Shown piece after piece: positions 1 to 58,560 of a DNA stretch of 58,560 nucleotides. Source of the stretch: a virus; IMG/VR virus record IMGVR_UViG_3300009170_000007, positions 1-58,560 of that record, one strand, 5' to 3'. How positions within the stretch are numbered: position 1 is the first letter of the stretch; each line of letters starts with the position of its first letter. The notes below the pieces were generated by a model that worked only from the letters and a program-made list of their open reading frames with translations, searched no databases and was not told where the DNA came from. Position numbers and translations under genes: made by a program.

Positions 1-34
1 AAAAAGATTTGACAAGGCGAGTGAAAGAACTTGA
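1..34 (+). other. Probable 3' end of the gene that starts at 58265, if the window is circular
   Basis: Joining base 58560 to base 1 lets the truncated reading frame from 58265 continue for twelve more codons to a TGA at 32-34. The next gene can start at the GTG at 21, giving a short overlap like those seen throughout this operon. This is an inference from frame continuity, not proof of circularity. Confidence 0.5.
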
Positions 35-308
35 ACAGCAACTCGCCAACGCGACCAAGCAGATCGTGATGCTGCGGGGTGCGCTTCATGGTGTGGTACT
101 GGCAACAGACCCGTGTGTGATGGTTCGCTACGCAACGGAAGTGCTTGCCGCCACGCAAGACCTATCCGGCTACATCCTCTGTGATGCGGAGCCTGTCGGG
201 GCTGTGGGCCTTGCCAATCGTCCAAACGGTGCTGACGAACCTTATGGGAACCTGTACGAAGAACTGGCAGAGGGAACGCCACTCTACAAAGCGAAGGAGT
301 TGAAATGA
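21..308 (+). CDS. Hypothetical protein with N-terminal coiled coil
   Basis: A 95-residue protein if it starts at the GTG at 21; an in-frame TTG lies at 9. The first 25 residues (KELEQQL...) form a short heptad-like helix and the rest is an acidic Ala/Gly/Leu-rich domain without a motif I recognise. The gene ends in an ATGA overlap with the next gene, so they are translationally coupled. An AAGG lies very close to the GTG, so the start is uncertain. Function unknown. Confidence 0.55.
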   Translation: MKELEQQLANATKQIVMLRGALHGVVLATDPCVMVRYATEVLAATQDLSGYILCDAEPVGAVGLANRPNGADEPYGNLYEELAEGTPLYKAKELK

Positions 309-616
309 GCAACAAATGGATCGACCTTCCCGGTCTTCCTCACATAGCCGCCGCAGTGTTGCTTACGTGGGAAATTGAGTTTTCTGCACAAGGTTCTTTG
401 TGGACCGTTTGGAATGGAAAACTGTGGGACTCCGATTGGAAATATCGGGGGCGTCCAAAACAACCCAAGACCCATGAGATTCTTCGTGAGTGTTGGAGCC
501 ACCCAGAGGGGTTCCTGACATGGAGAAAACCTGGTGAGTTACAGGGTCTTTCACCTGAGAAATGGGAACGCCTACCGGCTGGAGACATCACCGAGGAGTT
601 GAAATCATGTTCTTAG
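305..616 (+). CDS. Small hypothetical protein, paralogue of the gene at 58265
   Basis: A 103-residue protein with AAGGAG at 294-299 before its ATG. It shares a spaced pattern with the gene at 58265: MxNxWxDLP at the N-terminus, WEI, a central YRGRP/FRGRP block, ECWxHPE, WR, and a C-terminal PAGDIT. The conserved Trp, Arg and Gly positions suggest a small compact domain. No catalytic motif is visible. On a circular map the two paralogues flank a single short gene, which suggests a local duplication. Confidence 0.75.
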   Translation: MSNKWIDLPGLPHIAAAVLLTWEIEFSAQGSLWTVWNGKLWDSDWKYRGRPKQPKTHEILRECWSHPEGFLTWRKPGELQGLSPEKWERLPAGDITEELKSCS

Positions 617-777
617 AACTTGACATTATCTTGGGGAACTTGACAGACAAGATAGACGCTAGAACCAAGTTACTCGAGCGAGCCAAGGAGATACTTGAAC
701 AATGTTACCCATATCCTTCTGTTTCACGTAAATATCACACACTCCTTAAAGACATCGATAAGGTGCTGAAGAAATGA
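607..777 (+). CDS. Small helical hypothetical protein
   Basis: A 56-residue protein. I chose the ATG at 607 because GAGGAG lies about ten bases upstream; a longer version from 562 would sit deep inside the previous gene. The sequence is mostly charged helix (DKIDARTKLLERAKEILEQ) with no known motif. It ends in an ATGA overlap with the next gene. Function unknown. Confidence 0.6.
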   Translation: MFLELDIILGNLTDKIDARTKLLERAKEILEQCYPYPSVSRKYHTLLKDIDKVLKK

Positions 778-917
778 CTCACACCGTAACCTGGACCTGC
801 TTCCGCTGTAAGGAACGCAAATGCTCTGTTCAAGGCTCTAAGTTTGTAGTGATAGGAAAGTACAAGCGGCGTGTCTGTCCCGACTGTTTAGCTGGAAAAC
901 CCAATGGCAATGTTTGA
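774..917 (+). CDS. Small zinc-ribbon-like protein
   Basis: A 47-residue protein starting in an ATGA overlap. It has two knuckles, CFRC near residue 9 and CPDC near residue 35, as in a four-cysteine zinc ribbon, with a basic stretch (KYKRRV) just before the second. It may bind nucleic acid or a partner protein, but this is inferred from the fold type alone. The next gene starts inside it. Confidence 0.6.
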   Translation: MTHTVTWTCFRCKERKCSVQGSKFVVIGKYKRRVCPDCLAGKPNGNV

Positions 918-1101
918 CCCAGCCGGAAATGATCGTTACCGGGAGATTACTAATCAACCCACCAACTCAGATGGTATATCTCTCAACCTTAGGTACTGTT
1001 CTATTTGTAAGAACCGTGTGCAAATCGCCGGCGGGAAATACATTAGAGGTACCTCCCGCCATAACCCTGGACGCTTTATCTGTAAGGATTGCAAATGTTA
1101 G
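904..1101 (+). CDS. Small zinc-finger-like protein
   Basis: A 65-residue protein from ATG 904 (an ATG at 910 is also possible). It carries CSIC and CKDC knuckles around an AGGKYIRGTSR loop, a treble-clef or ribbon-like arrangement common in small phage proteins. It follows another four-cysteine protein directly, so two tandem zinc-binding proteins lie here. Its 3' end overlaps the start of the next gene. The role is unknown. Confidence 0.6.
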   Translation: MAMFDPAGNDRYREITNQPTNSDGISLNLRYCSICKNRVQIAGGKYIRGTSRHNPGRFICKDCKC

Positions 1102-1835
1102 TTGACCTGTGTTACGAAGTAGCCGCCATCCCCTCTTATCAATCCCTTTATACTGGGGTCAGGAAAGTGGTGCAGGGAATCACCCACTCCCTGGATACTC
1201 TACCTGAAGTCGACTTAGCTCAGCTAGGTTATCGGGGAGGAAAAATCCCTCAACTCATGCGTAACTACTTCAATCAGGAGGAAGTCAATGCAGCTAAAAC
1301 CAAGCTGGCCGCTCGCCGCAGTTCTCCGCACACATCCGTTGCTCTCAATACCCTGGGACAAAACAAAGACACTCGGTCTCAAGGGCACTGTATCCGTTCC
1401 ATCATTATTACTCAAACAACCAAGTGGACTGAAGTCGACATCATATACCGAAGCACGGAGCTCATTCAAAAGCACACCGCCGATTATGCCCTCTTACCAA
1501 TCATTCTTGAACAGCTTGGCCTGGCACACCCCCCCCGCATCTACCGGCTTTACTTCGCCAATTGCTTCCTTACCGCGCTCTTCGCTCCGATCCTCTTTCA
1601 GCATACCCACCCTATTGAGTTCTATGAACACCTAAAGAGGCACGATCCTCGGTACTACCGGACTTTCCTCAACGCCACGGCTAAGTTCTTCGAGCCAGAA
1701 TGCCGATACGCTTACAAGCATAGAGTAAAGATGTGGGAAATGACTCAGGCTAAACTGGACTGTCGTGCCTTAGCTAAATACTGCCAGGACAATGGCGCCT
1801 CTTTTCAGCCTGGGGAGTACCTCGATGAGTCTTAA
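1095..1835 (+). CDS. Thymidylate-synthase-fold protein, possible dCMP-modifying enzyme (first copy)
   Basis: A 246-residue protein. ATG 1095 is preferred over TTG 1089 because AAGGA lies at 1084-1088. I see a divergent thymidylate synthase core. Cys99 (QGHCI) lies exactly 20 residues before Arg119 (YRSTE), and Asp130 lies 11 residues after Arg119. In E. coli ThyA the same spacing links Cys146, Arg166 and Asn177. The Asn-to-Asp change is the one known to switch T4 gp42 to dCMP. The Asp of the RSxD motif is Glu122 here, and the rest of the family signature is weak. It may be a second enzyme or a partner subunit of the protein at 2025. The family call is an inference from motif spacing. Confidence 0.5.
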   Translation: MLVDLCYEVAAIPSYQSLYTGVRKVVQGITHSLDTLPEVDLAQLGYRGGKIPQLMRNYFNQEEVNAAKTKLAARRSSPHTSVALNTLGQNKDTRSQGHCIRSIIITQTTKWTEVDIIYRSTELIQKHTADYALLPIILEQLGLAHPPRIYRLYFANCFLTALFAPILFQHTHPIEFYEHLKRHDPRYYRTFLNATAKFFEPECRYAYKHRVKMWEMTQAKLDCRALAKYCQDNGASFQPGEYLDES

Positions 1836-2028
1836 GAATTTAGATGAAGTAGCCATCCTACAAAAGTACATCGTTGATCTTGATCAAGAGTTGTCAAGAC
1901 AGAAGGATGAAAATAGGATCCGGTTCATGTGTGCTGCCCTTTCCAGTACTCCGGCTAATGCCAACCCTGAATTAGCCGCTGACAGGGCTTATAATATCGC
2001 TATACACTGCATGAGAATAATTCAATGA
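1825..2028 (+). CDS. Small hypothetical protein between the two TS-fold genes
   Basis: A 67-residue protein from ATG 1825, with GGGGAG a few bases upstream. The N-terminal half is a charged helix (ILQKYIVDLDQELSRQKDE) and the C-terminal half an Ala-rich helix ending CMRIIQ. It overlaps the genes on both sides, so it is part of the same translationally coupled group. No known motif. It could be an accessory factor of the neighbouring enzymes, but nothing in it shows that. Confidence 0.6.
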   Translation: MSLKNLDEVAILQKYIVDLDQELSRQKDENRIRFMCAALSSTPANANPELAADRAYNIAIHCMRIIQ

Positions 2029-2831
2029 AATACCCCTCTTTCCAAGATCTACTGATGGATGTTCGGTTGGCCTTTTCCACAGCGCCCATTGTTAAGCCAA
2101 GTCATTGGCAGGGGACGCTGGTTCGTGGTAAGCCAGACATGGAGACTTATGAGATCCTCAACCACTCCTCTACCCTATGGTTACCGGATGAGGAACTAGA
2201 AGGCTATCGGAAAGACATTGAGCCTGACCTTCCATGGGCTGATGATCACTTTGAGGAAAGAGTCTGCGGCTATCCTCTCAACCCCGGTATTCAATGGTCC
2301 AAATGGAGATTAGGGAAAGGTGCCGACCAGTTCAGGGAGCCCAGTGGGAGGTTCAACCACAACTATATGGAGCGATTCTGGCCCCGCTACGCCCGTAAAG
2401 TTCCCGCGTCCGATAGACCACAACCCCAGTTTCTTTTAGGTTTGACTCCACATAGGGGAATCCTCTATGAGTATGGTGACTTGCATAGTGTAGTCGAGTT
2501 ACTAGCTCGGGAGCCCCTCACTCGTCAAGCCTTTCTACCTATATTCTTTCCAGAGGACACCGGAGCTGTCCATAAGGATCGAACTCCCTGTACCTTAGGC
2601 TACCATTTCATAGTCCGGAACGACCAGCTGCATGGCGTTTATTATCTTCGCTCCTGTGATGTTACTAATCACTGGCGAAATGACATCTACATGGCCATTC
2701 GTCTGATAATATGGATATTGGAACGGTTAAGGACCGTTCAACCCGAGGCCTGGGAAATGATTAGTCCCGGGACTCTTACAACTCACATTACCTCACTACA
2801 CTGCTTCCGTGGAGAATACTCAAAGCTTTGA
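2025..2831 (+). CDS. Thymidylate synthase family protein with dCMP-type active site (putative dCMP hydroxymethylase)
   Basis: A 268-residue protein. The segment from residue 183 to 233 aligns without gaps to E. coli ThyA: TPC (Cys189 = catalytic Cys146), YxxRSCD (Arg209, Ser210, Asp212 = Arg166, Ser167, Asp169) and Asp220 in place of Asn177. LTTHITSLH near the C-terminus matches the ThyA DTHLYSNH block. Asn to Asp at this position marks dCMP specificity in T4 dCMP hydroxymethylase (Asp179). The predicted reaction is transfer of a one-carbon unit from methylenetetrahydrofolate to C5 of dCMP. Whether methyl or hydroxymethyl is made cannot be told. The protein ends soon after the His block, which is short for the family. 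ATGA-type overlap with the gene upstream. Confidence 0.72.
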   Translation: MKYPSFQDLLMDVRLAFSTAPIVKPSHWQGTLVRGKPDMETYEILNHSSTLWLPDEELEGYRKDIEPDLPWADDHFEERVCGYPLNPGIQWSKWRLGKGADQFREPSGRFNHNYMERFWPRYARKVPASDRPQPQFLLGLTPHRGILYEYGDLHSVVELLAREPLTRQAFLPIFFPEDTGAVHKDRTPCTLGYHFIVRNDQLHGVYYLRSCDVTNHWRNDIYMAIRLIIWILERLRTVQPEAWEMISPGTLTTHITSLHCFRGEYSKL

Positions 2832-3792
2832 AGAACTCTGGGCTGAACTCAAATTTCAGCTCAATCTAACCGACCATGACCTGGAGAACCAAATGAAACC
2901 TCTTGTTATCTACCACGCCAACTGTGCAGATGGATTCGGAGCCGCTTACGCTGCATGGACCCATCTGGGCGACCACGCGGATTATGCTCCCGCCAATTAC
3001 GGAGATTGTGTGATTAGTGCTGATAGCATCTTGATTGGCGAAGACACCTACGTAGTTACCGATCGTTGGGTATACATCTTGGACTACTCTTTGCCGGTTT
3101 CTGAGATGCATCTGCTCATGAAGATCTGTCCACGAGTAATCTGGCTAGACCATCATAAGACGGCCATCGAGAACTGGGTCGGGAAAGGGGCTCTGGATGA
3201 GTTTGTTAGCATCAATTCTTCTACCAACATCCGACTCAATAATGAGAAGTCTGGGTGTCGTCTAGCTTGGGAGTTCTTCCATACCGAGGAACCCCCCATG
3301 GGATTACGACACATCGAGGACTGGGATCTGTGGCGCTTCACGATGGCCGACACTAAGGCTTACTGTGAAGGACTACGTCAAGTACCCCAGAATTTCGAGG
3401 CCTGGGAAGAAGTCATGCATTCTCCTGATCTCCACTGGAAGACCATCCGGGTGGGGGAAACACTGCTGAAGTCTCAAGCTATCCGGATCAATAAGGTAGC
3501 TCACGGAAAGTTGAACGCCATTACCCTTCACGACAACGAGGGTACTCCTCACACTTTCAATAGCATCAACGTCTGCAATGACATCAGCGAAACGGGTAAT
3601 GCGATTTGCCTTCGTACCGGTTTGCCCAGTGCCACCTTCTTCGTCAATCTCAATGAAGTAGTCATCTCTCTTCGATCAGAGGGTGACTTCGACGTTTCCC
3701 GAATCGCCAAGCACTACGGGGGCGGTGGACACAAGAACGCAGCTGGATTCAAGATGAACACTACCATCTTTTTCAACACCATCTGGAAATGA
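2809..3792 (+). CDS. DHH-family phosphoesterase
   Basis: A 327-residue protein of the DHH/DHHA1 superfamily, which includes RecJ-like exonucleases and NrnA-type oligoribonucleases that cleave phosphodiesters with Mn2+. Visible motifs are HANCADGFGAAYAA near the N-terminus, a WLDHHKT core (the DHH motif) and a C-terminal GGGGHKNAAGF DHHA1 signature. GTG 2809 gives an extra 28 residues of coding-like helix. ATG 2893 has a better ribosome site (GGAG, six bases) and starts right at the domain. The substrate cannot be told; a role in nucleotide turnover or end processing fits the neighbours. Confidence 0.85.
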   Translation: MENTQSFEELWAELKFQLNLTDHDLENQMKPLVIYHANCADGFGAAYAAWTHLGDHADYAPANYGDCVISADSILIGEDTYVVTDRWVYILDYSLPVSEMHLLMKICPRVIWLDHHKTAIENWVGKGALDEFVSINSSTNIRLNNEKSGCRLAWEFFHTEEPPMGLRHIEDWDLWRFTMADTKAYCEGLRQVPQNFEAWEEVMHSPDLHWKTIRVGETLLKSQAIRINKVAHGKLNAITLHDNEGTPHTFNSINVCNDISETGNAICLRTGLPSATFFVNLNEVVISLRSEGDFDVSRIAKHYGGGGHKNAAGFKMNTTIFFNTIWK

Positions 3793-3793
3793 C

Positions 3794-4072
3794 ATGAAAA
3801 CTATCTTCGTAACTCCCGACACCCTAAAGGATAGCCCTGAGCTGAACATGATTCGCAAAGCGTTAGCGGCTGAGCTCATCGAGCTTTCCCGACCTCTGGA
3901 ACTGGTGGTGGATGATGAGATCATGGATCATCTATTGATCGTTATCAGTAACTTATGCTCAGAAATACCCCAACCCAAAGAGATATACGACCGGCTCCTC
4001 GGCAAGGGATATAAGCACCCCGCGGGATGGGCACCTAACGAAACCCACCCCACCCCTGAGCAAGTTCAATGA
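3794..4072 (+). CDS. Hypothetical protein
   Basis: A 92-residue acidic protein placed one base after the DHH gene and overlapping the dCMP deaminase by ATGA. The central part (IRKALAAELIELSRPLELVVDDEIMDHLLIV) is broken by prolines but largely helical; the tail is Pro/His rich. I do not recognise it. Confidence 0.6.
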   Translation: MKTIFVTPDTLKDSPELNMIRKALAAELIELSRPLELVVDDEIMDHLLIVISNLCSEIPQPKEIYDRLLGKGYKHPAGWAPNETHPTPEQVQ

Positions 4073-4545
4073 GAATTTCCCGGGACGAGCAAATGGCTTA
4101 CCATGCCCTCGTCACCTCTCTTCGCTCTACCTGTGGACGAAAGATGGTGGGGGCTATCATAGCCAGAGAGGGGAGAATCATATCCTCGGGCTATGCTGGG
4201 CCTCCCTCGGGATTCCCTCATTGCAACAGGGCCTGCACGGTGGCCTCAAGCGCCATGGGTGGATGTCAACGCACCATTCATGCCGAGCAGAACGCTATCG
4301 CTTACGCCGCTCGACATGGCATCTCTACCGATGGGGCAGTCTTGTATAGCACGTTGTCTCCCTGTACAAATTGTGCAAAGCTCCTGATCAATGCTGGGAT
4401 AAATGCTGTAAAATACATTGAACAGTACCGGGACGCCTCCGGAATTGAATTACTTACTTCAGCTGGAATACCATGTACAACAGTGAATGTCAACTCTGCA
4501 ATCTTCACAAATCTTCAGCAAGCATATGTATCCCAGCCACTTTAG
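4069..4545 (+). CDS. dCMP deaminase family protein
   Basis: A 158-residue zinc-dependent deaminase of the cytidine/dCMP deaminase superfamily; it would convert dCMP to dUMP. The zinc site is visible as HAEQNAI (His ligand and catalytic Glu) and SPCTNC (two Cys ligands). GYAGPPSGFPHC upstream is typical of dCMP deaminases. It lies between the TS-fold genes and DNA polymerase. The polymerase gene starts 73 bases inside its 3' end, an unusually long overlap. In T4 this enzyme works with dCMP hydroxymethylase and dCTPase, which matches the gene set here. Confidence 0.87.
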   Translation: MRISRDEQMAYHALVTSLRSTCGRKMVGAIIAREGRIISSGYAGPPSGFPHCNRACTVASSAMGGCQRTIHAEQNAIAYAARHGISTDGAVLYSTLSPCTNCAKLLINAGINAVKYIEQYRDASGIELLTSAGIPCTTVNVNSAIFTNLQQAYVSQPL

Positions 4546-6956
4546 CCGAAGAGTCTACTGATGTCTTAGTCATTGGCGATGCTCCAAGTGTCTCCGACGC
4601 CAATGCCGGTGCTTACCTCCAGGGGAAGCTGGGAGCTGAGCTCTATCGAGCGATGGATAAGATTGGCATCGAACACTTCGCTTACACTGGGGTAGTCAAG
4701 TGCAACCCGCCAGATGGCAAAAAGCCCGAGCCCGCTGAGGTCAAAGCCTGTTCCCATTACTTACAACAAGAGATAGCCCGGTTACGACCCAAGTTCGTTC
4801 TGGTGCTCGGGGCTACCGCAGTAAAGTCAGTCTGTAAAGAGGCCCGAATCACTGGTGTCGTAGGTAAGGTCATTGAGCGGGACGGCATCAAGTACATGCC
4901 TTGCTTCTCTCCGGCTTATGTTCTGCGTGATCCAGGGAAAGCTCCTGAGTTCAATCGGACTATGGCTAGGTTCAGGGATATGGTAAGAGGGAAGACCCAG
5001 ATTACCACCGAACTCAAAATCCGTATCATCGACCGATCTAACCTGGATGAGTTTCGAACCAAATTCCAGTTAGAGCGTGAGTTTGTATGTGACCTAGAAA
5101 CTTCTGGGCTGGACCATTTTCAACCAGCCTCATACATCAACTGTGTGGGGATGTACCTCCCTTTGGCAGGGGAAGCCTGGGTCTTACCGATACGCAAAGC
5201 TCCAACCCTTCCGGAGGAGACTCAACGTCGACTGCTTGAATGGATGTCCAGCTTAAGCATTCCGGTCATCAACCAAAACTGGAAATTCGACTCACTCTTC
5301 CTGTACCATAAGTTCGGAGTGTCATTCTACAACCGGGATGACACGATGCTTGCTCACTATAACCTGGACGAGAATACCCCGCATGGCCTGAAGGAGAATG
5401 CTAGGTTCCACCTGGATGCTCCTGACTATGATCTGACCACGGCGGAAAAGAAGGGCAATACCACGGCTACTAAGCTCTTCACGTATTGCGCCTGGGACTG
5501 CCACTACACCTATCAGCTCAGGAACCTGTATCGTAAGGACCTGATGAAGGACTTGGAAACCCGAAATATCTATCAGCATCTGACCATGCCCGCCTCCAGG
5601 ATGTACGAGGTTATCGAGCGGGAAGGCCACTTCGTCAACCTGGATAAGTTCCGTGCAACAGAACAGGAGCTATCCACTAAGCTCAAACTGGCAGAAGCTA
5701 AACTCAACCATTCTCTAGGACACCCCATCAATTGGAACTCTCCCGCTCAGGTTGGAAAGGCCCTTTACCATGATCTGGGATTGACTCCATCGGTCTTTAC
5801 GGACAAGGGAGCGGCCAGTACCGGGGAAGAAGCTCTATCCCATCTGGACCACCCCATCGTCAAACAACTGGTGGATTACCGGGAGAATCAGAAGTTTCTC
5901 TCCACCTACATCGAGGGATGGAAGGAATTCATGATCGGCCCCTATCTATACCTTGGGACTAAGCTCCATGGGACGGTCACTGGACGTTACTCTTCACGAC
6001 TCCACCAGGTACCACGTGACGGGACCATCCGCAACCTGATCGAAGCCCCTCCAGGATGGACCTTTGTACAAGGTGACCTCTCCCAAGCTGAACTGAGGGT
6101 CATCGCCATTGTTTCTCAAGACCCAGAACTGGTCAAATGCTATCGAGACGGTATTGATGTTCACTGGAGGACTACGGTTGGGGTTCTTCGGTTAGGGGGA
6201 AGTGAAGCTGATCTTCAAATGGCCAGAGAGACTGTAGCCAAGACGGGGTCAGGTATGGAGCCTCTCTCCATGTCAGAGGTATTAGACCAGTTAGAGGCTA
6301 TGGGACCGGATATGGCTGTGCAACTGGAAAAGCGTTGGAAGGAAAAGCGGAAGCAGTCCAAGGGAATTAACTTCGGGTATGTTTATGGGATGGGAGCTAA
6401 CAAGTTCTGTGAATATGCCAAGCTTAAATATGAGTGGGACGTAACCTTCTCTGAGTCTACCAATATACGCACAGGATTCTTTGGGACTTACCATTTTCTA
6501 CCGGCCTGGCACAAGCGTCAACGGGACCTAGTCAAAATCGATGGGTTCGTTAGGTCTCTATCGGGTAGAAAGCGTCGTCTACCGGGGATCTGGTCTCCAG
6601 ACCGTATGGTCTCTTCTGAAGCTGAGCGTCAAGCAATCAACTCTCCAGTCCAGGGGTTCATTGGTGACCTGAAGGTCATGGGGATGCTAGATATCTATGA
6701 GAAGATTCAACTTCTGAACCCAGACAAAATCCGGATGAAAGGTGAAGTACATGACTCTATCCTCATGTGGGTCAAAACCGAGTACTTGGATGAAATCTTA
6801 CCGCAGGTAAAAAGATGTATGGAGAAACCCACCTGGCTGGACCAATTTGACATAAAATTACCTGTTCCCATTGTAGCTGACATCGAAGTTGGCCCTTGGG
6901 GAGCTGGCAAACCTTGGCATGGAGAAAAGCAATGCTTAAACTGTTCGATGCAATAG
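4473..6956 (+). CDS. Fusion of a family 4 uracil-DNA glycosylase-like domain and family A DNA polymerase
   Basis: An 827-residue replicative polymerase. Residues 1-170 resemble family 4 UDG: Cys6, Cys9, Cys77 and Cys93 have the Fe-S spacing, but the GEAPG motif is GDAPS and the HPS motif is FSPAYVLR, so the catalytic His is missing. Residues about 200-370 are a DEDD 3'-5' exonuclease (CDLETSGLD, NQNWKFD, YCAWD). Residues about 430-810 are the PolA palm and fingers: motif A GDLSQAELR, motif B around KGINFGYVYG, motif C EVHDS. Motif C has Ser where HDE is usual. The start is supported by the CxxC at the very N-terminus despite the overlap with the deaminase. The exonuclease looks active; the glycosylase is probably altered or only senses uracil. 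Confidence 0.92.
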   Translation: MYNSECQLCNLHKSSASICIPATLAEESTDVLVIGDAPSVSDANAGAYLQGKLGAELYRAMDKIGIEHFAYTGVVKCNPPDGKKPEPAEVKACSHYLQQEIARLRPKFVLVLGATAVKSVCKEARITGVVGKVIERDGIKYMPCFSPAYVLRDPGKAPEFNRTMARFRDMVRGKTQITTELKIRIIDRSNLDEFRTKFQLEREFVCDLETSGLDHFQPASYINCVGMYLPLAGEAWVLPIRKAPTLPEETQRRLLEWMSSLSIPVINQNWKFDSLFLYHKFGVSFYNRDDTMLAHYNLDENTPHGLKENARFHLDAPDYDLTTAEKKGNTTATKLFTYCAWDCHYTYQLRNLYRKDLMKDLETRNIYQHLTMPASRMYEVIEREGHFVNLDKFRATEQELSTKLKLAEAKLNHSLGHPINWNSPAQVGKALYHDLGLTPSVFTDKGAASTGEEALSHLDHPIVKQLVDYRENQKFLSTYIEGWKEFMIGPYLYLGTKLHGTVTGRYSSRLHQVPRDGTIRNLIEAPPGWTFVQGDLSQAELRVIAIVSQDPELVKCYRDGIDVHWRTTVGVLRLGGSEADLQMARETVAKTGSGMEPLSMSEVLDQLEAMGPDMAVQLEKRWKEKRKQSKGINFGYVYGMGANKFCEYAKLKYEWDVTFSESTNIRTGFFGTYHFLPAWHKRQRDLVKIDGFVRSLSGRKRRLPGIWSPDRMVSSEAERQAINSPVQGFIGDLKVMGMLDIYEKIQLLNPDKIRMKGEVHDSILMWVKTEYLDEILPQVKRCMEKPTWLDQFDIKLPVPIVADIEVGPWGAGKPWHGEKQCLNCSMQ

Positions 6957-8113
6957 CTCAACACAACTCACCAACCGATAAGGTAAGGCTCCTGAGGGAG
7001 TATCCTTACCAAGCGGACCTGAAGGAAGTTCTAAGATACGCTCTTGATCCCTTCATCACCTTCGGAATCACCTCGATGGTTCGCCCGACTCACTGGGCTC
7101 CCCAAAATGAGGACCAAGCGCATCAGCTACTGGACCTGATGTCACTCCGAAAACTTACCGGCAATGAGGCGAGGGTTAAGCTTGGGGAATGCATGAGGGA
7201 CGCCGAAGATTTCGAAGTGTACCTGAGGATCATTCAGAAAGACCTTTGTTGTGGGCTAGGCCCTAAGCTGGTGCTTCAAGCTTACCCCGGACTGATAAGG
7301 CAGTTTGACGTTATGCGAGCGGCTAAGTTCACCACTCTTCCAACTCGGGGAAACTTCGTCATCGAGCCCAAGTATGATGGTCTTCGATGCATCGCCATGG
7401 TTGATGAGGGAGCCGTCACTCTGCTCTCACGCAATGGGAAAGAGTTTACCTCTTCAGACCATCTGAAGGATTCCATTCTGAAGCTAGGCCGCAATGGAGT
7501 ATTCGACGGGGAACTTACCTCAGGGAACTTCAATTCCTCAGTCTCAGCGGTCAAACGGAAATCAGAACAGAATGACTCTACGGTTTACAACATCTTCGAT
7601 TACCTGGACCCGGATGAATGGAAAACCCCGGTCAATTCCTGGCGTCAGCGACGTTTTAAGCTCACAGAAATGTTTCGGGCAGGTACGCCATCAGGGTTGG
7701 TTTTGACGCCCGCGTACGACCTCTCCTCGGAAGCCGACGCCTTCAAATACTACAACCAGTTTCTCAACCTGGGCTATGAGGGTGGTATCGTGAAGAATGC
7801 CAGAGGTATTTATCGCTTCTCTCGGCATCGGGACTGGATGAAGTTGAAGGAAACCAACGATGCGGATCTTCGGGTAGAATCTCTGGTTGAAGGTGAAGGC
7901 AAGTATCGGGGTATGTTGGGAGCCGCCATCGTCTTCTACAACAACAAACGGGTCAGCGTAGGATCTGGATTCTCAGATGAGCAACGGGAGTTGTTCTGGC
8001 AAAACTCCAACTTGATCCTGAAGAAAGTCATTGAGATTCACTACCATCAGGTGACCCCAGAAGGTTCTCTGAGACATCCCCGGTTCATTAAAATCAGGGA
8101 AGACAAGTCCTGA
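6932..8113 (+). CDS. ATP-dependent DNA ligase
   Basis: A 393-residue ligase that seals nicks through a lysyl-AMP intermediate. The nucleophile motif EPKYDGLR has the Lys at residue 147, followed by FDGEL, GYEGGIVKN and WMKLK, the usual nucleotidyltransferase motifs, then a C-terminal OB-type part (SVGSGF). ATG 6932 is chosen because GGAG lies seven bases before it; the TTG at 6896 would overlap the polymerase further. It is the last gene before the promoter at 8110, closing the replication operon. Confidence 0.92.
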   Translation: MLKLFDAIAQHNSPTDKVRLLREYPYQADLKEVLRYALDPFITFGITSMVRPTHWAPQNEDQAHQLLDLMSLRKLTGNEARVKLGECMRDAEDFEVYLRIIQKDLCCGLGPKLVLQAYPGLIRQFDVMRAAKFTTLPTRGNFVIEPKYDGLRCIAMVDEGAVTLLSRNGKEFTSSDHLKDSILKLGRNGVFDGELTSGNFNSSVSAVKRKSEQNDSTVYNIFDYLDPDEWKTPVNSWRQRRFKLTEMFRAGTPSGLVLTPAYDLSSEADAFKYYNQFLNLGYEGGIVKNARGIYRFSRHRDWMKLKETNDADLRVESLVEGEGKYRGMLGAAIVFYNNKRVSVGSGFSDEQRELFWQNSNLILKKVIEIHYHQVTPEGSLRHPRFIKIREDKS

Positions 8114-8138
8114 CATCCGGGCCTGACCCTGATATAAT
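8110..8138 (+). promoter_or_regulatory. Sigma70-like promoter for the DUF932 recombination operon
   Basis: CTGACA at 8110-8115, a 17-base spacer and a perfect TATAAT at 8133-8138. It starts at the ligase stop codon and lies about 50 bases before ATG 8192, which has AAGGAG upstream. The bases after the -10 (GAATTTGTCGGC) resemble those of the promoter at 51696. Confidence 0.75.
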
Positions 8139-8191
8139 GAATTTGTCGGCCCTGGCTGGCACTGGTTACCACCACTTTCAAGGAGAATCAA

Positions 8192-8953
8192 ATGTCTGAC
8201 CTCATCCTCCCCTCCGCGGTTTATTCGGAGACCCATTCCCCCAAGCTGTCTGATCAATACGTTCATATCAAGACGGCAGATGTTCTTTCACGTTTTCAGG
8301 ACATGGGTTGGGAAGTTTCTTCGGCCAACGCGGCTAAGCACTCGAAGACCCCTCAGTTCGCACGCCACGCTATCCGTCTGCGTCATAAAGACTTTCCGAT
8401 GCTGGATACCGACAACGTGGTGCCTGAACTCATCGTACTCAACTCCCACAACGGTTCCTGGGCCTTGCGTATGGCTCTGGGCATGTTCCGTATGGTTTGC
8501 TCCAACGGCATGGTCGCCGGATCGCTCTGGGGTGGCATCGCTCTGAAGCACTACCGGATCAAGGACTTGGAAGAAAAGGTAGTCCAGGTCACCCATGAGA
8601 TCGATGGACTCAGCCACAGGCTGTCTGACAGCATCAAGCACTGGTCGGATGTTCAAGTCCCCCTGAAGGAACAACAGGAGTTTGCTCAGAAAGCTATCGC
8701 CATTCGGTGGGGCAATCGCAATCCTCTTACCGTTGAACAACTTCTGGAAGCACGTCGCCCGCAGGACATGGGAAGTGACCTCTGGAAGGTTTTCAACCGG
8801 GTACAAGAAAACCTGACCCAGGGTGGTATGATGGGCAGGTCGTCCAGTGGAGCTAACCTAAAGCTTCTCCCCGTCCGCAATGTCAAGCGGGACTTCAAGT
8901 TCAACTCCCAGCTCTGGGATCTGGCTAACGAATTCGCGAAGGAAGCAGCATGA
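8192..8953 (+). CDS. DUF932 domain protein
   Basis: A 253-residue protein of the DUF932 family, a common phage and plasmid protein of unknown biochemical role often placed next to recombination genes. Family features seen are the NSHNGSWALRMALGMFRMVCSNGMV core (shown only to name the block; it spans about residues 84-110), a Lys-rich HYRIKDLEEKV helix, and a basic C-terminal half. It is followed by a Cas4-like exonuclease and a Sak4-like ATPase, so a role in phage recombination or DNA repair is plausible but not shown. Confidence 0.8.
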   Translation: MSDLILPSAVYSETHSPKLSDQYVHIKTADVLSRFQDMGWEVSSANAAKHSKTPQFARHAIRLRHKDFPMLDTDNVVPELIVLNSHNGSWALRMALGMFRMVCSNGMVAGSLWGGIALKHYRIKDLEEKVVQVTHEIDGLSHRLSDSIKHWSDVQVPLKEQQEFAQKAIAIRWGNRNPLTVEQLLEARRPQDMGSDLWKVFNRVQENLTQGGMMGRSSSGANLKLLPVRNVKRDFKFNSQLWDLANEFAKEAA

Positions 8954-9882
8954 GTCGAGAAGAATACTACAGCCAGTCCAAAATCAAAACCTGGCGCCGG
9001 TGTCATGCCTCTTATGATTACCGGTATGGCCAGGGGTTGATAAGGCGAACGGCTCCAGTGGCTATGCTCAGGGGTACAGTGCTTCATGCTATGATGGAAG
9101 CCAATATTCTGGGCAAAGACCCAATGGTCCCGTTGGGAGCTTACTCTGAAGCCTATTCAAAGCTCTGGGCTGAAGAGGCTGAACAGTATCCCGCTCCGGA
9201 GGAGTTGGTCTCTATCATTCATCGGTATAATCGACATTGGACCAACGATGGGCTGACCTATGGCGATCGAGCTGAGCTTGAGGTGATGACTGAGTATCGT
9301 GGACTGAAGTTCAAAGGTATCATCGATGCTATGCCAGATGATACTCAAGGAAGACGCTGGCTCTGTGATCACAAAACCCATAAAACCCTACCAGATGAAA
9401 ACGCCAGGTTCGCTGACATCCAGACGGTCTTGTACTATTGGGCGGCTAGGGACACGGGACTTAAGGTTGACGGAATCTTGTGGGATTACCTGAGGACTAA
9501 GCCTCCAGCGATCCCTGAGCAACTGAAGGCGGGTGGACTGACCAAGCGGGCCAACATCGACACTGATCGGGCCACCTACTTGGGACGCATTAACGAGCTT
9601 GGTCTAAACCCTCAGGACTATGCTGATATTCTGGCTAAGATTGACAAGAACGTATTTTTCCAGCGAGTTTACCTACCGAAGCCAGCCGAGGAGTTAATCA
9701 TCAATGTTGTGGAGGAGTTCTTCGACACCGCACATGAGATCGAAAACAGCACCAGCAAAGCCCGTAACTTGACTTTCAACTGTTCAACCTGCACTTACTA
9801 CCCCATCTGCTCGGCTGAAGTTCGAGGTCTGGACTCCTCATACATCAGGAAGCAGTTGTATATGCTTCGGGAGACGAGATGA
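8950..9882 (+). CDS. Cas4/RecB-like PD-(D/E)XK exonuclease with Fe-S cluster
   Basis: A 310-residue nuclease. N-terminal YSQSKIKTWRRC (Cys18) plus C-terminal CSTCTYYPIC form the four-cysteine Fe-S site of Cas4-like and AddB-type nucleases. The active site is visible as GIIDAMPDD followed by WLCDHKTHK (Asp and Lys of the PD-(D/E)XK motif). It likely resects DNA ends for the neighbouring annealing or recombinase ATPase. ATGA overlap with DUF932 on one side and the HNH gene on the other. There is no CRISPR array in the window. Confidence 0.85.
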   Translation: MSREEYYSQSKIKTWRRCHASYDYRYGQGLIRRTAPVAMLRGTVLHAMMEANILGKDPMVPLGAYSEAYSKLWAEEAEQYPAPEELVSIIHRYNRHWTNDGLTYGDRAELEVMTEYRGLKFKGIIDAMPDDTQGRRWLCDHKTHKTLPDENARFADIQTVLYYWAARDTGLKVDGILWDYLRTKPPAIPEQLKAGGLTKRANIDTDRATYLGRINELGLNPQDYADILAKIDKNVFFQRVYLPKPAEELIINVVEEFFDTAHEIENSTSKARNLTFNCSTCTYYPICSAEVRGLDSSYIRKQLYMLRETR

Positions 9883-10346
9883 AAACCTTCTGGGACAAAG
9901 TTACAGTAAATGGCCTTGACGGATGCTGGATATGGAGAGCAGGACTAAACTCTAATGGCTATGGTATGGTTAGATTCCAAGGTAAGGTCCGTTCGGCCCA
10001 TCGGGTGTCCTATGAATTAACCCATAAACCCATCCCTTCTGGTATGGTAGTTATGCACTCTTGTGACAATAAACGTTGTGTAAATCCCAACCATTTATCC
10101 ATTGGTACGCATATGGACAATATTCAAGACATGGATAAGAAGGGTCGAGGAAACCGTGTTCGACTCCCCGGAGTCCGGAATGGGAGGGCTAAGCTTACTG
10201 AGTTGGATATTCGGAGTATCCAAGGTAGTGTGGAGTCTGGAAAAGCCTTATCAAAGAAATGGGGGATTTCCCAGACAAGAATTAGTTTAATACGTAATGG
10301 AAAAGTCTGGAGTCATCTTCCCTGCGAGAAGCTAAATAGGGTATAA
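9879..10346 (+). CDS. HNH homing-type endonuclease
   Basis: A 155-residue free-standing HNH endonuclease. FWDKVTVNGLDGCWIW is the usual N-terminal start of this phage family. The HNH core is HRVSYELTHK, then MHSCDNKRCVNPNHLSIGT. The C-terminal part (LTELDIRSIQ, ALSKKWGISQTRISLIRNGK) is a helix-turn-helix DNA-binding module. Such genes move between phages and cut cognate sites. It sits between the exonuclease and the Sak4-like ATPase, which in related operons are often adjacent, so it may be an insertion. Confidence 0.88.
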   Translation: MKTFWDKVTVNGLDGCWIWRAGLNSNGYGMVRFQGKVRSAHRVSYELTHKPIPSGMVVMHSCDNKRCVNPNHLSIGTHMDNIQDMDKKGRGNRVRLPGVRNGRAKLTELDIRSIQGSVESGKALSKKWGISQTRISLIRNGKVWSHLPCEKLNRV

Positions 10347-10414
10347 TTACCAAATCGGAATCCCCTGACCGACCTTTCGGGGGACCTATCCACCAAGTGG
10401 AAGGAGAAGTAGAA

Positions 10415-11185
10415 ATGTCGATCATCGACAAAATAGCGCCTGTAAAGGCTCTGCCCAAAGTACTGTCCATGTTGGTTTATGGACGGTCAGGAACCGGGAA
10501 AACCACCTTCGGCGGGTCTTTCCCTTCACCCATCCTGCTTATCGACATTCGTGAGAAAGGCACCGACAGCATTGCCAACATGGAAGGCATTGATGTAGTG
10601 TCCATCTCCAAGTGGTCTGAGCTGGAGGAAATTTACTGGTACGTGGAATCCTCCGACAAGTACAAGTCGGTGATTCTGGACCAGATCAGCTCAATGCAGG
10701 AATTGGCCATGGAACATGCAATGGCCGAGGAGAACAAAGATATCATGTCCCAGCGGCTATGGGGAGTGGTGTCTGGGCTGATGAAAACCTGGCTGCTGAA
10801 TTACCGCGACCTTACCGAGAAGGGAATCAATGTCTTGTTCATCGCACATGATCGTACCAGTAAAGGTGAGAGTGGTGAGGAAGAAGACGTCATTGATCCG
10901 CAAGTAGGTCCTCGCCTAATGCCCAGTGTAGCGGGTATGTTGAATGGGGCGGTGAAGGCTATCGGGAATACGTTTGTCCGCGAGGTGTTCCTGGAAGATA
11001 AGACCAGGAAGGTAGAGTACTGCATGCGGCTTGGTCCCCATGCTTATTACACCACGAAGCTTCGCAACCCCATGGGGACTGACTGTCCCGAGTCAATCAT
11101 CAACCCCACCGCAGCCCAGATCATGGCTCTCATGGTTGAAGGCGAAAAGAAACCCGTTCGCAAGATCATTTCAAAGGAGAAGTAA
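10415..11185 (+). CDS. Sak4-like RecA-fold ATPase (AAA_24 type)
   Basis: A 256-residue P-loop ATPase. Walker A is GRSGTGKTT near residue 25 and the Walker B-like strand is SVILDQISS. The length and single RecA core fit Sak4-type phage single-strand annealing or recombination ATPases. ATG 10415 has AAGGAG eight bases upstream and is preferred over GTG 10397. It is followed three bases later by the SSB-like gene, its usual partner. It probably loads on single-stranded DNA made by the upstream exonuclease. Confidence 0.82.
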   Translation: MSIIDKIAPVKALPKVLSMLVYGRSGTGKTTFGGSFPSPILLIDIREKGTDSIANMEGIDVVSISKWSELEEIYWYVESSDKYKSVILDQISSMQELAMEHAMAEENKDIMSQRLWGVVSGLMKTWLLNYRDLTEKGINVLFIAHDRTSKGESGEEEDVIDPQVGPRLMPSVAGMLNGAVKAIGNTFVREVFLEDKTRKVEYCMRLGPHAYYTTKLRNPMGTDCPESIINPTAAQIMALMVEGEKKPVRKIISKEK

Positions 11186-11188
11186 ATC

Positions 11189-11767
11189 ATGGCAACTACT
11201 GCTCGTAAGCGCGCTGACATCACTGTAGACTTCACCGGAGTTGAAGGTGGGGGTGGTGGACGGCTAGTTCCCGAGGGAGAGCATGTCCTCGAAGTCGTCG
11301 AAGTCGTCGAAAAGATGTCCCGCGACGACAACCCCTACTTGGGTTGGAAGTGGAAGGTTCACTCGGGTGACTACAAGGGTTCCGTGGTGTATGACAACAC
11401 CTCCCTTCAACCTCAGGCCCTTTGGCGTCTGAAGGGTTTGCTGGAGGCCATGGAAGTGGATGTGGCTGATGGAAAGCAGGGTCTCAATTTCGGAGAACTG
11501 AAGGGAAGAACCTGCCGTGTTGAAATCGCCCACGAAACTTACCAGGGGAAAGATAAGGCCCGTATCTCGGCATTCATCCTTCCGGAAATCCAGTCCTCTT
11601 CAGCTGAGCTGTACAAGAAGGGTGATAAGGTTACCTTCAGCAATGATGGGATCGACCTGGAAGGAGTGGTCATCAGTTGTACCAAGGGGAAAGTCGTCTT
11701 GAAGTTGACCGTCGATGGTGCGGAGGAGGAGTGGGAGTTGGACGCTGATGAACTGATCCCGTTCTAA
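11189..11767 (+). CDS. DUF669-type single-stranded DNA-binding protein
   Basis: A 192-residue protein. The core (VPEGEHVLEVVEV, NPYLGWKWKV, VYDNTSLQPQALWRLKGLLEAM) is typical of DUF669 phage proteins, which act as SSB-like factors next to Sak4 ATPases. After residue 135 there is an extra Tudor/SH3-like segment (DKVTFSNDGIDLEGVV) and an acidic end (EEEWELDADELIPF), reminiscent of the acidic tails through which SSBs recruit partners. AAGGAG precedes the start. Confidence 0.78.
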   Translation: MATTARKRADITVDFTGVEGGGGGRLVPEGEHVLEVVEVVEKMSRDDNPYLGWKWKVHSGDYKGSVVYDNTSLQPQALWRLKGLLEAMEVDVADGKQGLNFGELKGRTCRVEIAHETYQGKDKARISAFILPEIQSSSAELYKKGDKVTFSNDGIDLEGVVISCTKGKVVLKLTVDGAEEEWELDADELIPF

Positions 11768-11783
11768 ATTCCCCTGGACTAAT

Positions 11784-11809
11784 GGAAAGGCCCTTTCGGG
11801 GGCTTTTCC
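11784..11809 (+). terminator. Terminator-like hairpin after the SSB gene
   Basis: A ten-pair stem (GGAAAGGCCC with GGGCTTTTCC, one G-T pair) closes a loop of six bases. There is no T-run after it, so termination may be weak or partial. It lies directly before the repeated promoter element at 11812. Confidence 0.5.
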
Positions 11810-11811
11810 AG

Positions 11812-11832
11812 CTTATAATGGGTATGTCACTA
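11812..11832 (+). promoter_or_regulatory. Promoter element repeated exactly at 57817
   Basis: A 21-base block containing TATAAT (11814-11819) followed by GGGTATGTCACTA. The identical block is present at 57817-57837. No good -35 hexamer is found at 17 bases in either copy, so the downstream bases may be part of the recognised site. It lies 16 bases before ATG 11849. Confidence 0.6.
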
Positions 11833-11848
11833 TTCAGGAGTTCATCAA

Positions 11849-12319
11849 ATGAGCGACTACAAAATCTTCACCGACCACAACCGTCACACCTATCTGCAGT
11901 ACAGGGACAACGGGAAAACCCGGAACTATATCTCTATGGTCGATGGAACTATCGACTGCATACAGCTATCCAAGACTGATTTCATCCGACTGAAGCCTTA
12001 CATCAAATCTACCACAGAACACTTTGCTAAAACCTACCTTAACAGCCACTTGACTATTTCCCGAGCGGCCAGAGCCGTTTTACGTGGGGTTTTAGGGGAT
12101 TCCGGAGCCGAAAATGAGGCCAGTGGAGACCCGCGTTTTAGCGGGGGTACAGTGGGAATACAGGAAATTGCGCTAGAAAATAACTGGGAGCCCTCCCACT
12201 GCCGAAGGTTCCTCAGAAAGACCCTGGATAAGCCCGGGGGTCGATGGGTATTTAGCCCGGAAGAAGCTCAGAGGATAACCGAGATGCTTAAGGAGTACTT
12301 TACTCGTGAGTCAGTTTGA
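11849..12319 (+). CDS. Hypothetical protein with possible C-terminal winged helix
   Basis: A 156-residue protein of unknown function, first gene after the promoter at 11812. Residues 1-60 look like a small beta-rich domain (YLQYRDNGKTRNYISMVDG). Residues 100-156 (IQEIALENNWEPSHCRRFLRKTL, GGRWVFSPEEAQRITEML) look like a winged-helix or HTH domain. It overlaps the helicase gene by 14 bases, so it may work with it. Confidence 0.6.
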   Translation: MSDYKIFTDHNRHTYLQYRDNGKTRNYISMVDGTIDCIQLSKTDFIRLKPYIKSTTEHFAKTYLNSHLTISRAARAVLRGVLGDSGAENEASGDPRFSGGTVGIQEIALENNWEPSHCRRFLRKTLDKPGGRWVFSPEEAQRITEMLKEYFTRESV

Positions 12320-13568
12320 ACTAAGGCCTTACCAGGAGGAGGCTGTACAGTCTGCCCTTCACCATGAGGGCTATGGGTTGTTGATGGAGCAGCGAACAGG
12401 AAAGACCTACGTCTCTCTTGAGCTGAGTCGACGGTGGGGTTGTACTGATGTTCTAATCATCTGTCCCAAGAAAGGTATCCCCGTCTGGACTGAAGCCATC
12501 AAGCTAATGGGGCTCAATCCAGCATATTACACCATCATTAACTTTGAGCGATTTATGCTCAACCCCGGAGATTACCTCTATAGTCGGGACTTAACTATAG
12601 TCGATGAGAGTCATCGCATTAAGGAACGCAGTAGCAAGGTTACTCAGGCATGTTGGAGACTTGGCCGTATAAGCCGCAAACGTCTGATCCTGACAGGTAC
12701 CCCACAGGGGCAGGGGATGGAGGACTATTACGCTCAATTACGGTTCATTAGGCCCGATCTTTTCCCCAACTGGAAAGCGTTTTCGGGACGATACCTGATC
12801 ATCAAACAAGTTAGAATCCCTGGAAGGGAAGAAGATCCGTTCCCTAAGATTACCGGATACAAGAACCAGGAAGAGTTTAAGCAAATACTTAAGTCATTAT
12901 CATATCGGGTTCTTCGAGATGAAGTCTCAACCGTAAAGACCCTGGTTAGAAGGAAGATTTACAAGATTCAGCCCTCCCCTGAGTTCTTGGTGGACTATGA
13001 GCAAATGAGGGATAGGCTTTACTTAGAACTGCAAGATGCATTAGCTACGGCTGCGATGCCCATGACCCAGATGATGAAGCTCCATCAGTTATGCGGCGGT
13101 TTTATCAAGGACGACACGCGAGTCACTCATGCCACTTCTCAGGATAAACTCTCTTTCCTGTGGAATCTGGTCGATACTGAGCTTAAGGGTAAGACCTATG
13201 CTATCGTGGCTAACTTCAAAGCTGAAATGGATGCAATCTCAGTCGGACTCACTGAGCGAGGAATATCCCATGTACAGATCCGTGGGAAGCATCAGTATGA
13301 TCCTGATGACCGAAGTCAAGTAACCATCTTGAATCCATCAGCGGGAGAGAGCATTAACCTGGCCCACCACAATGAGATGGTAATCTTCTCTATGAACTAT
13401 TCGTTCTTGAAATGGAAACAGTTCTTGGATCGAATTGTGGTGGTAGATACCACAGAAGTCAGATACCATTACCTACTAATGAAAGGGACGGCCGATGAAG
13501 TAATTTACACCGCAGTAATCAACAAGAGAAGATTGAGCGATTCGGTGATGGAAATTTTCAAAATTTAG
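12306..13568 (+). CDS. SNF2/DEAD-type superfamily 2 helicase
   Basis: A 420-residue SF2 ATPase. The Q-like motif LRPYQEEAV is followed by MEQRTGKTY (Walker A variant), IVDESHRIKE (DEAH-like box II), LTGTP (motif III), and in the second RecA lobe HEMV-type motif V and an ending YHYLLMKGTADEVIYTAV as in SNF2-like phage helicases. It would move along or remodel DNA during replication or recombination. GTG start at 12306 within the previous gene. The promoter at 13581 follows its stop. Confidence 0.87.
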   Translation: MSQFELRPYQEEAVQSALHHEGYGLLMEQRTGKTYVSLELSRRWGCTDVLIICPKKGIPVWTEAIKLMGLNPAYYTIINFERFMLNPGDYLYSRDLTIVDESHRIKERSSKVTQACWRLGRISRKRLILTGTPQGQGMEDYYAQLRFIRPDLFPNWKAFSGRYLIIKQVRIPGREEDPFPKITGYKNQEEFKQILKSLSYRVLRDEVSTVKTLVRRKIYKIQPSPEFLVDYEQMRDRLYLELQDALATAAMPMTQMMKLHQLCGGFIKDDTRVTHATSQDKLSFLWNLVDTELKGKTYAIVANFKAEMDAISVGLTERGISHVQIRGKHQYDPDDRSQVTILNPSAGESINLAHHNEMVIFSMNYSFLKWKQFLDRIVVVDTTEVRYHYLLMKGTADEVIYTAVINKRRLSDSVMEIFKI

Positions 13569-13580
13569 TTCATCGAGACA

Positions 13581-13609
13581 TTTACATTTTTGCTTACCTG
13601 ACATATAAT
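13581..13609 (+). promoter_or_regulatory. Sigma70-like promoter for the small winged-helix gene
   Basis: TTTACA at 13581-13586, a 17-base spacer and TATAAT at 13604-13609. It lies just after the helicase stop codon and 51 bases before ATG 13661. Confidence 0.7.
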
Positions 13610-13660
13610 GATTTTACTGGATCCAAACCCAGACTTTTTAATTTCTGAAGGAGAAATATC

Positions 13661-13906
13661 ATGACCAAGACTCAAACCGACGAATCCGTTGCAGAAGCCA
13701 CCACCATCACTCTTGCTGAGATCTGCGCCGAGATGGGCATCAAGACCACTGGTGCTCGGGTGAAGCTGCGCAAGAAGATGGCCGGCGAGCGCGAAGGCAA
13801 TGCCCGCTGGACTTTCCCTCTCGATCAGAAGGACGAGATCATCGCCCTTCTCACTCCGACGCCGAAGACTGAAGCTGTCGAAGAAGACGAAGAAGCTGCT
13901 GAGTAA
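13661..13906 (+). CDS. Small winged-helix-like protein, paralogue of the gene at 51773
   Basis: An 81-residue protein with AAGGAG before the ATG. Residues 15-62 (TLAEICAEMGIKTTGARVKLRK, ARWTF) look like a short winged-helix domain, followed by an acidic tail (EEDEEAAE). The same domain and acidic tail form the C-terminal half of the 162-residue protein at 51773. Both have their own strong promoters and terminator-like hairpins, so they are probably made in large amounts. Role unknown; DNA binding is an inference. Confidence 0.7.
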   Translation: MTKTQTDESVAEATTITLAEICAEMGIKTTGARVKLRKKMAGEREGNARWTFPLDQKDEIIALLTPTPKTEAVEEDEEAAE

Positions 13907-13922
13907 TCTATCCGATTATCCA

Positions 13923-13961
13923 GGAAAAAGGAGGAGGGAGGGTCACAAGCTCTCCCTTTTT
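13923..13961 (+). terminator. Stem-loop terminator
   Basis: GAAAAAGGAGGAG pairs with CTCTCCCTTTTTC (one mismatch, one wobble) around a 13-base loop. A-rich on the left arm and T-rich on the right, so it can act as an intrinsic terminator for the gene at 13661. It also covers the only Shine-Dalgarno-like bases before ATG 13964, so it may limit translation of the nuclease. Confidence 0.65.
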
Positions 13962-13963
13962 CT

Positions 13964-14350
13964 ATGAATCCAGAAACCTCAGCCTCTCGAAAGTTCAGGA
14001 AGAAGTTACCCCTTGGATGTCATCAAGTTAGGGTAGAGAATCCGGCTGGACCAGGAACCCCGGACTTAAACTGTTGCTTAAACGGTAAAGAGTTCTGGAT
14101 CGAGTTTAAGCAAGTAAAGACCCTACCTAAGCGGGCCGCCACTCCGGTATTCACTAATTGCCTTGAGCCACACCAAGCTTTATGGGCCATGCTTAGGACT
14201 CGAGCTGGTGGTAGAGTTTACGTCGTGGGGTACGTGGAAGAGTCCGATGAGTTCTTTATCATCCCCGGAAAACTAGCCTCAGAGTTTAATTCCATGACTT
14301 TAAGCCAACTCAAAGAGCTAACCGTAACTATCGAGCAAATCCTAGAGTAA
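13964..14350 (+). CDS. VRR-NUC / Holliday-junction-resolvase-like nuclease
   Basis: A 128-residue PD-(D/E)XK nuclease. The active-site pattern GTPDLNCCLNGKEFWIEFKQVK region (residues about 30-52) shows the Asp, the Glu of WIEFK and the Lys. The length fits stand-alone VRR-NUC phage proteins, which cut structured or junction DNA. The ATG lies two bases after a terminator hairpin and lacks its own ribosome site, so expression may depend on read-through. It is the last rightward gene before the leftward virion block. Confidence 0.82.
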   Translation: MNPETSASRKFRKKLPLGCHQVRVENPAGPGTPDLNCCLNGKEFWIEFKQVKTLPKRAATPVFTNCLEPHQALWAMLRTRAGGRVYVVGYVEESDEFFIIPGKLASEFNSMTLSQLKELTVTIEQILE

Positions 14351-14401
14351 GCTCATGTCTTTACTACTTGAAAATTCCACGCATCGCTACTTGGACTTTT
14401 A

Positions 14402-14424
14402 CCACACCCACATTAAGGGCGTGG
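14402..14424. terminator. Hairpin between converging gene blocks
   Basis: CCAC-a-CCC and GGG-c-GTGG form an eight-position stem around a seven-base loop, followed by TTTC on the + strand. It overlaps the stop codon of the leftward gene ending at 14413. It could stop both transcription directions, though the T-run is short. Nothing else is seen in the gap 14351-14412. Confidence 0.45.
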
Positions 14425-16215
14425 TTTCAAACCGAGAACCCTCTTGGTTCCGGACTCCAGGGGTTGCTGAACCCCCTGTGATGCTCCCCAAACCAGCCTT
14501 CCGGCCGGACTCCCCTCCAAGACGTCTTTGGCGAAGTATAGTCTCTTGGCTCCTTCGGACCCCAAAAGGGACCTAGTTCCTGGGATGTGGGCTAAGGCCG
14601 CCCGAACCCCCTGGAAGGGACTCCCAGCTACTACTCCAGCCATAGCCGTCAATGGTCCCATAGGGGGAGTAGGAAGTTGACCCGTGGTCAAATGCCGACT
14701 TACGTCAGGAAGAGTATTGAGTGTGCTGAACAGATCCTGACCTGTCGTAGACATGTAAGGATAAATGTCTTGGAGGTTTTGGGTGTGACGATTGACATCC
14801 GAGTATAGCTGAGCCGGGTCAGTGTAAGCTCTTGGAGTAGCCCCATACACCCCTTGGTTAGAGCGTTGATAAACCTTATTGTTGACTGTCCCTGGAACCA
14901 CCTTATCCCGCCAAAAGCTCTTGGCATCAGACAGGAGGGACTGAGCTGACTTGTCTTTTACTGCCCAGGCGTCTACGTCAGCCGACAAGTTGGAATACAG
15001 GTTACGAAGCTCGGTTCGGGCTTTCCGGTCGCCCATGGATGACCCTGGAACAGCGGCATCTTTTTCGGCCCTACGCAGGGCGGTTCCTACGGCTGTCTGA
15101 AGCTTATGAAGCTCATCAAAAGACAGTAAAGTTTTAGGGCTTTGAAGAGCCATAAGTCTTTTAGCTGAATCCGGATCAAACTCGTCGATTCGCTGATAGA
15201 TAGGATTTTTCTCTAGTACCGAAACTCCCCTTTTGTTGACTGGAGTCAACTGAGCCACTACTCGAGAGACCGTAGGGGCAGTATTCAAGAGCTTTACTCC
15301 AGGAAGCCCGGCATTAAGGACATGGTTATCCAGTTCTTGCCACAACTGGCTCCCTCGAGTCTCTAGAGCTTTTCCACCCTCAACAATAGCTTCCCTGAGC
15401 TTTTCACCCTCTAGAAGACGAGGCTCAAAAGATTTCCCGGTCTTAGAAGGAATGTCCTTAATGTCTTGAGCCGCCCGAGTAAAGGCTAGACTCTGGTCTT
15501 TTACAATTCCTGGATATCCCGGGAGGTTACGCTCGAGAGCTGAAGTGGTAGAGGATGGGTCCAGGTCCCCAATTTTCCGGTCTATCCCCAACCTATTAGC
15601 CGCCGAATTGAGCCGCATGGCGGACTCTCCCTCTGGGGAGTATTGACGACCGACAGCTCCAGCACCCTTGCCCGCTAGTTGAATCATACTTCCTGTCAAG
15701 GCCGTGGTACCTGCGGCGGCGCCCGAGTTTACTAGCCGCTCTAAGGTTTCAGGACCCTGAATGGGGCCAGCCGTGGGACGCACAGCCGCTCCAGCGCCAG
15801 CTAGCAGCACCTGGGGAAGCACCTTAGCGCCACCCAATGCCGACGTAATGACATCTGAGCCCAGCCCTCCAGCACCCGCCTCCCAGTTACTGAGCAGGGC
15901 CTTGTCGATGCTCGACTGATCGCTTTTCTCTTGGTTATATTCCTTGATCCGTTCGGGTGTCCCGAACATCCCAATCCCAATCTCCTTAAGTCCTCGGGGG
16001 ATTCCCATCATCCTTTGACCCATTCCAGCGGCAAATAGCTCAGGGCCTGACATTCCCTGAGTGTTGTCTACTGAAGCTGGTTTGGACTGAGCCTCTTTAT
16101 TGGCTTGAATTGCCATACTCAGTGGATGACTCTTAAGGTAAGCGTTCAATTCCTCATCGGAAGCCGAGCTGGCATATGCCGCTACTTCTTCCGGGGTCAT
16201 ATTGTCAAGTTTCAT
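14413..16215 (-). CDS. Putative ejection/internal virion protein
   Basis: A 600-residue protein, last gene of the virion block. Residues about 100-190 are Gly/Ala-rich and hydrophobic (AGAGAAVRPTAG, SGAAAGTTALTGS), the rest is charged helix (HKLQTAVGTALRRAEKD). This pattern of a Gly/Ala membrane-active stretch inside long helices is usual in podophage DNA-ejection proteins. It overlaps the upstream gene by ATGA. Assigned from composition and position, not from a motif. Confidence 0.6.
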   Translation of the reverse strand: MKLDNMTPEEVAAYASSASDEELNAYLKSHPLSMAIQANKEAQSKPASVDNTQGMSGPELFAAGMGQRMMGIPRGLKEIGIGMFGTPERIKEYNQEKSDQSSIDKALLSNWEAGAGGLGSDVITSALGGAKVLPQVLLAGAGAAVRPTAGPIQGPETLERLVNSGAAAGTTALTGSMIQLAGKGAGAVGRQYSPEGESAMRLNSAANRLGIDRKIGDLDPSSTTSALERNLPGYPGIVKDQSLAFTRAAQDIKDIPSKTGKSFEPRLLEGEKLREAIVEGGKALETRGSQLWQELDNHVLNAGLPGVKLLNTAPTVSRVVAQLTPVNKRGVSVLEKNPIYQRIDEFDPDSAKRLMALQSPKTLLSFDELHKLQTAVGTALRRAEKDAAVPGSSMGDRKARTELRNLYSNLSADVDAWAVKDKSAQSLLSDAKSFWRDKVVPGTVNNKVYQRSNQGVYGATPRAYTDPAQLYSDVNRHTQNLQDIYPYMSTTGQDLFSTLNTLPDVSRHLTTGQLPTPPMGPLTAMAGVVAGSPFQGVRAALAHIPGTRSLLGSEGAKRLYFAKDVLEGSPAGRLVWGASQGVQQPLESGTKRVLGLKPRP

Positions 16216-17774
16216 TTCTTTCCACCGTACCTAAGCATTAGCTGGTCATGGGCATGTTGTAGCTTGAGCATCTCTTCCCTCATCACTCGGTCTTTGCGTT
16301 GATACCAGTTGGGGGACAGCTGATTCTTGTTAGCCGCGGCCATCTTATGGGCCTCTTCGGCCAACCGCATATTGGACCTAGCCACTAAGATCATGTACTC
16401 AGTCAAAGACTTCCTACCCTCACTGGTCAATCCCAGGGTTGGAGCCATGTTCATCAACAACCGCTCTTCAAAGGTAGTCATCGAACCCGGCATCAGGTTA
16501 TCACCGTTGGCAGTTCGTTGAGCCAGTGAGAGGTTTGTGGCAATAGCCGTAGCCAGATCAGCCGGCCCGATCGAGGGGTCTACATTGATTCCCAGAGACT
16601 TGGCCCCAGATTGGATTTGATGAATGATTGGAGCTAATGCACCCTCAGGGATATTGGGATCTTCGTAGATCTTCCTCAGGAGGGTAAGTTGATTCAAGAG
16701 CCTGGCTTGATTAGTGTGTAGCTGACCCAGGGACTCATATTCCTTGAATAGTCCCTTACCTTCAGATTCACCATACCCTTTGTTTTGCTCTTCCACACGC
16801 TTGTCTTTATACTCCAGAGTAGCCGGAGGGGTTTTGGGAGCACCTAACGATCTCATCTCTTGCTTGAGTAAAGCTTGATTTCTGAGGGCTTGCTGATACT
16901 CAGGATGAGTGATATCATTCTTGTATCGCTGAATGATCTCATTTTCTTTGTCCCATTCCTGACCCAAGATCATCTGCCGATCAGATTCTGGAGAACGGGC
17001 ATCGGGGAATCCCGCCGTTGCTCCAGACTTGGAGTTATTTGGGGAAGTCGAGACGGGCTCAACTCCAGGGGTAATCGGACCCTGAACTCCAGCCGGGCGA
17101 GTGGGCTTCTGGACGGTATCAACGGTGACTATTCCACCGGGAACACCCCTTAGGGCCTGATTAGCCATATTCGTGGCATAACCCTCAGGGTCTTTCATCG
17201 TTTCAGCTACGGCTTTTTCGAATGCCAACTTATAGGCATCACCCCAAAGCTTGGTGTGGGTAGCGGGGATCATCTCTCGCTGGCCCGTAGCTTTATTCAT
17301 GATGTACAGGTTTCCATTGTCATCTTTGAACTGAATGAATGAACCGGCACTACCGCCTCTGCCCGCGAGCATTGACAAGCCCCGTACGTTCATCAAGTCC
17401 AGCTTGTCCAGGTCTTTTTCATCCTCATAACCCAGTTTGGCAGCAGCGAGCTCCCCGGCTTGTTTCAACTTAGCTTGCTCGCCAAGCATCGCCCCTCCCT
17501 GAGCAATGCCTTTCAGAGCAGCATAGCCCGTCGGAGTCCCTGGACCGAAGTTTCCGATCATGGAATACAGGCTGTGAAGCGTCGGGGTGTAGTCCTCACC
17601 CATCGCCGGTTGACGAAGACGGTTCTGGTACTCACCGAGGGCATCAGCACGGGACATTGCTTGACGTTGCTCTTGCTCTTGCGAGGGGATGCGCGACATG
17701 AGCAACTGTTGCAATGCACCTGTCACATCACGACTTTGTGCTGCTTGAGGAAGAGTCATCGGAACGTCAGACAT
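16212..17774 (-). CDS. Putative ejection/internal virion protein, coiled coil
   Basis: A 520-residue protein. The C-terminal 200 residues (LHTNQARLLNQLTLLRKIYEDPN, MILVARSNMRLAEEAHKMAAANK blocks) are long helices like those of podophage inner-core proteins; the N-terminus contains a Gly-rich GNFGPGTPTGYAALKGIAQGG segment. A Pro/Ser/Thr linker lies near residues 215-260. Together with its two neighbours it probably forms the set of proteins ejected with the DNA. No enzymatic motif seen. Confidence 0.6.
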   Translation of the reverse strand: MSDVPMTLPQAAQSRDVTGALQQLLMSRIPSQEQEQRQAMSRADALGEYQNRLRQPAMGEDYTPTLHSLYSMIGNFGPGTPTGYAALKGIAQGGAMLGEQAKLKQAGELAAAKLGYEDEKDLDKLDLMNVRGLSMLAGRGGSAGSFIQFKDDNGNLYIMNKATGQREMIPATHTKLWGDAYKLAFEKAVAETMKDPEGYATNMANQALRGVPGGIVTVDTVQKPTRPAGVQGPITPGVEPVSTSPNNSKSGATAGFPDARSPESDRQMILGQEWDKENEIIQRYKNDITHPEYQQALRNQALLKQEMRSLGAPKTPPATLEYKDKRVEEQNKGYGESEGKGLFKEYESLGQLHTNQARLLNQLTLLRKIYEDPNIPEGALAPIIHQIQSGAKSLGINVDPSIGPADLATAIATNLSLAQRTANGDNLMPGSMTTFEERLLMNMAPTLGLTSEGRKSLTEYMILVARSNMRLAEEAHKMAAANKNQLSPNWYQRKDRVMREEMLKLQHAHDQLMLRYGGKK

Positions 17775-17783
17775 ATTGATTCC

Positions 17784-18503
17784 TTACTCGTTAAAGTTGA
17801 TTCCGGCCCAGTTCAACAGGTTGTTGATCGTGCCGTCGTTGAGACCGGAATTCAAGACCCCTAGTGCACCGGACAGTTGTTCCATGGTGCTTGGGCCGGC
17901 CGACGAAGACGAGATCGACTGAGCTTGACCAGGACGCATACCCGCGTAGATCTGACCCACTTGACCCAAAGCACTGAGCGGGTAATTCGCTTGCTGAAGC
18001 CAGTTAGTGAAGTCCTGTTGACCGGCTTGCGTACCCATCTGTGTCCAGTCTTTGTACTGGTTGCCAGCGGCTTGTTGAGCGTTGAACAGAGTCTGCCCTT
18101 GCTGCCCCATCAGGTTCTGTTGTTGGTCAGAGATAGCACGATTAGTGAAGTCCGCATTGCGGGTAGAACCAAACTGACCTGCACCAGCAAACGTGCTGTT
18201 GACTCCAGGAAGGATGTTCTGGAACAGGTTTTGATTTGACAGGCGGGCTTGCTCATTCACCACGTTGTTGATGTACGGGTTCATGAACTGCTGTTGATTG
18301 TTAGCGTTCCACTGGGAATACTGACCCAAGGCTCCCTCGTTCGGGGCGGCATTGTACCAGTTGTTCATCGTGTCATTGATGAACCCAGTATCACCCATGA
18401 TGTCCTGCAATCCACCCGCAAGCGATTGGCCCGTCTGGGTGTAGTACGCCGGTTGCGTGTAGTCTACGGTAGTACCGGCTTGAGGAGTTCCAATATCAGC
18501 CAT
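17784..18503 (-). CDS. Gln/Asn-rich putative ejection protein
   Basis: A 239-residue protein very rich in Gln and Asn (NANNQQQFMNPY, SDQQQNLMGQQGQ), with Gly/Ser segments and a helical C-terminus. Similar Q/N-rich proteins sit beside the inner-core genes in many podophages. Position between two structural genes supports a virion role. Function beyond that is unknown. Confidence 0.6.
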   Translation of the reverse strand: MADIGTPQAGTTVDYTQPAYYTQTGQSLAGGLQDIMGDTGFINDTMNNWYNAAPNEGALGQYSQWNANNQQQFMNPYINNVVNEQARLSNQNLFQNILPGVNSTFAGAGQFGSTRNADFTNRAISDQQQNLMGQQGQTLFNAQQAAGNQYKDWTQMGTQAGQQDFTNWLQQANYPLSALGQVGQIYAGMRPGQAQSISSSSAGPSTMEQLSGALGVLNSGLNDGTINNLLNWAGINFNE

Positions 18504-19950
18504 GATTACGGCCTTTCATATAAGCGAGGGGTGACTTAGCCTGAGGAGGCAGTCGATTGGGTTGTCCCTTGTGACGACGAATACCCGCCATCATCTGGTT
18601 CAGTTGAGCAGCTCCAGCGTCGGTGTTTCCATCACCCAAGTGGGAGACAACGTCCGAAGGAACCACGAATTCACCCCCGGCCAGTTGAGCCGGAATAGCG
18701 TCGGCTTGACCACCAGAAGCGTGACGTACTAGTGAAGGGCTGAGAAACTGACCTCGTACAGGACCACCAGCGGCGTAATTGTGAGCTTGAATCAAACCGC
18801 CCTCACGCTTAGCTTTTCCAGTACTCTTCATGCGAGCAACCTTCCACTTCTCAGCGTCTTTACTACCTTGAGTAGATTTCGGACCAGTCTTTGGACCACC
18901 CATCAAAGCGGCCATCATCGCAGCCATGTTCAACGCGCCCATCGCACCGTTGGAAGTGGTTGTACCATCACGGTTTCGTGTAGGGGAATTACCCGAGACT
19001 CCAGCTCTGGTAGTTGGAGTTTGTGAGTTAGCCCCACCGCCTGAGGCACTGGCTTGACCACGATAACCTGACGTAGCACCAGCAGCACCAGATCCAGGAC
19101 TTCCAGGACGTTGAACACCATACAATGAGGGACGACCAGCAGCTAGGTTATTGGCAATACGCTCATCCTGATAATACTGTGGACCGTCTTCACCGAGCCA
19201 CCCAATGGCGTCATTGTTACGAATATCTTGGATGAAAGTGTCACCCGCATTGCTGGTACGATACTCGTACGGGTTCTGGTAGTCAGTTCCCTCAGTACCG
19301 AGCAAACCGACCACATCACCATTTTCATCCAGGTACGATTGGCTTGGACGCGTTCTAGGGTCATCCTCAAATGAGCCGACCGGCAACGCCCCATACAGAC
19401 CACTGCGCAAAAACTCAGGGCTGATCGACTGTGCTCTGGGCGCTCCGTACTCTGTCATCAATCGCTCAGCTTGATCGCGGTCAACAATCTCGCCTGTGGG
19501 CAGTTGAACCTGACCACCACCCATGTCGGCGAACTCAGACGTGGCGTCATTGAGCCTAGAGAGGTTCTGATTACCCTCTTGCAGTGCCGCCATGACCATC
19601 GGGTTGTTGTCGGAAAGCGCAGCGGTGTCAAACCCGTAGTTGCCCCCCGTAGTGAGTTCTGCGCCCAGAGGAATATCGCTGAAGGTATAAGGACTCATTC
19701 CACTGGTATCGAAACCAGTGTTGATGATAGAACCAAGATCACCGTCGAAAAGGTATTGATCGGAGTCAATTACTCCCATCCCTTGACCGAAGTCATTCAG
19801 ATAGTTGCCGATATCATTACCTTGTGAAATGTAATCATTCCACGAGGAATCAGGCTCAAATTCTGGGCCAGCGTATTCGCTTAGCCCATCATCGTAAGTG
19901 TAGTCGCTGACATACTCTGGCTCAGCATAATAATCATAATACTCATCCAT
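18496..19950 (-). CDS. Virion protein with acidic Tyr-rich head and tape-measure-type tail motif
   Basis: A 484-residue protein from ATG 19950 (upstream GAGG); a start at 19989 would add 13 residues inside the previous gene. Residues 1-60 are strongly acidic and tyrosine-rich (YYDYYAEPEY). The middle is Gly/Ser/Thr low complexity. The C-terminal 100 residues contain EGGLIQAHNYAAGG and SGGQADAIPAQLAGGEFVVP, a motif normally seen at the end of phage tail tape measures and other virion proteins. There is no tape measure here. The GGLIQ motif recurs in the 43244-48533 cassette. Confidence 0.65.
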   Translation of the reverse strand: MDEYYDYYAEPEYVSDYTYDDGLSEYAGPEFEPDSSWNDYISQGNDIGNYLNDFGQGMGVIDSDQYLFDGDLGSIINTGFDTSGMSPYTFSDIPLGAELTTGGNYGFDTAALSDNNPMVMAALQEGNQNLSRLNDATSEFADMGGGQVQLPTGEIVDRDQAERLMTEYGAPRAQSISPEFLRSGLYGALPVGSFEDDPRTRPSQSYLDENGDVVGLLGTEGTDYQNPYEYRTSNAGDTFIQDIRNNDAIGWLGEDGPQYYQDERIANNLAAGRPSLYGVQRPGSPGSGAAGATSGYRGQASASGGGANSQTPTTRAGVSGNSPTRNRDGTTTSNGAMGALNMAAMMAALMGGPKTGPKSTQGSKDAEKWKVARMKSTGKAKREGGLIQAHNYAAGGPVRGQFLSPSLVRHASGGQADAIPAQLAGGEFVVPSDVVSHLGDGNTDAGAAQLNQMMAGIRRHKGQPNRLPPQAKSPLAYMKGRNHG

Positions 19951-22018
19951 TGCTTGTCTTCCTCTTCTTACGTGCCAGTTGTTTTCCAATAACGTCTGAA
20001 GCTAGGCGAGTACCAAACTGACCCAGTCCGGTACCAAACCCACCCATGTTGAGCCCACTGGGAGCCCCAAGATAGTTTCCTAGGTCATAGCCCGCAGCAT
20101 TTAGCCCGCCACCCAAAGCTCCGCCGAGCATGGCTTGACCCACGTCACCCTTTCGGAGAGCAGCGTTCAAACCGCCAGTCAATGCGCCAACCCCTGCGCC
20201 ACCGGCTAAATGCCCGAGCGTAGTGTCTGGGAGGTAAGCTCCAGCTAGTGAGTTTAGACCCGAACCAACCACGCCCGTTAGACCACCGATGAGCGCACCT
20301 TGACCACCACCATTGAGTGCTCCCCGCGCAGCACCAGTTCCAGCGCCAATTGCAGCTCTACCAACAGCCGGCGCCCATTCAGCCGAGGCTCCCAAGGCTG
20401 ATCCGATATCACCCGCGTAAGGAGCTATTCCCGCTCCGACCAGACTAACGCCCGCGTTGAGTGCGGCATTCTTCCAGTTTCCGGTGGTTGCCCCTTCCAT
20501 CAAGGCTACGGAACCGGGAGCAATATAGTTCAGGAGACCTTTGGTAAGGGTAGTCCCAACACGGGACATGAGGTCGCCACGTTTCCGATAGTCGCTGATG
20601 TTGGCATCATATTCGTCAGGCATAGTATAGCCGGCGAAACTAGATGCTTTGTCCACAGGGATGAAGTACTTATTCCCATCTAGACCATATGCGTTCTGTT
20701 TCCACCAATCTGCATCATTGATTGCTTGCCCTTGCTGCGAACCCCATGCAGCATGGAATGACCGGCGATCGCCGCCGTCATCATAACCTTCATGAGCTTC
20801 ACCTTCACTTTTCCTGGGGTCGTAGAACTGATTCTGATAGCCAATGACTTTACCAGTCTTGGGATTGATAACTGGGATCGAACCGACTAAGCCCCTTTCA
20901 CCCGAAACCAAGTCGGCCTTCTGGTTACCCGCCGTAGTAATCCTTGGTTTGACAAACTGGTCCCACATCCCACGATCATAGTTATTTTGTTGGCCCATGA
21001 ATCCAAGCATACCCCCAAGAGACATCATAGAGGCGGTGTTCTGCATCCACTGGGAAGGATCACTCGTGTCCATACCCTTGGACTGCATGTACTCCGCAAG
21101 ACCTAACTCATTGGGATCGCCTGAGTGTAGATTGGACAAACCATTATTGACCAGTTGTGAATACGCTTCTAGTCTATTAAGATCATCCCCAGCAAAGGAC
21201 TGTGTGTAAGCCTCCATTGCCCGTTGCGTAGCAAATTCCTCAGCCTCTTCTTGGGTGGCGAAGTTGTTATCCCTAGAACCAACAACATATCGGGTAGTAG
21301 ACCCGTTTGGATCAACCTCTCCAGGTTGATGCTGAGCCCGTAATGCTGCATGGACCGGGGCATAGTCACCAGTTTTTGCCGCCTCGAGCATGGCCCGATT
21401 AATCGCCCCTTGATAGTCAGGGATAGCCCAGTCGTTTAGGACTTGTCGGGTTTCCTGAGGGTATAGCCATGCGCTCTCATTAGCATAGGTGTCATACGGT
21501 ACAAACTCAGTGCGGCTATTGGGAAGTTCCTTCTCGCGAATACCCTTTTTACCCTGTTCTTTAATCAGGTTATTGATCGCAGTCTCTACGTCGTAGTATC
21601 CCACACCGATGACGTTTTTATCTTTGTCCAGGAGGTTATAGGAGTATCCATTACCTAGATCCTCCCGATCGTATCCAGCGTCACCAAACAGCATGTCTGC
21701 CCAAGTCAGAGCAGAACCTCCGCCCCCGCCACCAAAGGTAGTACCACGACGGTTGGCAATCTCTTGGATAGCACTAAGAGGGGCCACACCTAGTTTGGAG
21801 TAGGAATTGACGGGTGAAAACCCAACCTCACTTTTTACCTGCTGAAGAAGTCCAGAGTCGGTGATCTGATCTTCCCGAACCGTTCGCTGGCTCGCGGGTG
21901 CCATGAAGCTATTCGGTGTGGAACTGGTGTAGGAATTCGATCCTTGAGCGGAGTTACCCCCCACAAAGGAGTTGACTCCTTGAACCCCGTTGACACCTTG
22001 ATAGGAATTGATAGCCAT
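19943..22018 (-). CDS. Large Gly-rich putative ejection/virion protein
   Basis: A 691-residue protein. The N-terminus is a repetitive Asn/Ser/Gly stretch (SYQGVNGVQGVNSFVGGN). The centre is a mixed domain with Tyr and Trp. From residue about 490 there is a long Gly/Ala-rich hydrophobic region (GAGTGAARGALNGGGQGALI) that could cross a membrane during DNA delivery. The basic end is ARKKRKTSNG. It shares a TGATG overlap with the tail-hub gene. The role is assigned from composition and neighbours. Confidence 0.6.
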   Translation of the reverse strand: MAINSYQGVNGVQGVNSFVGGNSAQGSNSYTSSTPNSFMAPASQRTVREDQITDSGLLQQVKSEVGFSPVNSYSKLGVAPLSAIQEIANRRGTTFGGGGGGSALTWADMLFGDAGYDREDLGNGYSYNLLDKDKNVIGVGYYDVETAINNLIKEQGKKGIREKELPNSRTEFVPYDTYANESAWLYPQETRQVLNDWAIPDYQGAINRAMLEAAKTGDYAPVHAALRAQHQPGEVDPNGSTTRYVVGSRDNNFATQEEAEEFATQRAMEAYTQSFAGDDLNRLEAYSQLVNNGLSNLHSGDPNELGLAEYMQSKGMDTSDPSQWMQNTASMMSLGGMLGFMGQQNNYDRGMWDQFVKPRITTAGNQKADLVSGERGLVGSIPVINPKTGKVIGYQNQFYDPRKSEGEAHEGYDDGGDRRSFHAAWGSQQGQAINDADWWKQNAYGLDGNKYFIPVDKASSFAGYTMPDEYDANISDYRKRGDLMSRVGTTLTKGLLNYIAPGSVALMEGATTGNWKNAALNAGVSLVGAGIAPYAGDIGSALGASAEWAPAVGRAAIGAGTGAARGALNGGGQGALIGGLTGVVGSGLNSLAGAYLPDTTLGHLAGGAGVGALTGGLNAALRKGDVGQAMLGGALGGGLNAAGYDLGNYLGAPSGLNMGGFGTGLGQFGTRLASDVIGKQLARKKRKTSNG

Positions 22019-23751
22019 CAGCTTCTAACATCTCCAGGTTCAGTATGCAGGATCGTGCGACCCATCTCGTAGAACCCACTCAGGACATTACTAGAAAACC
22101 GAAGACGTATCAGCCTTCCTTGTTCGCGTAAATCTATTTTACCCGTGTTTGCGTCGATTGTAAATAGCTCGCTGTAAATATCCTCACCTTGAGGGAATTC
22201 ACGTGAGACCACTTGAAAGTCTAAGTGACCGGATAGCAGGAAATCGGGTTCGACGCGTACCATTCTGAGCCAACGGTTCAAACCTTTCTCTTGGTTCTTA
22301 CCAGGACCTCCGCAGGGGTAGCCAAAGTCACAGGTTTCGAAGAAGCTATGGATAGCGGTCTCATAATCACCAGCCACTTTATTCAAGCCCTTCTCGTGGA
22401 TAAAGGCTGAGTACAAGTGTGCTTGACTAGCCAACGTAGCTTCACCTGCACGGGATGTATTGTGAATCCCTTCTAGCATAATGAAACTCTCAGCGTCATT
22501 GGATAGTCTGACACTATAAAAGGTTCCAGTGATCGCGTAGACGTAACCAGTGGTACCTGACGTTGTTCCTGTGATGTTGTCACCGACAAGAAACGACCCG
22601 GATGACACAGTCAGGTTAAGTCGCAATGAACCACCAACATCGCTTGAATCTGCCATTACGGGGTAGTGAAAGACCTGTGAATAATACCCCGCCGACCGAG
22701 CTAGTTCACAGTCATACCAAGTCTTTTCACGAACATTGAAGATGATTGCGTGGGTACATTCAGTAGCCTCTCCACGAGGATAGAACCACCAGATTTCCCC
22801 GTAGCGTGGAATCTTCATCGCCCACACTTTTTGACGCTGAGCAAAGTTCAGGTTATCAAAGAACCAGTTGATGTTGTTGTCGTTAGGTAGTTCTTGAACC
22901 TGACCCCCAGAATAAACCAGGAACCGGTCAATACCAATCCAGAAATAACTTCCATCATACTCTATGACAGAATTCTGAGCCAGGATAGACGTTTGTGAAG
23001 AGAGGGTGGTGAATCGGAAAATCGCCGAGCCACCCACATACTGCATAGAAATGAGGGAGTCCAGCGACCAGAGCAATGCCCCCGGCCCGTTGCCGCCACG
23101 TAAGGGTAGTCCCTTAACGATCTTCGCACCAGTCACTCGGTCCTGGCCCGCATCACCAGTCGTTAAGGTTTGGGGTTGGTTGATGTCGGACCAACCTACC
23201 AAACCATCAGAACCGAAATAGACTAGATACGGGGCAATACACAAGACTCCCCCTGAAACGGTCAAACCCGTGATCGGTGCTAGTACAGTAGTGTCGTTGA
23301 TCAAACCCCAATAAACCTGCTTCTCATCGAGATTATCAATGTTCTGAAGTGAGTTGGTACCAACGGCAACAATGATGGTTCCCTGACTGCCAACGGCATC
23401 GTCGTACATTGAGTCAGCCGACCAGATGATGTTGTCATTGGCGGTGAAGCCAACTGGTGTGCGGTCATACGTAGCGTTACCTAGACCGTTTTGATCAACC
23501 AGTACGGTAGAAACCCCCTGTGAAGAAAAGGAATAAATGACGTTCATGAGGTCTCGTGACCACACATACATCAAGCGAATAGGTCCAGAAAGATTATCCG
23601 TGATAGCTTGATAACCGCCCATCTTCTTGGGTCGCCCTCGCTGGAATCTGACCCATTGACCGTCGCTATAAAAGTCGCCGTCAATCATGGTACCATCCCG
23701 ACGAATACCAGGAAGGACAGTTATTTGACTTAGTTCTTTGATTTCAGCCAC
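22018..23751 (-). CDS. P22 gp10-like tail hub / packaged DNA stabilisation protein
   Basis: A 577-residue beta-rich protein. GQWVRFQRGRPKKMGGYQAI near the N-terminus and repeated Trp/Tyr strands (IWSADSMYDD, KVWAMKIPRYGEIWWFYP) resemble the beta-propeller tail accessory proteins that close the portal channel in podophages. Length is close to P22 gp10 (472) with an extra Ser/Thr/Gly domain at about residues 370-430. It sits between ejection proteins and fibres. The family match is by pattern and needs a profile search. Confidence 0.6.
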   Translation of the reverse strand: MAEIKELSQITVLPGIRRDGTMIDGDFYSDGQWVRFQRGRPKKMGGYQAITDNLSGPIRLMYVWSRDLMNVIYSFSSQGVSTVLVDQNGLGNATYDRTPVGFTANDNIIWSADSMYDDAVGSQGTIIVAVGTNSLQNIDNLDEKQVYWGLINDTTVLAPITGLTVSGGVLCIAPYLVYFGSDGLVGWSDINQPQTLTTGDAGQDRVTGAKIVKGLPLRGGNGPGALLWSLDSLISMQYVGGSAIFRFTTLSSQTSILAQNSVIEYDGSYFWIGIDRFLVYSGGQVQELPNDNNINWFFDNLNFAQRQKVWAMKIPRYGEIWWFYPRGEATECTHAIIFNVREKTWYDCELARSAGYYSQVFHYPVMADSSDVGGSLRLNLTVSSGSFLVGDNITGTTSGTTGYVYAITGTFYSVRLSNDAESFIMLEGIHNTSRAGEATLASQAHLYSAFIHEKGLNKVAGDYETAIHSFFETCDFGYPCGGPGKNQEKGLNRWLRMVRVEPDFLLSGHLDFQVVSREFPQGEDIYSELFTIDANTGKIDLREQGRLIRLRFSSNVLSGFYEMGRTILHTEPGDVRS

Positions 23752-24132
23752 TTAGATCTCCAGGTACCCAAGACCCTTGATCGCCTTGAGTCTTCTGGGT
23801 GCATAATTGGTGTTGATGGTAATTGAAGCTGCGCCATTGATTGTCTCACCGGCAGGTGCTACAATGACTAAGTTGTTGCCTCCGGCTATACGACTGGAGG
23901 TAATGCGTTGTCCAGCGTTTGCACTGGGAAGATAGACATTGACTGTCCCTGAAGTGGTATCGGCGAAGATAAAGTCGACACTACCTGATGGGCTAAAGTT
24001 GGCGGTGATGAAGCGGGTATCTTCCAATTGCTGCATACGATGATACTGATCAAGCGTCACTGTATGCGGGTGAGAGTGAAAAGTAATTTCACCCCCCATG
24101 ATCAACTGAAGAAGTCGTTCTTGTACGTCCAT
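23752..24132 (-). CDS. Small structural protein
   Basis: A 126-residue protein. The N-terminus (ERLLQLIMGGEITFHSHPHTVTLDQYHRMQQLEDTRF region) contains a His cluster that could bind metal. The rest is a beta-rich domain with Asn/Ser/Thr loops as in small phage fibre or fastening proteins. It overlaps the stop of the membrane-protein gene and is followed by the tail hub. Function unknown. Confidence 0.6.
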   Translation of the reverse strand: MDVQERLLQLIMGGEITFHSHPHTVTLDQYHRMQQLEDTRFITANFSPSGSVDFIFADTTSGTVNVYLPSANAGQRITSSRIAGGNNLVIVAPAGETINGAASITINTNYAPRRLKAIKGLGYLEI

Positions 24133-24779
24133 TACTTGAGTCCCTTGTAAGGATTCAACCTTGACACGATACCAACAGACCGGTCGCGTATGTTAGATTC
24201 GGCTGTCAGGTTTGCGTGAGCCATTTGCAGCTTGTGTCCATAGACTCCGTAGAAGACGCGCTTTGGGTTGAACCACCATGCGTACGAAAACCGCAAGCAG
24301 TATCGCCTCTTCCCAGTGATCTTGTGGGTGGCCAGAATGAACTGCCAGCCGTGTTTGGTCTCGGAGACTTCTTGAATTCCACCGAGCAATTCGTAAATGT
24401 AGTCCTTGGCGTCAATGCCGAGAATGATGCGACCAAAATAATTGGCCGGATTTCGCACGGCCAACCACTCCCACATGGCGAGGAAGCTGGTGGCAGGGAG
24501 ACCATATCTGGCAAGCACGATCCTGTTCCAATCTCCGGTTGAATCCCCGAGCACGCCGTCGAACATATTGTCCCAAAGCAGGAACGGCTTCTTGAGTCTG
24601 CGGAGCGTCCATGTGCCGGGAGACTTGGTGAATTGCTTCGCGGTTTCCGGCTGATCGTTCGTGCCAAACAACAGGGCCACGACGACCATCGGCAACCCTA
24701 GTAGCGTCACACACATGCTGACAACAGAATTAACTAGTGTGCTGAGTATGAAGTGCGGGATATGATATAGATATCTCAT
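24132..24779 (-). CDS. Membrane-anchored phage protein (DUF7338-like)
   Basis: A 215-residue protein with a hydrophobic N-terminus (residues about 8-38: LSTLVNSVVSMCVTLLGLPM, VVVALLF) forming one or two membrane helices, then a soluble Trp/Tyr-rich domain (KPFLLWDNMFDGVLGDSTGDW, YAWWFNPKRVFYGVYGHKL). This layout matches a widespread phage membrane protein of unknown role found near tail genes. It is odd in the fibre cluster and could act at the host envelope. The 39 bases upstream carry no clear signal. Confidence 0.6.
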   Translation of the reverse strand: MRYLYHIPHFILSTLVNSVVSMCVTLLGLPMVVVALLFGTNDQPETAKQFTKSPGTWTLRRLKKPFLLWDNMFDGVLGDSTGDWNRIVLARYGLPATSFLAMWEWLAVRNPANYFGRIILGIDAKDYIYELLGGIQEVSETKHGWQFILATHKITGKRRYCLRFSYAWWFNPKRVFYGVYGHKLQMAHANLTAESNIRDRSVGIVSRLNPYKGLK

Positions 24780-24818
24780 TCTAATATACCAGCAGGGCGA
24801 GGGCGAGGAGGCGGGTCA

Positions 24819-25430
24819 CTACTTGCTCCAATTCACGGTGATGTTGCCGTTGTCGAACAGATCGACCTTGTTCTGAGTTGTGACTTGCAGCGTCGTCAAT
24901 TCTCCGGGCATTACTTTTAATCCGGCGGAGTCAAAACGCGCACCACTTGTGCCATTGAGTAGGTTGCCGAATCCGTACCAAACATTGTCGGCAGGATCAA
25001 CCCGATTAAGCGTAAGGACACCTGTGTGATTAGCAGCATCGGCAGACGTAGCAAAATTGAAACCACTGGTAGCTGCAATTGGGTTATTAAATACACCAGC
25101 TGGGACAAAGTTGATCATGTTGGTGTTGTAGTTGACGTTTTCCACACCACCCGCCCCGCCAAGCCGAACTGACAGGTTATTCGACCCGTTCGTACTGACC
25201 GCACGGAACAGCACCTCGATCTTCTTCGCACCCGCAGGGATCGTGAAGTTGATTTCGGTGCCGCTGGTGGATGCCTTTGTCTCCGAGCCGGAGTTCTGCG
25301 GAGCATCAAACAGGTACGGAGCCAGCGCCTTGATCGTCTTGGCCGTCGCGTCGATTTGCAGGGCATCTTCTGCTGTGGTGCCGATGGTGACTTTGGTGCC
25401 GTCGGCAGATGCTGAGAGTTTTGCGGTCAT
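24819..25430 (-). CDS. Tail-fibre-like protein
   Basis: A 203-residue Ser/Thr/Asn/Gly-rich beta protein. ALQIDATAKTIKALAP near the start resembles the short repeats of phage fibre shafts, and the rest looks like a jelly-roll-type tip. It overlaps the next fibre gene by one base and is the last of four fibre-like genes. Likely host recognition. Confidence 0.6.
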   Translation of the reverse strand: MTAKLSASADGTKVTIGTTAEDALQIDATAKTIKALAPYLFDAPQNSGSETKASTSGTEINFTIPAGAKKIEVLFRAVSTNGSNNLSVRLGGAGGVENVNYNTNMINFVPAGVFNNPIAATSGFNFATSADAANHTGVLTLNRVDPADNVWYGFGNLLNGTSGARFDSAGLKVMPGELTTLQVTTQNKVDLFDNGNITVNWSK

Positions 25431-26047
25431 TAGTTCTGAATCTCCGTAATATCAACTATCAGGTTGCTGTAGTTCGCTGATCCTACTCCAGTCACATACC
25501 CCCCAAGCCCGAACTGTCTTGCGGTAAGCGTGGTATTTGTCAGAATCGCAGTACAAACACCAGAGCCTCCGGGTGAAATTCCGGTTCCTGCCCCGGAGAT
25601 GGCTGATAATGGAACAAGAGGACCAACTGGTGTTGCTATCGACCCCTCATAAATCCTCATGTGCCTTGAAAGATTAACGCCGGCAGCAGGCGATGGACCA
25701 GCAATTTGAGCAATGCCAACAACATAAAGCGTTGAGTTGGTACTTTTTGGTGTAATGCTTTTAAGTGTGTCGATGATATTGACCAGTGATACCGCAGAAA
25801 CGCCGGTTGTGCTTCCGCCGTCAAACACCAAACGCTGAATCACCTCGCCGGAAGCATAGACCCGTGGCGTGGCAGGAAACGCCACCTTCCCGTCCGCTGC
25901 CACAGTCATGATGTCTTGCGTCGTCGCACCCGCGTTGCCACGGGCGAGTTTCATCGTGCCGTTGTCAGCAGATGCGTCCAGCGTGAAGTTGTTGGCCGGG
26001 GTGACGGAGAGGCCCAGTTGGGCCTTGATTGCTTTGATTAGGCTCAT
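25430..26047 (-). CDS. Tail-fibre-like protein
   Basis: A 205-residue protein. The first 25 residues (LIKAIKAQLGLSVTPANNFTLDA) form a short attachment helix. They are followed by MTVAADGKVAFPATP, which recurs in the protein at 26049, then a beta-rich tip. The shared block suggests duplicated fibre modules. It likely binds a host surface structure. Confidence 0.62.
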   Translation of the reverse strand: MSLIKAIKAQLGLSVTPANNFTLDASADNGTMKLARGNAGATTQDIMTVAADGKVAFPATPRVYASGEVIQRLVFDGGSTTGVSAVSLVNIIDTLKSITPKSTNSTLYVVGIAQIAGPSPAAGVNLSRHMRIYEGSIATPVGPLVPLSAISGAGTGISPGGSGVCTAILTNTTLTARQFGLGGYVTGVGSANYSNLIVDITEIQN

Positions 26048-26048
26048 A

Positions 26049-26462
26049 TTAGTTTCTCAATTCAAAGACACTGAGCGTCGGCGATCCGCCGTAGTTAGTA
26101 TAACCAAGAACATAGGTTTCTCCAGCAGGAACGACGGCGGAACAAGTAGATGCACCACCAAGGCCGGAATTGCCGACGTTTCTTTCACGCGCAACAATGA
26201 GACCGCCAACCGTGATGTTAATATCAGCCCCAGAGGCACCAACCGTATCGCTTGCGATGAAATGTACCGTAATTGGCAGGCTAGTATTGTTGGTATAGGT
26301 TACACCCGGCGTCCGACTTCCGCTCACGTTCTGCCAAGTCTGAGCGTTCTGCGGAAACGCCACCTTCCCATCAGCGGCAATCGTGATCGCCACCGGGTCG
26401 CCATCGGCGGGGCGCAGTTGGGCGGTGTCAATACCGTTCGTTCCATCAATTTTAACTGTCAT
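26049..26462 (-). CDS. Small tail-fibre-like protein
   Basis: A 137-residue protein. It begins with IDGTNGIDTAQLRP, then ITIAADGKVAFPQN, the same motif as in the protein at 25430, and ends with a compact beta domain rich in Gly and Val. It overlaps the large fibre gene by four bases. Likely a fibre tip or accessory subunit. Confidence 0.62.
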   Translation of the reverse strand: MTVKIDGTNGIDTAQLRPADGDPVAITIAADGKVAFPQNAQTWQNVSGSRTPGVTYTNNTSLPITVHFIASDTVGASGADINITVGGLIVARERNVGNSGLGGASTCSAVVPAGETYVLGYTNYGGSPTLSVFELRN

Positions 26463-28207
26463 ACAATACTCCAGACTGAACCAGATTCAACCGTGACGGT
26501 GAAACCACTATCCACTATCACAGGTCCGAAAGTGCCGCCATTCGTACCGGCCAGCACAGTGATGTTTTCCGAAATGTTCGTGTTGTTATAGAAGATTCCC
26601 TTGACCAGTGCTTGACCATACATCTGGCCTCCACCAATAGAGGTCCAGTTAACACCATTCCACCCTTCCCAACCCAGAAGCGTAGTGGAGAAGCGCATAC
26701 CACCAACTGTCGGTGATCCATCACGTTGAGCCGTGGTTCCTGACGGTAGCAGGGCAATCCCGGTGTTGCTGGTCTTCTGAACAGCGGTAGCCGCATCTTG
26801 CTTGAGAACAATTTCGGCTTCTAGTTCAGCCAGTGCAGCATTCAGTTCCGTGGCTACCAGACCACCTGATGCCGCAGTGGTGATCGTATTGTTCGCCGCA
26901 ACAATCGTCTTATTCGTCAGTGTTTGTGTAGCGGCGTTCAGGGTGAAAGTATCGCTAGAAACTGCCGGGATAGTGTGTTGTTGACCAGTGGTCGGACCAG
27001 CCTTAGCTGAAACGATTGGCGACGTCCCGTTGAAAGTGGTGCCTGTCGTATCGACGTGAGCAACATCAACACCGTTGATCGCGATACCAAGTCCCGCAGT
27101 GCTGTACTTATAGAGGCCAGTATTGGTCTTGGACGCGAAGTTGAGCGAGGGTGTAGAAACCGAACCGTCGATCAGTGAGATCGAAGTGGACGCAGAAACT
27201 GATTGAGCAGAATAGACGTTAGTGCTGTCGCAAATGGCTACGATACGTTGTCCCTGAGGTACGGCAACACCCGTTCCTAGTGCAGTCTTCACTGTCACAG
27301 TTTGCGCAGTAGACAACTGACTGAGAAGGTAATAAACTGCCACCACAGACGGAACAACCACCGTCACCCCTGCTGCGGGGTTCCCAATAAACGTTAGGAG
27401 CTTGTTGCTGGCTTCGGTTGGAGTCAGGGTGAAGGTACCGCCCGCCGAAACATCCAGGACCAGTTGAGTGAAGTTGTAGATTACCGACCGACCGTAACCA
27501 ACCGTGTACCACGACACACCCGAACAGAACAGGAGTAGCGATTCCCCTGGCTGAACTTCAAACGTCGAAGAACCGTCGATGAGTTCAGCACCGTAGGGGT
27601 TGATGGTTAGCGTACCAGTTCCCGAGTTACGAACAATAGTGAAGAAGTCGTCACCCAGAACTGAGGCTTGATCAAGCGCGCAGGTTGTTACGCCCCCGGT
27701 GAAGTTGACCAGTGATGCACGATGAGTAGCATCAAGCGTTAGACCCGCCCCGGTAGTCAGGATCGGGTGCGACTGGTTCAAGGTGTTGCCAATAGCCTTG
27801 ATACCGTAGCCCATCAATGTCGCAGCATCTACCGCAGAGGTGCCTACCCCAAATGCCACCGTACCCCATACACCCGCAGGGGTGGTATTGTCGGTAACAT
27901 AGAGATAGATCACCGAACTAGGTGCCACCGAAGCGATGGTTACACCCGTTGAACCTTTGACCGTGACGGTATTGGCACCAACGTTTCGGATAAGAATGTC
28001 TTGTCCAGGGGAAACATCATCCGCCGCTGGCATGATCATGGACAAACCGGCGGAAGCCGACACATCCATGATCGCCGAGATAAGATTGGCTGTCCCTTGA
28101 GAGGGCCAGTTGAACGTAGTGTCTGCAGTTAAGACTATTGCCTGATAACCATACTGCGACGGGGGAACGGTATTTACCCCAAAGACGTCGTTATAATTTT
28201 GGGTCAT
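26459..28207 (-). CDS. Tail fibre protein
   Basis: A 582-residue Thr/Ser/Gly/Val-rich protein with repeated beta segments (GLTLDATHRASLVNF, SNKLLTFIGNP, TQTLTNKTIVAANNTI). The segment LTNKTIVAANN is typical of phage fibre proteins. A Gly/Trp-rich segment near residue 510 (GGMRFSTTLLGWEGWNG) is also common at their ends. It lies directly after the adaptor gene, the usual place for the fibre that attaches to the tail. Confidence 0.75.
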   Translation of the reverse strand: MTQNYNDVFGVNTVPPSQYGYQAIVLTADTTFNWPSQGTANLISAIMDVSASAGLSMIMPAADDVSPGQDILIRNVGANTVTVKGSTGVTIASVAPSSVIYLYVTDNTTPAGVWGTVAFGVGTSAVDAATLMGYGIKAIGNTLNQSHPILTTGAGLTLDATHRASLVNFTGGVTTCALDQASVLGDDFFTIVRNSGTGTLTINPYGAELIDGSSTFEVQPGESLLLFCSGVSWYTVGYGRSVIYNFTQLVLDVSAGGTFTLTPTEASNKLLTFIGNPAAGVTVVVPSVVAVYYLLSQLSTAQTVTVKTALGTGVAVPQGQRIVAICDSTNVYSAQSVSASTSISLIDGSVSTPSLNFASKTNTGLYKYSTAGLGIAINGVDVAHVDTTGTTFNGTSPIVSAKAGPTTGQQHTIPAVSSDTFTLNAATQTLTNKTIVAANNTITTAASGGLVATELNAALAELEAEIVLKQDAATAVQKTSNTGIALLPSGTTAQRDGSPTVGGMRFSTTLLGWEGWNGVNWTSIGGGQMYGQALVKGIFYNNTNISENITVLAGTNGGTFGPVIVDSGFTVTVESGSVWSIV

Positions 28208-28212
28208 GCGAT

Positions 28213-28827
28213 TTAACTCCTAACCGTTGCATCATCAGTAACACGCGACTGATCCTCTTTATTGATCGCCCCCATCGCACGATCATACAGACCTTGAAAC
28301 TCAGGGATACGCTCACTGGTCTTAAGGAAAGGCATGGCTTCCATCAGCGCCGCGTACAGAAGGAGTTGAGGCGCGTAACGGGTAGTCCAGTTGGTCTGAG
28401 TGGCCTCCGACAACGGCTCCGGCAATTCATAGTATTGAATTTCCATGGGGAATGACTGAACCGGCGACGGAGCAATAAACAGATGTTCGTAGTCATAGTC
28501 CGCGTAGTATAGAGGAACGTCAGTCAGTGTAGGATTGGGCCAATAAGAAACACAGTACTCGTAACTTCGGTTGTACAAGAATGTCTTTTGGCTATTCACC
28601 GTGATTGAGATACTTTTGGTTTTTCTCCATCTCACAGGCTTTTGTACGACATTACCGGTGAGGTTGCCAGATACGACACGCAGGAAACCGAAGGGCTTAT
28701 TCTCACTGGCAATGCGATTTTCAGCCAGAGCAATGAAGCGGGGGACTTGTGCCAAGAAAGGCTCATCAGTACGTTCGCAGTAAGTGATGATATCATTTAC
28801 CAAAGTGCTGTAGGTTGTTGCGGTCAT
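28213..28827 (-). CDS. Head-tail adaptor-like protein
   Basis: A 204-residue protein. TYSTLVNDIITYCERTDEPF then FIALAENRIASE is the usual start of phage adaptor/connector proteins that bind under the portal. The remainder is beta-rich and Tyr/Trp-rich with a helical end (LLLYAALMEAMPFL). It overlaps the zinc-ribbon gene and precedes the fibre. A tail-tube-A-like role is also possible. Confidence 0.7.
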   Translation of the reverse strand: MTATTYSTLVNDIITYCERTDEPFLAQVPRFIALAENRIASENKPFGFLRVVSGNLTGNVVQKPVRWRKTKSISITVNSQKTFLYNRSYEYCVSYWPNPTLTDVPLYYADYDYEHLFIAPSPVQSFPMEIQYYELPEPLSEATQTNWTTRYAPQLLLYAALMEAMPFLKTSERIPEFQGLYDRAMGAINKEDQSRVTDDATVRS

Positions 28828-29045
28828 TCTAGCGACTCATCTGGGCGAGGATAGCGTAGTGAAATGTTCTCGGTCTGGCGAGCAGGGAGACGGTACGGAT
28901 CTTTTTTGTCCCAACAACCTTTACACACTCGAAGCCCTGGTGAGTTACCATCTGACCGTAGTGCAGTGTATGGCATCTTCATATGGCACCTATCGCAGAC
29001 CGCGATAGCTAGATTAGAAGGACCGGTTGAGATATACTTAGGCAT
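28824..29045 (-). CDS. Small zinc-ribbon phage protein
   Basis: A 73-residue protein with a CDRC then CKGC pair separated by about 22 residues, ending with DKKDPYRLPARQTE. This is a four-cysteine zinc ribbon of a type often found beside adaptor genes in phage genomes. It is probably a virion or assembly factor; the exact role is unknown. Confidence 0.65.
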   Translation of the reverse strand: MPKYISTGPSNLAIAVCDRCHMKMPYTALRSDGNSPGLRVCKGCWDKKDPYRLPARQTENISLRYPRPDESLE

Positions 29046-29047
29046 GT

Positions 29048-30067
29048 TCAGCGGGTGTAAACACCAATTCTTGGAGCAAAGTAAGTGGGAGCATTATCCG
29101 TTTCACCGGCCTCAACTTCAATGACCATACCTTGCGCCATTTGCTGAACGGCTTGTAGTCGCCCTGGATCAATTCCAGGGAGCTCAAACGCCAGACGTAA
29201 TGCCAAGTGCCACGTGATTGCTTCATACCACCTAGCCGGAATCTCGAGCTCTTCGGTCAGGTCGCCAACGTCTTGAACTTGACGATAGCGCCAAATTTCA
29301 ACGCACTTAGTTTCAGAGTTAGGGACGGGCCAGAATGTAACTCTAGGGGTCACCAACTTCTCAAACCAGTAGTTCGTGATAGTCGGTGAAGTGAAAGTTT
29401 TGCGGGGTTGGTTGGTGTAGTCATCGCGATTGAACGGGGTAATCGGGATAGAAGAACAACCTTGATCAAATTCCAACGTATCGAAAATGACTCCAGGGAG
29501 CGTAAGCGGATCAAGCACCGTAGTGAGTGTGAAACGTAGCAACTTACCCTCAGTTGCTGGATTCAGGTCGTACCAGTACAACTGGTCAACCGCCATTACC
29601 CCACTGCTTTGAGTGAAGGTTTGTGTCCCTAGCAGGGTAACAAGGTCTGAAGCATAGGACGCTACTGAGATGCTTGAAATAGCCTCAGTGAACCGGACCC
29701 CGAATCGGGTGACTTTTTGGGTGTCACTGGTGAACGTAGCGTCTATTACGGTGTTCAGGGAAGAACTAAGGGTCACACCAGTGACTTCCGAGGGCGTGGA
29801 GATGACCGCGTTTAGAATATCCTGAGTACCGACCGGGAGATTATACGTCGCTTGATTCGGTACTAGTGCTATGATCTGATGATCAACAGTCCAAAGATTC
29901 AAACCTTTATTGGACAGGCTGAGCAACAGCATGAACAGGTCTTCCTGTGCCGTAGTCACGGTCTCGGCTGTGAGCGATGCTGGATTCAGCCCAACACGAC
30001 GAATAGCCTTCTCAAGCAGTTTCGCCGTGCTGATTCGGGTGAGACCAATAGTTCCTGACGTTGCCAC
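29048..30067 (-). CDS. Head-tail connector / tail structural protein
   Basis: A 339-residue protein. The N-terminal helices (LLEKAIRRVGLNPASL, AQEDLFMLLLSLSNKGLNLW) and the C-terminal helices (RWYEAITWHLALRLAFELPG) enclose an inserted beta domain (residues about 90-200). This is the layout of P22 gp4-type adaptors with an inserted domain. It and the protein at 28213 may together make the head-tail joint. Confidence 0.68.
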   Translation of the reverse strand: MATSGTIGLTRISTAKLLEKAIRRVGLNPASLTAETVTTAQEDLFMLLLSLSNKGLNLWTVDHQIIALVPNQATYNLPVGTQDILNAVISTPSEVTGVTLSSSLNTVIDATFTSDTQKVTRFGVRFTEAISSISVASYASDLVTLLGTQTFTQSSGVMAVDQLYWYDLNPATEGKLLRFTLTTVLDPLTLPGVIFDTLEFDQGCSSIPITPFNRDDYTNQPRKTFTSPTITNYWFEKLVTPRVTFWPVPNSETKCVEIWRYRQVQDVGDLTEELEIPARWYEAITWHLALRLAFELPGIDPGRLQAVQQMAQGMVIEVEAGETDNAPTYFAPRIGVYTR

Positions 30068-30088
30068 GGTTCTCTCACTTCCTAGTGG

Positions 30089-30406
30089 TTAAGATCCAAC
30101 CTTCTTTATCCGCTGTTCGATCATGCGTTCAATTATGAACAGGAGTCTCGCTGCCATGTGACCACCTACACCCGCACCAGCGGCGCACAAGCTTGCAGGT
30201 TGTCCAAAGCCATCAAGCGCCATGAACACACCGATACCGACAAAACCCGACGTGACAAGCTCACCGATGAGTTCTAGGATGTTGAATGACCTCGTGTGTG
30301 AGTGTCTAACCTTAGCATACCAATTGACGAGTCCTCCACCTAAAGCCATGGCTAAGGCAAGAAGCCATGTTGCGGCTTGCCAGTTTGTAGGGTCTTTTTC
30401 GGGCAT
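30089..30406 (-). CDS. Holin, LydA/Phage_holin_3 type
   Basis: A 105-residue membrane protein. Three hydrophobic segments are seen: residues 10-30 (WLLALAMALGGGLVNWY), 50-67 (VTSGFVGIGVFMALDGF) and 68-92 (SLCAAGAGVGGHMAARLLFI). The ELVTSGFVGIGVF and GVGGHMAARL blocks are typical of LydA-like holins. It would make the inner-membrane hole that triggers lysis. It lies in a lysis cluster with the endopeptidase at 31211. Confidence 0.75.
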   Translation of the reverse strand: MPEKDPTNWQAATWLLALAMALGGGLVNWYAKVRHSHTRSFNILELIGELVTSGFVGIGVFMALDGFGQPASLCAAGAGVGGHMAARLLFIIERMIEQRIKKVGS

Positions 30407-30666
30407 TATTTCTTGAACAGTCCGATGGAGTTGGCCATGCTGACCACGGCGGCGACAGCTGACTGGATCGCCGGCCAGATTCGCTCGAAAGTAACCGTTG
30501 CATCAGCACCTTTTTCATAGGCGGTTTCGAGGATGCTGCGGATAATCTGCAGCTTGGCCTCACCTTGACCAGTAGCTGGAAACGCGGCTTCAATCGTCTT
30601 CACGGCCTCAATAATTGAGGGAAGCAGTGAGAGTACGATCTTGATGATAATAATGAAGGTTTGCAT
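30406..30666 (-). CDS. Small membrane-associated protein of the lysis cluster
   Basis: An 86-residue protein with a hydrophobic N-terminal helix (IIIIKIVLSLLPSIIEAV) and an amphipathic remainder (ERIWPAIQSAVAAVVSMANSI). Small proteins like this accompany holins in many phages, but I do not know its function. It overlaps the holin gene by one base. Confidence 0.6.
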   Translation of the reverse strand: MQTFIIIIKIVLSLLPSIIEAVKTIEAAFPATGQGEAKLQIIRSILETAYEKGADATVTFERIWPAIQSAVAAVVSMANSIGLFKK

Positions 30667-30674
30667 GGTTTCTC

Positions 30675-30920
30675 CTAAAATCGGCAGTTAGCCGAGACTC
30701 CGGTTATGAAATAGGTCTGGTTGTTCAGGTTTGACAACGACTGGTGTAGATTCGGTAGGTAACTCGATGGGTGCGAGTTCCGTAACTTCTCCTCGCCCTC
30801 CGGCGTCAGTCCCACCAGCGGGAAGGCCACGCAGGCCAATTTTGTCTGTTGAGACCACTGTAGCGGTGCCATTGAACACGCCGACAAGAACAGTGACAGC
30901 GCTGGCAACAACCACCGCAT
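30675..30920 (-). CDS. Possible embedded lipoprotein (outer spanin candidate), alternative frame
   Basis: An 81-residue frame nested in the gene at 30688 and ending 13 bases beyond it. It starts MRWLLPALSLFLSACSM, a good type II signal peptide with a lipobox (LSAC), giving a 67-residue mature lipoprotein. Its place in the lysis cluster fits an Rz1-like outer spanin. However, the ribosome site is poor (GAGG touching the ATG) and there is no typical Rz partner. Tentative. Confidence 0.3.
   Translation of the reverse strand: MRWLLPALSLFLSACSMAPLQWSQQTKLACVAFPLVGLTPEGEEKLRNSHPSSYLPNLHQSLSNLNNQTYFITGVSANCRF
30677..30695 (-). terminator. Intrinsic terminator-like hairpin
   Basis: On the - strand TCGGC and GCCGA pair around a five-base loop, followed by TTTT. 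It overlaps the stop of the gene at 30688. A short stem, so it may only reduce transcription into the two holin-cluster genes downstream. Confidence 0.45.
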
Positions 30921-31089
30921 CCTCGATCGTAACCCCTTCGAGGTAGCCGAAAACCTTGGCGAGCGGGAGCAGGAAGCCGAACAAGATGGCGAGCTTCGAT
31001 CCGACGAGTTGAGCGTTCTTCCATGTGGCTGCATTCGATAGCGCCTTTCCGGCTTTGAAGGCTTCAGTAAAGTTTTTGATTAGCATCAC
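30688..31089 (-). CDS. Holin-like two-helix membrane protein
   Basis: A 133-residue protein with two hydrophobic helices (LAILFGFLLPLAKVFGYL and AVVVASAVTVLVGVFNG) and a hydrophilic, Pro/Glu-rich tail. The pattern with ...TSTDKIGLRG after the second helix is common in small phage membrane proteins annotated as holins. It is followed by two more membrane proteins, so the cluster may contain holin and antiholin roles that I cannot assign. Confidence 0.6.
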   Translation of the reverse strand: MMLIKNFTEAFKAGKALSNAATWKNAQLVGSKLAILFGFLLPLAKVFGYLEGVTIEDAVVVASAVTVLVGVFNGTATVVSTDKIGLRGLPAGGTDAGGRGEVTELAPIELPTESTPVVVKPEQPDLFHNRSLG

Positions 31090-31208
31090 TTCACTCCTGT
31101 GTTATACTGTGGATTAGCCCGTTGTACATGGGGAATACCCACGGAAAGCCAACCATACAAAGCCAATGAAAGAAGGGCCAACATCATCCCAGCGACAAAC
31201 CATTTCAT
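31086..31208 (-). CDS. Small single-helix membrane protein
   Basis: A 40-residue peptide, MKWFVAGMMLALLSLALYGW followed by a short hydrophilic tail. The start at 31208 lies two bases after the endopeptidase stop codon. It ends in overlap with the next membrane protein. It may be a lysis accessory protein. Confidence 0.5.
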   Translation of the reverse strand: MKWFVAGMMLALLSLALYGWLSVGIPHVQRANPQYNTGVK

Positions 31209-31210
31209 GA

Positions 31211-31654
31211 TCAAACTTTCGAAGTTGCACGTGCTTGAGCCAAAGTTAAGCCCCCGCGAAATTGACAGTGAGCGGTTTCTCGCAGACGACCCGTCCAGCG
31301 ACCAGCCCATTCAAGACCTAATGATTCAGCAATAGCACCACACTTCGCGTACAGCTCTTTACTGTTCCAAGCCGCTTTACCGTTCACCAGAGGAACAAAG
31401 TCAAATGCAGCTCGGAAATTATGCCAGCTTTCTCCGCCCCTAGCATTGGTCACGATGTCACCAAGCGGCTTAGAGGATCGTGGGTTATTTCCAGGGGTAG
31501 TGCGCCCTTGGGAGTACAGGACGTCTTGTTCTTTTTCAGAACGATAGGTACAGTAGATCAGTACATCAATACCGGCTTCGTCACAAGCTGAAACGAATTG
31601 TTCAGCTTTCTCTCGTGTCGCAGAGTTCAGATCTAACAGGCTTCTAGATGCCAT
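31211..31654 (-). CDS. Endolysin, M15 family peptidase (L-Ala-D-Glu type)
   Basis: A 147-residue protein resembling CwlK/T5-endolysin peptidases, which cut the peptide stem of murein. The zinc ligands are seen in SWHNFRAAFDF (His, Asp) and TAHCQF (His); TYRSEKEQDVLYSQGRT is the usual substrate-binding segment. No signal peptide, so it depends on the holin. ATG 31654 is chosen; a TTG at 31675 would add seven residues. Confidence 0.85.
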   Translation of the reverse strand: MASRSLLDLNSATREKAEQFVSACDEAGIDVLIYCTYRSEKEQDVLYSQGRTTPGNNPRSSKPLGDIVTNARGGESWHNFRAAFDFVPLVNGKAAWNSKELYAKCGAIAESLGLEWAGRWTGRLRETAHCQFRGGLTLAQARATSKV

Positions 31655-31667
31655 GATGGATCTTTCA

Positions 31668-31937
31668 TCAGGCAAACAGGATATTTACGGTTTCGGCACC
31701 GCCTACGGAAACATAAAGACCGTTTCCTACGGCAATACCTTGTCCGCCGAAATGCACCACCTGACCAAGCGTTAGTGCACCTGACCAGAGGATGTTTCCA
31801 GAAGCCGCAATGCTATCGTAAACGATACACGAAGCTACTGACGTGACCCCGACGATACCAAACAGGGCAGCGGGACCCGAGGTCACGAGCGCGGGCGCAC
31901 CTGAGACTTTGGCGTATCCAAGCCTACTTCCAACCAT
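31668..31937 (-). CDS. Small structural protein
   Basis: An 89-residue Gly/Val/Ala/Ser-rich protein with a beta-strand pattern (GNILWSGALTLGQVVHFGGQG). The length and composition resemble small virion fibre or decoration proteins. It lies between the head genes and the endolysin. Function unknown. Confidence 0.6.
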   Translation of the reverse strand: MVGSRLGYAKVSGAPALVTSGPAALFGIVGVTSVASCIVYDSIAASGNILWSGALTLGQVVHFGGQGIAVGNGLYVSVGGAETVNILFA

Positions 31938-31948
31938 AGTGTTCTCCT

Positions 31949-31976
31949 AGCGTAGGGAGAGGGTTGCCCTCCCTAT
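31949..31976 (-). terminator. Strong hairpin between two structural genes
   Basis: On the - strand TAGGGAGGG pairs with CCCTCTCCCTA around a short loop (one bulge). No T-run follows. It sits in the 43-base gap after the gene at 31981 and may attenuate transcription or protect mRNA ends. Confidence 0.4.
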
Positions 31977-31980
31977 GCGA

Positions 31981-32694
31981 TTAGAATTGCGTCACGCCCA
32001 AAGCACCAATACGGGTGGCATTCGGACCACTGGCAATCGCCGGGAGAGCGATCGTAGCGACCAGACGTTTGACACCGTCGGCCACCGAAGCCAGCGTAAT
32101 GAAGCCGCGAACATCGTTAGTCGTAGCCGTTGCCGGACTCGTCGTATCAGCCACCGTAACTGCAGCCAGGAGACCCACCGTCGCATTGTAGTTGAAGTTG
32201 ATGTAGTCGCGCGACAGAACACGGAACGGGAGACCGATCTTGTCGGTGAAACCGGAGGAGGCGTTACCAGCCATCGTCGCCGAGATAGCGATACGGTTGA
32301 TGCTCTTGAAGGCTTTATCCCCAACGGCACGGGTCGTACCGTTGAAGGTGATCGTTTCGGTCATCGGTTGACCGTATTGATCAGTTCCGTAGAACGTAGC
32401 CGTTTGAGTCGTGTCACCAGCACCAGACGACAGGATGTCGACGCAGCGGGGGGTGTCCAGGACCACGGCACCGTTGACCAGAGTAGTACCCGTGCCAGCC
32501 GTGAGCGTCAGGTTGCCAGCAGCAGCGACGGCTTGAGCCGTAGCGATACCGAGCAGGTTCAGGGCAACAGGAACAACGTCGAAGATATGGACGCGACCCA
32601 TTGGGCCAACACCCAGATCCATAGGAGAAGGGCCGTCACTGAGCGGACCACCCCGAGACACTGGACCCAAGAAGAGGTCATCAGAGATTTGCAT
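31981..32694 (-). CDS. Structural (head/decoration) protein
   Basis: A 237-residue protein. From residue 50 on it is rich in Thr, Ala, Gly and Val (GNLTLTAGTGTTLVNGAVV), as in capsid decoration or fibre-like head proteins. QTATFYGTDQYGQPMTETI is a motif seen in such proteins beside phage major capsid genes. AAGGAAT precedes the ATG. It follows the strong terminator of the capsid gene, so it is expressed at a lower level than the capsid protein. Confidence 0.65.
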   Translation of the reverse strand: MQISDDLFLGPVSRGGPLSDGPSPMDLGVGPMGRVHIFDVVPVALNLLGIATAQAVAAAGNLTLTAGTGTTLVNGAVVLDTPRCVDILSSGAGDTTQTATFYGTDQYGQPMTETITFNGTTRAVGDKAFKSINRIAISATMAGNASSGFTDKIGLPFRVLSRDYINFNYNATVGLLAAVTVADTTSPATATTNDVRGFITLASVADGVKRLVATIALPAIASGPNATRIGALGVTQF

Positions 32695-32730
32695 GTTAAT
32701 TCCTTTACTTCATGAAAAGCGTAAGGGTAA

Positions 32731-32753
32731 AAAGAAGGGGACCGAAGCCCCCT
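32731..32753 (-). terminator. Intrinsic terminator after the major capsid gene
   Basis: On the - strand AGGGGGC and GTCCCCT form a seven-pair stem closed by a TTCG tetraloop, followed by TCTTTTT. A textbook rho-independent terminator just after the capsid stop. Confidence 0.85.
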
Positions 32754-32761
32754 CCGTTTAC

Positions 32762-33673
32762 TTAGGCACCAGCGTTGCAGAACATGGCCCGCCATTCGGT
32801 CCAGCCGGAGCCGAAACGCATGGTGGACTTGTAACGCATCGAATCGGTCTCGAAGTCGCCTTCCATACCCTTTTCGACCTTGCGACGCCACAGAACCTTC
32901 ATGCCATCGCGGGCATCGGTCTGGACGAACCAGGCAGTCGGGGAAGTGAGACGGGAGATGACCACTGCATCGTTCAGGGAAGTGGTAGTCTTCACCGGAT
33001 TGATGTCGTTGTTGTTGGTGCCAGTACGAAGCACCGACTTCAACAGAACCTCAGCTTGAAGCATGTTCGACGGAGCGACGACCAGTTGCTTCGGCGTGAG
33101 GCGGATCTTCTTACCACGAGCATCCATGGTTTGACGAACCGAAATCAGGGCTTGTTCCAGGGAAGTCTGGGACAAAGCGGCCGACGTCAGGACGTTGGAC
33201 TGAACCCCCCCGATGACCGGGTGCGAAGCCGAAGCCAGCGGAACACCATCACCCCCGTTGAAGCCAGAAGTGAACGCACGGTTCAGGTGATTGGCGGCAA
33301 CCGTTTCCAGGGTCTCGTCCATCGACTGGGCGAGGTGCTTGGAGTAGGTCGTGCCGAGGCGGATGTGTTCGCCATCTTCCACGAGAACCTTGGTCAGTGC
33401 GAAAGCCAGACCGTAGACGTCGTACTGGTAACGCTTGACGTAGAGCTGACCGCCCTCGTCGTACATGACCGGTTGACCATCCGGAAGGATCGGGGCGGCA
33501 CCGAAGCCATACAGAACGACTTCTTCGTGGTAGGCACGGGCAATACCCGTTTCTTCCGAAAAGATCTTCTTGTATTCGTCGGAGCGTTGATTGTAGACGC
33601 CGTCGAAGGATTGATTGAGAATCGGCTCAACGATCGAGCGAAACTCGGTACTGCGCATAATTGCACCAGCCAT
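32762..33673 (-). CDS. Major capsid protein
   Basis: A 303-residue protein placed after scaffold and small head genes, with the strongest terminator of the block behind it. The sequence fits a HK97-fold coat: an N-terminal charged helix (IVEPILNQSFDGVYNQRSDEY), then E-loop-like YVKRYQYDVYGLAFALTK, a P-domain spine helix (MDETLETVAANHLNRAF) and C-terminal beta segments (AWFVQTDARDGMKVLWRR, MRFGSGWTEWRAMF). It resembles the Mu gpT-like coat group. AAGGAGG precedes the start. Confidence 0.85.
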   Translation of the reverse strand: MAGAIMRSTEFRSIVEPILNQSFDGVYNQRSDEYKKIFSEETGIARAYHEEVVLYGFGAAPILPDGQPVMYDEGGQLYVKRYQYDVYGLAFALTKVLVEDGEHIRLGTTYSKHLAQSMDETLETVAANHLNRAFTSGFNGGDGVPLASASHPVIGGVQSNVLTSAALSQTSLEQALISVRQTMDARGKKIRLTPKQLVVAPSNMLQAEVLLKSVLRTGTNNNDINPVKTTTSLNDAVVISRLTSPTAWFVQTDARDGMKVLWRRKVEKGMEGDFETDSMRYKSTMRFGSGWTEWRAMFCNAGA

Positions 33674-33687
33674 GACTCAGTACCTCC

Positions 33688-34263
33688 TTAGATGGCTACT
33701 TTGTTCGCGATGAACACGTGCTGAGCGATCTGCACGAGAACTTGCGGGAACGGGTTGAGGGTGGCATCGTAAGCGCCGCCTTCGCCAAAACCGATGATCC
33801 GGAATTGACCTTGCGAGGAAGCTGCGATGGGCGTGGCGTTCAGGGCTTGAGCCGACTGACCGGTCATCGTATTCGGAGTACCGGTGACCAGATTGGCTTG
33901 TGCGCCGATGACAGCTTGAACGTAACCCGAGCCACCAGAGGCGACCTGGACTTCGAACACGTTCTGCGGGTCGTCGTAGACCCAAGCACGGATGTCAGTA
34001 GCACCGGTAATTGCGCCGGGCCAGTTCTTTTGGAAGGTCGGTTTGCCAGTGGAGTCAGTGTAGCTGACGCCGGCGAAAACACCGATCAGGTCGGTAGTGC
34101 CAGCCGGACCGGGAATGATCTGGCCGTTGGTGTCCAGCGAGACCCCGTCACCATAACCCATGACACCAGATTGGTTCGCGGCGATCGTGTATTGCATCGC
34201 GCGAGACTGACCGGTGGGGTGGCGGCGAACGAGGAAGCCAAACGGGGAGGCGGTGAGTGCCAT
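33688..34263 (-). CDS. Head decoration-like protein
   Basis: A 191-residue protein directly upstream of the capsid gene. It is rich in Gly, Thr and Val with NQSGVMGYGDGVSLDTNGQI and RAWVYDDPQNVFEVQ, patterns common in capsid stabilising or head-associated proteins. No catalytic motif seen. Probably a virion component. Confidence 0.65.
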   Translation of the reverse strand: MALTASPFGFLVRRHPTGQSRAMQYTIAANQSGVMGYGDGVSLDTNGQIIPGPAGTTDLIGVFAGVSYTDSTGKPTFQKNWPGAITGATDIRAWVYDDPQNVFEVQVASGGSGYVQAVIGAQANLVTGTPNTMTGQSAQALNATPIAASSQGQFRIIGFGEGGAYDATLNPFPQVLVQIAQHVFIANKVAI

Positions 34264-34275
34264 GTTTGTTCCTTG

Positions 34276-34824
34276 TTAGAAATGAGGAGTTGATACCCGT
34301 CTAGACGTGAAGCCTTCGACTTCACCTAGGGGGCGACCATTACTGTCTTCTCCGGAGACCGCTTTCTGAGCATTGGCACGAAGCATCTCTTCCTCTTCCA
34401 TCGGCAACTCATGGTGCAGATAAAGCATGATATCCTGATAAAGGTCCTCAGGAATCTTGGAAAGGATCATCTCGTTGACAGCAATGCAGTCAGCATACTC
34501 ACCCGAATCAACCCGATACTGCGTCCATCCGGGGATCTCACTGGCTTTGACCAGTTGATAACCTTTCTGAACACGTTTGTAAATTGGGTCGGTGGAGTTG
34601 GTCGTAGACAGCCAGCAAAAATGCCATCCGGCTTGTTTCGGAGGGGTTGGTAGAACTTCTTGTGTCCACTCGGTACGAAGCATAGCGCGACGTTCCGCAG
34701 CAGTCATAGAGGTTCCGTCCTTTTGAGTACGTTCGTCATCAGACGATGCGCGATCACCACGGACAGCTTCGGCAGCAGACTTCTTCAGTCTTTCATCGCC
34801 ATTCAGCAGGTTCTTGTCGGTCAT
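34276..34824 (-). CDS. Hypothetical head-module protein
   Basis: A 182-residue charged protein between scaffold and capsid genes. The N-terminal 60 residues are Lys/Glu/Asp-rich; the middle (AGWHFCWLSTTNSTDPIYKRV) and SEIPGWTQYRV are conserved-looking. It may be an assembly factor or minor head protein. Function unknown. Confidence 0.6.
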   Translation of the reverse strand: MTDKNLLNGDERLKKSAAEAVRGDRASSDDERTQKDGTSMTAAERRAMLRTEWTQEVLPTPPKQAGWHFCWLSTTNSTDPIYKRVQKGYQLVKASEIPGWTQYRVDSGEYADCIAVNEMILSKIPEDLYQDIMLYLHHELPMEEEEMLRANAQKAVSGEDSNGRPLGEVEGFTSRRVSTPHF

Positions 34825-34836
34825 TTCAATCGCTCC

Positions 34837-35769
34837 TTAAGCCTTGTTTTCTTTGTCATAGTCCCTGAACCGCTTTACGGCTTCAGCGCGTTGCTTGGGA
34901 TCATCCCAGATACCTGCGTCCTTAAGAGCATTCACCCTTTCAGCAGATAGCTTGTAAGACCCAGCAGAACTCACACTAACCCCTTCACGTCCAGAACCAG
35001 TAACAACAGACCGAGGCCTATCACTACTAATTTTACCACGATTTGCGCGGTGTGGCAGGTATTTCTTGACTCTTGTTTCGAGTTCTTGCCAATATTCTTT
35101 CGTGGTAGGATCCCAACCTTCCTCAGCCAGTTGTTGATCAACCGTTAGCGTAATGCGTGAGTCAGGGTCTTTCGCCGAAGGGTCATACCACTTGTTGCGG
35201 GTCATCCACTCCTGAGCATGGTTGACAAGACGGGGGTCCAGCGGTTGAGTAGCCTGACCCTTCTGCTTGTAAGCTTGCTCATAAGAAGTGAGCTGATCAA
35301 ACTTGCGCTGTGATTGGATCAGCTTTTCGGTGGCTTCTGCAACAGCCGTACCATTACCCGCCTCGGTGGCGATACGGATCTGATCCTTGTAGTAGGCATA
35401 GGCTTGAGCAGTCTGCTTCTTCGCCTGTTCAATCTGGGCTACTTCGGAACCTGTATTGCGTCTTTCCACCGCATCCAGACGTCCACGCATCTCGTTGATG
35501 ATCGAGTCTCTGGCAGCGAGTTCCCGACGAAGTGTGTCTTCCCGTTCTCGCTGATTGATTTTGCGGTTGCGTCTCTCTTCCCTTCGACGAGCTCGGATTT
35601 CTTCCCGCTCTTCGTCATCGGAGGCTTCCGACAGTTCTTCGTCGTGTCCACCGCTTTCTTCATCCCCACCTCCAGTGTCTTCATCGTGATCGGATTCTTC
35701 GGGTACTTCAGGGGCGATAACTTCTTCACCCGTTTCGGTGTTTAGTTCAACTTCTTGTTCGACAGCCAT
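34837..35769 (-). CDS. Putative scaffolding protein
   Basis: A 310-residue very acidic protein (first 55 residues mostly Glu/Asp). Then come a basic Arg-rich coiled coil (RREERRNRKINQRERE, AARDSIINEMRGRLDAVERR) and a charged end (KRFRDYDKENKA). High charge, coiled coil and place just before the coat gene are the usual features of phage scaffolds. AGGAG precedes the start. Confidence 0.75.
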   Translation of the reverse strand: MAVEQEVELNTETGEEVIAPEVPEESDHDEDTGGGDEESGGHDEELSEASDDEEREEIRARRREERRNRKINQREREDTLRRELAARDSIINEMRGRLDAVERRNTGSEVAQIEQAKKQTAQAYAYYKDQIRIATEAGNGTAVAEATEKLIQSQRKFDQLTSYEQAYKQKGQATQPLDPRLVNHAQEWMTRNKWYDPSAKDPDSRITLTVDQQLAEEGWDPTTKEYWQELETRVKKYLPHRANRGKISSDRPRSVVTGSGREGVSVSSAGSYKLSAERVNALKDAGIWDDPKQRAEAVKRFRDYDKENKA

Positions 35770-35780
35770 TTCAATTCTCC

Positions 35781-36188
35781 TTACAGAATTTCGTCGATTT
35801 CTTCAAACGCTTCGGGTGACACCTTAGCGATTAGTTCATGATCAGAGAACACGCAGAAAATTGCCGTGTCATCCGTCCCGGGGATCTTACGCTCGAACCG
35901 GTCACCCCCCCATTTAGGAATCCGGACATAGTCTCCTGGACGAGCCCATACACCCTCACGCCAGAGTTCACCTGTGTCTCGGTTACGGAAGGCAATAGGC
36001 CCAAGCATGATCAAACGACCGAGTTGCGTATTGGCCTTATTGAAAGTCTTGGTATCCTCAACCAGAACGATACCCCCCAAGGTTTTGGTGCGAACCGTGC
36101 GGAGTTGAACAACCACTCGTGCGCCAAGCGGGGACATGCCGGGATGGATCTCCGGAAATGCCGTTTGTAGATCAGAAGCTGAGATCAT
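35781..36188 (-). CDS. GroES-like co-chaperonin
   Basis: A 135-residue protein with the Cpn10 pattern: PLGARVVVQLRTVRTKTLGGIVLVEDTK near residue 20, then GRLIMLGP, a RPGDYVRIPKWGGDRFER block and a C-terminal FSDHELIAKV. Usual GroES is about 97 residues, so there are extra N- and C-terminal parts. T4 gp31 and RB49 CocO are known phage co-chaperonins that replace GroES to fold coat protein. Its place in the head module supports such a role. A structured RNA (36218-36273) precedes it. Confidence 0.75.
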   Translation of the reverse strand: MISASDLQTAFPEIHPGMSPLGARVVVQLRTVRTKTLGGIVLVEDTKTFNKANTQLGRLIMLGPIAFRNRDTGELWREGVWARPGDYVRIPKWGGDRFERKIPGTDDTAIFCVFSDHELIAKVSPEAFEEIDEIL

Positions 36189-36217
36189 AGCGATTCTCCT
36201 TAAAGTCTGGTGTCTGG

Positions 36218-36273
36218 TCCTCCCCCGTGAAGCCCCAGACGAGCTTCATCACCGCGCAGTGATTGGGGGAGGA
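36218..36273 (-). ncRNA. Possible three-way-junction RNA in the leader of the GroES-like gene
   Basis: On the - strand a perfect nine-pair outer stem (TCCTCCCCC, 36265-36273, with GGGGGAGGA, 36218-36226) encloses two hairpins. The first is ATCAC/GTGAT with a six-base loop; the second is GAAGC/GCTTC with a nine-base loop. Only one unpaired base lies on one side of the junction and two on the other. The RNA starts just after the stop of the gene at 36275 and ends about 17 bases before the AAGGAG of the GroES-like gene. It may regulate translation or be an mRNA processing signal. It matches no ribozyme or riboswitch that I could recognise. Confidence 0.5.
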
Positions 36274-36274
36274 T

Positions 36275-36466
36275 TTAACCTTCATCTATTGCTCGTGCCG
36301 CGTCGTCAATAGCATCGTGTGCCATCTTCAGACCTTGCAACCGACCTTGGAGCAATCCGATCTGGTACAGGTCACTGAACACCGTTTGCTCCAAAGCGTC
36401 ACGCAGCTGTTCACGTTTCTCATGGATCTGGACAACTACTGCGACAACTAATGGATCAGTATTCAT
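36275..36466 (-). CDS. Small helical hypothetical protein
   Basis: A 63-residue protein, almost wholly helical (QIHEKREQLRDALEQTVF, LLQGRLQGLKMAHDAIDDAAR). Similar small helical proteins occur in head modules. It overlaps the upstream gene by four bases. Function unknown. Confidence 0.6.
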   Translation of the reverse strand: MNTDPLVVAVVVQIHEKREQLRDALEQTVFSDLYQIGLLQGRLQGLKMAHDAIDDAARAIDEG

Positions 36467-36639
36467 TTGCGACTGGGCTTGACTACTTTGGACTCTTCTT
36501 CAGCCAGGGTAACCTTGACTTTGGAAACCCCCGAGGATGATCCAAAACGAGTGTTGATAAACTGCTCGACCGTAGAGCAATCTGATGCTTCTTCCACCCG
36601 ACTAGTGCCGTCAGAGTAGGTGACATTGAACTTGGCCAT
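36463..36639 (-). CDS. Small hypothetical protein
   Basis: A 58-residue protein from ATG 36639, which overlaps the TAA of the upstream gene (TAATG). GGTGAAG upstream serves as ribosome site. The sequence (KFNVTYSDGTSRVEEASDC) suggests a small alpha/beta domain with a basic end. Function unknown. Confidence 0.58.
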   Translation of the reverse strand: MAKFNVTYSDGTSRVEEASDCSTVEQFINTRFGSSSGVSKVKVTLAEEESKVVKPSRK

Positions 36640-36809
36640 TACTTCTTCACCTTTCCACCGCACTTCATCTCTTTACGCTCTTCTTGCTTGATCAACTTCT
36701 TGATCAGAGCGGTATCTTGTTTGACATCATCATGCTTGACGATGCCGCCTTTGGCGTACTGCTTGACTTGTTGGCTTTGGCCACCAAGATTTTGTGCCAG
36801 TCTGCTCAT
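36639..36809 (-). CDS. Small protein with YAKGGIVK and CGGKVKK motifs
   Basis: A 56-residue basic protein with GAGGAG before the ATG. It carries QYAKGGIVKHDD in the middle and MKCGGKVKK at the end. Both resemble the GG-hydrophobic motif at the C-termini of the proteins encoded at 43244-48533 and the one inside the protein at 18496. It is probably a minor virion or assembly protein; the motif's meaning is unknown. Confidence 0.6.
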   Translation of the reverse strand: MSRLAQNLGGQSQQVKQYAKGGIVKHDDVKQDTALIKKLIKQEERKEMKCGGKVKK

Positions 36810-36820
36810 TTGCTTCTCCT

Positions 36821-39800
36821 CTAGTAATGCAACAAAAGAAACTCAATATCATCTTCTTCATCGAGTTCGGATTGTGCTTCATCCCGAATACGTTGATATT
36901 GTACCCCATCGTTCGAGATTTGTAAATAAGTCTCGTTGATCTTAGCGTAAATCTTTTCCCACGGATCATCAGGGGAGACTATATGTGGAGTGTAGGTTCG
37001 TGCGGAACGTACAGGAACTGCCGTAACGGGCTTCTGAGGCTTTACCTTACGAGTCTTGGGTGTTGTTATAACCGGTGGAGGTTCACTTACTACTTTGCGT
37101 TTTGCGTCTTCCTCTAGAGCTTTTGCCTGGAGCTCTTCAACGAACTCACGCGGTAATTTAGTCTGTACTGGCTTCCAAACATTGCTGCGAGCCAGACGAC
37201 TAACCCCGGATTGTCCTTGACTAGCCGCGTCACCGCTATTGATGATTATAGCGGAACCACCAGTCAGGTTGTACTCACCGCCAGCAGTTTGAAGATACTT
37301 ACTCTTCAGGAGAGTGGAATTTGCTCCGATCAAGTCATAACTACCACCCAGAGCAATGAGGGTGTAATTTACTACCTTAGTGATTATCGCTTGACTACCG
37401 GTAACGGAGTATGCACCGCCAGAACTTTGAATGTACTTGCTTCTCAGCAAGGTGGCACTAGCGCCGGTCAAGGTGTAGCTGCCACCAGAAGCTTGAATCC
37501 GCTTAGACCGCAGGAGGGTAGCTGAACTACCTGTCAGGGAGTATGAACCCCCCAGAGCCGTGAGCGTATAGTTCGCTGCTAACGAGGTCCAGGTTAGAAC
37601 TGCGCTCGAGCCTGTCAGGGTGTAGCTGCCGCCCTGAGCGACTACTAACTTAGAACGGAGAAGCGTGGCTGATGCACCAGTTAAGGAATAAGCCCCACCT
37701 TGAGCAGTGAGTACTCTTCCCTTGACTAGGTTCGCGCTAGCACCAGTTAGTGTGTATGAACCACCCGTAGAGACAATACGCTTAGAACGTAAGAGGTTAG
37801 CTGTCCCACCGGTGAGATTGTACGCGCCTCCGGTTGAGACGATACGCTTGCTCTTCAGTAGGTTCGCACTTGCCCCGGTCAGGGCATAAGAACCACCAGT
37901 TGATACAATACGCTTGGAGCGGAGCAGATTCGCAGAGCCACCTGTTAAGCTGTAGGTTCCACCAGTTGCTGTCATGTTTCTATTTCTAGATACAACAGCA
38001 CTTGATCCGGTTACTGAGTACGATCCACCTAGTAGAGTGAACGTATAGTTGACAGAACCTGCGGTCCATGTAAGTACAGCACTGGAACCAGTAAGAGTGT
38101 ACGCTCCTCCTGATGCGGCTACGTACTTGCTTCTCAGCAGGTTTGCTGTTCCACCTGACAGAGAATAAGAGCCACCAGAAGCAGTGAGTTTTCTGTTCCT
38201 AGATAAGTTAGCAGAGCCACCAGTAAGCGTGTATGCTCCACCGGTTGCGGTTAGTTTCCTATTTCTAGATACTACAGCACTGGCACCTGTTAGACTATAT
38301 GAGCCCCCGCTAGACGTTAGTTTTCTATTTCTAGATACTACCGCTGAGGAACCAGTCAGGGCATAGCTACCACCATTAGCAGTTAGTGTATAAGTAGATG
38401 CCGGGGCTGCTACCTTGAATGCTATGACGTGTGTGGTTCTTGGGAAGCTGTTTGTACCATCGGTGAATGTCGCCGTTTGCGCGCCGGTTGCCGAGACATT
38501 CTTGTACTCTGAGGTCAGCATTTGCCGGCTGCCGATCAGGGCGTACCCTGTTCCGGCATTCAGCGTCGTGCTTTCTGCTCCTGACGATCCTGTGTTCTGA
38601 GTCAGACCGATGACAAAATCATTGGCGTTTGTTGTGGCAGCGGTAGCTGATGAAGAAATTCCATCAGTAGCATTACCAGGTGCTGCCTGATACTGATTTG
38701 CCGCTCTATCCTCTGCTGAGGTTGTGGCGAGTCCTGCGACCTCCACCAAGAGCAATCGGCGAAAAGGAACAGCCGTACTGAACGTGGCGGTTACTGTGTG
38801 GCTTCCCGATCCAGCATTAAGCAAGTAGAAGGCATTTGAATTCTGCGAATTACCTGTGTCACGGCATCTACCGTCCGCCGACTGCGTATAGGATGTACCG
38901 TCGCTAACCGTAACTGTTACTGTAGAACCACCGCCGTCGCCAACAAAGGCGATGATCGCGCTGCCTGCGGCTACACCCGTGATCGTTGTGGCTATGGTTG
39001 TGGTACTTGTTGCGTTGTCTCCACTACCCTCATAGACGCTTTGGAGGACTGTGCCACCTGCTGCTGCCTTTGTCAGAATGGCACTAGAACCAGTCAGTGA
39101 GTATGAACCGCCTGATGCTACTAGTTTTTTACTTCTCAGTAAAGATGCAGTACCACCAGTTACAGAATAAGAACCGCCCTGTGCAGTTAGTGAGTAGTTA
39201 TTAACCGCAGGTCGTAGAGCAATCGTATAGGCCGCCCAAGAATCCACCGCATTAGTTGTGCCGCCAGTGTATTGTGCCGGATCGACCGCACCGCTTGTCC
39301 AGCCTGACCAGTAGCCGGAACCAACCATAGCATCGTTGGTATCTGCGGTGAAGCCCGTCAGGAAGTTGGTCGTGAAGTTGGCCGGCGCAGTGTAGGCCGC
39401 ACCGGTGGCCGCTGCGCCACCACCACAGATGACCACCCAAGCGCCGGCTGTCGTCGGGGTGATCGAGCCGGGATTGGGCCTGCCTGTTGCCGTGCCAGTA
39501 GCAGAGACCGCAGCCACATCGAGCGGGTTGGTTGGATCAACCCCACGAAACACCTGAATCGTGTAACGCTGGGCGTCCGCCACATTGCCCGTCGAGGGCA
39601 GCGTGAAGGTGGTATTCGGCGTGGCCGGCATGAACTTCCGCGACACGTTGAGACTTGTGTCGTAGGTCGTCGTGTTCGGGTTGAGTTGCCCGAGCGCCGT
39701 CCAAGTGGCGGGGGCGGTGATCGCCTGTGCGGGATTGCGGCCCTGTGAGCCGACAATCGCCGTGATGATGACGAGATCGCCCGCCGCTGGGACAGAGGCT

Positions 39801-39889
39801 AAGCCGCCCGTCAGGGCATAGGTAACGGTCGTGGTGGAATTTGCCCCAGCACGACCAGCGACCTGCCCACCGACGTATTGAATAGCCAT
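36821..39889 (-). CDS. Large repetitive fibre/adhesin-like protein
   Basis: A 1022-residue protein. The N-terminal 230 residues are a beta domain (TAVVDPTN-type strands, Trp-rich). Residues about 265-490 form a second beta domain. Around and after it are 19 copies of a repeat starting GGSY(S/T)LTG, usually 22 residues long with a Lys/Arg cluster (LLRSKR, VSRNRK). The last 140 residues are charged (EELQAKALEEDAKRKV, SELDEEDDIEFLL). The Gly/Ser/Thr repeat suggests an extended beta shaft, as in fibres or adhesins. It lies between portal and head genes, an unusual place for a tail fibre, so it may decorate the head. Confidence 0.7.
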   Translation of the reverse strand: MAIQYVGGQVAGRAGANSTTTVTYALTGGLASVPAAGDLVIITAIVGSQGRNPAQAITAPATWTALGQLNPNTTTYDTSLNVSRKFMPATPNTTFTLPSTGNVADAQRYTIQVFRGVDPTNPLDVAAVSATGTATGRPNPGSITPTTAGAWVVICGGGAAATGAAYTAPANFTTNFLTGFTADTNDAMVGSGYWSGWTSGAVDPAQYTGGTTNAVDSWAAYTIALRPAVNNYSLTAQGGSYSVTGGTASLLRSKKLVASGGSYSLTGSSAILTKAAAGGTVLQSVYEGSGDNATSTTTIATTITGVAAGSAIIAFVGDGGGSTVTVTVSDGTSYTQSADGRCRDTGNSQNSNAFYLLNAGSGSHTVTATFSTAVPFRRLLLVEVAGLATTSAEDRAANQYQAAPGNATDGISSSATAATTNANDFVIGLTQNTGSSGAESTTLNAGTGYALIGSRQMLTSEYKNVSATGAQTATFTDGTNSFPRTTHVIAFKVAAPASTYTLTANGGSYALTGSSAVVSRNRKLTSSGGSYSLTGASAVVSRNRKLTATGGAYTLTGGSANLSRNRKLTASGGSYSLSGGTANLLRSKYVAASGGAYTLTGSSAVLTWTAGSVNYTFTLLGGSYSVTGSSAVVSRNRNMTATGGTYSLTGGSANLLRSKRIVSTGGSYALTGASANLLKSKRIVSTGGAYNLTGGTANLLRSKRIVSTGGSYTLTGASANLVKGRVLTAQGGAYSLTGASATLLRSKLVVAQGGSYTLTGSSAVLTWTSLAANYTLTALGGSYSLTGSSATLLRSKRIQASGGSYTLTGASATLLRSKYIQSSGGAYSVTGSQAIITKVVNYTLIALGGSYDLIGANSTLLKSKYLQTAGGEYNLTGGSAIIINSGDAASQGQSGVSRLARSNVWKPVQTKLPREFVEELQAKALEEDAKRKVVSEPPPVITTPKTRKVKPQKPVTAVPVRSARTYTPHIVSPDDPWEKIYAKINETYLQISNDGVQYQRIRDEAQSELDEEDDIEFLLLHY
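37235..39195 (-). repeat. Tandem 66-bp repeat region coding for GGSYSLTG units
   Basis: Seventeen units lie between about 37235 and 38400 and two more near 39080-39190, each about 66 bases, with variable residues after the GG and in the basic cluster. Longer units carry a Trp insertion (LTWT...NYT). Units such as RSKRIVSTGG are almost identical, which points to recent duplication and possible length variation. Confidence 0.75.
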
Positions 39890-39906
39890 GAACGGCTACC
39901 TACGGA

Positions 39907-40341
39907 TTAGGTGATCTTGAACACACCGACAGTGGCGGTTTGGTCTAGGTCAACCGTAACGGTCTCACCTGCGGCAACCGCTTGACTTGAACCATAGTCC
40001 CAGTAAGCTACGTTAGTACCACCAGCGCCCTGAGTCACGGTCTTGTTGACGAGAATTGCGTATCGGAATGTAAAGCCACCGGCAGATGCTGTCCATACGG
40101 CAGGGTCCGCTAGAACAAGGACAAAGTCTGACCCATTCATACTCGAGGAGGTTGTACTCACGTTGTTACCCCCTGCGGTGTAACCACCAGAAGTAGCAAG
40201 GTCCGTAGTACCAGCAGTGAAGACCTTTGAACCGGGTACTGTATTGGTAAGAGCGATGGCCCATTGGTCAGTACCACAGTTGATACCTTCGGCCAGATCT
40301 TCATTGGCAGCGGTGACTTTTACGTAAGAGGCGGTAGGCAT
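39907..40341 (-). CDS. Small structural protein
   Basis: A 144-residue protein (SYVKVTAANEDLAEGINCGTDQW, TNVAYWDYGSSQAVAAGET). It is Thr/Ser/Gly/Ala-rich and beta-like, typical of a virion fibre or decoration subunit. It lies between the portal and the repeat protein and may be its base. Function unknown. Confidence 0.6.
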   Translation of the reverse strand: MPTASYVKVTAANEDLAEGINCGTDQWAIALTNTVPGSKVFTAGTTDLATSGGYTAGGNNVSTTSSSMNGSDFVLVLADPAVWTASAGGFTFRYAILVNKTVTQGAGGTNVAYWDYGSSQAVAAGETVTVDLDQTATVGVFKIT

Positions 40342-40353
40342 GGTAATTCCTTT

Positions 40354-43179
40354 TTAGTGAGGTTTGATGACTTTGCGAATCCCAACAGCTTTACCCCGTT
40401 CGTCACGAACGAGTTCGGCAGGGGCAGACAGGTGTTCCAATGCGACTTGAAGGGTGGAAGTGATTGGACCTATGGCTTCACTCAGTTTCTTGGTACCAAT
40501 TGAATCTAGCATCTCTGCCATCTTTTGGAACTGCTCAGTGAAGTCGGTTGGTGCTGGCGGAGCCGCTTGTGCTGCTTGGGTCTGGGCCATCGCGTTCATT
40601 TGGTTTTTCATCATCTCAATTTCACGCTTCGTTTCATTGTCGTCGTGGTTCTTGAGAAGTTCGGTCATTTGTTTCTGATCGTTGTCAGCACGATTCTTCA
40701 CCAACTCGATCTGCTGCACCAACTGATCATTCTGCGAACGCAACTGATTCTCGGTAGTTTTCGCTTGCTCTTCGACCAGGAGTTTTTGTTGCTCAAGCTT
40801 TTGCTCAAACTGCGCGTTACGTGTTTCCATCATCTGGTCGAACTGTTGCTGCTGTTGATCCAGTTGGACTTGCGCCGCGTCCGTGGCTTGTTTCGCTTGT
40901 TGTTCCGCTTGACTGTTTGCCAGCGTGGCTTGGTCGAGCTGAACTTTCCGCTGATTCTCCATCTGGGCGATTTGCAACGTCGCCTGAATCTCGGGAGGCA
41001 TCGGGGGTTGAGGAATACGCTTTTGAACCTCAGGCTGTATTTGAGTTACCTGTTGAATCAATGGGCCAAGCTGTGAAGCTAGTTCTTGTTGAACCTGAGT
41101 TATAGCTTGAGCCATAACCTGATCAGGCTGAGGGCTAGGCGGCGGAGGTATTCCCATCATAGTAGCTTGCTGAACCATTTGCTGATGTTGCTGCATTAGC
41201 TGCTGAGCTACTCGCATAGTCATTTGGCTTTCAAGCATTTGCATATGCTGACCCATATGATTTAGTATAACCATTAGGCCTTGAGCCGGAACTAGGGGAT
41301 TGTGCAACTGCAGTGGACTGGAAACAAAAGCCAAGTGACCCATCAGATGACTTAAGTGATCCTGCTGGGGATTTGCCAGGACCTGATTGCCCGCTACGGC
41401 GGCCGCGTTTTCCGAACTGGGGTCAGCAGTAACCGGTTTCGGTGAAGGAGGCAGCAGTTCTTCTGGGTTATCCACCCGCATCTGCTTAAGAGCTCTGCGG
41501 TAAAGAGCTTCCTTGTTCCACTTGACAGATTGGTCCTGAGACATCTGGACCATAGCTTGAATCTGAGCGAATCGCTGAGCTTCACTAAAGATAGAAGGAT
41601 CAGAGACAGGGACAACGTCGATTGATCCCTTAAAGTCATCAGAAGAAATAGCTCGAGGATCCGGGTTCTGAGGATCCGCTGGAGGCATGAAGGTAGCATT
41701 GATCCGATGAAGGATACTTAGGGCTTTCTTCTGACTGTAGTGCAACCGAGCGTGGATGGCCGAGTAGGTAGTGCTTCCTTGCTCGATGAGGGCCATCGTA
41801 GTGCCGACCGGAGTGCGGTCACCCACCTGTGACATCTTCTCTTCAGAAGTAGCGACAACCCCTTTAGCCAACCCATACAAGTCTCCCATCAACTGTGCCA
41901 GGACAGGGGACGGGGGATTGAACGGCATGGGCATGGCAAGCTTGCGAACGTCGTCGATGCCCGCCGGACCTTCGATGTCACAAACCTGAGTGACGTTGAC
42001 CGAGGTATTCTGACCCACCACACGACCACTCTTGAGCTTGAGCATGGTCGCGGCGTTGTTGATGTGGGCGCTGTCTAGCAGTGCGCGAAGCGCTCCGGTG
42101 AGTGCGGCAGACAACCCACCAATCAGGTGAGGCAGTCCGATACCATAAGCCCCCCGCCAGGGGATAAAGACCCATTCAACGAACCAGTCTAGCTTGGTAA
42201 AGAGTGGGTCGCCCTCTTCCCAGTTGCGGTAGATCGCTAGAACTTCTTCGGTATCTTCATCGATGGTGATAATGTAAGGGGCATACTCTCCTTCAGCTAC
42301 GGTATCATCTTCAATGACCTGCCAAGTATAGATCTCCAGAATGGCCCGTAGCCCATCATCGTTATACCCATCATCTTCTCGACCTTCGATCTTATCATTG
42401 GCCATAGCTGTAGCGCTACGGTCAGGGATAGATCCAGTGGAAGAGTCAAAGATATCTGCGTACAAGCCAGATTTGACCCGCTCTTCAAACTCATACTTGT
42501 TAATAAGCTGGCGATGAGTGGCCCGAGGAGCGGTATAAAAGCAGTTCGAAGAGAATGGGAGAAGAATTTCATCGACCGGAACAAACTCCACTCTCGGGCG
42601 TTTGAACCTCTCATCGAACCAAAACTTTTGGAATTGACTACCACCCATGGGTAGTTGAGTAAGCAGCTGTTCCAGTGACGGTCGGTACTCTTCCATTTGA
42701 GTAGTCAACTGCCAATTCATGTACTCGACTTTCCTGTCCGATCGCTCAATTACCTCGGGTGACAGGATGTCGGTGAACTGTTGACGTCTTACTGGGCCAG
42801 TGGCGGGGAAAAGCTCCTTAATGGCTCGGCCTGAGAAATCCACGCAGGCTTCCGCCAAAACCGGGTGAACCACCCGCGAAGCTCCTTCAAACTCGGCACC
42901 GCCTGGAGCATCGTCACCAAGACCGCTACGACGAAGACCTTCTTCATATTGCTTGTCCCTCTTCTTACGAGACTCACCATCTTTCTCCACTTGCTCAGTC
43001 AAAGTGGAGGCTAAATCCTGAAGTACCTGAGAGTCTAAGACGGTGACCAGGTTAACTTGAAAGTTATTGATTTCGTCCAAGACGACTGGTTCGAGTCCGG
43101 GGATCTCAACTGATCCATCGTCATTTTCGACGTAGTCTTCGGGAACTTCACCCAGTGTTAGAGGATCAATGTCAGCCAT
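40354..43179 (-). CDS. Portal protein
   Basis: A 941-residue protein. Residues 1-620 look like a podophage portal: an N-terminal EASRVVHPVLAEACVDFSGRAIKELFP helix pair region, Trp/Tyr strands (QKFWFDERFKRP), an AYGIGLPHLIGGLSAALTGALRALLDSAH stem region and a helical crown. The last 300 residues are a Gln/Met/Pro-rich coiled coil (TDAAQVQLDQQQQQFDQMM), far longer than in P22 (725 total). It would form the DNA channel and hold terminase. It follows the polyvalent-type cassette. Confidence 0.82.
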   Translation of the reverse strand: MADIDPLTLGEVPEDYVENDDGSVEIPGLEPVVLDEINNFQVNLVTVLDSQVLQDLASTLTEQVEKDGESRKKRDKQYEEGLRRSGLGDDAPGGAEFEGASRVVHPVLAEACVDFSGRAIKELFPATGPVRRQQFTDILSPEVIERSDRKVEYMNWQLTTQMEEYRPSLEQLLTQLPMGGSQFQKFWFDERFKRPRVEFVPVDEILLPFSSNCFYTAPRATHRQLINKYEFEERVKSGLYADIFDSSTGSIPDRSATAMANDKIEGREDDGYNDDGLRAILEIYTWQVIEDDTVAEGEYAPYIITIDEDTEEVLAIYRNWEEGDPLFTKLDWFVEWVFIPWRGAYGIGLPHLIGGLSAALTGALRALLDSAHINNAATMLKLKSGRVVGQNTSVNVTQVCDIEGPAGIDDVRKLAMPMPFNPPSPVLAQLMGDLYGLAKGVVATSEEKMSQVGDRTPVGTTMALIEQGSTTYSAIHARLHYSQKKALSILHRINATFMPPADPQNPDPRAISSDDFKGSIDVVPVSDPSIFSEAQRFAQIQAMVQMSQDQSVKWNKEALYRRALKQMRVDNPEELLPPSPKPVTADPSSENAAAVAGNQVLANPQQDHLSHLMGHLAFVSSPLQLHNPLVPAQGLMVILNHMGQHMQMLESQMTMRVAQQLMQQHQQMVQQATMMGIPPPPSPQPDQVMAQAITQVQQELASQLGPLIQQVTQIQPEVQKRIPQPPMPPEIQATLQIAQMENQRKVQLDQATLANSQAEQQAKQATDAAQVQLDQQQQQFDQMMETRNAQFEQKLEQQKLLVEEQAKTTENQLRSQNDQLVQQIELVKNRADNDQKQMTELLKNHDDNETKREIEMMKNQMNAMAQTQAAQAAPPAPTDFTEQFQKMAEMLDSIGTKKLSEAIGPITSTLQVALEHLSAPAELVRDERGKAVGIRKVIKPH

Positions 43180-43201
43180 GGTTTCTTTCCGGAGATAAGG
43201 T

Positions 43202-43207
43202 ATTATA
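43202..43207 (-). promoter_or_regulatory. Possible -10 element before the portal gene
   Basis: TATAAT on the - strand, 23 bases before the portal ATG, in a small palindrome (GTATTATAC). No clear -35 hexamer 17 bases upstream, so it is weak or needs an activator. Confidence 0.4.
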
Positions 43208-43243
43208 CAGCGATTTTCAAGCCGGGAGTGACCTTGAAATTAG

Positions 43244-45502
43244 TTACTTCAAAAACAACTCAAGATCGTCGAAATGTCCTTCAGGATAGTTTTTCACTAA
43301 TCCCCCTTCAGCATACCGTTGATTTGGCTCCCAATCACCAGTCATACGGTTTTGTCGAATCCCACCATAATGTTCATCCCGGACTTGGCCCCAACCCATA
43401 TTTGACTTCAAGTGCTCAGGAGGGTTGTTGATAAAGTCCAGCAAGTGTGGGACGGCGGTTGGATCGATCTGTTCGTTACTCTGTCCCTTGATCTGGCCTA
43501 TCTCGGCTGGCTTTTGACGGTAGTAGTTATACAGCCTTTGAGCTCGAGATTGAGCCGCTAATGACGGGTGGTTATCTTTCAACCATTCCACCATATCAAC
43601 CGGGGTAGGGTCCACACCCTCTGGTAGTATATTAGCCAGCTCCTGGTACATGGTCTTTTCCAGGTCGGAATTAAGTCCCACCATCTCATCTATCTGTTCT
43701 AAGTCGGGTATGTCCCAGCCCCGAGGATTAGACTTCGGATACACCGAAATAGTGGCTTTAGGCTTCCCTGAGGGGTCCCAAATTGAGTAAATTTCCTGTT
43801 CACCTCTAGCCACCGCTTCGCAGTATCGACCAACGCAGTGACCCATGCGATTTCCTTCAATAGCTAATTGACCCGCCAGATAAGCCTTCTCAGGAGTGTC
43901 ATGGAATATCTCTTCCTCTCCCCTATGCGGGTCTATTAACATGACCGGCTCTCCTTTAGAGTCAAGTGGAGAGAAAGTTCCGTCATCATTCGTTCGAATC
44001 TTGACTCCTTCAGGGACCTTTTCTGGCAGCTTGTATTGGATCAAAGAGTGGCCTTCAGGAAACTCTCGAATGGTGTTGGAGTAACGGCGAGCCAACTCAG
44101 CCTCTTCTGACGCTAGCTTAGCCTGGGCGATTTTGTCGGCTTCACGAGCATCATGCATAGCTCGAACGGCAGCTTCAACCGAGAAGTTACCAGACTTTAG
44201 TTGCTGGGGAGTGATTATTCCTTCTTCGAGGGCATTCCTAATCCATAGAGGGATTTCTTCCAGTCCGGTGTCCTGAGTCATGTGGGTAGGGTAACCAAAC
44301 CCATACACTTTATCGTCATCCTGGAGATTGCTCAACCATTTAGCGTCATCCTTATAGAACTTCTCATAACGGCGTTGAATTTCGGCTTCAGCCTTGGCTA
44401 GAGCCTCCTCTTCGGTGTGACCCAGAGTGTAATCCATGGGGGTGGCCAAAGCGGATTTTCCTCCTTCTCCCGGCCTTATCCAGATGTCCCCATTTGGCAG
44501 AGGGTGGCTCAAATTATAAGCTCCGGGACCGCCATTAGGACTTGGAATCATGTGAGGACGCTTAAGGTCTTTCCCGTAGTTGTCCATGATTGAGCTGTCG
44601 GTTGCGAACTCAAAGGCTTTAGCCGCGGGAGTTTTCCCGATCAACCCGATGTTAGGGTGCACATCTGTCCCATGGGCATTAACTTTACTGGCATCCAGAC
44701 CTATATCATTGAACTCTTTTCCTTCATTTAGCAGTCGAAGAATAGGGTCATTATCCGTTCCTAAGTCGCGCTTAAGGTACTTGGTGAATGGGCCATTTAT
44801 CCAGTCATTTACCGCTCGAGCATTTAAGATCTCTTTAACCTCTCGGGAATCGAATATCTCACCAGTACTTCGGTGCAACATCCACCCTTGATGATTAGCA
44901 TCTTCATATGGAACTATATCTGGATGTAACTGCCAAGCCCCCCTATGATTCACGGAGGAAAGGGCTTGTTCGATGTCCCGATTAAGCCAGTTTCCTCCAC
45001 GCTCTTTGATAATTCCTAGAGCTCCAGCCTGTGGAGAGCCCACCCCATCAGGGAGTCCATGAAGGATACCTAGAATAGAAGCCGCATTAGGGTATTTCTC
45101 TACCAAGGCTCCCATTTTCGCTGGACTGAGGAATAATAGTGGATTGGCTATATTTGCGGCCAACTCCAGTGGGGGGATGTCTGAAGGCTCTTCAATTACT
45201 GACTCGAGGTTAGGAGCTCTGGCTGCATGGGAGAACCTTCGTCTAGCCGAGTTGCCAAGCTCCCCAGGTCGAAGATTCGGGCCACGCTTACCCTGTGCAC
45301 GCTGAATGGTGTTGGTAAGAACGTCTCCAATATCCCCAGCGAAGCCCAGGATCTCCGGACCCCAATTACTGACTCCACGCTTAAGATCTTTCCATCCGGT
45401 GTTGTGTCCAATCGGAAGATCTTGAGTATATGAGCGAGTATGCTCATTCTGCTTTGGTTCAGAAAGCTGCATACTTGCAAGACCGCCTAAAGAAGTTGAC
45501 AT
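43244..45502 (-). CDS. Polyvalent-type protein with PcfJ-like domain
   Basis: A 752-residue protein. Near residue 540 it has MGHCVGRYCEAVARGEQEIY followed by SIWDPSGKPKATISVYP, the core of the PcfJ-like domain known from plasmid and phage polyvalent proteins. Residues 1-500 are mixed helix and Pro/Gly-rich segments. The end carries YAEGGLVK, a motif shared with its neighbours. Polyvalent proteins are thought to enter the host with the DNA and counter defences. That role here is an inference; only the domain pattern is seen. Confidence 0.65.
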   Translation of the reverse strand: MSTSLGGLASMQLSEPKQNEHTRSYTQDLPIGHNTGWKDLKRGVSNWGPEILGFAGDIGDVLTNTIQRAQGKRGPNLRPGELGNSARRRFSHAARAPNLESVIEEPSDIPPLELAANIANPLLFLSPAKMGALVEKYPNAASILGILHGLPDGVGSPQAGALGIIKERGGNWLNRDIEQALSSVNHRGAWQLHPDIVPYEDANHQGWMLHRSTGEIFDSREVKEILNARAVNDWINGPFTKYLKRDLGTDNDPILRLLNEGKEFNDIGLDASKVNAHGTDVHPNIGLIGKTPAAKAFEFATDSSIMDNYGKDLKRPHMIPSPNGGPGAYNLSHPLPNGDIWIRPGEGGKSALATPMDYTLGHTEEEALAKAEAEIQRRYEKFYKDDAKWLSNLQDDDKVYGFGYPTHMTQDTGLEEIPLWIRNALEEGIITPQQLKSGNFSVEAAVRAMHDAREADKIAQAKLASEEAELARRYSNTIREFPEGHSLIQYKLPEKVPEGVKIRTNDDGTFSPLDSKGEPVMLIDPHRGEEEIFHDTPEKAYLAGQLAIEGNRMGHCVGRYCEAVARGEQEIYSIWDPSGKPKATISVYPKSNPRGWDIPDLEQIDEMVGLNSDLEKTMYQELANILPEGVDPTPVDMVEWLKDNHPSLAAQSRAQRLYNYYRQKPAEIGQIKGQSNEQIDPTAVPHLLDFINNPPEHLKSNMGWGQVRDEHYGGIRQNRMTGDWEPNQRYAEGGLVKNYPEGHFDDLELFLK

Positions 45503-45506
45503 TGAA

Positions 45507-46982
45507 TTATCTTCTAAAGTTGTGAAGGTATTTTACCGGAATCTCGTTTTCTTCAACCAGGGGAGTATCCGACTTATCGATCATCCTTTCCAGCATCCGA
45601 CCGGCAATCAACTCGGCCTCATTTTCCCCAGAGTTAGCCCGATAGACTTTATATGCATCACCGGAATGATACCCTAGGTTGGGTGGAGCTTCTCGCTGAA
45701 AGAACTCAGCCGATTTCATAACGTCTTCTGGAGCGAAGTCTCTCAGTCCAGAGTTTAGAATGGAGTGAAGGGACTGAGAATTTTGCCAAGTCTCTCGTAG
45801 CCGGTCAGCTTCGCTTGAGTAGTGTCCAGCTAGTTCCATTGCATCCTGTGGATCAAGCTTTCCCGTCATCAGGTTTTGAAGAGACTGTTGAACAAAGCGT
45901 CTTAGGCTGGGATCTTTGGCCACGTAAGTCGCGGCTACGTTATGGGGATTCGAGCTTGTAACCAGCTCTCTCAAAAACTGAGAACTTAACTCATTTTTGT
46001 CCATTAGCATAGGACGCGAGTTAGAGGCTAGCAGGTCTCCCATGCGACTCTTATTCGTGCCTTGAGTGAATCGTTCAACATCGGCTACGGCGTGTCCTAA
46101 CCCCTCATGCCCAAAAGTATTGATTAACTGACTCTCAAGGATGTGGGGATATTGATTAGTGATGAAGTTTTGATTCGCGGGGCTTAGGTTAGACTGATTC
46201 ACGCCAATTACCATTTGCTTGGCGGATGGGTCATATGAACCGTTACCTAGTAAGACATCATTAGAGTGATGAACCATCATGTTGTCGGATAGCTCAGGGT
46301 AAGCTTTCTTGAACCAATCTTCCAGATTCCAGAGGTCTTGTACTGGTACAAAATTATCCGTAGGCCGCAGATGCTTAGGCTTAAATCCCAGCGTGTCCAT
46401 TTCGGCTCGAGGCTTTAAGTCGAATCCGGTCCAGGTGGTGGAAGATCCAGAGTTTCCCTTCATTCTTGGATCTTCGCCACGAGCCTTTACCTTAGCTGCG
46501 GCATTAAACTCATCTTCCAATCTACGCTGAATGGATGACCGACCCAATTGGTCAGCTCCACGCCTTCCAATTATACCTAATCCACCCGGCAATCCATGAG
46601 CCCCGGCGGCTACGGAGAGTAGAGCTGGATTTGAGGCTAAAGCCAGAGCGCCTTTAGGTCCTACCGCGGCGAATTGCCCTAGTTGCTCTACGGTGGGTTG
46701 CTGAAACTCCTTCGGGAGCTGAGGCAAATGCTTCGTAGCCATATCCTCCGTGGTCGGAAGAAACGACTCTTGAGAACTCCGTTGAAAGTTATTGGCAAAT
46801 GACTCTAGGGTAGGATTCTTTATCCAGGAAGGGATGGTGCGAGCTATGGCTTCAAGATCGCCAGGAGTTCCGAGCGTAGACGCTAAAGCTCCTCTACCCG
46901 CGCTGGCGAGAGTTCCACCCAGTCCTCTTAGGAGTTGAAGTACCCCAAGGTCGGGATTATTACGACCGGTTGCTGCGCCCAC
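45507..46982 (-). CDS. Polyvalent-type protein with HExxxH metallopeptidase-like motif
   Basis: A 491-residue protein from GTG 46982, with AAGGAG five bases upstream. The segment TFGHEGLGHAVADVERF contains HEGLGH (HExxxH), which resembles zinc-peptidase motifs found in phage polyvalent proteins but with one extra residue compared with HExxH. The rest is charged helix without known motifs. It lacks the C-terminal GG motif of its neighbours. If active it may cut host or virion proteins; this is untested. Confidence 0.55.
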   Translation of the reverse strand: MGAATGRNNPDLGVLQLLRGLGGTLASAGRGALASTLGTPGDLEAIARTIPSWIKNPTLESFANNFQRSSQESFLPTTEDMATKHLPQLPKEFQQPTVEQLGQFAAVGPKGALALASNPALLSVAAGAHGLPGGLGIIGRRGADQLGRSSIQRRLEDEFNAAAKVKARGEDPRMKGNSGSSTTWTGFDLKPRAEMDTLGFKPKHLRPTDNFVPVQDLWNLEDWFKKAYPELSDNMMVHHSNDVLLGNGSYDPSAKQMVIGVNQSNLSPANQNFITNQYPHILESQLINTFGHEGLGHAVADVERFTQGTNKSRMGDLLASNSRPMLMDKNELSSQFLRELVTSSNPHNVAATYVAKDPSLRRFVQQSLQNLMTGKLDPQDAMELAGHYSSEADRLRETWQNSQSLHSILNSGLRDFAPEDVMKSAEFFQREAPPNLGYHSGDAYKVYRANSGENEAELIAGRMLERMIDKSDTPLVEENEIPVKYLHNFRR

Positions 46983-47496
46983 TACGGCTCCTTCTCATTT
47001 GTACAAGACCCCCGCACTTCTTAGCTTGGGTGATAGACTTAATAATGCTAGGATCGAAAATAGCATACTCTGATCCAAAGTGATTGTATAGGTCTTGCTT
47101 AAGCCCGGTAAGACCAGATTCTACCAGTGCCTGCCTTACTTCCTGAGGGTTGTATGATCTACCCACCAAGAAAGCATTTGGTATGCCTGAGCTAGAAGCC
47201 CTCAATCCAAGACTATCTAGCCCTTTAAGAGCCTGTTGGTAAATCTCTTTATGCTCCTCGGACATCTTTTTCTGTGGCTGAAGGATGCTAGTAGGGTCTA
47301 CCATTAGCTCAGAGAGGGCTGGGTCTTTTCCTCCATACTTTAGATACACCCGAGCCAGGTCGGGATTATCCCCAGCATAGAGTCCGGGGCCTTGAGCTAA
47401 GTACCTCATTCCTTCACCCGACCCGACGGTCTTAGGATCCCATTTCTCGAACTTACGCCCCCCATGGAAGAGCTTCAAGAGTTCAAGTGGACCCAC
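46960..47496 (-). CDS. Putative ADP-ribosyltransferase-like protein
   Basis: A 178-residue protein. GTG 47496 has AAGGAG seven bases upstream and puts LLKLFHGGRKFEKWD near the start. The pattern FHGG..F, then GSGEGMRYLAQGPGLYAGDNPDLARVYL is like the N-terminal H-Y core of ART-fold enzymes in phage polyvalent proteins. A clear catalytic Glu near the C-terminus was not identified. It ends KCGGLVQMRRSRSGR, the motif shared in this cassette. Likely an effector that modifies a host target, by inference. Confidence 0.55.
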   Translation of the reverse strand: MGPLELLKLFHGGRKFEKWDPKTVGSGEGMRYLAQGPGLYAGDNPDLARVYLKYGGKDPALSELMVDPTSILQPQKKMSEEHKEIYQQALKGLDSLGLRASSSGIPNAFLVGRSYNPQEVRQALVESGLTGLKQDLYNHFGSEYAIFDPSIIKSITQAKKCGGLVQMRRSRSGRSNRS

Positions 47497-47938
47497 AGCT
47501 GCACTCCTTGATTTGTATGAGGCCGCCACGTTTCTTCCTGGGTCCGCTCATCAGCTGATATTGATCACCCTCTAGAATATCCGCGTAAGCGTCTGCCTTG
47601 TAACGACCGTCTGCGCCTACCGGAACATCCACTCTCTCTGTTCTATAGCGAGGGCCAGCATTTTTGCCCCCCGACCAGGTCTGCCCTTGAATCTCTAGTA
47701 CTTGACCACTCGGGGTAAGGATACGGTCTCCGATTTGGTACTTCCATTCTCTCTCTTGCACATTAGTTGCCATTTCATCCATACGCTGACGTACTGAACT
47801 CATCAGCGTACGATGGAAATCTCGGGTGGGTTGAGTAATCAGGGGAGTAACGGCATGTTCCGAGTTAGCCGCAATGGCACCTTTACTGGCTACCTGAGCC
47901 AAAGGAGAAGTGACCTTGATTAGCTTGCTAGGATCCAC
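47483..47938 (-). CDS. Hypothetical protein with C-terminal GG motif
   Basis: A 151-residue protein from GTG 47938. The N-terminal 70 residues are helical; residues 68-125 (YQIGDRILTPSGQVLEIQGQ, YRTERVDVP) look like a small SH3-like beta barrel. It ends RKKRGGLIQIKECSCGST, the basic-GG-hydrophobic motif of this cassette. No ribosome site is obvious; overlap with the upstream gene suggests coupled translation. Confidence 0.55.
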   Translation of the reverse strand: MDPSKLIKVTSPLAQVASKGAIAANSEHAVTPLITQPTRDFHRTLMSSVRQRMDEMATNVQEREWKYQIGDRILTPSGQVLEIQGQTWSGGKNAGPRYRTERVDVPVGADGRYKADAYADILEGDQYQLMSGPRKKRGGLIQIKECSCGST

Positions 47939-48533
47939 GGTTTTGACTCATTTGTGCGAGGCCGCCTTGAGCGAACCGCTTGTTGCGGGAAAGGTCACGT
48001 GACGAGCCAGGACCTTCGGGATAGACCAGCATAGGACTCTTGGGGAGAGGGTCTCTGGAGAAACGTACTGGCCATTCTAGGTCAGGTCCGAATACGTCTT
48101 CAATGGCCAGGTTACGATGACGACCCTCGTGTCCGGTGATTTGGCCACGGATCTTTGACATGGGGTCTTGCATGTATTGCAGGAATGGTATGTCAGAGAA
48201 ACCTTCAAAAGGTCGGTTTCGGACGGTGTTCAGGTAGTGTTCCATGAACAGGTTAGGCGGAGGCTCTGACCACTCCCGGTCTCTCAAGAGCTTGGCATAG
48301 TGAGCTACATACGGGTCTGACTGCTCCTTCGGCAGGTATTGAGCTAAGGAGCGATATTGGTCGGGACGCATAGCCATGATCTGGCCCGGAGGAGCGTACT
48401 CTAAGGCCTGAGCTACTGAGCTAGGGGAATAAGCTTTGGCTATATGCGGGAGTTCCTCATACAAGCCGGAAGCCCGAGTTAGATGCTCGGGGGTCTGACG
48501 CGTGAGCGAGAGGAGTTTGTCAATCCAGCCCAT
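47928..48533 (-). CDS. Polyvalent-type protein with HEGRHR motif and C-terminal GG motif
   Basis: A 201-residue protein. ATG 48533 overlaps the previous stop by 14 bases; a longer start at 48593 has no ribosome site. It contains ITGHEGRHRNLAIEDVFG, a pattern seen in a group of phage polyvalent domains and ParB-like nucleases, followed by WPVRF. It ends KRFAQGGLAQMSQNRGS, the shared motif. Biochemical role unknown. Confidence 0.55.
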   Translation of the reverse strand: MGWIDKLLSLTRQTPEHLTRASGLYEELPHIAKAYSPSSVAQALEYAPPGQIMAMRPDQYRSLAQYLPKEQSDPYVAHYAKLLRDREWSEPPPNLFMEHYLNTVRNRPFEGFSDIPFLQYMQDPMSKIRGQITGHEGRHRNLAIEDVFGPDLEWPVRFSRDPLPKSPMLVYPEGPGSSRDLSRNKRFAQGGLAQMSQNRGS

Positions 48534-49338
48534 GACTGAAGATCCATTCTTGAAGCTCTTTCGGGGACAGATGATAAGGAACATCTTCACCATCTATTAG
48601 ATTGTCTAGGTCTTCTGTGGCTCGTGGCATATTTTCTTGAAGATGTTCAAGTGCCTGACGCTCCTCTGCGGTGAAACCTTTACTTTGAATCCCTTTATGG
48701 ATCTCTGGAATAATTTCTTGGTCATAGTAGCTAGAGGGAGATTCACCCTTCAATAACCGAACTAAGTTTCCATCGTATAAGTCATAACTAGGATCAAAAT
48801 CATCCGACTCTAGAGACTTAAGCTTCTTTAAGGCTGTGTCCAGGTGGGGAATTTGCTCTGATGGATATAGCTTCATGAGATACCCCTTCAGGATATCTTT
48901 ATAGCTCACCCCAGCGCCTATATCATACAGTTCATCCCCTATTCCACCTTGATATAGGAAATCGGTTAGAGTTTTAGACAGTGATTTAGGGCTTACGGTT
49001 AAGTTAGCTTCCTTGAGTGCGCGAGCCATGCCTTCTTCCAATGGACTTGTGGCCATCTTCATGAGCGGGTCGGCGATCTGGTCGGGGACCGAGGCTCTTA
49101 GCGCGGTAGCGGCGGCTTGTTTGAGGATCTTGCGGCGCTGCGGGGACTCGAGGCCTTCTGGTGCGGGGCGATAGGCTGGAATCTCTTTGAGAACCTGGGC
49201 TTTTGAGACCTCGGCTAAGGGAGAGGCCTGTCGTGGAACGGGAAGATGGGTGACCTGTTCTGTGGCGAGAGGGATTTCCTGCGCCATTGTCTTAGTTTTG
49301 AGCGCGGCTCTCTTGGCGAGTTCTTGTAAAATGCCCAT
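48520..49338 (-). CDS. Hypothetical protein, first of the polyvalent-type cassette
   Basis: A 272-residue mostly helical protein. The first 90 residues are basic and Ala-rich (MGILQELAKRAALKTK), the rest is acidic (LESDDFDPSYDLYDGNLV). It is the first gene after a good promoter (49367). No known motif and no C-terminal GG motif. It may be co-packaged with its neighbours. Confidence 0.55.
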   Translation of the reverse strand: MGILQELAKRAALKTKTMAQEIPLATEQVTHLPVPRQASPLAEVSKAQVLKEIPAYRPAPEGLESPQRRKILKQAAATALRASVPDQIADPLMKMATSPLEEGMARALKEANLTVSPKSLSKTLTDFLYQGGIGDELYDIGAGVSYKDILKGYLMKLYPSEQIPHLDTALKKLKSLESDDFDPSYDLYDGNLVRLLKGESPSSYYDQEIIPEIHKGIQSKGFTAEERQALEHLQENMPRATEDLDNLIDGEDVPYHLSPKELQEWIFSHGLD

Positions 49339-49366
49339 GCGATGAAACTCCCAGGAGGATTAACGT

Positions 49367-49395
49367 ATTTTATACCTCCCGGGGAGTCTTGTCCA
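49367..49395 (-). promoter_or_regulatory. Sigma70-like promoter for the polyvalent-type cassette and portal
   Basis: On the - strand TGGACA (49390-49395), a 17-base spacer and TAAAAT (49367-49372), with GGGAG nine bases before ATG 49338. It lies directly after the large terminase stop. Confidence 0.6.
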
Positions 49396-49398
49396 GTA

Positions 49399-50880
49399 CT
49401 ATACGGCGTATGGATTTCGGTGCGAGTGAGTAGTAGTGGCGTCGTCTGGGTCTACGTAGTCGTCTTCTTCCTCGGGCTCGTCGATGATGAGGAATCCTTG
49501 ATCTTTAGCGTACTGCATAGCTTGACTAAAGGTGTCGACTAGGTCGTCGTGATCAACCAAGGGGAAGGTACACACCTGCTCAACCAGGGGATCTACCCAA
49601 TTGCGCGGGTGTCCCGGATTCTTCTCTGATTCGGGTAGGAAGACCAGCCCATGACAGGGGAGATGAGAGACCGCGTGGAGACGTTCTACCTTGTCTGCGC
49701 GGCCAGGGTTGTATGCCCGGACTGGGATGACTGTTTGAAGCTCTTGACGCAGGGAGATTCCCGAGCCCTTATCTTCGATCAGAACGACGTCGGCTTTGCG
49801 GGCGTCACCCTCTGGACCATAGTAGGAGGTATCATACTCCTTCTTTACTCGCTGTCTTAGCTCTGGGAATCCTAGATGCTCGGTCCAGGCGTCGAGAAGG
49901 AGGATTCCGTAGCGGATATGGCTTGGGAGGGACGAGAAGTGAGTACGGATCGCGGGGGTGATCGCGAAGATGCCCCAGGTGGAGGACGCGGAGGGATCGG
50001 CTTCTTGCGTCTTGCGGTCTAGGGAGCGCTCGGTGAACGCCGTGTCATAGGACTGGATGATCAGCTCAAACTTCGGCGTAGGTAGAGTGTTGGGATAGAG
50101 ACGGAACCAGCCTTCTTGAATGATCCCTGACTCGCGGGGGTCGATCAACTCGGCGTGAAGCTCTTGTCGACCTAGGCGGGTGCCTTCGTACTGCGCGACT
50201 TGCCTGAAGAAGGGCTTGGCCAGGTTGGCTTTGTTCTCATAGGTAGAGCCAGTGGACACGACTACGGTGTCAGGCTCTTTCTTGGATTGCGCTATGAGCT
50301 TGCGAAGTAGGGGGATAGGCTTCGGTGTGGTGGATACAAAGACCTGAGGCAGGGTGCCCAAGCGTAGGCCGAACATGAGCTGATCCCAAACCTCTTGTGG
50401 ATAGGCCCAGGCGGCGATTTCATCGCACCAAGCGGCTGAGCACTGTGGTCCTCTAAGTCGTTCGGGCTCTTCAGCTGAGAACAGAAGAGCGGTGGCCCCG
50501 TTGGGAAAGGTCAATCGCCGCTTAGAAGGCTCGTACGTGGGCTTCTTGGAGGGGTGAGCGACGGAGAGGATGCCCGACTCACCGTCTACGCAAACGTCTC
50601 GGGTATCTGCGGTGGTCGGAGCGACGATGTGAATGCGTCGATGACCTTGCTCTACCCAGCGGAGGACTTGCTCGGCTCCAGCGCGGGTTTTGCCCCAACC
50701 TCGACCGGCAAGTGCAAGCCAGATCTCCCACGTCGTGGAGCGGTGAAGGGAGGAGTCAGGGTGGTCAGGGGGGAGCTGAGAGTGGCGAGCCCAGAGGGAC
50801 CAGTCGTGAATTAAGGCTGTGATCTCGTCGGGGGAAAGGTGCTCAATGTCCGCTAGGGTGAGTTCGCGGTCATTTCCCAC
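49399..50880 (-). CDS. terL: Terminase large subunit
   Basis: A 493-residue packaging motor. The ATPase has Walker A GRGWGKTRA near residue 60, Walker B-like CSAAWCDEIAAW and a coupling motif STTPKP. The C-terminal RNase H-like nuclease is visible as QSYDTAF, LIEDKGSGI and HDDLVDTFSQAM (Asp ligands). GTG 50880 overlaps the small subunit by 11 bases. It binds the portal encoded 8 kb downstream, separated by the polyvalent-type cassette. Confidence 0.93.
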   Translation of the reverse strand: MGNDRELTLADIEHLSPDEITALIHDWSLWARHSQLPPDHPDSSLHRSTTWEIWLALAGRGWGKTRAGAEQVLRWVEQGHRRIHIVAPTTADTRDVCVDGESGILSVAHPSKKPTYEPSKRRLTFPNGATALLFSAEEPERLRGPQCSAAWCDEIAAWAYPQEVWDQLMFGLRLGTLPQVFVSTTPKPIPLLRKLIAQSKKEPDTVVVSTGSTYENKANLAKPFFRQVAQYEGTRLGRQELHAELIDPRESGIIQEGWFRLYPNTLPTPKFELIIQSYDTAFTERSLDRKTQEADPSASSTWGIFAITPAIRTHFSSLPSHIRYGILLLDAWTEHLGFPELRQRVKKEYDTSYYGPEGDARKADVVLIEDKGSGISLRQELQTVIPVRAYNPGRADKVERLHAVSHLPCHGLVFLPESEKNPGHPRNWVDPLVEQVCTFPLVDHDDLVDTFSQAMQYAKDQGFLIIDEPEEEDDYVDPDDATTTHSHRNPYAV

Positions 50881-51247
50881 GGTTCAGGAGTCTCAGAAGC
50901 TTCTGGCGGGCGTCTTGATGAGCGGCTTCTTGCTCTTCTTTGGACAGAAGGGAGGAAGTGGTGGTGGATTTGGACCAGCGGGCGCGCATCTCCATCCAGG
51001 CTTGGGTCATTTGGGGGAAGTCACCCGAGGTGGCGAGATCGTGGAAGACTTTGGCTACGCGGAGGTTGGCCTCCTCTTCCGCGTGCTGGATCTCCTTCTC
51101 ATAGTACCGCTGGAGATCTGCGGAGGAGAGGTTCAAGTGTGCGGAGACATACTCGAGGGAAGCGCCCATACCGATGAGGACCTCGATTTGAGTCGAGTCT
51201 CGCTTATTGGGGTGCATCGGGACTGATGGGGTAGGCGCAGGGTTCAT
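50870..51247 (-). CDS. terS: Terminase small subunit
   Basis: A 125-residue protein. The N-terminal half (TQIEVLIGMGASLEYVSAHLNLSSADLQRYY) is a helix-turn-helix for recognising the packaging site, followed by a charged coiled coil for oligomer formation. It is directly upstream of and overlaps terL. Confidence 0.78.
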   Translation of the reverse strand: MNPAPTPSVPMHPNKRDSTQIEVLIGMGASLEYVSAHLNLSSADLQRYYEKEIQHAEEEANLRVAKVFHDLATSGDFPQMTQAWMEMRARWSKSTTTSSLLSKEEQEAAHQDARQKLLRLLNRGK

Positions 51248-51251
51248 GTGG

Positions 51252-51404
51252 TTATTTTACCGTGGGTTCTGGGGTCTTGTCCACAAGTTTTCGTCTCAGT
51301 CGGTACACATAGGCTTTAGTGATGTTGTACTTCTTCATCATGTTGAGGGGAGAGCCCTTGGATTGGGCTATCTCGAGGAGTTCTTCGGGGGTTAGTCTGC
51401 GCAT
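51252..51404 (-). CDS. Small helix-turn-helix protein
   Basis: A 50-residue protein: LTPEELLEIAQSKGSPLNMM followed by KKYNITKAYVYRLRRKL, a clear helix-turn-helix with a basic recognition helix. It is the first gene of the terminase operon. The -10 TATAAT lies only six bases before its ATG, so the mRNA is probably leaderless. It may act as the regulator of the operon or assist the small terminase. Confidence 0.65.
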   Translation of the reverse strand: MRRLTPEELLEIAQSKGSPLNMMKKYNITKAYVYRLRRKLVDKTPEPTVK

Positions 51405-51410
51405 AGGGGT

Positions 51411-51439
51411 ATTATACCCTATAGGGGTCTACTTGTATA
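51411..51439 (-). promoter_or_regulatory. Promoter of the terminase operon with overlapping palindrome
   Basis: On the - strand TATACA (51434-51439), a 17-base spacer and TATAAT (51411-51416). The -10 is part of a perfect GGGTAT-T-ATACCC palindrome (51407-51419). Expected transcription start coincides with the A of the HTH gene's ATG at 51404. Confidence 0.6.
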
Positions 51440-51695
51440 CTCTTTTTCTCTTTGAGCCCCGCGCTGCATGGCAGAACTCTAAGTTCAAGCGCTTTGGGGG
51501 GCGCTACCCAGGTGTCATGCAAGTTCAGGACATAGCCATATGCTGAGGCCATATGCCAGGTGGGTACGCCCATGCTGATGCCATATCACTGTGGCCCATG
51601 GACAAGCCGCTTGGGGTATGGTATACGCGCGCCCCCGCGCCCTCGCGCACAGTTGTTAAGTGTGGTCGGGGTATCAAAATAATTTGAGAAATATC
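51440..51695. other. Non-coding divergent control region
   Basis: About 260 bases without a gene between leftward and rightward operons. It contains repeated GCCATATGCTGA-like segments near 51532-51590 and a GC-rich stretch (51620-51650). It also has a GGTATGGTATAC-type element near 51615. The repeats could be protein-binding sites. No RNA gene was recognised. Confidence 0.5.
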
Positions 51696-51724
51696 CTGAC
51701 AGGAGGAGGGCAATACCTTATGAT
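51696..51724 (+). promoter_or_regulatory. Sigma70-like promoter for the rightward 51773 operon
   Basis: CTGACA (51696-51701), 17-base spacer, TATGAT (51719-51724). The next bases (GGGTTTGTCGGC) match those after the -10 at 8133. AGGAGG inside the spacer is not a ribosome site; CCGGAG precedes ATG 51773. Confidence 0.75.
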
Positions 51725-51772
51725 GGGTTTGTCGGCAGGGAAAGGTCCCTGCCACTAACCGGAGATACTGCC

Positions 51773-52261
51773 ATGACCAAGCCCAAGAAGACCCTGCCCG
51801 CCAACCTGTGCGTGGCTTTCAAAAACCAGACCGGCGAACACACCGGTACCATCCTCGAGGACCGCGGCCTGTTCTGGAAGGTCCGCGACGACGCTGACGA
51901 GGAGTACCAGGTGAAGAAGACCAGCTGCACTGAGTGCGACCCGCCCACCCCGGTGGCTGGCACGCTGAGCGCCTCCCTGGCCTCCCTGATTAACGCTGAT
52001 CCCGCCCCCGCTGCGCCGGTGGAGAAGAAGGCCAAGGTCGAGAAGGACCCGGACCTCGTGACCCTGGCCGAACTGTGCGTCGAGCTCAGGATCGTCGGCC
52101 GGATCGCCCGCCGCCGCCTGCGCAAGGCCCTGGGTCAGGTTGGCACTGGCTCCCGCTGGGAGTGGAAGAAGGCCTCGGAGGAACTGGCCAAGGTCAGGTC
52201 CCTGCTGACCGTCGCCCCGCCTGTCGCCACCGCCCCCGAGGCTGACGCTGACGACGAGTAA
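51773..52261 (+). CDS. Two-domain protein: SH3-like domain plus winged helix shared with 13661
   Basis: A 162-residue protein. Residues 10-45 (NLCVAFKNQTGEHTGTILED, GLFWKVRDDADEEYQVKK) look like a small SH3/Tudor-like barrel. After an Ala/Pro linker, residues 95-140 (LVTLAELCVELRIVGRIARR, SRWEW) match the winged-helix-like domain of the 81-residue protein at 13661, including the acidic tail. It is high in GC. Function unknown; DNA or RNAP binding is a guess. Confidence 0.68.
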   Translation: MTKPKKTLPANLCVAFKNQTGEHTGTILEDRGLFWKVRDDADEEYQVKKTSCTECDPPTPVAGTLSASLASLINADPAPAAPVEKKAKVEKDPDLVTLAELCVELRIVGRIARRRLRKALGQVGTGSRWEWKKASEELAKVRSLLTVAPPVATAPEADADDE

Positions 52262-52270
52262 TCCAGGCAA

Positions 52271-52292
52271 GGTGGGGTAACCAATCCCCACC
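52271..52292 (+). terminator. Perfect hairpin after the 51773 gene
   Basis: GGTGGGG and CCCCACC form a perfect seven-pair stem with an eight-base loop. No T-run follows, so it is more likely an mRNA end-stabiliser or pausing site than a full terminator. Confidence 0.4.
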
Positions 52293-52351
52293 TCCGTCCG
52301 GCGCTACCAGCGTCGCTGAAGAGCCTCAGCAAAGGCGAAACGGAGTATGTG

Positions 52352-53053
52352 ATGACTAACAATCGTGCGATCGAAAAGATCCAGAAGCTGCTGGCGCTGG
52401 CCAGTGACCCGGGCGCTGCGCCCCAAGAGGCGGAGACGGCAGCCCGTCAGGCGGCGTACCTGATGGCCCAGCATGACCTGGACCTGGGCGACCTGGCCGC
52501 AGTGGAGCTGGCGGCGCAGTGGGATATGACCACTCAGTCGGCTCAAGGCTGCAGACCGGGAAAGCGTAACGCGGTGGAGGTCCCGCCCTGGATAGGGATC
52601 ATCGCTTGGGGCGTCAAGATATTCACCCGGACCCGAGCTTCGAACGGCCTCGGCACTGTTACCTTCAAGGGACCCAGGGAGGACGTGGTCCTCGCCGTCT
52701 GGCTCCACGAATACCTCCTGCACCAGGCGTACGCAGCCAGTAAGGGCCTGGGCCTGGGTGAGGCTAACAGGTTCCGTAACGGATTCGCTAGCGCCCTCCA
52801 GGGGCGCCTGAAGGCTCTGGCCAAGGCCAGGGACACTGCGGACCAGGAGCTGACCGCCGGCAAGAGTGGCACTTCCTTGGTTCGGGTACAGGATGCTCGG
52901 AAGCAAGAGATGGACAAGTTCTTCGGTGACGAGGCCAGGGGACACACCTCCAAGGTCGGCCAGTCGATCGACGGTTACTTGGCGGGCCAGAAGGCAGCCA
53001 TCCCCACGAACCGCCCCCTGACCGGGTCTAGCAATCGTCTGCTGGGGAGCTAA
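52352..53053 (+). CDS. DUF2786 domain protein
   Basis: A 233-residue protein; ATG 52352 with GGAG six bases upstream. The N-terminus (AIEKIQKLLALASDPGA, ETAARQAAYLMAQHDLDL) is the DUF2786 helical domain. The rest (LHEYLLHQAYAASKGLG, RNGFASALQGRLKALAK) is its usual C-terminal companion domain. The family is common in phages and is of unknown activity. It is GC-rich like its neighbours. Confidence 0.8.
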   Translation: MTNNRAIEKIQKLLALASDPGAAPQEAETAARQAAYLMAQHDLDLGDLAAVELAAQWDMTTQSAQGCRPGKRNAVEVPPWIGIIAWGVKIFTRTRASNGLGTVTFKGPREDVVLAVWLHEYLLHQAYAASKGLGLGEANRFRNGFASALQGRLKALAKARDTADQELTAGKSGTSLVRVQDARKQEMDKFFGDEARGHTSKVGQSIDGYLAGQKAAIPTNRPLTGSSNRLLGS

Positions 53054-53055
53054 TC

Positions 53056-53349
53056 ATGGACTACTCTGAGATCCTGGAGAGGGCGCAAGCCCTCGCCGAA
53101 GAGGCCCTGGCCACTGGCACTGAGTGGCCTGCGGAAAGGATGAACCTGGATAAGCGTATCGGCAAGCTGATCGTAGGGGAGACCTGGATCGCTGCACGCC
53201 GGGACACCATTAAGCGCCTCCGTTACTACGGTGGGTTCGAGTATATTGATGAAGAGTATCAGCTCGCCCTGGGCGACATGGTGTTCTACAGCCGGGATGA
53301 CGATCGGGTGGAGGCTGCCCTCATGAATCTTGAGTTCAACGAGGATTGA
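53056..53349 (+). CDS. Hypothetical protein
   Basis: A 97-residue acidic protein two bases after the DUF2786 gene. It has a helical start (SEILERAQALAEEAL) and a Tyr/Phe-rich centre (LRYYGGFEYIDEEYQLALGD). No known motif. Function unknown. Confidence 0.6.
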   Translation: MDYSEILERAQALAEEALATGTEWPAERMNLDKRIGKLIVGETWIAARRDTIKRLRYYGGFEYIDEEYQLALGDMVFYSRDDDRVEAALMNLEFNED

Positions 53350-53353
53350 TGCC

Positions 53354-53734
53354 ATGAAGACACTGATGCTGGCCGGCAAGGCCACACTAACCATCAAGAG
53401 TAAGAAGACAGGAGTACGCTACACGTACCGGTTCAATCGCCCTCCTGGGGATGATCCCGCACGCTGTGTCTGGGTCCGCGTCCTGACCGGACCTGACAGC
53501 TACAGGTATCTGGGCGTGCTTTGGCCTGACACCATGAAGTATCACCCCAAGGGTCAAGAGCCTAGCAGTCGAGCCATAGCTTGGGTGATCCAGACCCTGA
53601 AGGGCAGAGGGGAGGGAGCTCTCCTGGAGGATGTCGAGGTATGGCATGAAGGTAAGTGCTGCCGCTGCGGTCGCCAGCTGACCACGCCTGAGTCCATAGC
53701 CAGAGGATTGGGTCCGGAGTGCGCCTTAATGTAA
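53354..53734 (+). CDS. DUF6011-like zinc-knuckle protein
   Basis: A 126-residue protein from ATG 53354 (GAGGA upstream). The C-terminus CCRCGRQLTTPESIARGLGP then ECA is the four-cysteine zinc motif of DUF6011, common in phage proteins. The N-terminal part (ATLTIKSKKTGVRYTYRF, CVWVRVLTGPDSYRYLGVL) is a small beta domain. The last gene of the operon, followed by a strong terminator. Function unknown. Confidence 0.75.
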   Translation: MKTLMLAGKATLTIKSKKTGVRYTYRFNRPPGDDPARCVWVRVLTGPDSYRYLGVLWPDTMKYHPKGQEPSSRAIAWVIQTLKGRGEGALLEDVEVWHEGKCCRCGRQLTTPESIARGLGPECALM

Positions 53735-53752
53735 TCAAGCCTTGAAACAAGG

Positions 53753-53777
53753 TAGGCCCTACGGGGCCTATATTTTT
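53753..53777 (+). terminator. Intrinsic terminator ending the 51773 operon
   Basis: TAGGCCC and GGGCCTA form a seven-pair stem with a TACG tetraloop, followed by TATTTTT. A textbook rho-independent terminator. Confidence 0.85.
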
Positions 53778-54178
53778 GTGGGTACATATACCCACCACCC
53801 CACTAGTACGCGGGTTACTGAACGGCGCCCACTAACCAATTTGGTGCCATCTGGGGGCGCTGTTTCCAGTGGTTCCGAGTGGGAATTATTCCACTATGAT
53901 TTTTCTCACCAGTATTGAATAGCTAAGTTACTGATATATATACTTATTTTATTATCTTGAAGAGAAAAAGAGAAAAATAGGTAAAATATACAAGTTTCTT
54001 GCTGTATTTTTAACCCTATGATGATTGGGTATAAGTTATACCCCGCGCGCCCCACTGGGGGGATATTAAAATAAAAAAAAATATGTCTCCCCATCTATCG
54101 CTTTATAATCAGTGACTTACGCTAGTCTGGTGAGAAAAAAATTTCTCCCCAAGATAACCTTTGACCCATCATTGGAAA
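53778..54178. other. AT-rich non-coding region with palindromes, left part of the probable origin
   Basis: No gene. The part 53890-54110 is strikingly AT-rich and could be an unwinding region. Inverted repeats are GTGGGTA-CATA-TACCCAC (53778-53795) and GGGTATAA-G-TTATACCC (54027-54043). Weak TTTCTCCCCAA-type copies of the iteron occur near 54141. It lies between a strong terminator and the iterons. Confidence 0.55.
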
Positions 54179-54232
54179 AGTTATCCCCAACAGAAGAAAA
54201 GTTATCCCCAATCAAGACCGAGTTATCCCCAA
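54179..54232 (+). repeat. Three iterons with exact 21-bp period, probable replication origin
   Basis: AGTTATCCCCAA occurs at 54179-54190, 54200-54211 and 54221-54232, exactly 21 bases apart, about two helical turns. The core TTATCCCCA differs by one base from the DnaA box TTATCCACA. It borders an AT-rich region and lies 190 bases from the primase-helicase gene. Repeats in phase next to AT-rich DNA are typical of origins. Confidence 0.6.
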
Positions 54233-54306
54233 CCATTCTCGAACTTTTACCCATTTGGTATATTTTTCCCGCCCCCACTTTAGGACATTGGGATATCATC
54301 TCCCCT

Positions 54307-54319
54307 GGTATAATATACC
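54307..54319 (+). promoter_or_regulatory. -10 element inside a palindrome
   Basis: GGTATAATATACC is a perfect palindrome around a central A and contains TATAAT (54309-54314). No clear -35 at 17 bases (TTGGGA at 15). It may be an operator-controlled start for the short frame at 54346 or for an origin transcript. Confidence 0.45.
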
Positions 54320-54345
54320 CACACACCGCCACCCGGGAGAACGAA

Positions 54346-54423
54346 ATGAACCACGCATATCCGGGTGATCGTCTACCTGACCGATCCAGCCCGACCCGAC
54401 CCGACTTCGAGGTAGAAGACTAA
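54346..54423 (+). CDS. Possible 25-residue peptide
   Basis: ATG 54346 has GGGAG seven bases upstream and follows the -10 at 54309. The peptide is Asp/Pro/Arg-rich and ends FEVED. Its stop overlaps the end of the convergent primase gene by four bases. It may be real or a chance frame. Confidence 0.3.
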   Translation: MNHAYPGDRLPDRSSPTRPDFEVED

Positions 54424-56501
54424 CTACGCATTCCCAGCTTCCGGCGTACCCTCCGGAGCCAGCCAGCGTCGAATACAGCGATCTCTTCCTTACCCCCACC
54501 CGAGGTGCGCTTCACCCTACGTATAGCCCCAGGTAGCAAGAGGTCCTCCAGCTGTCGCTTGAAGTGGAGTCTCCGCTCACACCGAGCTCGACCACTCCAA
54601 GACACATATTCATCATACAACTTATTCACCCCCACATGGCCTTCCTCCCAATCAGAACCCCAATCCAGGAGGAACTGCGTCACACCAGCCACACCCTGCA
54701 CCATCTGGGATTCACGGCCATCTGTCCACGGGATCACCCCTGGCTTCCACCCCGACAGATCCATTCGGCGCAGGTCATACAACATCCGACCAAGTCCACC
54801 ACCCTCCACGCTCATTTGAGCCACCACCCTATCCCAGTAATCATGGTCTCCCACTCGACCACCCAATACCTTGGTGATGAAATACCGTCGATCACCCGCA
54901 TCCACCGGAACCACCCAGTCATGATTAGAGCAGACCCCCAACCCGATGCAATTGGCGATCGAGAATGAATCCCGACCTTTCATCTCGACCATCTTAGTCT
55001 TCTCCGTTATGAGCGTCTTCAGGACACCCTCACGAACCTTGTCTCCACCCCATGTCGCCTCATCCGCCAACACCAAACACTTGTTAGCCAGATGATAGTT
55101 GAACTTGCCAGCCAAGTGATCACCCTGGGTGACGGTCATGTAATGATCACCAAACAACTCGCCCAGCAGACGGAAGACCAAAGATTTCCCACACCCTGGC
55201 ACACCCACTAGCACTATGGCCGAACCTGGCACCTCCCATGGCCTCTGTACCCTATGCGCCATCCACCCCAATAGGTAATCCCGAAGGTCCTCTCTCTGGT
55301 GGCAGACATTGATCCAGAGATGTTCAAGAAACAGCTCCCACCCAACCCCAAAATCCCCTTCCTCTTCTTCAACTGCCCAGCCGCGCCACAGGTTGTACTC
55401 CCCACCCCCACTCTCAAGCCCAGGCTTAAACACCACACCACCAGGAAACTCACGACGATCAGGGTGACCCAGCCAGAACTTGTCAGCCGTCACTTCCCGC
55501 TCACCCGAAGTCACTCTTCTATTCGCCATAAGCAACGAAAAATCCGAGCGGGTCAGGAATGCCACTCCACCTCCACGCTGCTCCTGCAATACGCAGACTG
55601 AGCCGCCGTTCCTAATCACAGCATACTCGGCATTAAGCTGCTCTATCAGATCGCCAGCACCTAACTCAAGCCACTCGACCAAGGATTCGAAGCCCCGAAG
55701 TCCAAAGCCCGAACCCCCACTAACGCATAGCTCACGAAGCCGCTTCAGCCCAGGGACTCGACCTCCGCTCTCTAACTCTTCACGAAGCCTCTCACTCTTG
55801 AGACGCTTCTCACCTTCTTCATCCCCTGCCTCAATCAGTATCCCACGCAGGAACGAGTCTACATCCTCATCTTCCCAGCCACTGCGAACCATTGAACCCA
55901 CTAGGCAGACGGACATCTCATCTCTAGCCCCGCCATGCCAATCTCGTAACAACAGCGAAGCCGCAGCTAACCAGCGGACGGACCTCTCAAGGTTCTCAGG
56001 ATCTATCCCAGAGATCTCTTCCTCACCCATCCACTCTATAGGTTCGCCGGTGTCAGGGTGCACGCTACCAGGTCCCATCGTCTGTCCCGAAGCACGCAGC
56101 TCCAGCAACACCGACTTCTCATTCCGCTTGTCCCAACACATACGCTTACTGCTCTTCACTCCAGACCGGTAGATCATGTGAGTTACGGCACCGCCTCGAC
56201 CAAACCGAGCAGTAGTAGGCAGATAGTACTTGGCCAGAACGCGGGACTCCTCAGAGTCCAGATCTATATCAACGATGTCCCCGAATCCCCTACCTAACCG
56301 GATGCCGAAGTTGCTATCCCCACCCCCATGGCTCTCACTCCATTCCCAGATCTTCTCTTGGGCTTCTTCCTCAGTGATCTTCTGCCAAGCCCCATATCCT
56401 GGAGACTTCCCATGTAGTAGGGGTATAACACTTTTGATGCCTCGGTCATATAACTTCTGGACCTTAGGGTGAGTCTTATGTAGCCGGGTTACCGCACTCA
56501 T
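54420..56501 (-). CDS. Primase-helicase (prim-pol plus D5/SF3-like helicase)
   Basis: A 693-residue protein. The first 220 residues have the archaeo-eukaryotic prim-pol pattern: GDIVDIDLD (metal-binding Asp), VTHMIYR, and LRASGQTMGPGSVHPDTGEP. The C-terminal half is a SF3/DUF5906-type helicase: VGVPGCGKSLVFRLLGELF (Walker A near residue 430), LVLADEATWGG (Walker B) and SNHDWVVPVDAGDRRYFI (sensor). It would prime and unwind at the nearby iterons. Its start overlaps the HTH gene by ATGA. Confidence 0.88.
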   Translation of the reverse strand: MSAVTRLHKTHPKVQKLYDRGIKSVIPLLHGKSPGYGAWQKITEEEAQEKIWEWSESHGGGDSNFGIRLGRGFGDIVDIDLDSEESRVLAKYYLPTTARFGRGGAVTHMIYRSGVKSSKRMCWDKRNEKSVLLELRASGQTMGPGSVHPDTGEPIEWMGEEEISGIDPENLERSVRWLAAASLLLRDWHGGARDEMSVCLVGSMVRSGWEDEDVDSFLRGILIEAGDEEGEKRLKSERLREELESGGRVPGLKRLRELCVSGGSGFGLRGFESLVEWLELGAGDLIEQLNAEYAVIRNGGSVCVLQEQRGGGVAFLTRSDFSLLMANRRVTSGEREVTADKFWLGHPDRREFPGGVVFKPGLESGGGEYNLWRGWAVEEEEGDFGVGWELFLEHLWINVCHQREDLRDYLLGWMAHRVQRPWEVPGSAIVLVGVPGCGKSLVFRLLGELFGDHYMTVTQGDHLAGKFNYHLANKCLVLADEATWGGDKVREGVLKTLITEKTKMVEMKGRDSFSIANCIGLGVCSNHDWVVPVDAGDRRYFITKVLGGRVGDHDYWDRVVAQMSVEGGGLGRMLYDLRRMDLSGWKPGVIPWTDGRESQMVQGVAGVTQFLLDWGSDWEEGHVGVNKLYDEYVSWSGRARCERRLHFKRQLEDLLLPGAIRRVKRTSGGGKEEIAVFDAGWLRRVRRKLGMRS

Positions 56502-56665
56502 GCTGCCTCCCTCTCAGCCAACTTCTCAGAGAGCTTCTTTACATCCTTGTCAAATAGCACCCAGCCGAACCCTACCTTCTGACCCAGTCCCTCGCGACGC
56601 ACCCACTTATATAGCCGCTTCTCAGGGATGCCCAGTCGCTTACTCACTTCGCCAATAGAATACAT
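56498..56665 (-). CDS. MerR/excisionase-like HTH protein
   Basis: A 55-residue protein. YSIGEVSKRLGIPEKRLYKWVRREGL is a MerR-like winged helix-turn-helix, followed by a strand (GFGWVLFDKDV) and a charged helix. AGGAGG lies before the ATG. It is translationally coupled to the primase and may regulate the operon or bind the iterons. No integrase is present, so an excisionase role is unlikely. Confidence 0.75.
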   Translation of the reverse strand: MYSIGEVSKRLGIPEKRLYKWVRREGLGQKVGFGWVLFDKDVKKLSEKLAEREAA

Positions 56666-56681
56666 TTTTCCTCCTAGAAAG

Positions 56682-56711
56682 TTTACTGCTAGATACCACT
56701 CGGGTTATAAT
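56682..56711 (+). promoter_or_regulatory. Promoter for the dNMP kinase operon
   Basis: TTTACT (56682-56687), an 18-base spacer and TATAAT (56706-56711), about 60 bases before ATG 56771. If the genome is circular it could drive the rightward operon across the window joint to the ligase. Confidence 0.6.
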
Positions 56712-56770
56712 ACCACTTTACCCCCGAGCTAGAAACATTCGCTCCCACTAAAATTTTCCCAGGTAACCCC

Positions 56771-57262
56771 ATGATCATAGTTGAAGGTCCAGACAATACC
56801 GGAAAGACCACACTTATCCAACAGCTGCAGGATATTTTTCATCTGCCATCACTTAGGGCGGGCTTCCATCCACAGAACCCTAAAGACATCCATCAATATC
56901 ACTACTGGGCGGTCACCTCCCCACGTCAGTTGATTTTAGACCGACACCCCGCCGTCTCGGACTTCATCTATACACCCATCCTGAGACCCACCGAACCTGA
57001 GCTCTCCTCATTAGACCTCATCATTCGGATGTTGGACCGTCACTACACTATTTTCGCCCTCCCTCCATTCAACCAGGTTGAAAAGAGTTATGACGAACGA
57101 CCTCAACTTAAGGGGACGAAAGAAAACCTCCGACGCATTTATCAAGCCTATGAGAAACTGTTGAATGACTTTGAACCCAACTTCCTGTATGACTATACCA
57201 AACCCAATGCCTTTACGGCTCTCACCACCCACCTAACCCACTACCTGGCGCGCTCATCATGA
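56771..57262 (+). CDS. Thymidylate kinase-like deoxynucleoside monophosphate kinase
   Basis: A 163-residue P-loop kinase. The start IIVEGPDNTGKTTLIQQL is the thymidylate-kinase Walker A. The strand LILDRHPAVSDFIY supplies the DR(H/Y) motif, and the tail is helical. It is shorter than cellular dTMP kinases (about 205). The substrate could be dTMP or a modified dCMP, as for T4 gp1 kinase. It overlaps the pyrophosphatase gene by four bases, which ties the two functions. Confidence 0.82.
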   Translation: MIIVEGPDNTGKTTLIQQLQDIFHLPSLRAGFHPQNPKDIHQYHYWAVTSPRQLILDRHPAVSDFIYTPILRPTEPELSSLDLIIRMLDRHYTIFALPPFNQVEKSYDERPQLKGTKENLRRIYQAYEKLLNDFEPNFLYDYTKPNAFTALTTHLTHYLARSS

Positions 57263-57813
57263 TCCAAGAAACCCTTCCCCGAATCTTCGAATTTCAGTCT
57301 CAGCTCATCGAGACACTCCGTCCCATCGAAATTGAACTGGGATATACCCCACCCCAAATTCCGTTAGATTTCACTCTCAGAGCCCACCAGGACTGGTTCC
57401 GGCTCATGTCATGGTACCTGACGGAAGAGATCATCGAGGCGAAAAGTGCTAACCACACCCTGCTTCCCGAGGAAATGGCTGATGCCCTTCACTTCGCAGT
57501 GGAACTGTGTATCCTCGCCGACATCCCACCTCATCAGGTGTTAGAACGTCTGGCCCTGGAGCAATTCGAGCCTTACTCCACCCCGCAAACCCTGGACGAC
57601 GTCATCTTCCATCTGGGACTAGCTAACAACCTGCTCAAGGCTAAGCACTGGAAGAAAAACCCCAAGCCCACACCACTGAGCAACTTCCGGTATCATCTGG
57701 CTTCTTCCTTGATCTCTTTACTTCAGTGCTTCTTCCAGGCTCAGATTGACCCCGCCGAAGAGTACTTCAAGAAGCATCAAATAAATAATGACAGAGCCCA
57801 ATCCGGGTACTAA
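57259..57813 (+). CDS. All-alpha NTP pyrophosphatase (MazG/dUTPase-2/dCTPase type)
   Basis: A 184-residue all-helical protein. The metal-binding pattern EEIIEA (EExxE) followed about 18 residues later by EEMADAL (ExxD) is that of the MazG-like and dimeric dUTPase/dCTPase group. In phages this group hydrolyses dUTP or dCTP; T4 gp56 is the dCTPase that keeps dC out of DNA. The C-terminal 60 residues have no known motif. Position between the kinase and the TS-fold genes supports a nucleotide-pool role. Confidence 0.7.
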   Translation: MIQETLPRIFEFQSQLIETLRPIEIELGYTPPQIPLDFTLRAHQDWFRLMSWYLTEEIIEAKSANHTLLPEEMADALHFAVELCILADIPPHQVLERLALEQFEPYSTPQTLDDVIFHLGLANNLLKAKHWKKNPKPTPLSNFRYHLASSLISLLQCFFQAQIDPAEEYFKKHQINNDRAQSGY

Positions 57814-57816
57814 TCC

Positions 57817-57837
57817 CTTATAATGGGTATGTCACTA
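57817..57837 (+). promoter_or_regulatory. Promoter element identical to that at 11812
   Basis: A 21-base block with TATAAT at 57819-57824, identical to 11812-11832. It lies between the pyrophosphatase stop and ATG 57860. No good -35. It would start transcription of the operon that runs over the window joint. Confidence 0.6.
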
Positions 57838-57859
57838 ACCAAAACCGGAGTCCGATATC

Positions 57860-58096
57860 ATGCCCTGCATCCAGTACCTCACCGCCAAAGTTAAGCATCA
57901 CGACCAAGAGTTCAATGCGGTTATCTCCGAACACTCCAGCAACACCTTCATCTTCGGATTCAGTCAACTCCCGGTCACCACTTCGACTCACATGAGCTTC
58001 GCTTCCCTGAAGGCGATCGCCGACATGTTGAACCTCGCCGTCGCTGTTCACGAGCAGCGCATCGCCGCCGACATGGAGCATCAAGACAATGACTAA
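57860..58096 (+). CDS. Small hypothetical protein
   Basis: A 78-residue protein, first gene after the promoter at 57817. It has a small alpha/beta pattern (IQYLTAKVKHHDQEFNAVIS, THMSFASLKAIADMLNLAV) and an acidic His-rich end. It overlaps the next gene. Function unknown. Confidence 0.6.
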   Translation: MPCIQYLTAKVKHHDQEFNAVISEHSSNTFIFGFSQLPVTTSTHMSFASLKAIADMLNLAVAVHEQRIAADMEHQDND

Positions 58097-58268
58097 TCGT
58101 CAATTCGCAGCGGCACACGACCGCTACCTCGAGCCGGAAGATGACCGGCAGGACGACTCCCCCGAGGACGACGAAATGGACCTCGCCGACATAGCGCGCC
58201 AGAAGCGCTTGGACCGTGAGGATTGGGAAGCGGAAACGCTTCGGCAGAAACAGGAGTGCGACGAATGA
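58089..58268 (+). CDS. Small acidic hypothetical protein
   Basis: A 59-residue protein from ATG 58089, overlapping both neighbours by four to eight bases. It is highly charged (RYLEPEDDRQDDSPEDDEMD, then RLDREDWEAETLRQKQE). Probably helical. Function unknown. Confidence 0.6.
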   Translation: MTNRQFAAAHDRYLEPEDDRQDDSPEDDEMDLADIARQKRLDREDWEAETLRQKQECDE

Positions 58269-58560
58269 ACAACGAATGGCAAGACCTGCCCACTGTGCAG
58301 GACGTGGCCCGCGCCCAATACGAAGGGTGGGAGATTCAGTACCGAGTAAAAGGCACTGAGTTTGGTTGGTGGCCAGGGAATAATTGGTATCGTGACTATA
58401 TATTCCGTGGTCGTCCCGCGCAGTCGAAGAAGGTCACAGTCACCAGCGAGTGCTGGCGGCACCCTGAGCACGGAGGACTGTTTTGGCGGTCTCACGGAAA
58501 TACAACTTGCAAGCCGGAGGCATATGTACGCTTCCCCGCCGGAGACATTACAGGATATGT
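58265..58560 (+). CDS. Small hypothetical protein, paralogue of the gene at 305, cut by window end
   Basis: 98 codons are visible from ATG 58265 (ATGA overlap). MNNEWQDLP, WEI, a FRGRP block, ECWRHPEH and PAGDIT match the gene at 305 in order and spacing. If circular, it continues for twelve more codons to the stop at 32-34, giving 110 residues. Function unknown. Confidence 0.72.
   Translation, partial: MNNEWQDLPTVQDVARAQYEGWEIQYRVKGTEFGWWPGNNWYRDYIFRGRPAQSKKVTVTSECWRHPEHGGLFWRSHGNTTCKPEAYVRFPAGDITGY

Follow-up and report, generated by a model that had tools for sequence, protein, structure and literature searches.

We propose that the non-coding region at positions 53735-54419 of this phage genome is a replication origin, which is probable when every form of an origin is counted together, while the specific version in which host DnaA reads its repeats stands at about an even chance. 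Throughout, the window is the whole 58,560-nucleotide stretch that was analysed, an IMG/VR virus record. An origin is the best supported reading because phased DnaA-type repeats, the weakest duplex of the window and a primase-helicase gene 187 nt away occur together, because relatives keep an AT-rich region with inverted arms and because the layout follows a plan known from SaPIs and SCCmec. The initial annotation, made from the sequence alone, had already called the region a probable origin; that claim stands on these grounds, short of proof, with the sign of the GC skew, the lack of the boxes in two close relatives and the terminase-side position of similar viral arrays pointing the other way.

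A phased repeat array and its surroundings

Three exact copies of AGTTATCCCCAA lie on the plus strand (Table 1) and nowhere else in the 58,560-base record. Their start-to-start steps are 21 and 21 bp, as initially described, so the copies are helically phased. Nowhere else in the window does an exact 12-mer recur three times at equal steps, and the absence of any such triple from 60 order-2 Markov genomes (0/60) ruled out a chance origin. The core of each copy, TTATCCCCA, is one base off the DnaA box TTATCCACA, again as had been claimed, with a C at position 7 that departs from the consensus TTWTNCACA; with up to one mismatch to that consensus allowed, the three cores make a cluster of at least three DnaA boxes at the array. 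A possible degenerate fourth box follows them. Canonical TTWTNCACA boxes are absent near the array and occur in the window only at 2073, 22684 and 25138, and no DnaA-trio (a CTA-type run of four) was found beside the boxes in 54101-54330.

Table 1 Coordinates of the array, the AT-rich core and the neighbouring genes in the window
Feature	Position	Strand	Remarks
DUF2786 protein gene	52349..53053	+	
DUF6011 protein gene	53330..53734	+	Ends the left-hand converging operon
Terminator-like hairpin with T tail	53752..53771	+	After the DUF6011 gene; consensus match only
AT-rich core	53881..54110		Holds the GC minimum and the weakest duplex of the window; candidate unwinding element
Outer inverted repeat, arm	53900..53912	-	Perfect over 13 bp; minus strand reads CTGGTGAGAAAAA
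Left arm	53924..53944	-	AGTATATATATCAGTAACTTA; 21/21 identical to L053 9003-9023
Right arm	54099..54119	+	CGCTTTATAATCAGTGACTTA; separated by 154 nt from the left arm, to which it is inverted
Outer inverted repeat, partner arm	54127..54139	+	CTGGTGAGAAAAA
Box 1	54179..54190	+	AGTTATCCCCAA, exact repeat; core TTATCCCCA, candidate DnaA-box variant
Box 2	54200..54211	+	AGTTATCCCCAA, exact repeat
Box 3	54221..54232	+	AGTTATCCCCAA, exact repeat
Possible degenerate fourth box	54245..54253	+	TTTTACCCA, pattern TTWTNCMCA; 22 bp after box 3
Primase-helicase gene	54420..56501	-	Prim-Pol domain (17-164), NrS-1-type SF3 helicase (DUF5906), predicted winged-helix-like C-terminal fold (606-688)
HTH_17/MerR-like protein gene	56498..56665	-	55 aa; overlaps primase start; counterparts in L053 and L054

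Read as a coding repeat, each 21-bp step would span seven codons, and the array has three open frames. This reading was rejected because coding scores are about zero or negative, because the 12 bp stay identical through codon boundaries and third positions although the codons around them vary, and because both close relatives, L053 and L054, lack the ORF. Searches with blastn of phages and plasmids gave no convincing direct homologues of the array, and an RNA element was rejected because Rfam gave no match in 53300-58560.

The array lies inside the non-coding region where a plus-strand and a minus-strand operon converge, and directly downstream of the primase-helicase gene, whose stop codon is 187 nt away; the convergence, the closeness of this gene and the HTH gene at 56498 were all correctly noted at the outset. 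The neighbours of the array are the genes for the primase-helicase, the HTH_17 protein, the DUF6011 protein and the DUF2786 protein, and a Rep-family initiator gene adjoining the repeats is not among them. The AT-rich DNA reported beside the repeats was borne out as well: the 200-bp stretch of lowest GC in the window (0.31) begins at 53881 and its 100-bp stretch of lowest duplex stability at 53913 (-107 kcal/mol; the next -118), the two lying about 170 bp from the array. From computed duplex stability, this weak duplex adjoining the boxes is a candidate unwinding element.

Other features of the window were recorded in passing. A GC-rich block (about 0.55-0.69, window 0.51) occupies 51700-53700, between the terminase genes and the array. 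An identical 21-bp sequence, CTTATAATGGGTATGTCACTA, stands at 11812-11832 and 57817-57837, each time in front of a gene (at 11849 and at 57860); a 76% copy lies at 51717, and the sequence looks like a repeated promoter. Finally, many degenerate repeats, often 66 bp apart, fill 37247-39112 inside a 1022-aa minus-strand ORF (36821-39889) that probably encodes a repetitive tail or fibre protein.

The variant box in bacterial and viral genomes

The pattern of AGTTATCCCCAA followed by AGTTATCC within 44 bp was scanned in one genome per bacterial and archaeal species, yielding 92 loci. Additional canonical TTWTCCACA boxes lay within 300 bp at 55 of the 80 bacterial loci inspected, versus 2 of 80 for control patterns, these counts being inflated by related species in the set. 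With one exception, pair spacings in the bacterial loci were 18-24, 31-37 or 41-43 bp, with peaks near 21, 32 and 42 bp, and they were phased at 10.5 bp (R 0.61; null maximum 0.33). In IMG/VR, the variants AGTTATCC[C/G/T]CA within 44 bp of a canonical AGTTATCCACA occurred at 54:3:3, or 38:3:2 for C:G:T at position 7 once identical arrays were removed, whereas the background ratio of TTATCC[C/G/T]CA, taken from 1.0 Mb of loci not picked for boxes, was 3:4:7 and had no such bias; with non-independent species in both the viral and the bacterial sets, all these figures give a direction, not an exact significance.

On these statistics, TTATCCCCA behaves as a genuine DnaA-box variant that is tied to DnaA-box clusters. 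In the literature searched, we found no paper that names it as a DnaA box. Intergenic arrays of the same box, 21-bp spacing included, also occur in the unrelated viral contigs L012 and L013.

The array resembles bacterial oriC regions and DnaA-box clusters in that its boxes are one base from TTATCCACA, keep helical phase and adjoin the weakest duplex, and the same variant box is present inside bacterial clusters. It differs from oriC in lacking a canonical box, a DnaA-trio and a nearby dnaA or dnaN, and in having just three or four boxes in a single orientation. Moreover, the DnaA of E. coli favours boxes separated by 2-3 bp (PMC11317965). This spacing preference, together with the missing canonical box, the missing trio and the C at position 7, counts against an origin read by DnaA.

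Relatives, known systems and competing readings

A primase search with the single sequence returned no relatives, an alignment-based search returned the IMG/VR contigs L053 and L054, and a further search added no more close ones. The primases of these two are 57% (L053) and 53% (L054) identical to that of the window, and the gene order is the same, with an AT-rich non-coding gap at the same place. The inverted arms around the AT-rich core are kept too, with 148 and 149 nt between them, compared with 154 nt in the window. Boxes of the AGTTATCCCCAA type are absent from both. As a separate observation, the ATCAGTRACTTA arms at 53924-53944 and 54099-54119 have a polarity opposite to that of both relatives, with their AT-rich ends facing inward in the window and outward in L053 and L054. 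The missing boxes and the opposite polarity both weigh against the DnaA-origin reading.

The primase-helicase, whose Pfam match is DUF5906, hit profiles of the NrS-1 structures 6k9e/6k9c (hmmsearch, PDB profile, E 3e-21), and the best Foldseek match of its structural model (mean pLDDT 74) was the NrS-1 CTR (E 2e-12). The same model matched the SaPI5 primase-helicase more weakly (E about 4e-7), a likeness by fold only. The phage also has its own family-A polymerase.

The closest precedents for the layout are SaPIs (Rep/PriRep) and SCCmec (Cch2), in which short repeats likewise lie directly downstream of a D5/SF3-type helicase gene, with or without a fused AEP primase. SaPI Rep helicases recognise the iterons directly downstream of their own gene through the C-terminal domain, and Cch2 binds a sequence downstream of its own gene (PMC7581432). 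The window departs from both in that its repeats are DnaA-box variants set 21 bp apart, and in that it is a tailed phage with a family-A polymerase and a helicase nearest that of NrS-1, not SaPI. The deep-sea phage NrS-1 shares the fusion of a Prim-Pol domain with a ring-type SF3 helicase, and its polymerase recognises TTTGGTTA, proposed by the authors as a possible origin (PMC8718748, PMC7102993). This motif is absent in and beside the region, and its two copies in 58.6 kb (44292 and 57836, versus 1.5 expected) are at chance level, on which ground an NrS-1 priming site was rejected as the explanation. In Pseudomonas phage YuA and its kin (Mesyanzhinovviridae), the primase-helicase is 35% identical over the helicase half; unlike in the window, a further gene follows the primase gene of YuA by about 45 bp, without tandem repeats being found there. 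Iteron plasmid origins of the RepA/TrfA/RepE type also combine direct repeats of about 21 bp with AT-rich DNA, but beside its array the window has a primase-helicase gene and no Rep initiator of those families.

Across about 90 primase-helicase loci, no DnaA-box cluster was found except that of the window, so this gene family does not share the DnaA feature as a rule. Of 59 loci with the same type of primase-helicase, 7 have at least four copies of an 8-mer in the 1 kb or so that lies 3' of the primase gene, versus 1.8 expected (0/500 permutations), and tandem units of 8 or 9 bp, some of low complexity, are enriched there as well (7 loci versus 1.0 and 8 versus 1.9 expected). Each phage has repeats of its own sequence, and an AT-rich core is often flanked by them in both orientations; examples are TTACTGGCT in L060, TGTAACA in L061, AAGTATGAC in L058, GTGACAGTA in L063, AGTAGGAAT in L080 and AGGTAG in L089. 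Nine relatives (L057, L058, L060, L061, L063, L080, L089, L102 and L129) carry such short repeats, often of 8-9 bp and each different, and their clusters are probable origins with fast-changing iterons. Since tandem repeats downstream of the primase are essentially absent from YuA and other named phages, the pattern holds only for a subset of relatives.

The repeats of the window might accordingly belong to an origin of another kind, as iterons for the C-terminal domain of the phage's own primase-helicase in the manner of SaPI Rep and SCCmec Cch2, their likeness to DnaA boxes being coincidental. The array stands 187 nt 3' of that gene, relatives (L060, L061, L058, L063, L080 and L089) have different repeats at the same place, and the modelled protein matches the NrS-1 CTR and the SaPI5 primase-helicase and has a predicted winged-helix-like C-terminus. 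We nevertheless consider this unlikely: by our own estimate far fewer than 1% of arbitrary 12-bp iterons would come as close as one mismatch to a DnaA box, the repeat equals the exact variant found in DnaA clusters, the periods in the relatives are mostly 8-9 bp and not 21, and L053 and L054 lack the boxes despite similar primases.

A more doubtful proposition is that the repeats are operators through which a regulator, either the 55-aa HTH protein or DnaA, controls a plus-strand promoter at about 54310 (TATAAT). Downstream of the array, at a distance of 80-130 bp, come this TATAAT and an SD-like GGGAG, followed by a 25-aa ORF (54348-54423), L053 has a small gene in the same orientation after the same region, and phased repeats fit an activator. 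However, a promoter scan gave no more sites than shuffled sequence, the small ORF is without counterpart in L054, and it is the AT-rich core and its arms that are conserved, not the promoter region.

Arrays in other viral contigs raised the further idea of a packaging signal (pac or cos-proximal), with boxes recognised by the terminase or marking a genome end. Most arrays of the viral set are found at 56-143 bp from terS, at 0.4-2.1 kb from terL or both, and not next to replication genes, a position that also tells against an origin read by DnaA. We regard packaging as very improbable here, with the presumed terS (50870-51247) and terL of the window 2.9-3.3 kb away and other genes in between, and with a DnaA-box variant common to unrelated phages not being expected of terminase sites. 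At some 3 kb from its terminase genes, the array does not closely follow the terminase-adjacent pattern. In their own right, the arrays of L229-L284, L044 and L027 are intergenic, mix AGTTATCCACA with AGTTATCCCCA and stand just upstream of terS/terL in most loci. They span at least 12 apparent families, and DnaA-type boxes at the packaging end were unexpected; these arrays may serve as origin, in promoter control or in packaging.

Finally, the GC skew was examined, which the initial annotation had put forward as a check of the origin. By the usual bacterial rule, the cumulative minimum marks the origin and the maximum the terminus. In the window, the cumulative skew has its maximum in this region, at about 54.0 kb, with a local minimum near 58.05 kb. 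The check therefore went against an origin under this rule, and the terminus-like sign is the main evidence contrary to the DnaA-origin reading. At the gap, the skew turns from slightly positive to about -0.3 in the window, L053 and L054, and it is negative across genes of both orientations. The segment concerned (54100-58050) is 4 kb long, has a skew of about -0.3 whatever the gene direction, which in the window shows at almost every codon position, and starts sharply at the AT-rich gap, this left edge being kept in L053 and L054. With the skew limited to about 4 kb, local strand exposure may be its source and the sign rule is perhaps inapplicable. A replication terminus or fork-convergence point between the two operons would suit the cumulative maximum, the convergence of genes and transcription and the conserved skew boundary, but is hardly credible, given that the skew is local and not genome-wide and that a terminus would not normally have a weak duplex with DnaA-type boxes next to a primase gene.

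A proposed initiation scheme and its implications

Under the reading we prefer, an origin with boxes read by host DnaA, the three copies of AGTTATCCCCAA two helical turns apart would place the bound proteins on one face of the DNA. Host DnaA would bind the boxes cooperatively and help to melt the AT-rich core between the conserved inverted arms. The phage primase-helicase would then load on the opened DNA and prime for the family-A polymerase. From this arrangement we infer DnaA binding, melting, loading and the start of replication at this place.

More tentatively, we suggest that phages with primase-helicases of the NrS-1/YuA type may keep the origin directly 3' of the primase-helicase gene while swapping its recognition repeats freely, and that recognition may here have passed to host DnaA via the variant box, giving a hybrid origin that joins conserved phage arms to host-read boxes. 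Repeats directly downstream of a primase-helicase gene were already known from SaPIs and SCCmec, as were DnaA boxes; what is new is that plan in a tailed phage with a variant box, with repeats that change freely among relatives.

Among the tailed phages that are known only from metagenomes, most have unmapped replication origins. For these, the arrangement offers a testable rule, namely to search the DNA immediately following the primase-helicase gene for a repeat-bearing AT-rich gap. It also brings forward data that TTATCCCCA regularly accompanies canonical DnaA boxes in phage as well as bacterial genomes. If host DnaA does read the boxes, replication of this phage would be tied to the initiation control of its host, despite the phage having its own primase, helicase and polymerase.

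Follow-up and report, generated by a model that had tools for sequence, protein, structure and literature searches.

A phage nucleotide gene module with two thymidylate synthase-fold proteins that probably serves cytosine replacement

Genes of nucleotide metabolism lie at both ends of the stretch of DNA analyzed here (the window), which is one virus record of 58,560 bases, classed as linear, and they raise the question of whether this virus makes a modified cytosine before replicating its DNA or only supplies itself with dTMP. A kinase gene and a pyrophosphatase gene are found at the right end, and the genes for two proteins with the thymidylate synthase (TS) fold (TS1 and TS2), a DHH phosphoesterase, a dCMP deaminase and a DNA polymerase with a uracil-DNA-glycosylase (UDG)-like domain at the left end, as follows.

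56771..57262, plus strand: TMPK-like (d)NMP kinase, proposed kinase of modified dCMP (phrog_761, P-loop, profile match to RB69p045, 42/44 loci)
57259..57813, plus strand: all-alpha NTP pyrophosphatase of the dUTPase_2/T4 dCTPase superfamily (PF08761, EExxE..D residues, gp56 C-terminal signature, 42/44 loci)
1095..1835, plus strand: TS1, divergent TS-fold protein, obligate partner of TS2 (AlphaFold, Foldseek, invariant Cys101/Arg121/Asp132, linkage to TS2)
1792..2028, plus strand: small ORF between TS1 and TS2, no family match
2025..2831, plus strand: TS2, TS-superfamily enzyme with a dCMP-type active site (phrog_160, residues, Foldseek, own clade)
2809..3792, plus strand: DHH phosphoesterase (phrog_4771, 1e-63)
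3794..4072, plus strand: small ORF without relatives in the locus set
4069..4545, plus strand: dCMP deaminase (PF00383, 3.5e-20; phrog_174, 1e-42; 48/48 module loci)
4473..6956, plus strand: DNA polymerase A with an N-terminal UDG-like domain, the next gene of the module (PF00476, 4e-64; PF03167, 5e-21; 48/48 loci)

An earlier note on this DNA had described the kinase gene as overlapping that of an all-alpha pyrophosphatase, and a TS-fold pair with a dCMP deaminase at 1095-4545. Both descriptions were confirmed: the overlap, of 56771-57262 with 57259-57813, is 4 bp, and the assignments are based on sequence and fold for TS2, on fold only for TS1 and on PF00383 for the deaminase. The note had also joined the two groups on a circular map. 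In a related contig, L010 (19,483 bp), the kinase, pyrophosphatase, TS1, TS2, DHH phosphoesterase, deaminase and polymerase genes are contiguous in this order on one strand, so the split of the module across the window ends is probably only the site where the contig was cut, and a circular map is likely. The window itself carries no terminal repeat at its ends and its record is linear; its end-to-end join gives an open frame with a stop soon past the junction, which is compatible with circularity, short of proof. Positions 57814-58560 hold only small ORFs without assigned function. Two similar small ORFs, at 305-616 and 58223-58560 (WxxLPxxxx...RGRP...CWxHPE...PAGDIT), are apparent paralogues flanking the contig ends.

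The gene set was found to recur in 55 distinct loci that carry TS1 and TS2, in which neighbors were scored only where the contig was long enough. The kinase was present in 42 of 44 such loci, the all-alpha pyrophosphatase also in 42 of 44 (8 of the dUTPase_2 type and 34 MazG-like), and the deaminase and the polymerase each in 48 of 48. Pseudomonas phage PMBT14, Serratia phage Serbin, Yersinia phage P744 and Brevundimonas phage Strzyga have the same gene order, as do two spring-water phages with ThyX inserted. Phages of Microbacterium, Gordonia, Streptomyces and Mycobacterium have it too, although their TS1 is more distant. Isolated carriers on laboratory hosts include JacoRen57 of Mycobacterium smegmatis mc2 155, Cozz of Gordonia terrae 3612 and PMBT14 of Pseudomonas fluorescens ATCC 13525. 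The DHH phosphoesterase also occurs in L010, L011, L034 and L079, which comprise the closest relatives and a single locus that lacks TS1. Phage 9g, whose group has 22 proteins in common with Serbin (PMC6509536), possesses a comparable replication module, and was found to be without such a kinase, deaminase or TS2 (the sole TS2 match was of 13 bits, with five stops); it carries queuosine-type genes, that is, another DNA modification. Given this recurrence in 55 distinct loci, and given that 9g has neither the kinase nor the deaminase nor TS2, the set is more than a chance assembly. TS2 was not found on plasmids, and a search of genome contigs gave relatives on only six, all from metagenome-assembled genomes (MAGs). 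A TS2 relative was seen on a 3.9-kb contig (L128) binned as a Candidatus Lokiarchaeota MAG, probably a virus contig or mis-binned.

The kinase matched phrog_761, phage thymidylate kinases (E 4e-15), with TMPK-like motifs (the P-loop GPDNTGKTT and DRHPAxSxxIY), and its profile matched RB69p045, a kinase encoded near RB69p048 (E 3e-16), with no match to T4 gp1 (-0.5 bits). The pyrophosphatase scored 20.9 bits against PF08761 (dUTPase_2), just under the Pfam cut-off of 22.9, and matched phrog_12184, nucleotide pyrophosphohydrolase, at 1e-9; its EExxE..D residues are invariant among relatives, and its C-terminal signature is common to T4 gp56, to which the likeness is distant. This signature belongs to the superfamily and is not specific to dCTP. 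Since, in addition, two different families occupy the slot in relatives, specificity for dCTP is not readable from the pyrophosphatase, and a reading of its preference for dCTP or dUTP was rejected. The deaminase is ordinary and its identification firm. The logic and roles of the set are like those of T4 (gp42 dCMP hydroxymethylase, gp56 dCTPase, gp1 kinase and Cd deaminase), but the equivalence with the T4 enzymes that the earlier note drew did not extend to their families: the kinase differs from gp1 in family, TS2 lies outside the gp42 clade, and two families fill the pyrophosphatase slot. Compared with T4, the window also has an extra TS-fold protein, TS1, and a single operon, and no glucosyltransferase was found in it.

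All four gene names fit ordinary dTMP supply as well, in which the deaminase and a dUTPase would give dUMP, TS2 would convert it to dTMP and the kinase would produce dTDP, with no modified base. The relatives are annotated that way, the kinase is TMPK-like and no other dTMP synthase was recognized in the window; the active site of TS2, however, argues against this explanation. TS2, a TS by sequence profile (phrog_160, 3e-24) and by fold, was compared in a joint alignment with ThyA, SPO1 gp29 and 55 T4-type, 15 RB69-type and 8 AXL1/Xp12-type sequences, using 31 TS2 sequences and E. coli numbering. Residue 177 was Asn in ThyA and in the SPO1 dUMP hydroxymethylase (gp29), a class of one sequence for which a pattern search returned no relatives, whereas it was Asp in the T4-type dCMP hydroxymethylases (55/55), the RB69 type (15/15), the AXL1/Xp12 type (8/8) and TS2 (31/31). 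Asn at this position marks dUMP enzymes and Asp dCMP enzymes, the change from Asn to Asp shifts TS towards dCMP (cited in PMC8670742), and in MetaGPA the positions 177 and 147 were the two that mark cytosine-modified phage DNA (PMC8670742). Furthermore, Cys146 and Asp177 were present in TS2 of all 65 loci, with Thr or Ser at 147, and no TS2 showed the canonical dUMP signature of Asn177 and His147; the window protein has Cys146, Thr147, Asp169, His173 and Asp177. TS2 is also without Arg127 and the C-terminal segment of ThyA, and is accompanied by a second TS-fold protein. Microbacterium phage Huwbert carries TS2 and a canonical ThyA (His147, Asn177) side by side, and ThyX stands beside the module in two relatives. 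As a separate ThyX or ThyA is present alongside TS2, dTMP has its own enzyme in those relatives, which shows that TS2 need not be a dTMP synthase there. Taken together, dTMP supply is an improbable explanation of the module, and it is well supported, judged by the dCMP-type residues, that TS2 would read cytosine.

If TS2 acts on dCMP, the group that it would add has to be considered by comparison with the known dCMP enzymes. The TS2 of the window and T4 gp42 agree at Cys146, Thr147, Asp169, Asn176 and Asp177, and both are without the ThyA C-terminus. In the tree, on the other hand, TS2 formed a clade of its own (support 100/96), apart from the T4-, RB69- and Xp12-type and ThyA groups, with the gp42 group separate from it (93/94). 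Residue 173 is Gly in gp42 and in every folate-using class compared, whereas it is His in 31/31 TS2, and residue 172 is mostly Arg in TS2; we take positions 172 and 173 to line the folate site in TS structures. With Gly173 replaced by His and Arg mostly at 172, folate chemistry like that of a hydroxymethylase cannot be taken for granted in TS2.

This bears on a second explanation, in which TS2 would be a flavin-using dCMP hydroxylase like RB69p048/AfhB, not a hydroxymethylase, and the product would be 5-hydroxycytosine. A 5-hydroxy-dCMP synthase of the TS superfamily has been described for Mosigvirus, the genus of RB69 (PMC13390438). The sequence of the AfhB structure 9iqu is identical to RB69p048, letter for letter, over the stretch compared, and we read RB69p048 as this Mosigvirus enzyme. 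For TS1 as well as TS2, AfhB (9iqu and 9iqc) ranked with the best matches by structure. By sequence and predicted fold, the nearest solved relatives of TS2 include MilA, a CMP hydroxymethylase, AfhB and T4 dCMP hydroxymethylase, and among the listed Foldseek hits the target-normalized TM-scores were highest for the AfhB structures (0.70 and 0.67), with 0.56-0.61 for the T4 enzyme; MilA, by contrast, was slightly ahead by sequence score. RB69 resembles the window in encoding an Asp177 TS-fold dCMP enzyme close to a TMPK-like homologue of the window kinase, and Phe209 of TS2 is common to the RB69-type class. TS2 was also sister to the RB69-type group in the tree, but weakly (79/78), and the join was flagged as a possible long-branch effect. 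Residue 169, moreover, is Asp in 31/31 TS2 and Asn in 15/15 RB69-type enzymes, so that TS2, with Asp169 and His173, lacks the Asn169 and Val173 signature of the AfhB/RB69p048 type, and no arabinose genes were found in the window, whereas RB69 has arabinose and transferase genes. A flavin-using hydroxylase is thus a rather unlikely identity for TS2.

A third explanation is that TS2 would be a dCMP methylase and the product 5-methylcytosine, as in Xp12. Asp177 by itself can confer dCMP methylase activity on a TS (cited in PMC8670742), and the TS homologue of Xp12/AXL1 has Asp177 and adjoins a pyrophosphatase and a dCMP deaminase, as in the window. AXL1 DNA is resistant to enzymes with G/C sites (PMC9206674), although the assignment of the AXL1-type gene as the source of 5-methylcytosine in Xp12 is itself inferred. 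The Xp12/AXL1 enzyme, which is a single annotated TS, is characterized by Pro147, Gly173 and a TS-like C-terminus, whereas TS2 has Thr or Ser147 and His173, is without this C-terminus and belongs to a different clade. We consider a dCMP methylase very unlikely.

The partner of TS2 was placed through its predicted structure. The TS1 gene starts at 1089 or, more likely, at the ATG at 1095, which has an AAGGA-type sequence upstream at a suitable distance, and ends at 1835. A search of the PDB with the TS1 sequence alone gave nothing convincing, sequence profiles failed to place it and no link to TS2 was detected by sequence alone; because this link failed, the identity of TS1 rests on its predicted fold and on motif placement. 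The AlphaFold model (pLDDT 91.5, pTM 0.86) matched T4 dCMP hydroxymethylase and thymidylate synthases in Foldseek with a probability of 1.00, all 50 listed matches belonged to the TS superfamily, and the best TM-scores among them were to AfhB (0.50/0.56 and 0.51/0.54). Cys101, Arg121 and Asp132 were invariant in all 26 sequences compared (22 relatives and 4 actinophage versions) and, by motif placement, would correspond to about 146, 166 and 177, namely, the catalytic Cys, the phosphate Arg and the dCMP-type Asp. The model and these motifs together give TS1 the TS fold with a catalytic Cys and a phosphate Arg. At the counterpart of residue 169, the 22 relatives have Glu and the actinophages Tyr, and positions 172/173 are Lys/Gln-Lys in most TS1 and Arg-His in most TS2.

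With TS1 by itself as the query, 46 independent loci were found, in 45 of which TS2 adjoins it, the 46th being a contig with TS2 at its opposite end. TS2 is also found on its own, for the most part in larger genomes, whereas TS1 without TS2 was not found. In relatives, the TS1 gene is listed as that of a hypothetical protein or, less strictly, of a 'pyrimidine hmase synthase'. The obligate pair is the distinguishing feature of the module; no account of it was found in the literature searched, which is not proof of novelty. A possible second TS1-like ORF of weak score (39 bits) was seen downstream of TS2 at L085:7052-7894.

TS1 may be either a subunit or an enzyme acting on the TS2 product. As the latter, it would decorate the product in a second step in place of sugar transferases, which is compatible with cytosine modification by TS2 and concerns the role of TS1 only. 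TS1 retains the Cys, the Arg and the dCMP-type Asp, and its occurrence only with TS2 fits such a step. Near the TS1-TS2 pairs sampled, no sugar genes were found, nor any for glycosyltransferase, DegT, amidotransferase or methyltransferase, whereas one or other of them is found near some TS1-less TS2 loci. However, TS enzymes are dimers, so that the tight linkage fits a heterodimer equally, and the TS1-less genomes are often larger and hence have more sugar genes regardless. A second step by TS1 is therefore a tentative proposal, to which we lean less than to its alternatives.

A search of the window recovered neither a GT2 glycosyltransferase nor a carbamoyltransferase, and no such Pfam match was present among 37 ORFs, nearly all on the minus strand, in agreement with the earlier note, which had recognized no sugar transferase there. 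On the modified contigs of MetaGPA, a TS with Asp177 and an altered residue 147, a phosphoribosyl-ATP-type pyrophosphohydrolase and a dCMP deaminase co-occur (PMC8670742), which resembles the window. The MetaGPA contigs with 5-carbamoyloxymethyl-dC have a carbamoyltransferase, whereas the window and 11 named relatives yielded none; GT2 occurred in one of the 11, Zuko. These searches thus returned no second-stage modifying enzyme. Among the TS1-less loci, genes for a GT2 glycosyltransferase, a DegT aminotransferase and a methyltransferase flank TS2 in two large phage contigs (L038 and L032). An asparagine-synthase/glutamine-amidotransferase-like gene, a candidate for an amide-type base decoration, lies upstream of TS2 at L034:2862-4322 and L048:4209-5612, in a cluster that also includes L016, L057, L059 and L063. 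At L034:4895-7054, also upstream of TS2, there is a C5-cytosine methylase gene split by an intein and DUF559/REase-like domains.

The suggestion that the whole set points to modified cytosine was thus upheld, mainly by the dCMP-type active sites of TS2 and TS1, and we consider it probable, from the sequences compared, that the module serves cytosine replacement at the nucleotide level, before replication. In the proposed mechanism, the pyrophosphatase would hydrolyze dCTP and/or dUTP, yielding dCMP from the former and limiting the pool of unmodified dCTP. TS2, by itself or in a heterodimer with TS1, would attach a small substituent at C5 of dCMP, with the Asp177-type pocket recognizing cytosine and Cys146 acting as the catalytic nucleophile. 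The TMPK-like kinase would phosphorylate the modified dCMP, the phage PolA would incorporate the resulting nucleotide instead of part or all of the dC, and the DNA could thereby be protected from restriction, while the deaminase would channel dCMP to dUMP for dTMP.

With cytosine as the target, the product may be 5-hydroxymethylcytosine, 5-hydroxycytosine, 5-methylcytosine or a derivative, and is not nameable from sequence. 5-Hydroxymethyl-dC is ranked first because Asp169, Thr147, Asp177 and the truncated C-terminus of TS2 agree with T4 gp42, although at slightly less than even odds; 5-hydroxy-dC would be a possible but not a favored product, a further TS1-dependent derivative a rather unlikely one and 5-methyl-dC an improbable one. 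Modified cytosine is therefore likely, but the T4 product, 5-hydroxymethylcytosine, is only one candidate among several. More speculatively, TS1 and TS2 could modify dCMP together, either as one enzyme of two proteins or as a relay of two steps, with non-standard folate use, making an undescribed cytosine derivative across phages of Proteobacteria and Actinobacteria.

In the papers searched, we found no measured DNA modification of any module carrier, and restriction data were absent from those about P744, Serbin, the Desulfofustis phage and Xenia2. The genomic DNAs of Strzyga and Polewnik come from a collection typed by EcoRI patterns, in which a gel for each phage was not found (PMC10070969); complete resistance of these two relatives would be hard to reconcile with such typing. 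If cytosine replacement by the module is true, many phages annotated with an ordinary 'thymidylate synthase' and an adjacent 'hypothetical protein' make altered cytosine, which would affect their encounters with restriction enzymes, CRISPR nucleases and modification-dependent defenses, and the behavior of their DNA in cloning and sequencing.

Two further observations were made elsewhere in the window. An HNH endonuclease gene, probably that of a homing endonuclease, lies at 9879-10346 between genes for a Cas4-like exonuclease and a Sak4-like ATPase. Imperfect repeats, several at 66-bp spacing, are present at 37265-38369 within a minus-strand ORF of 1022 aa (36821-39889).
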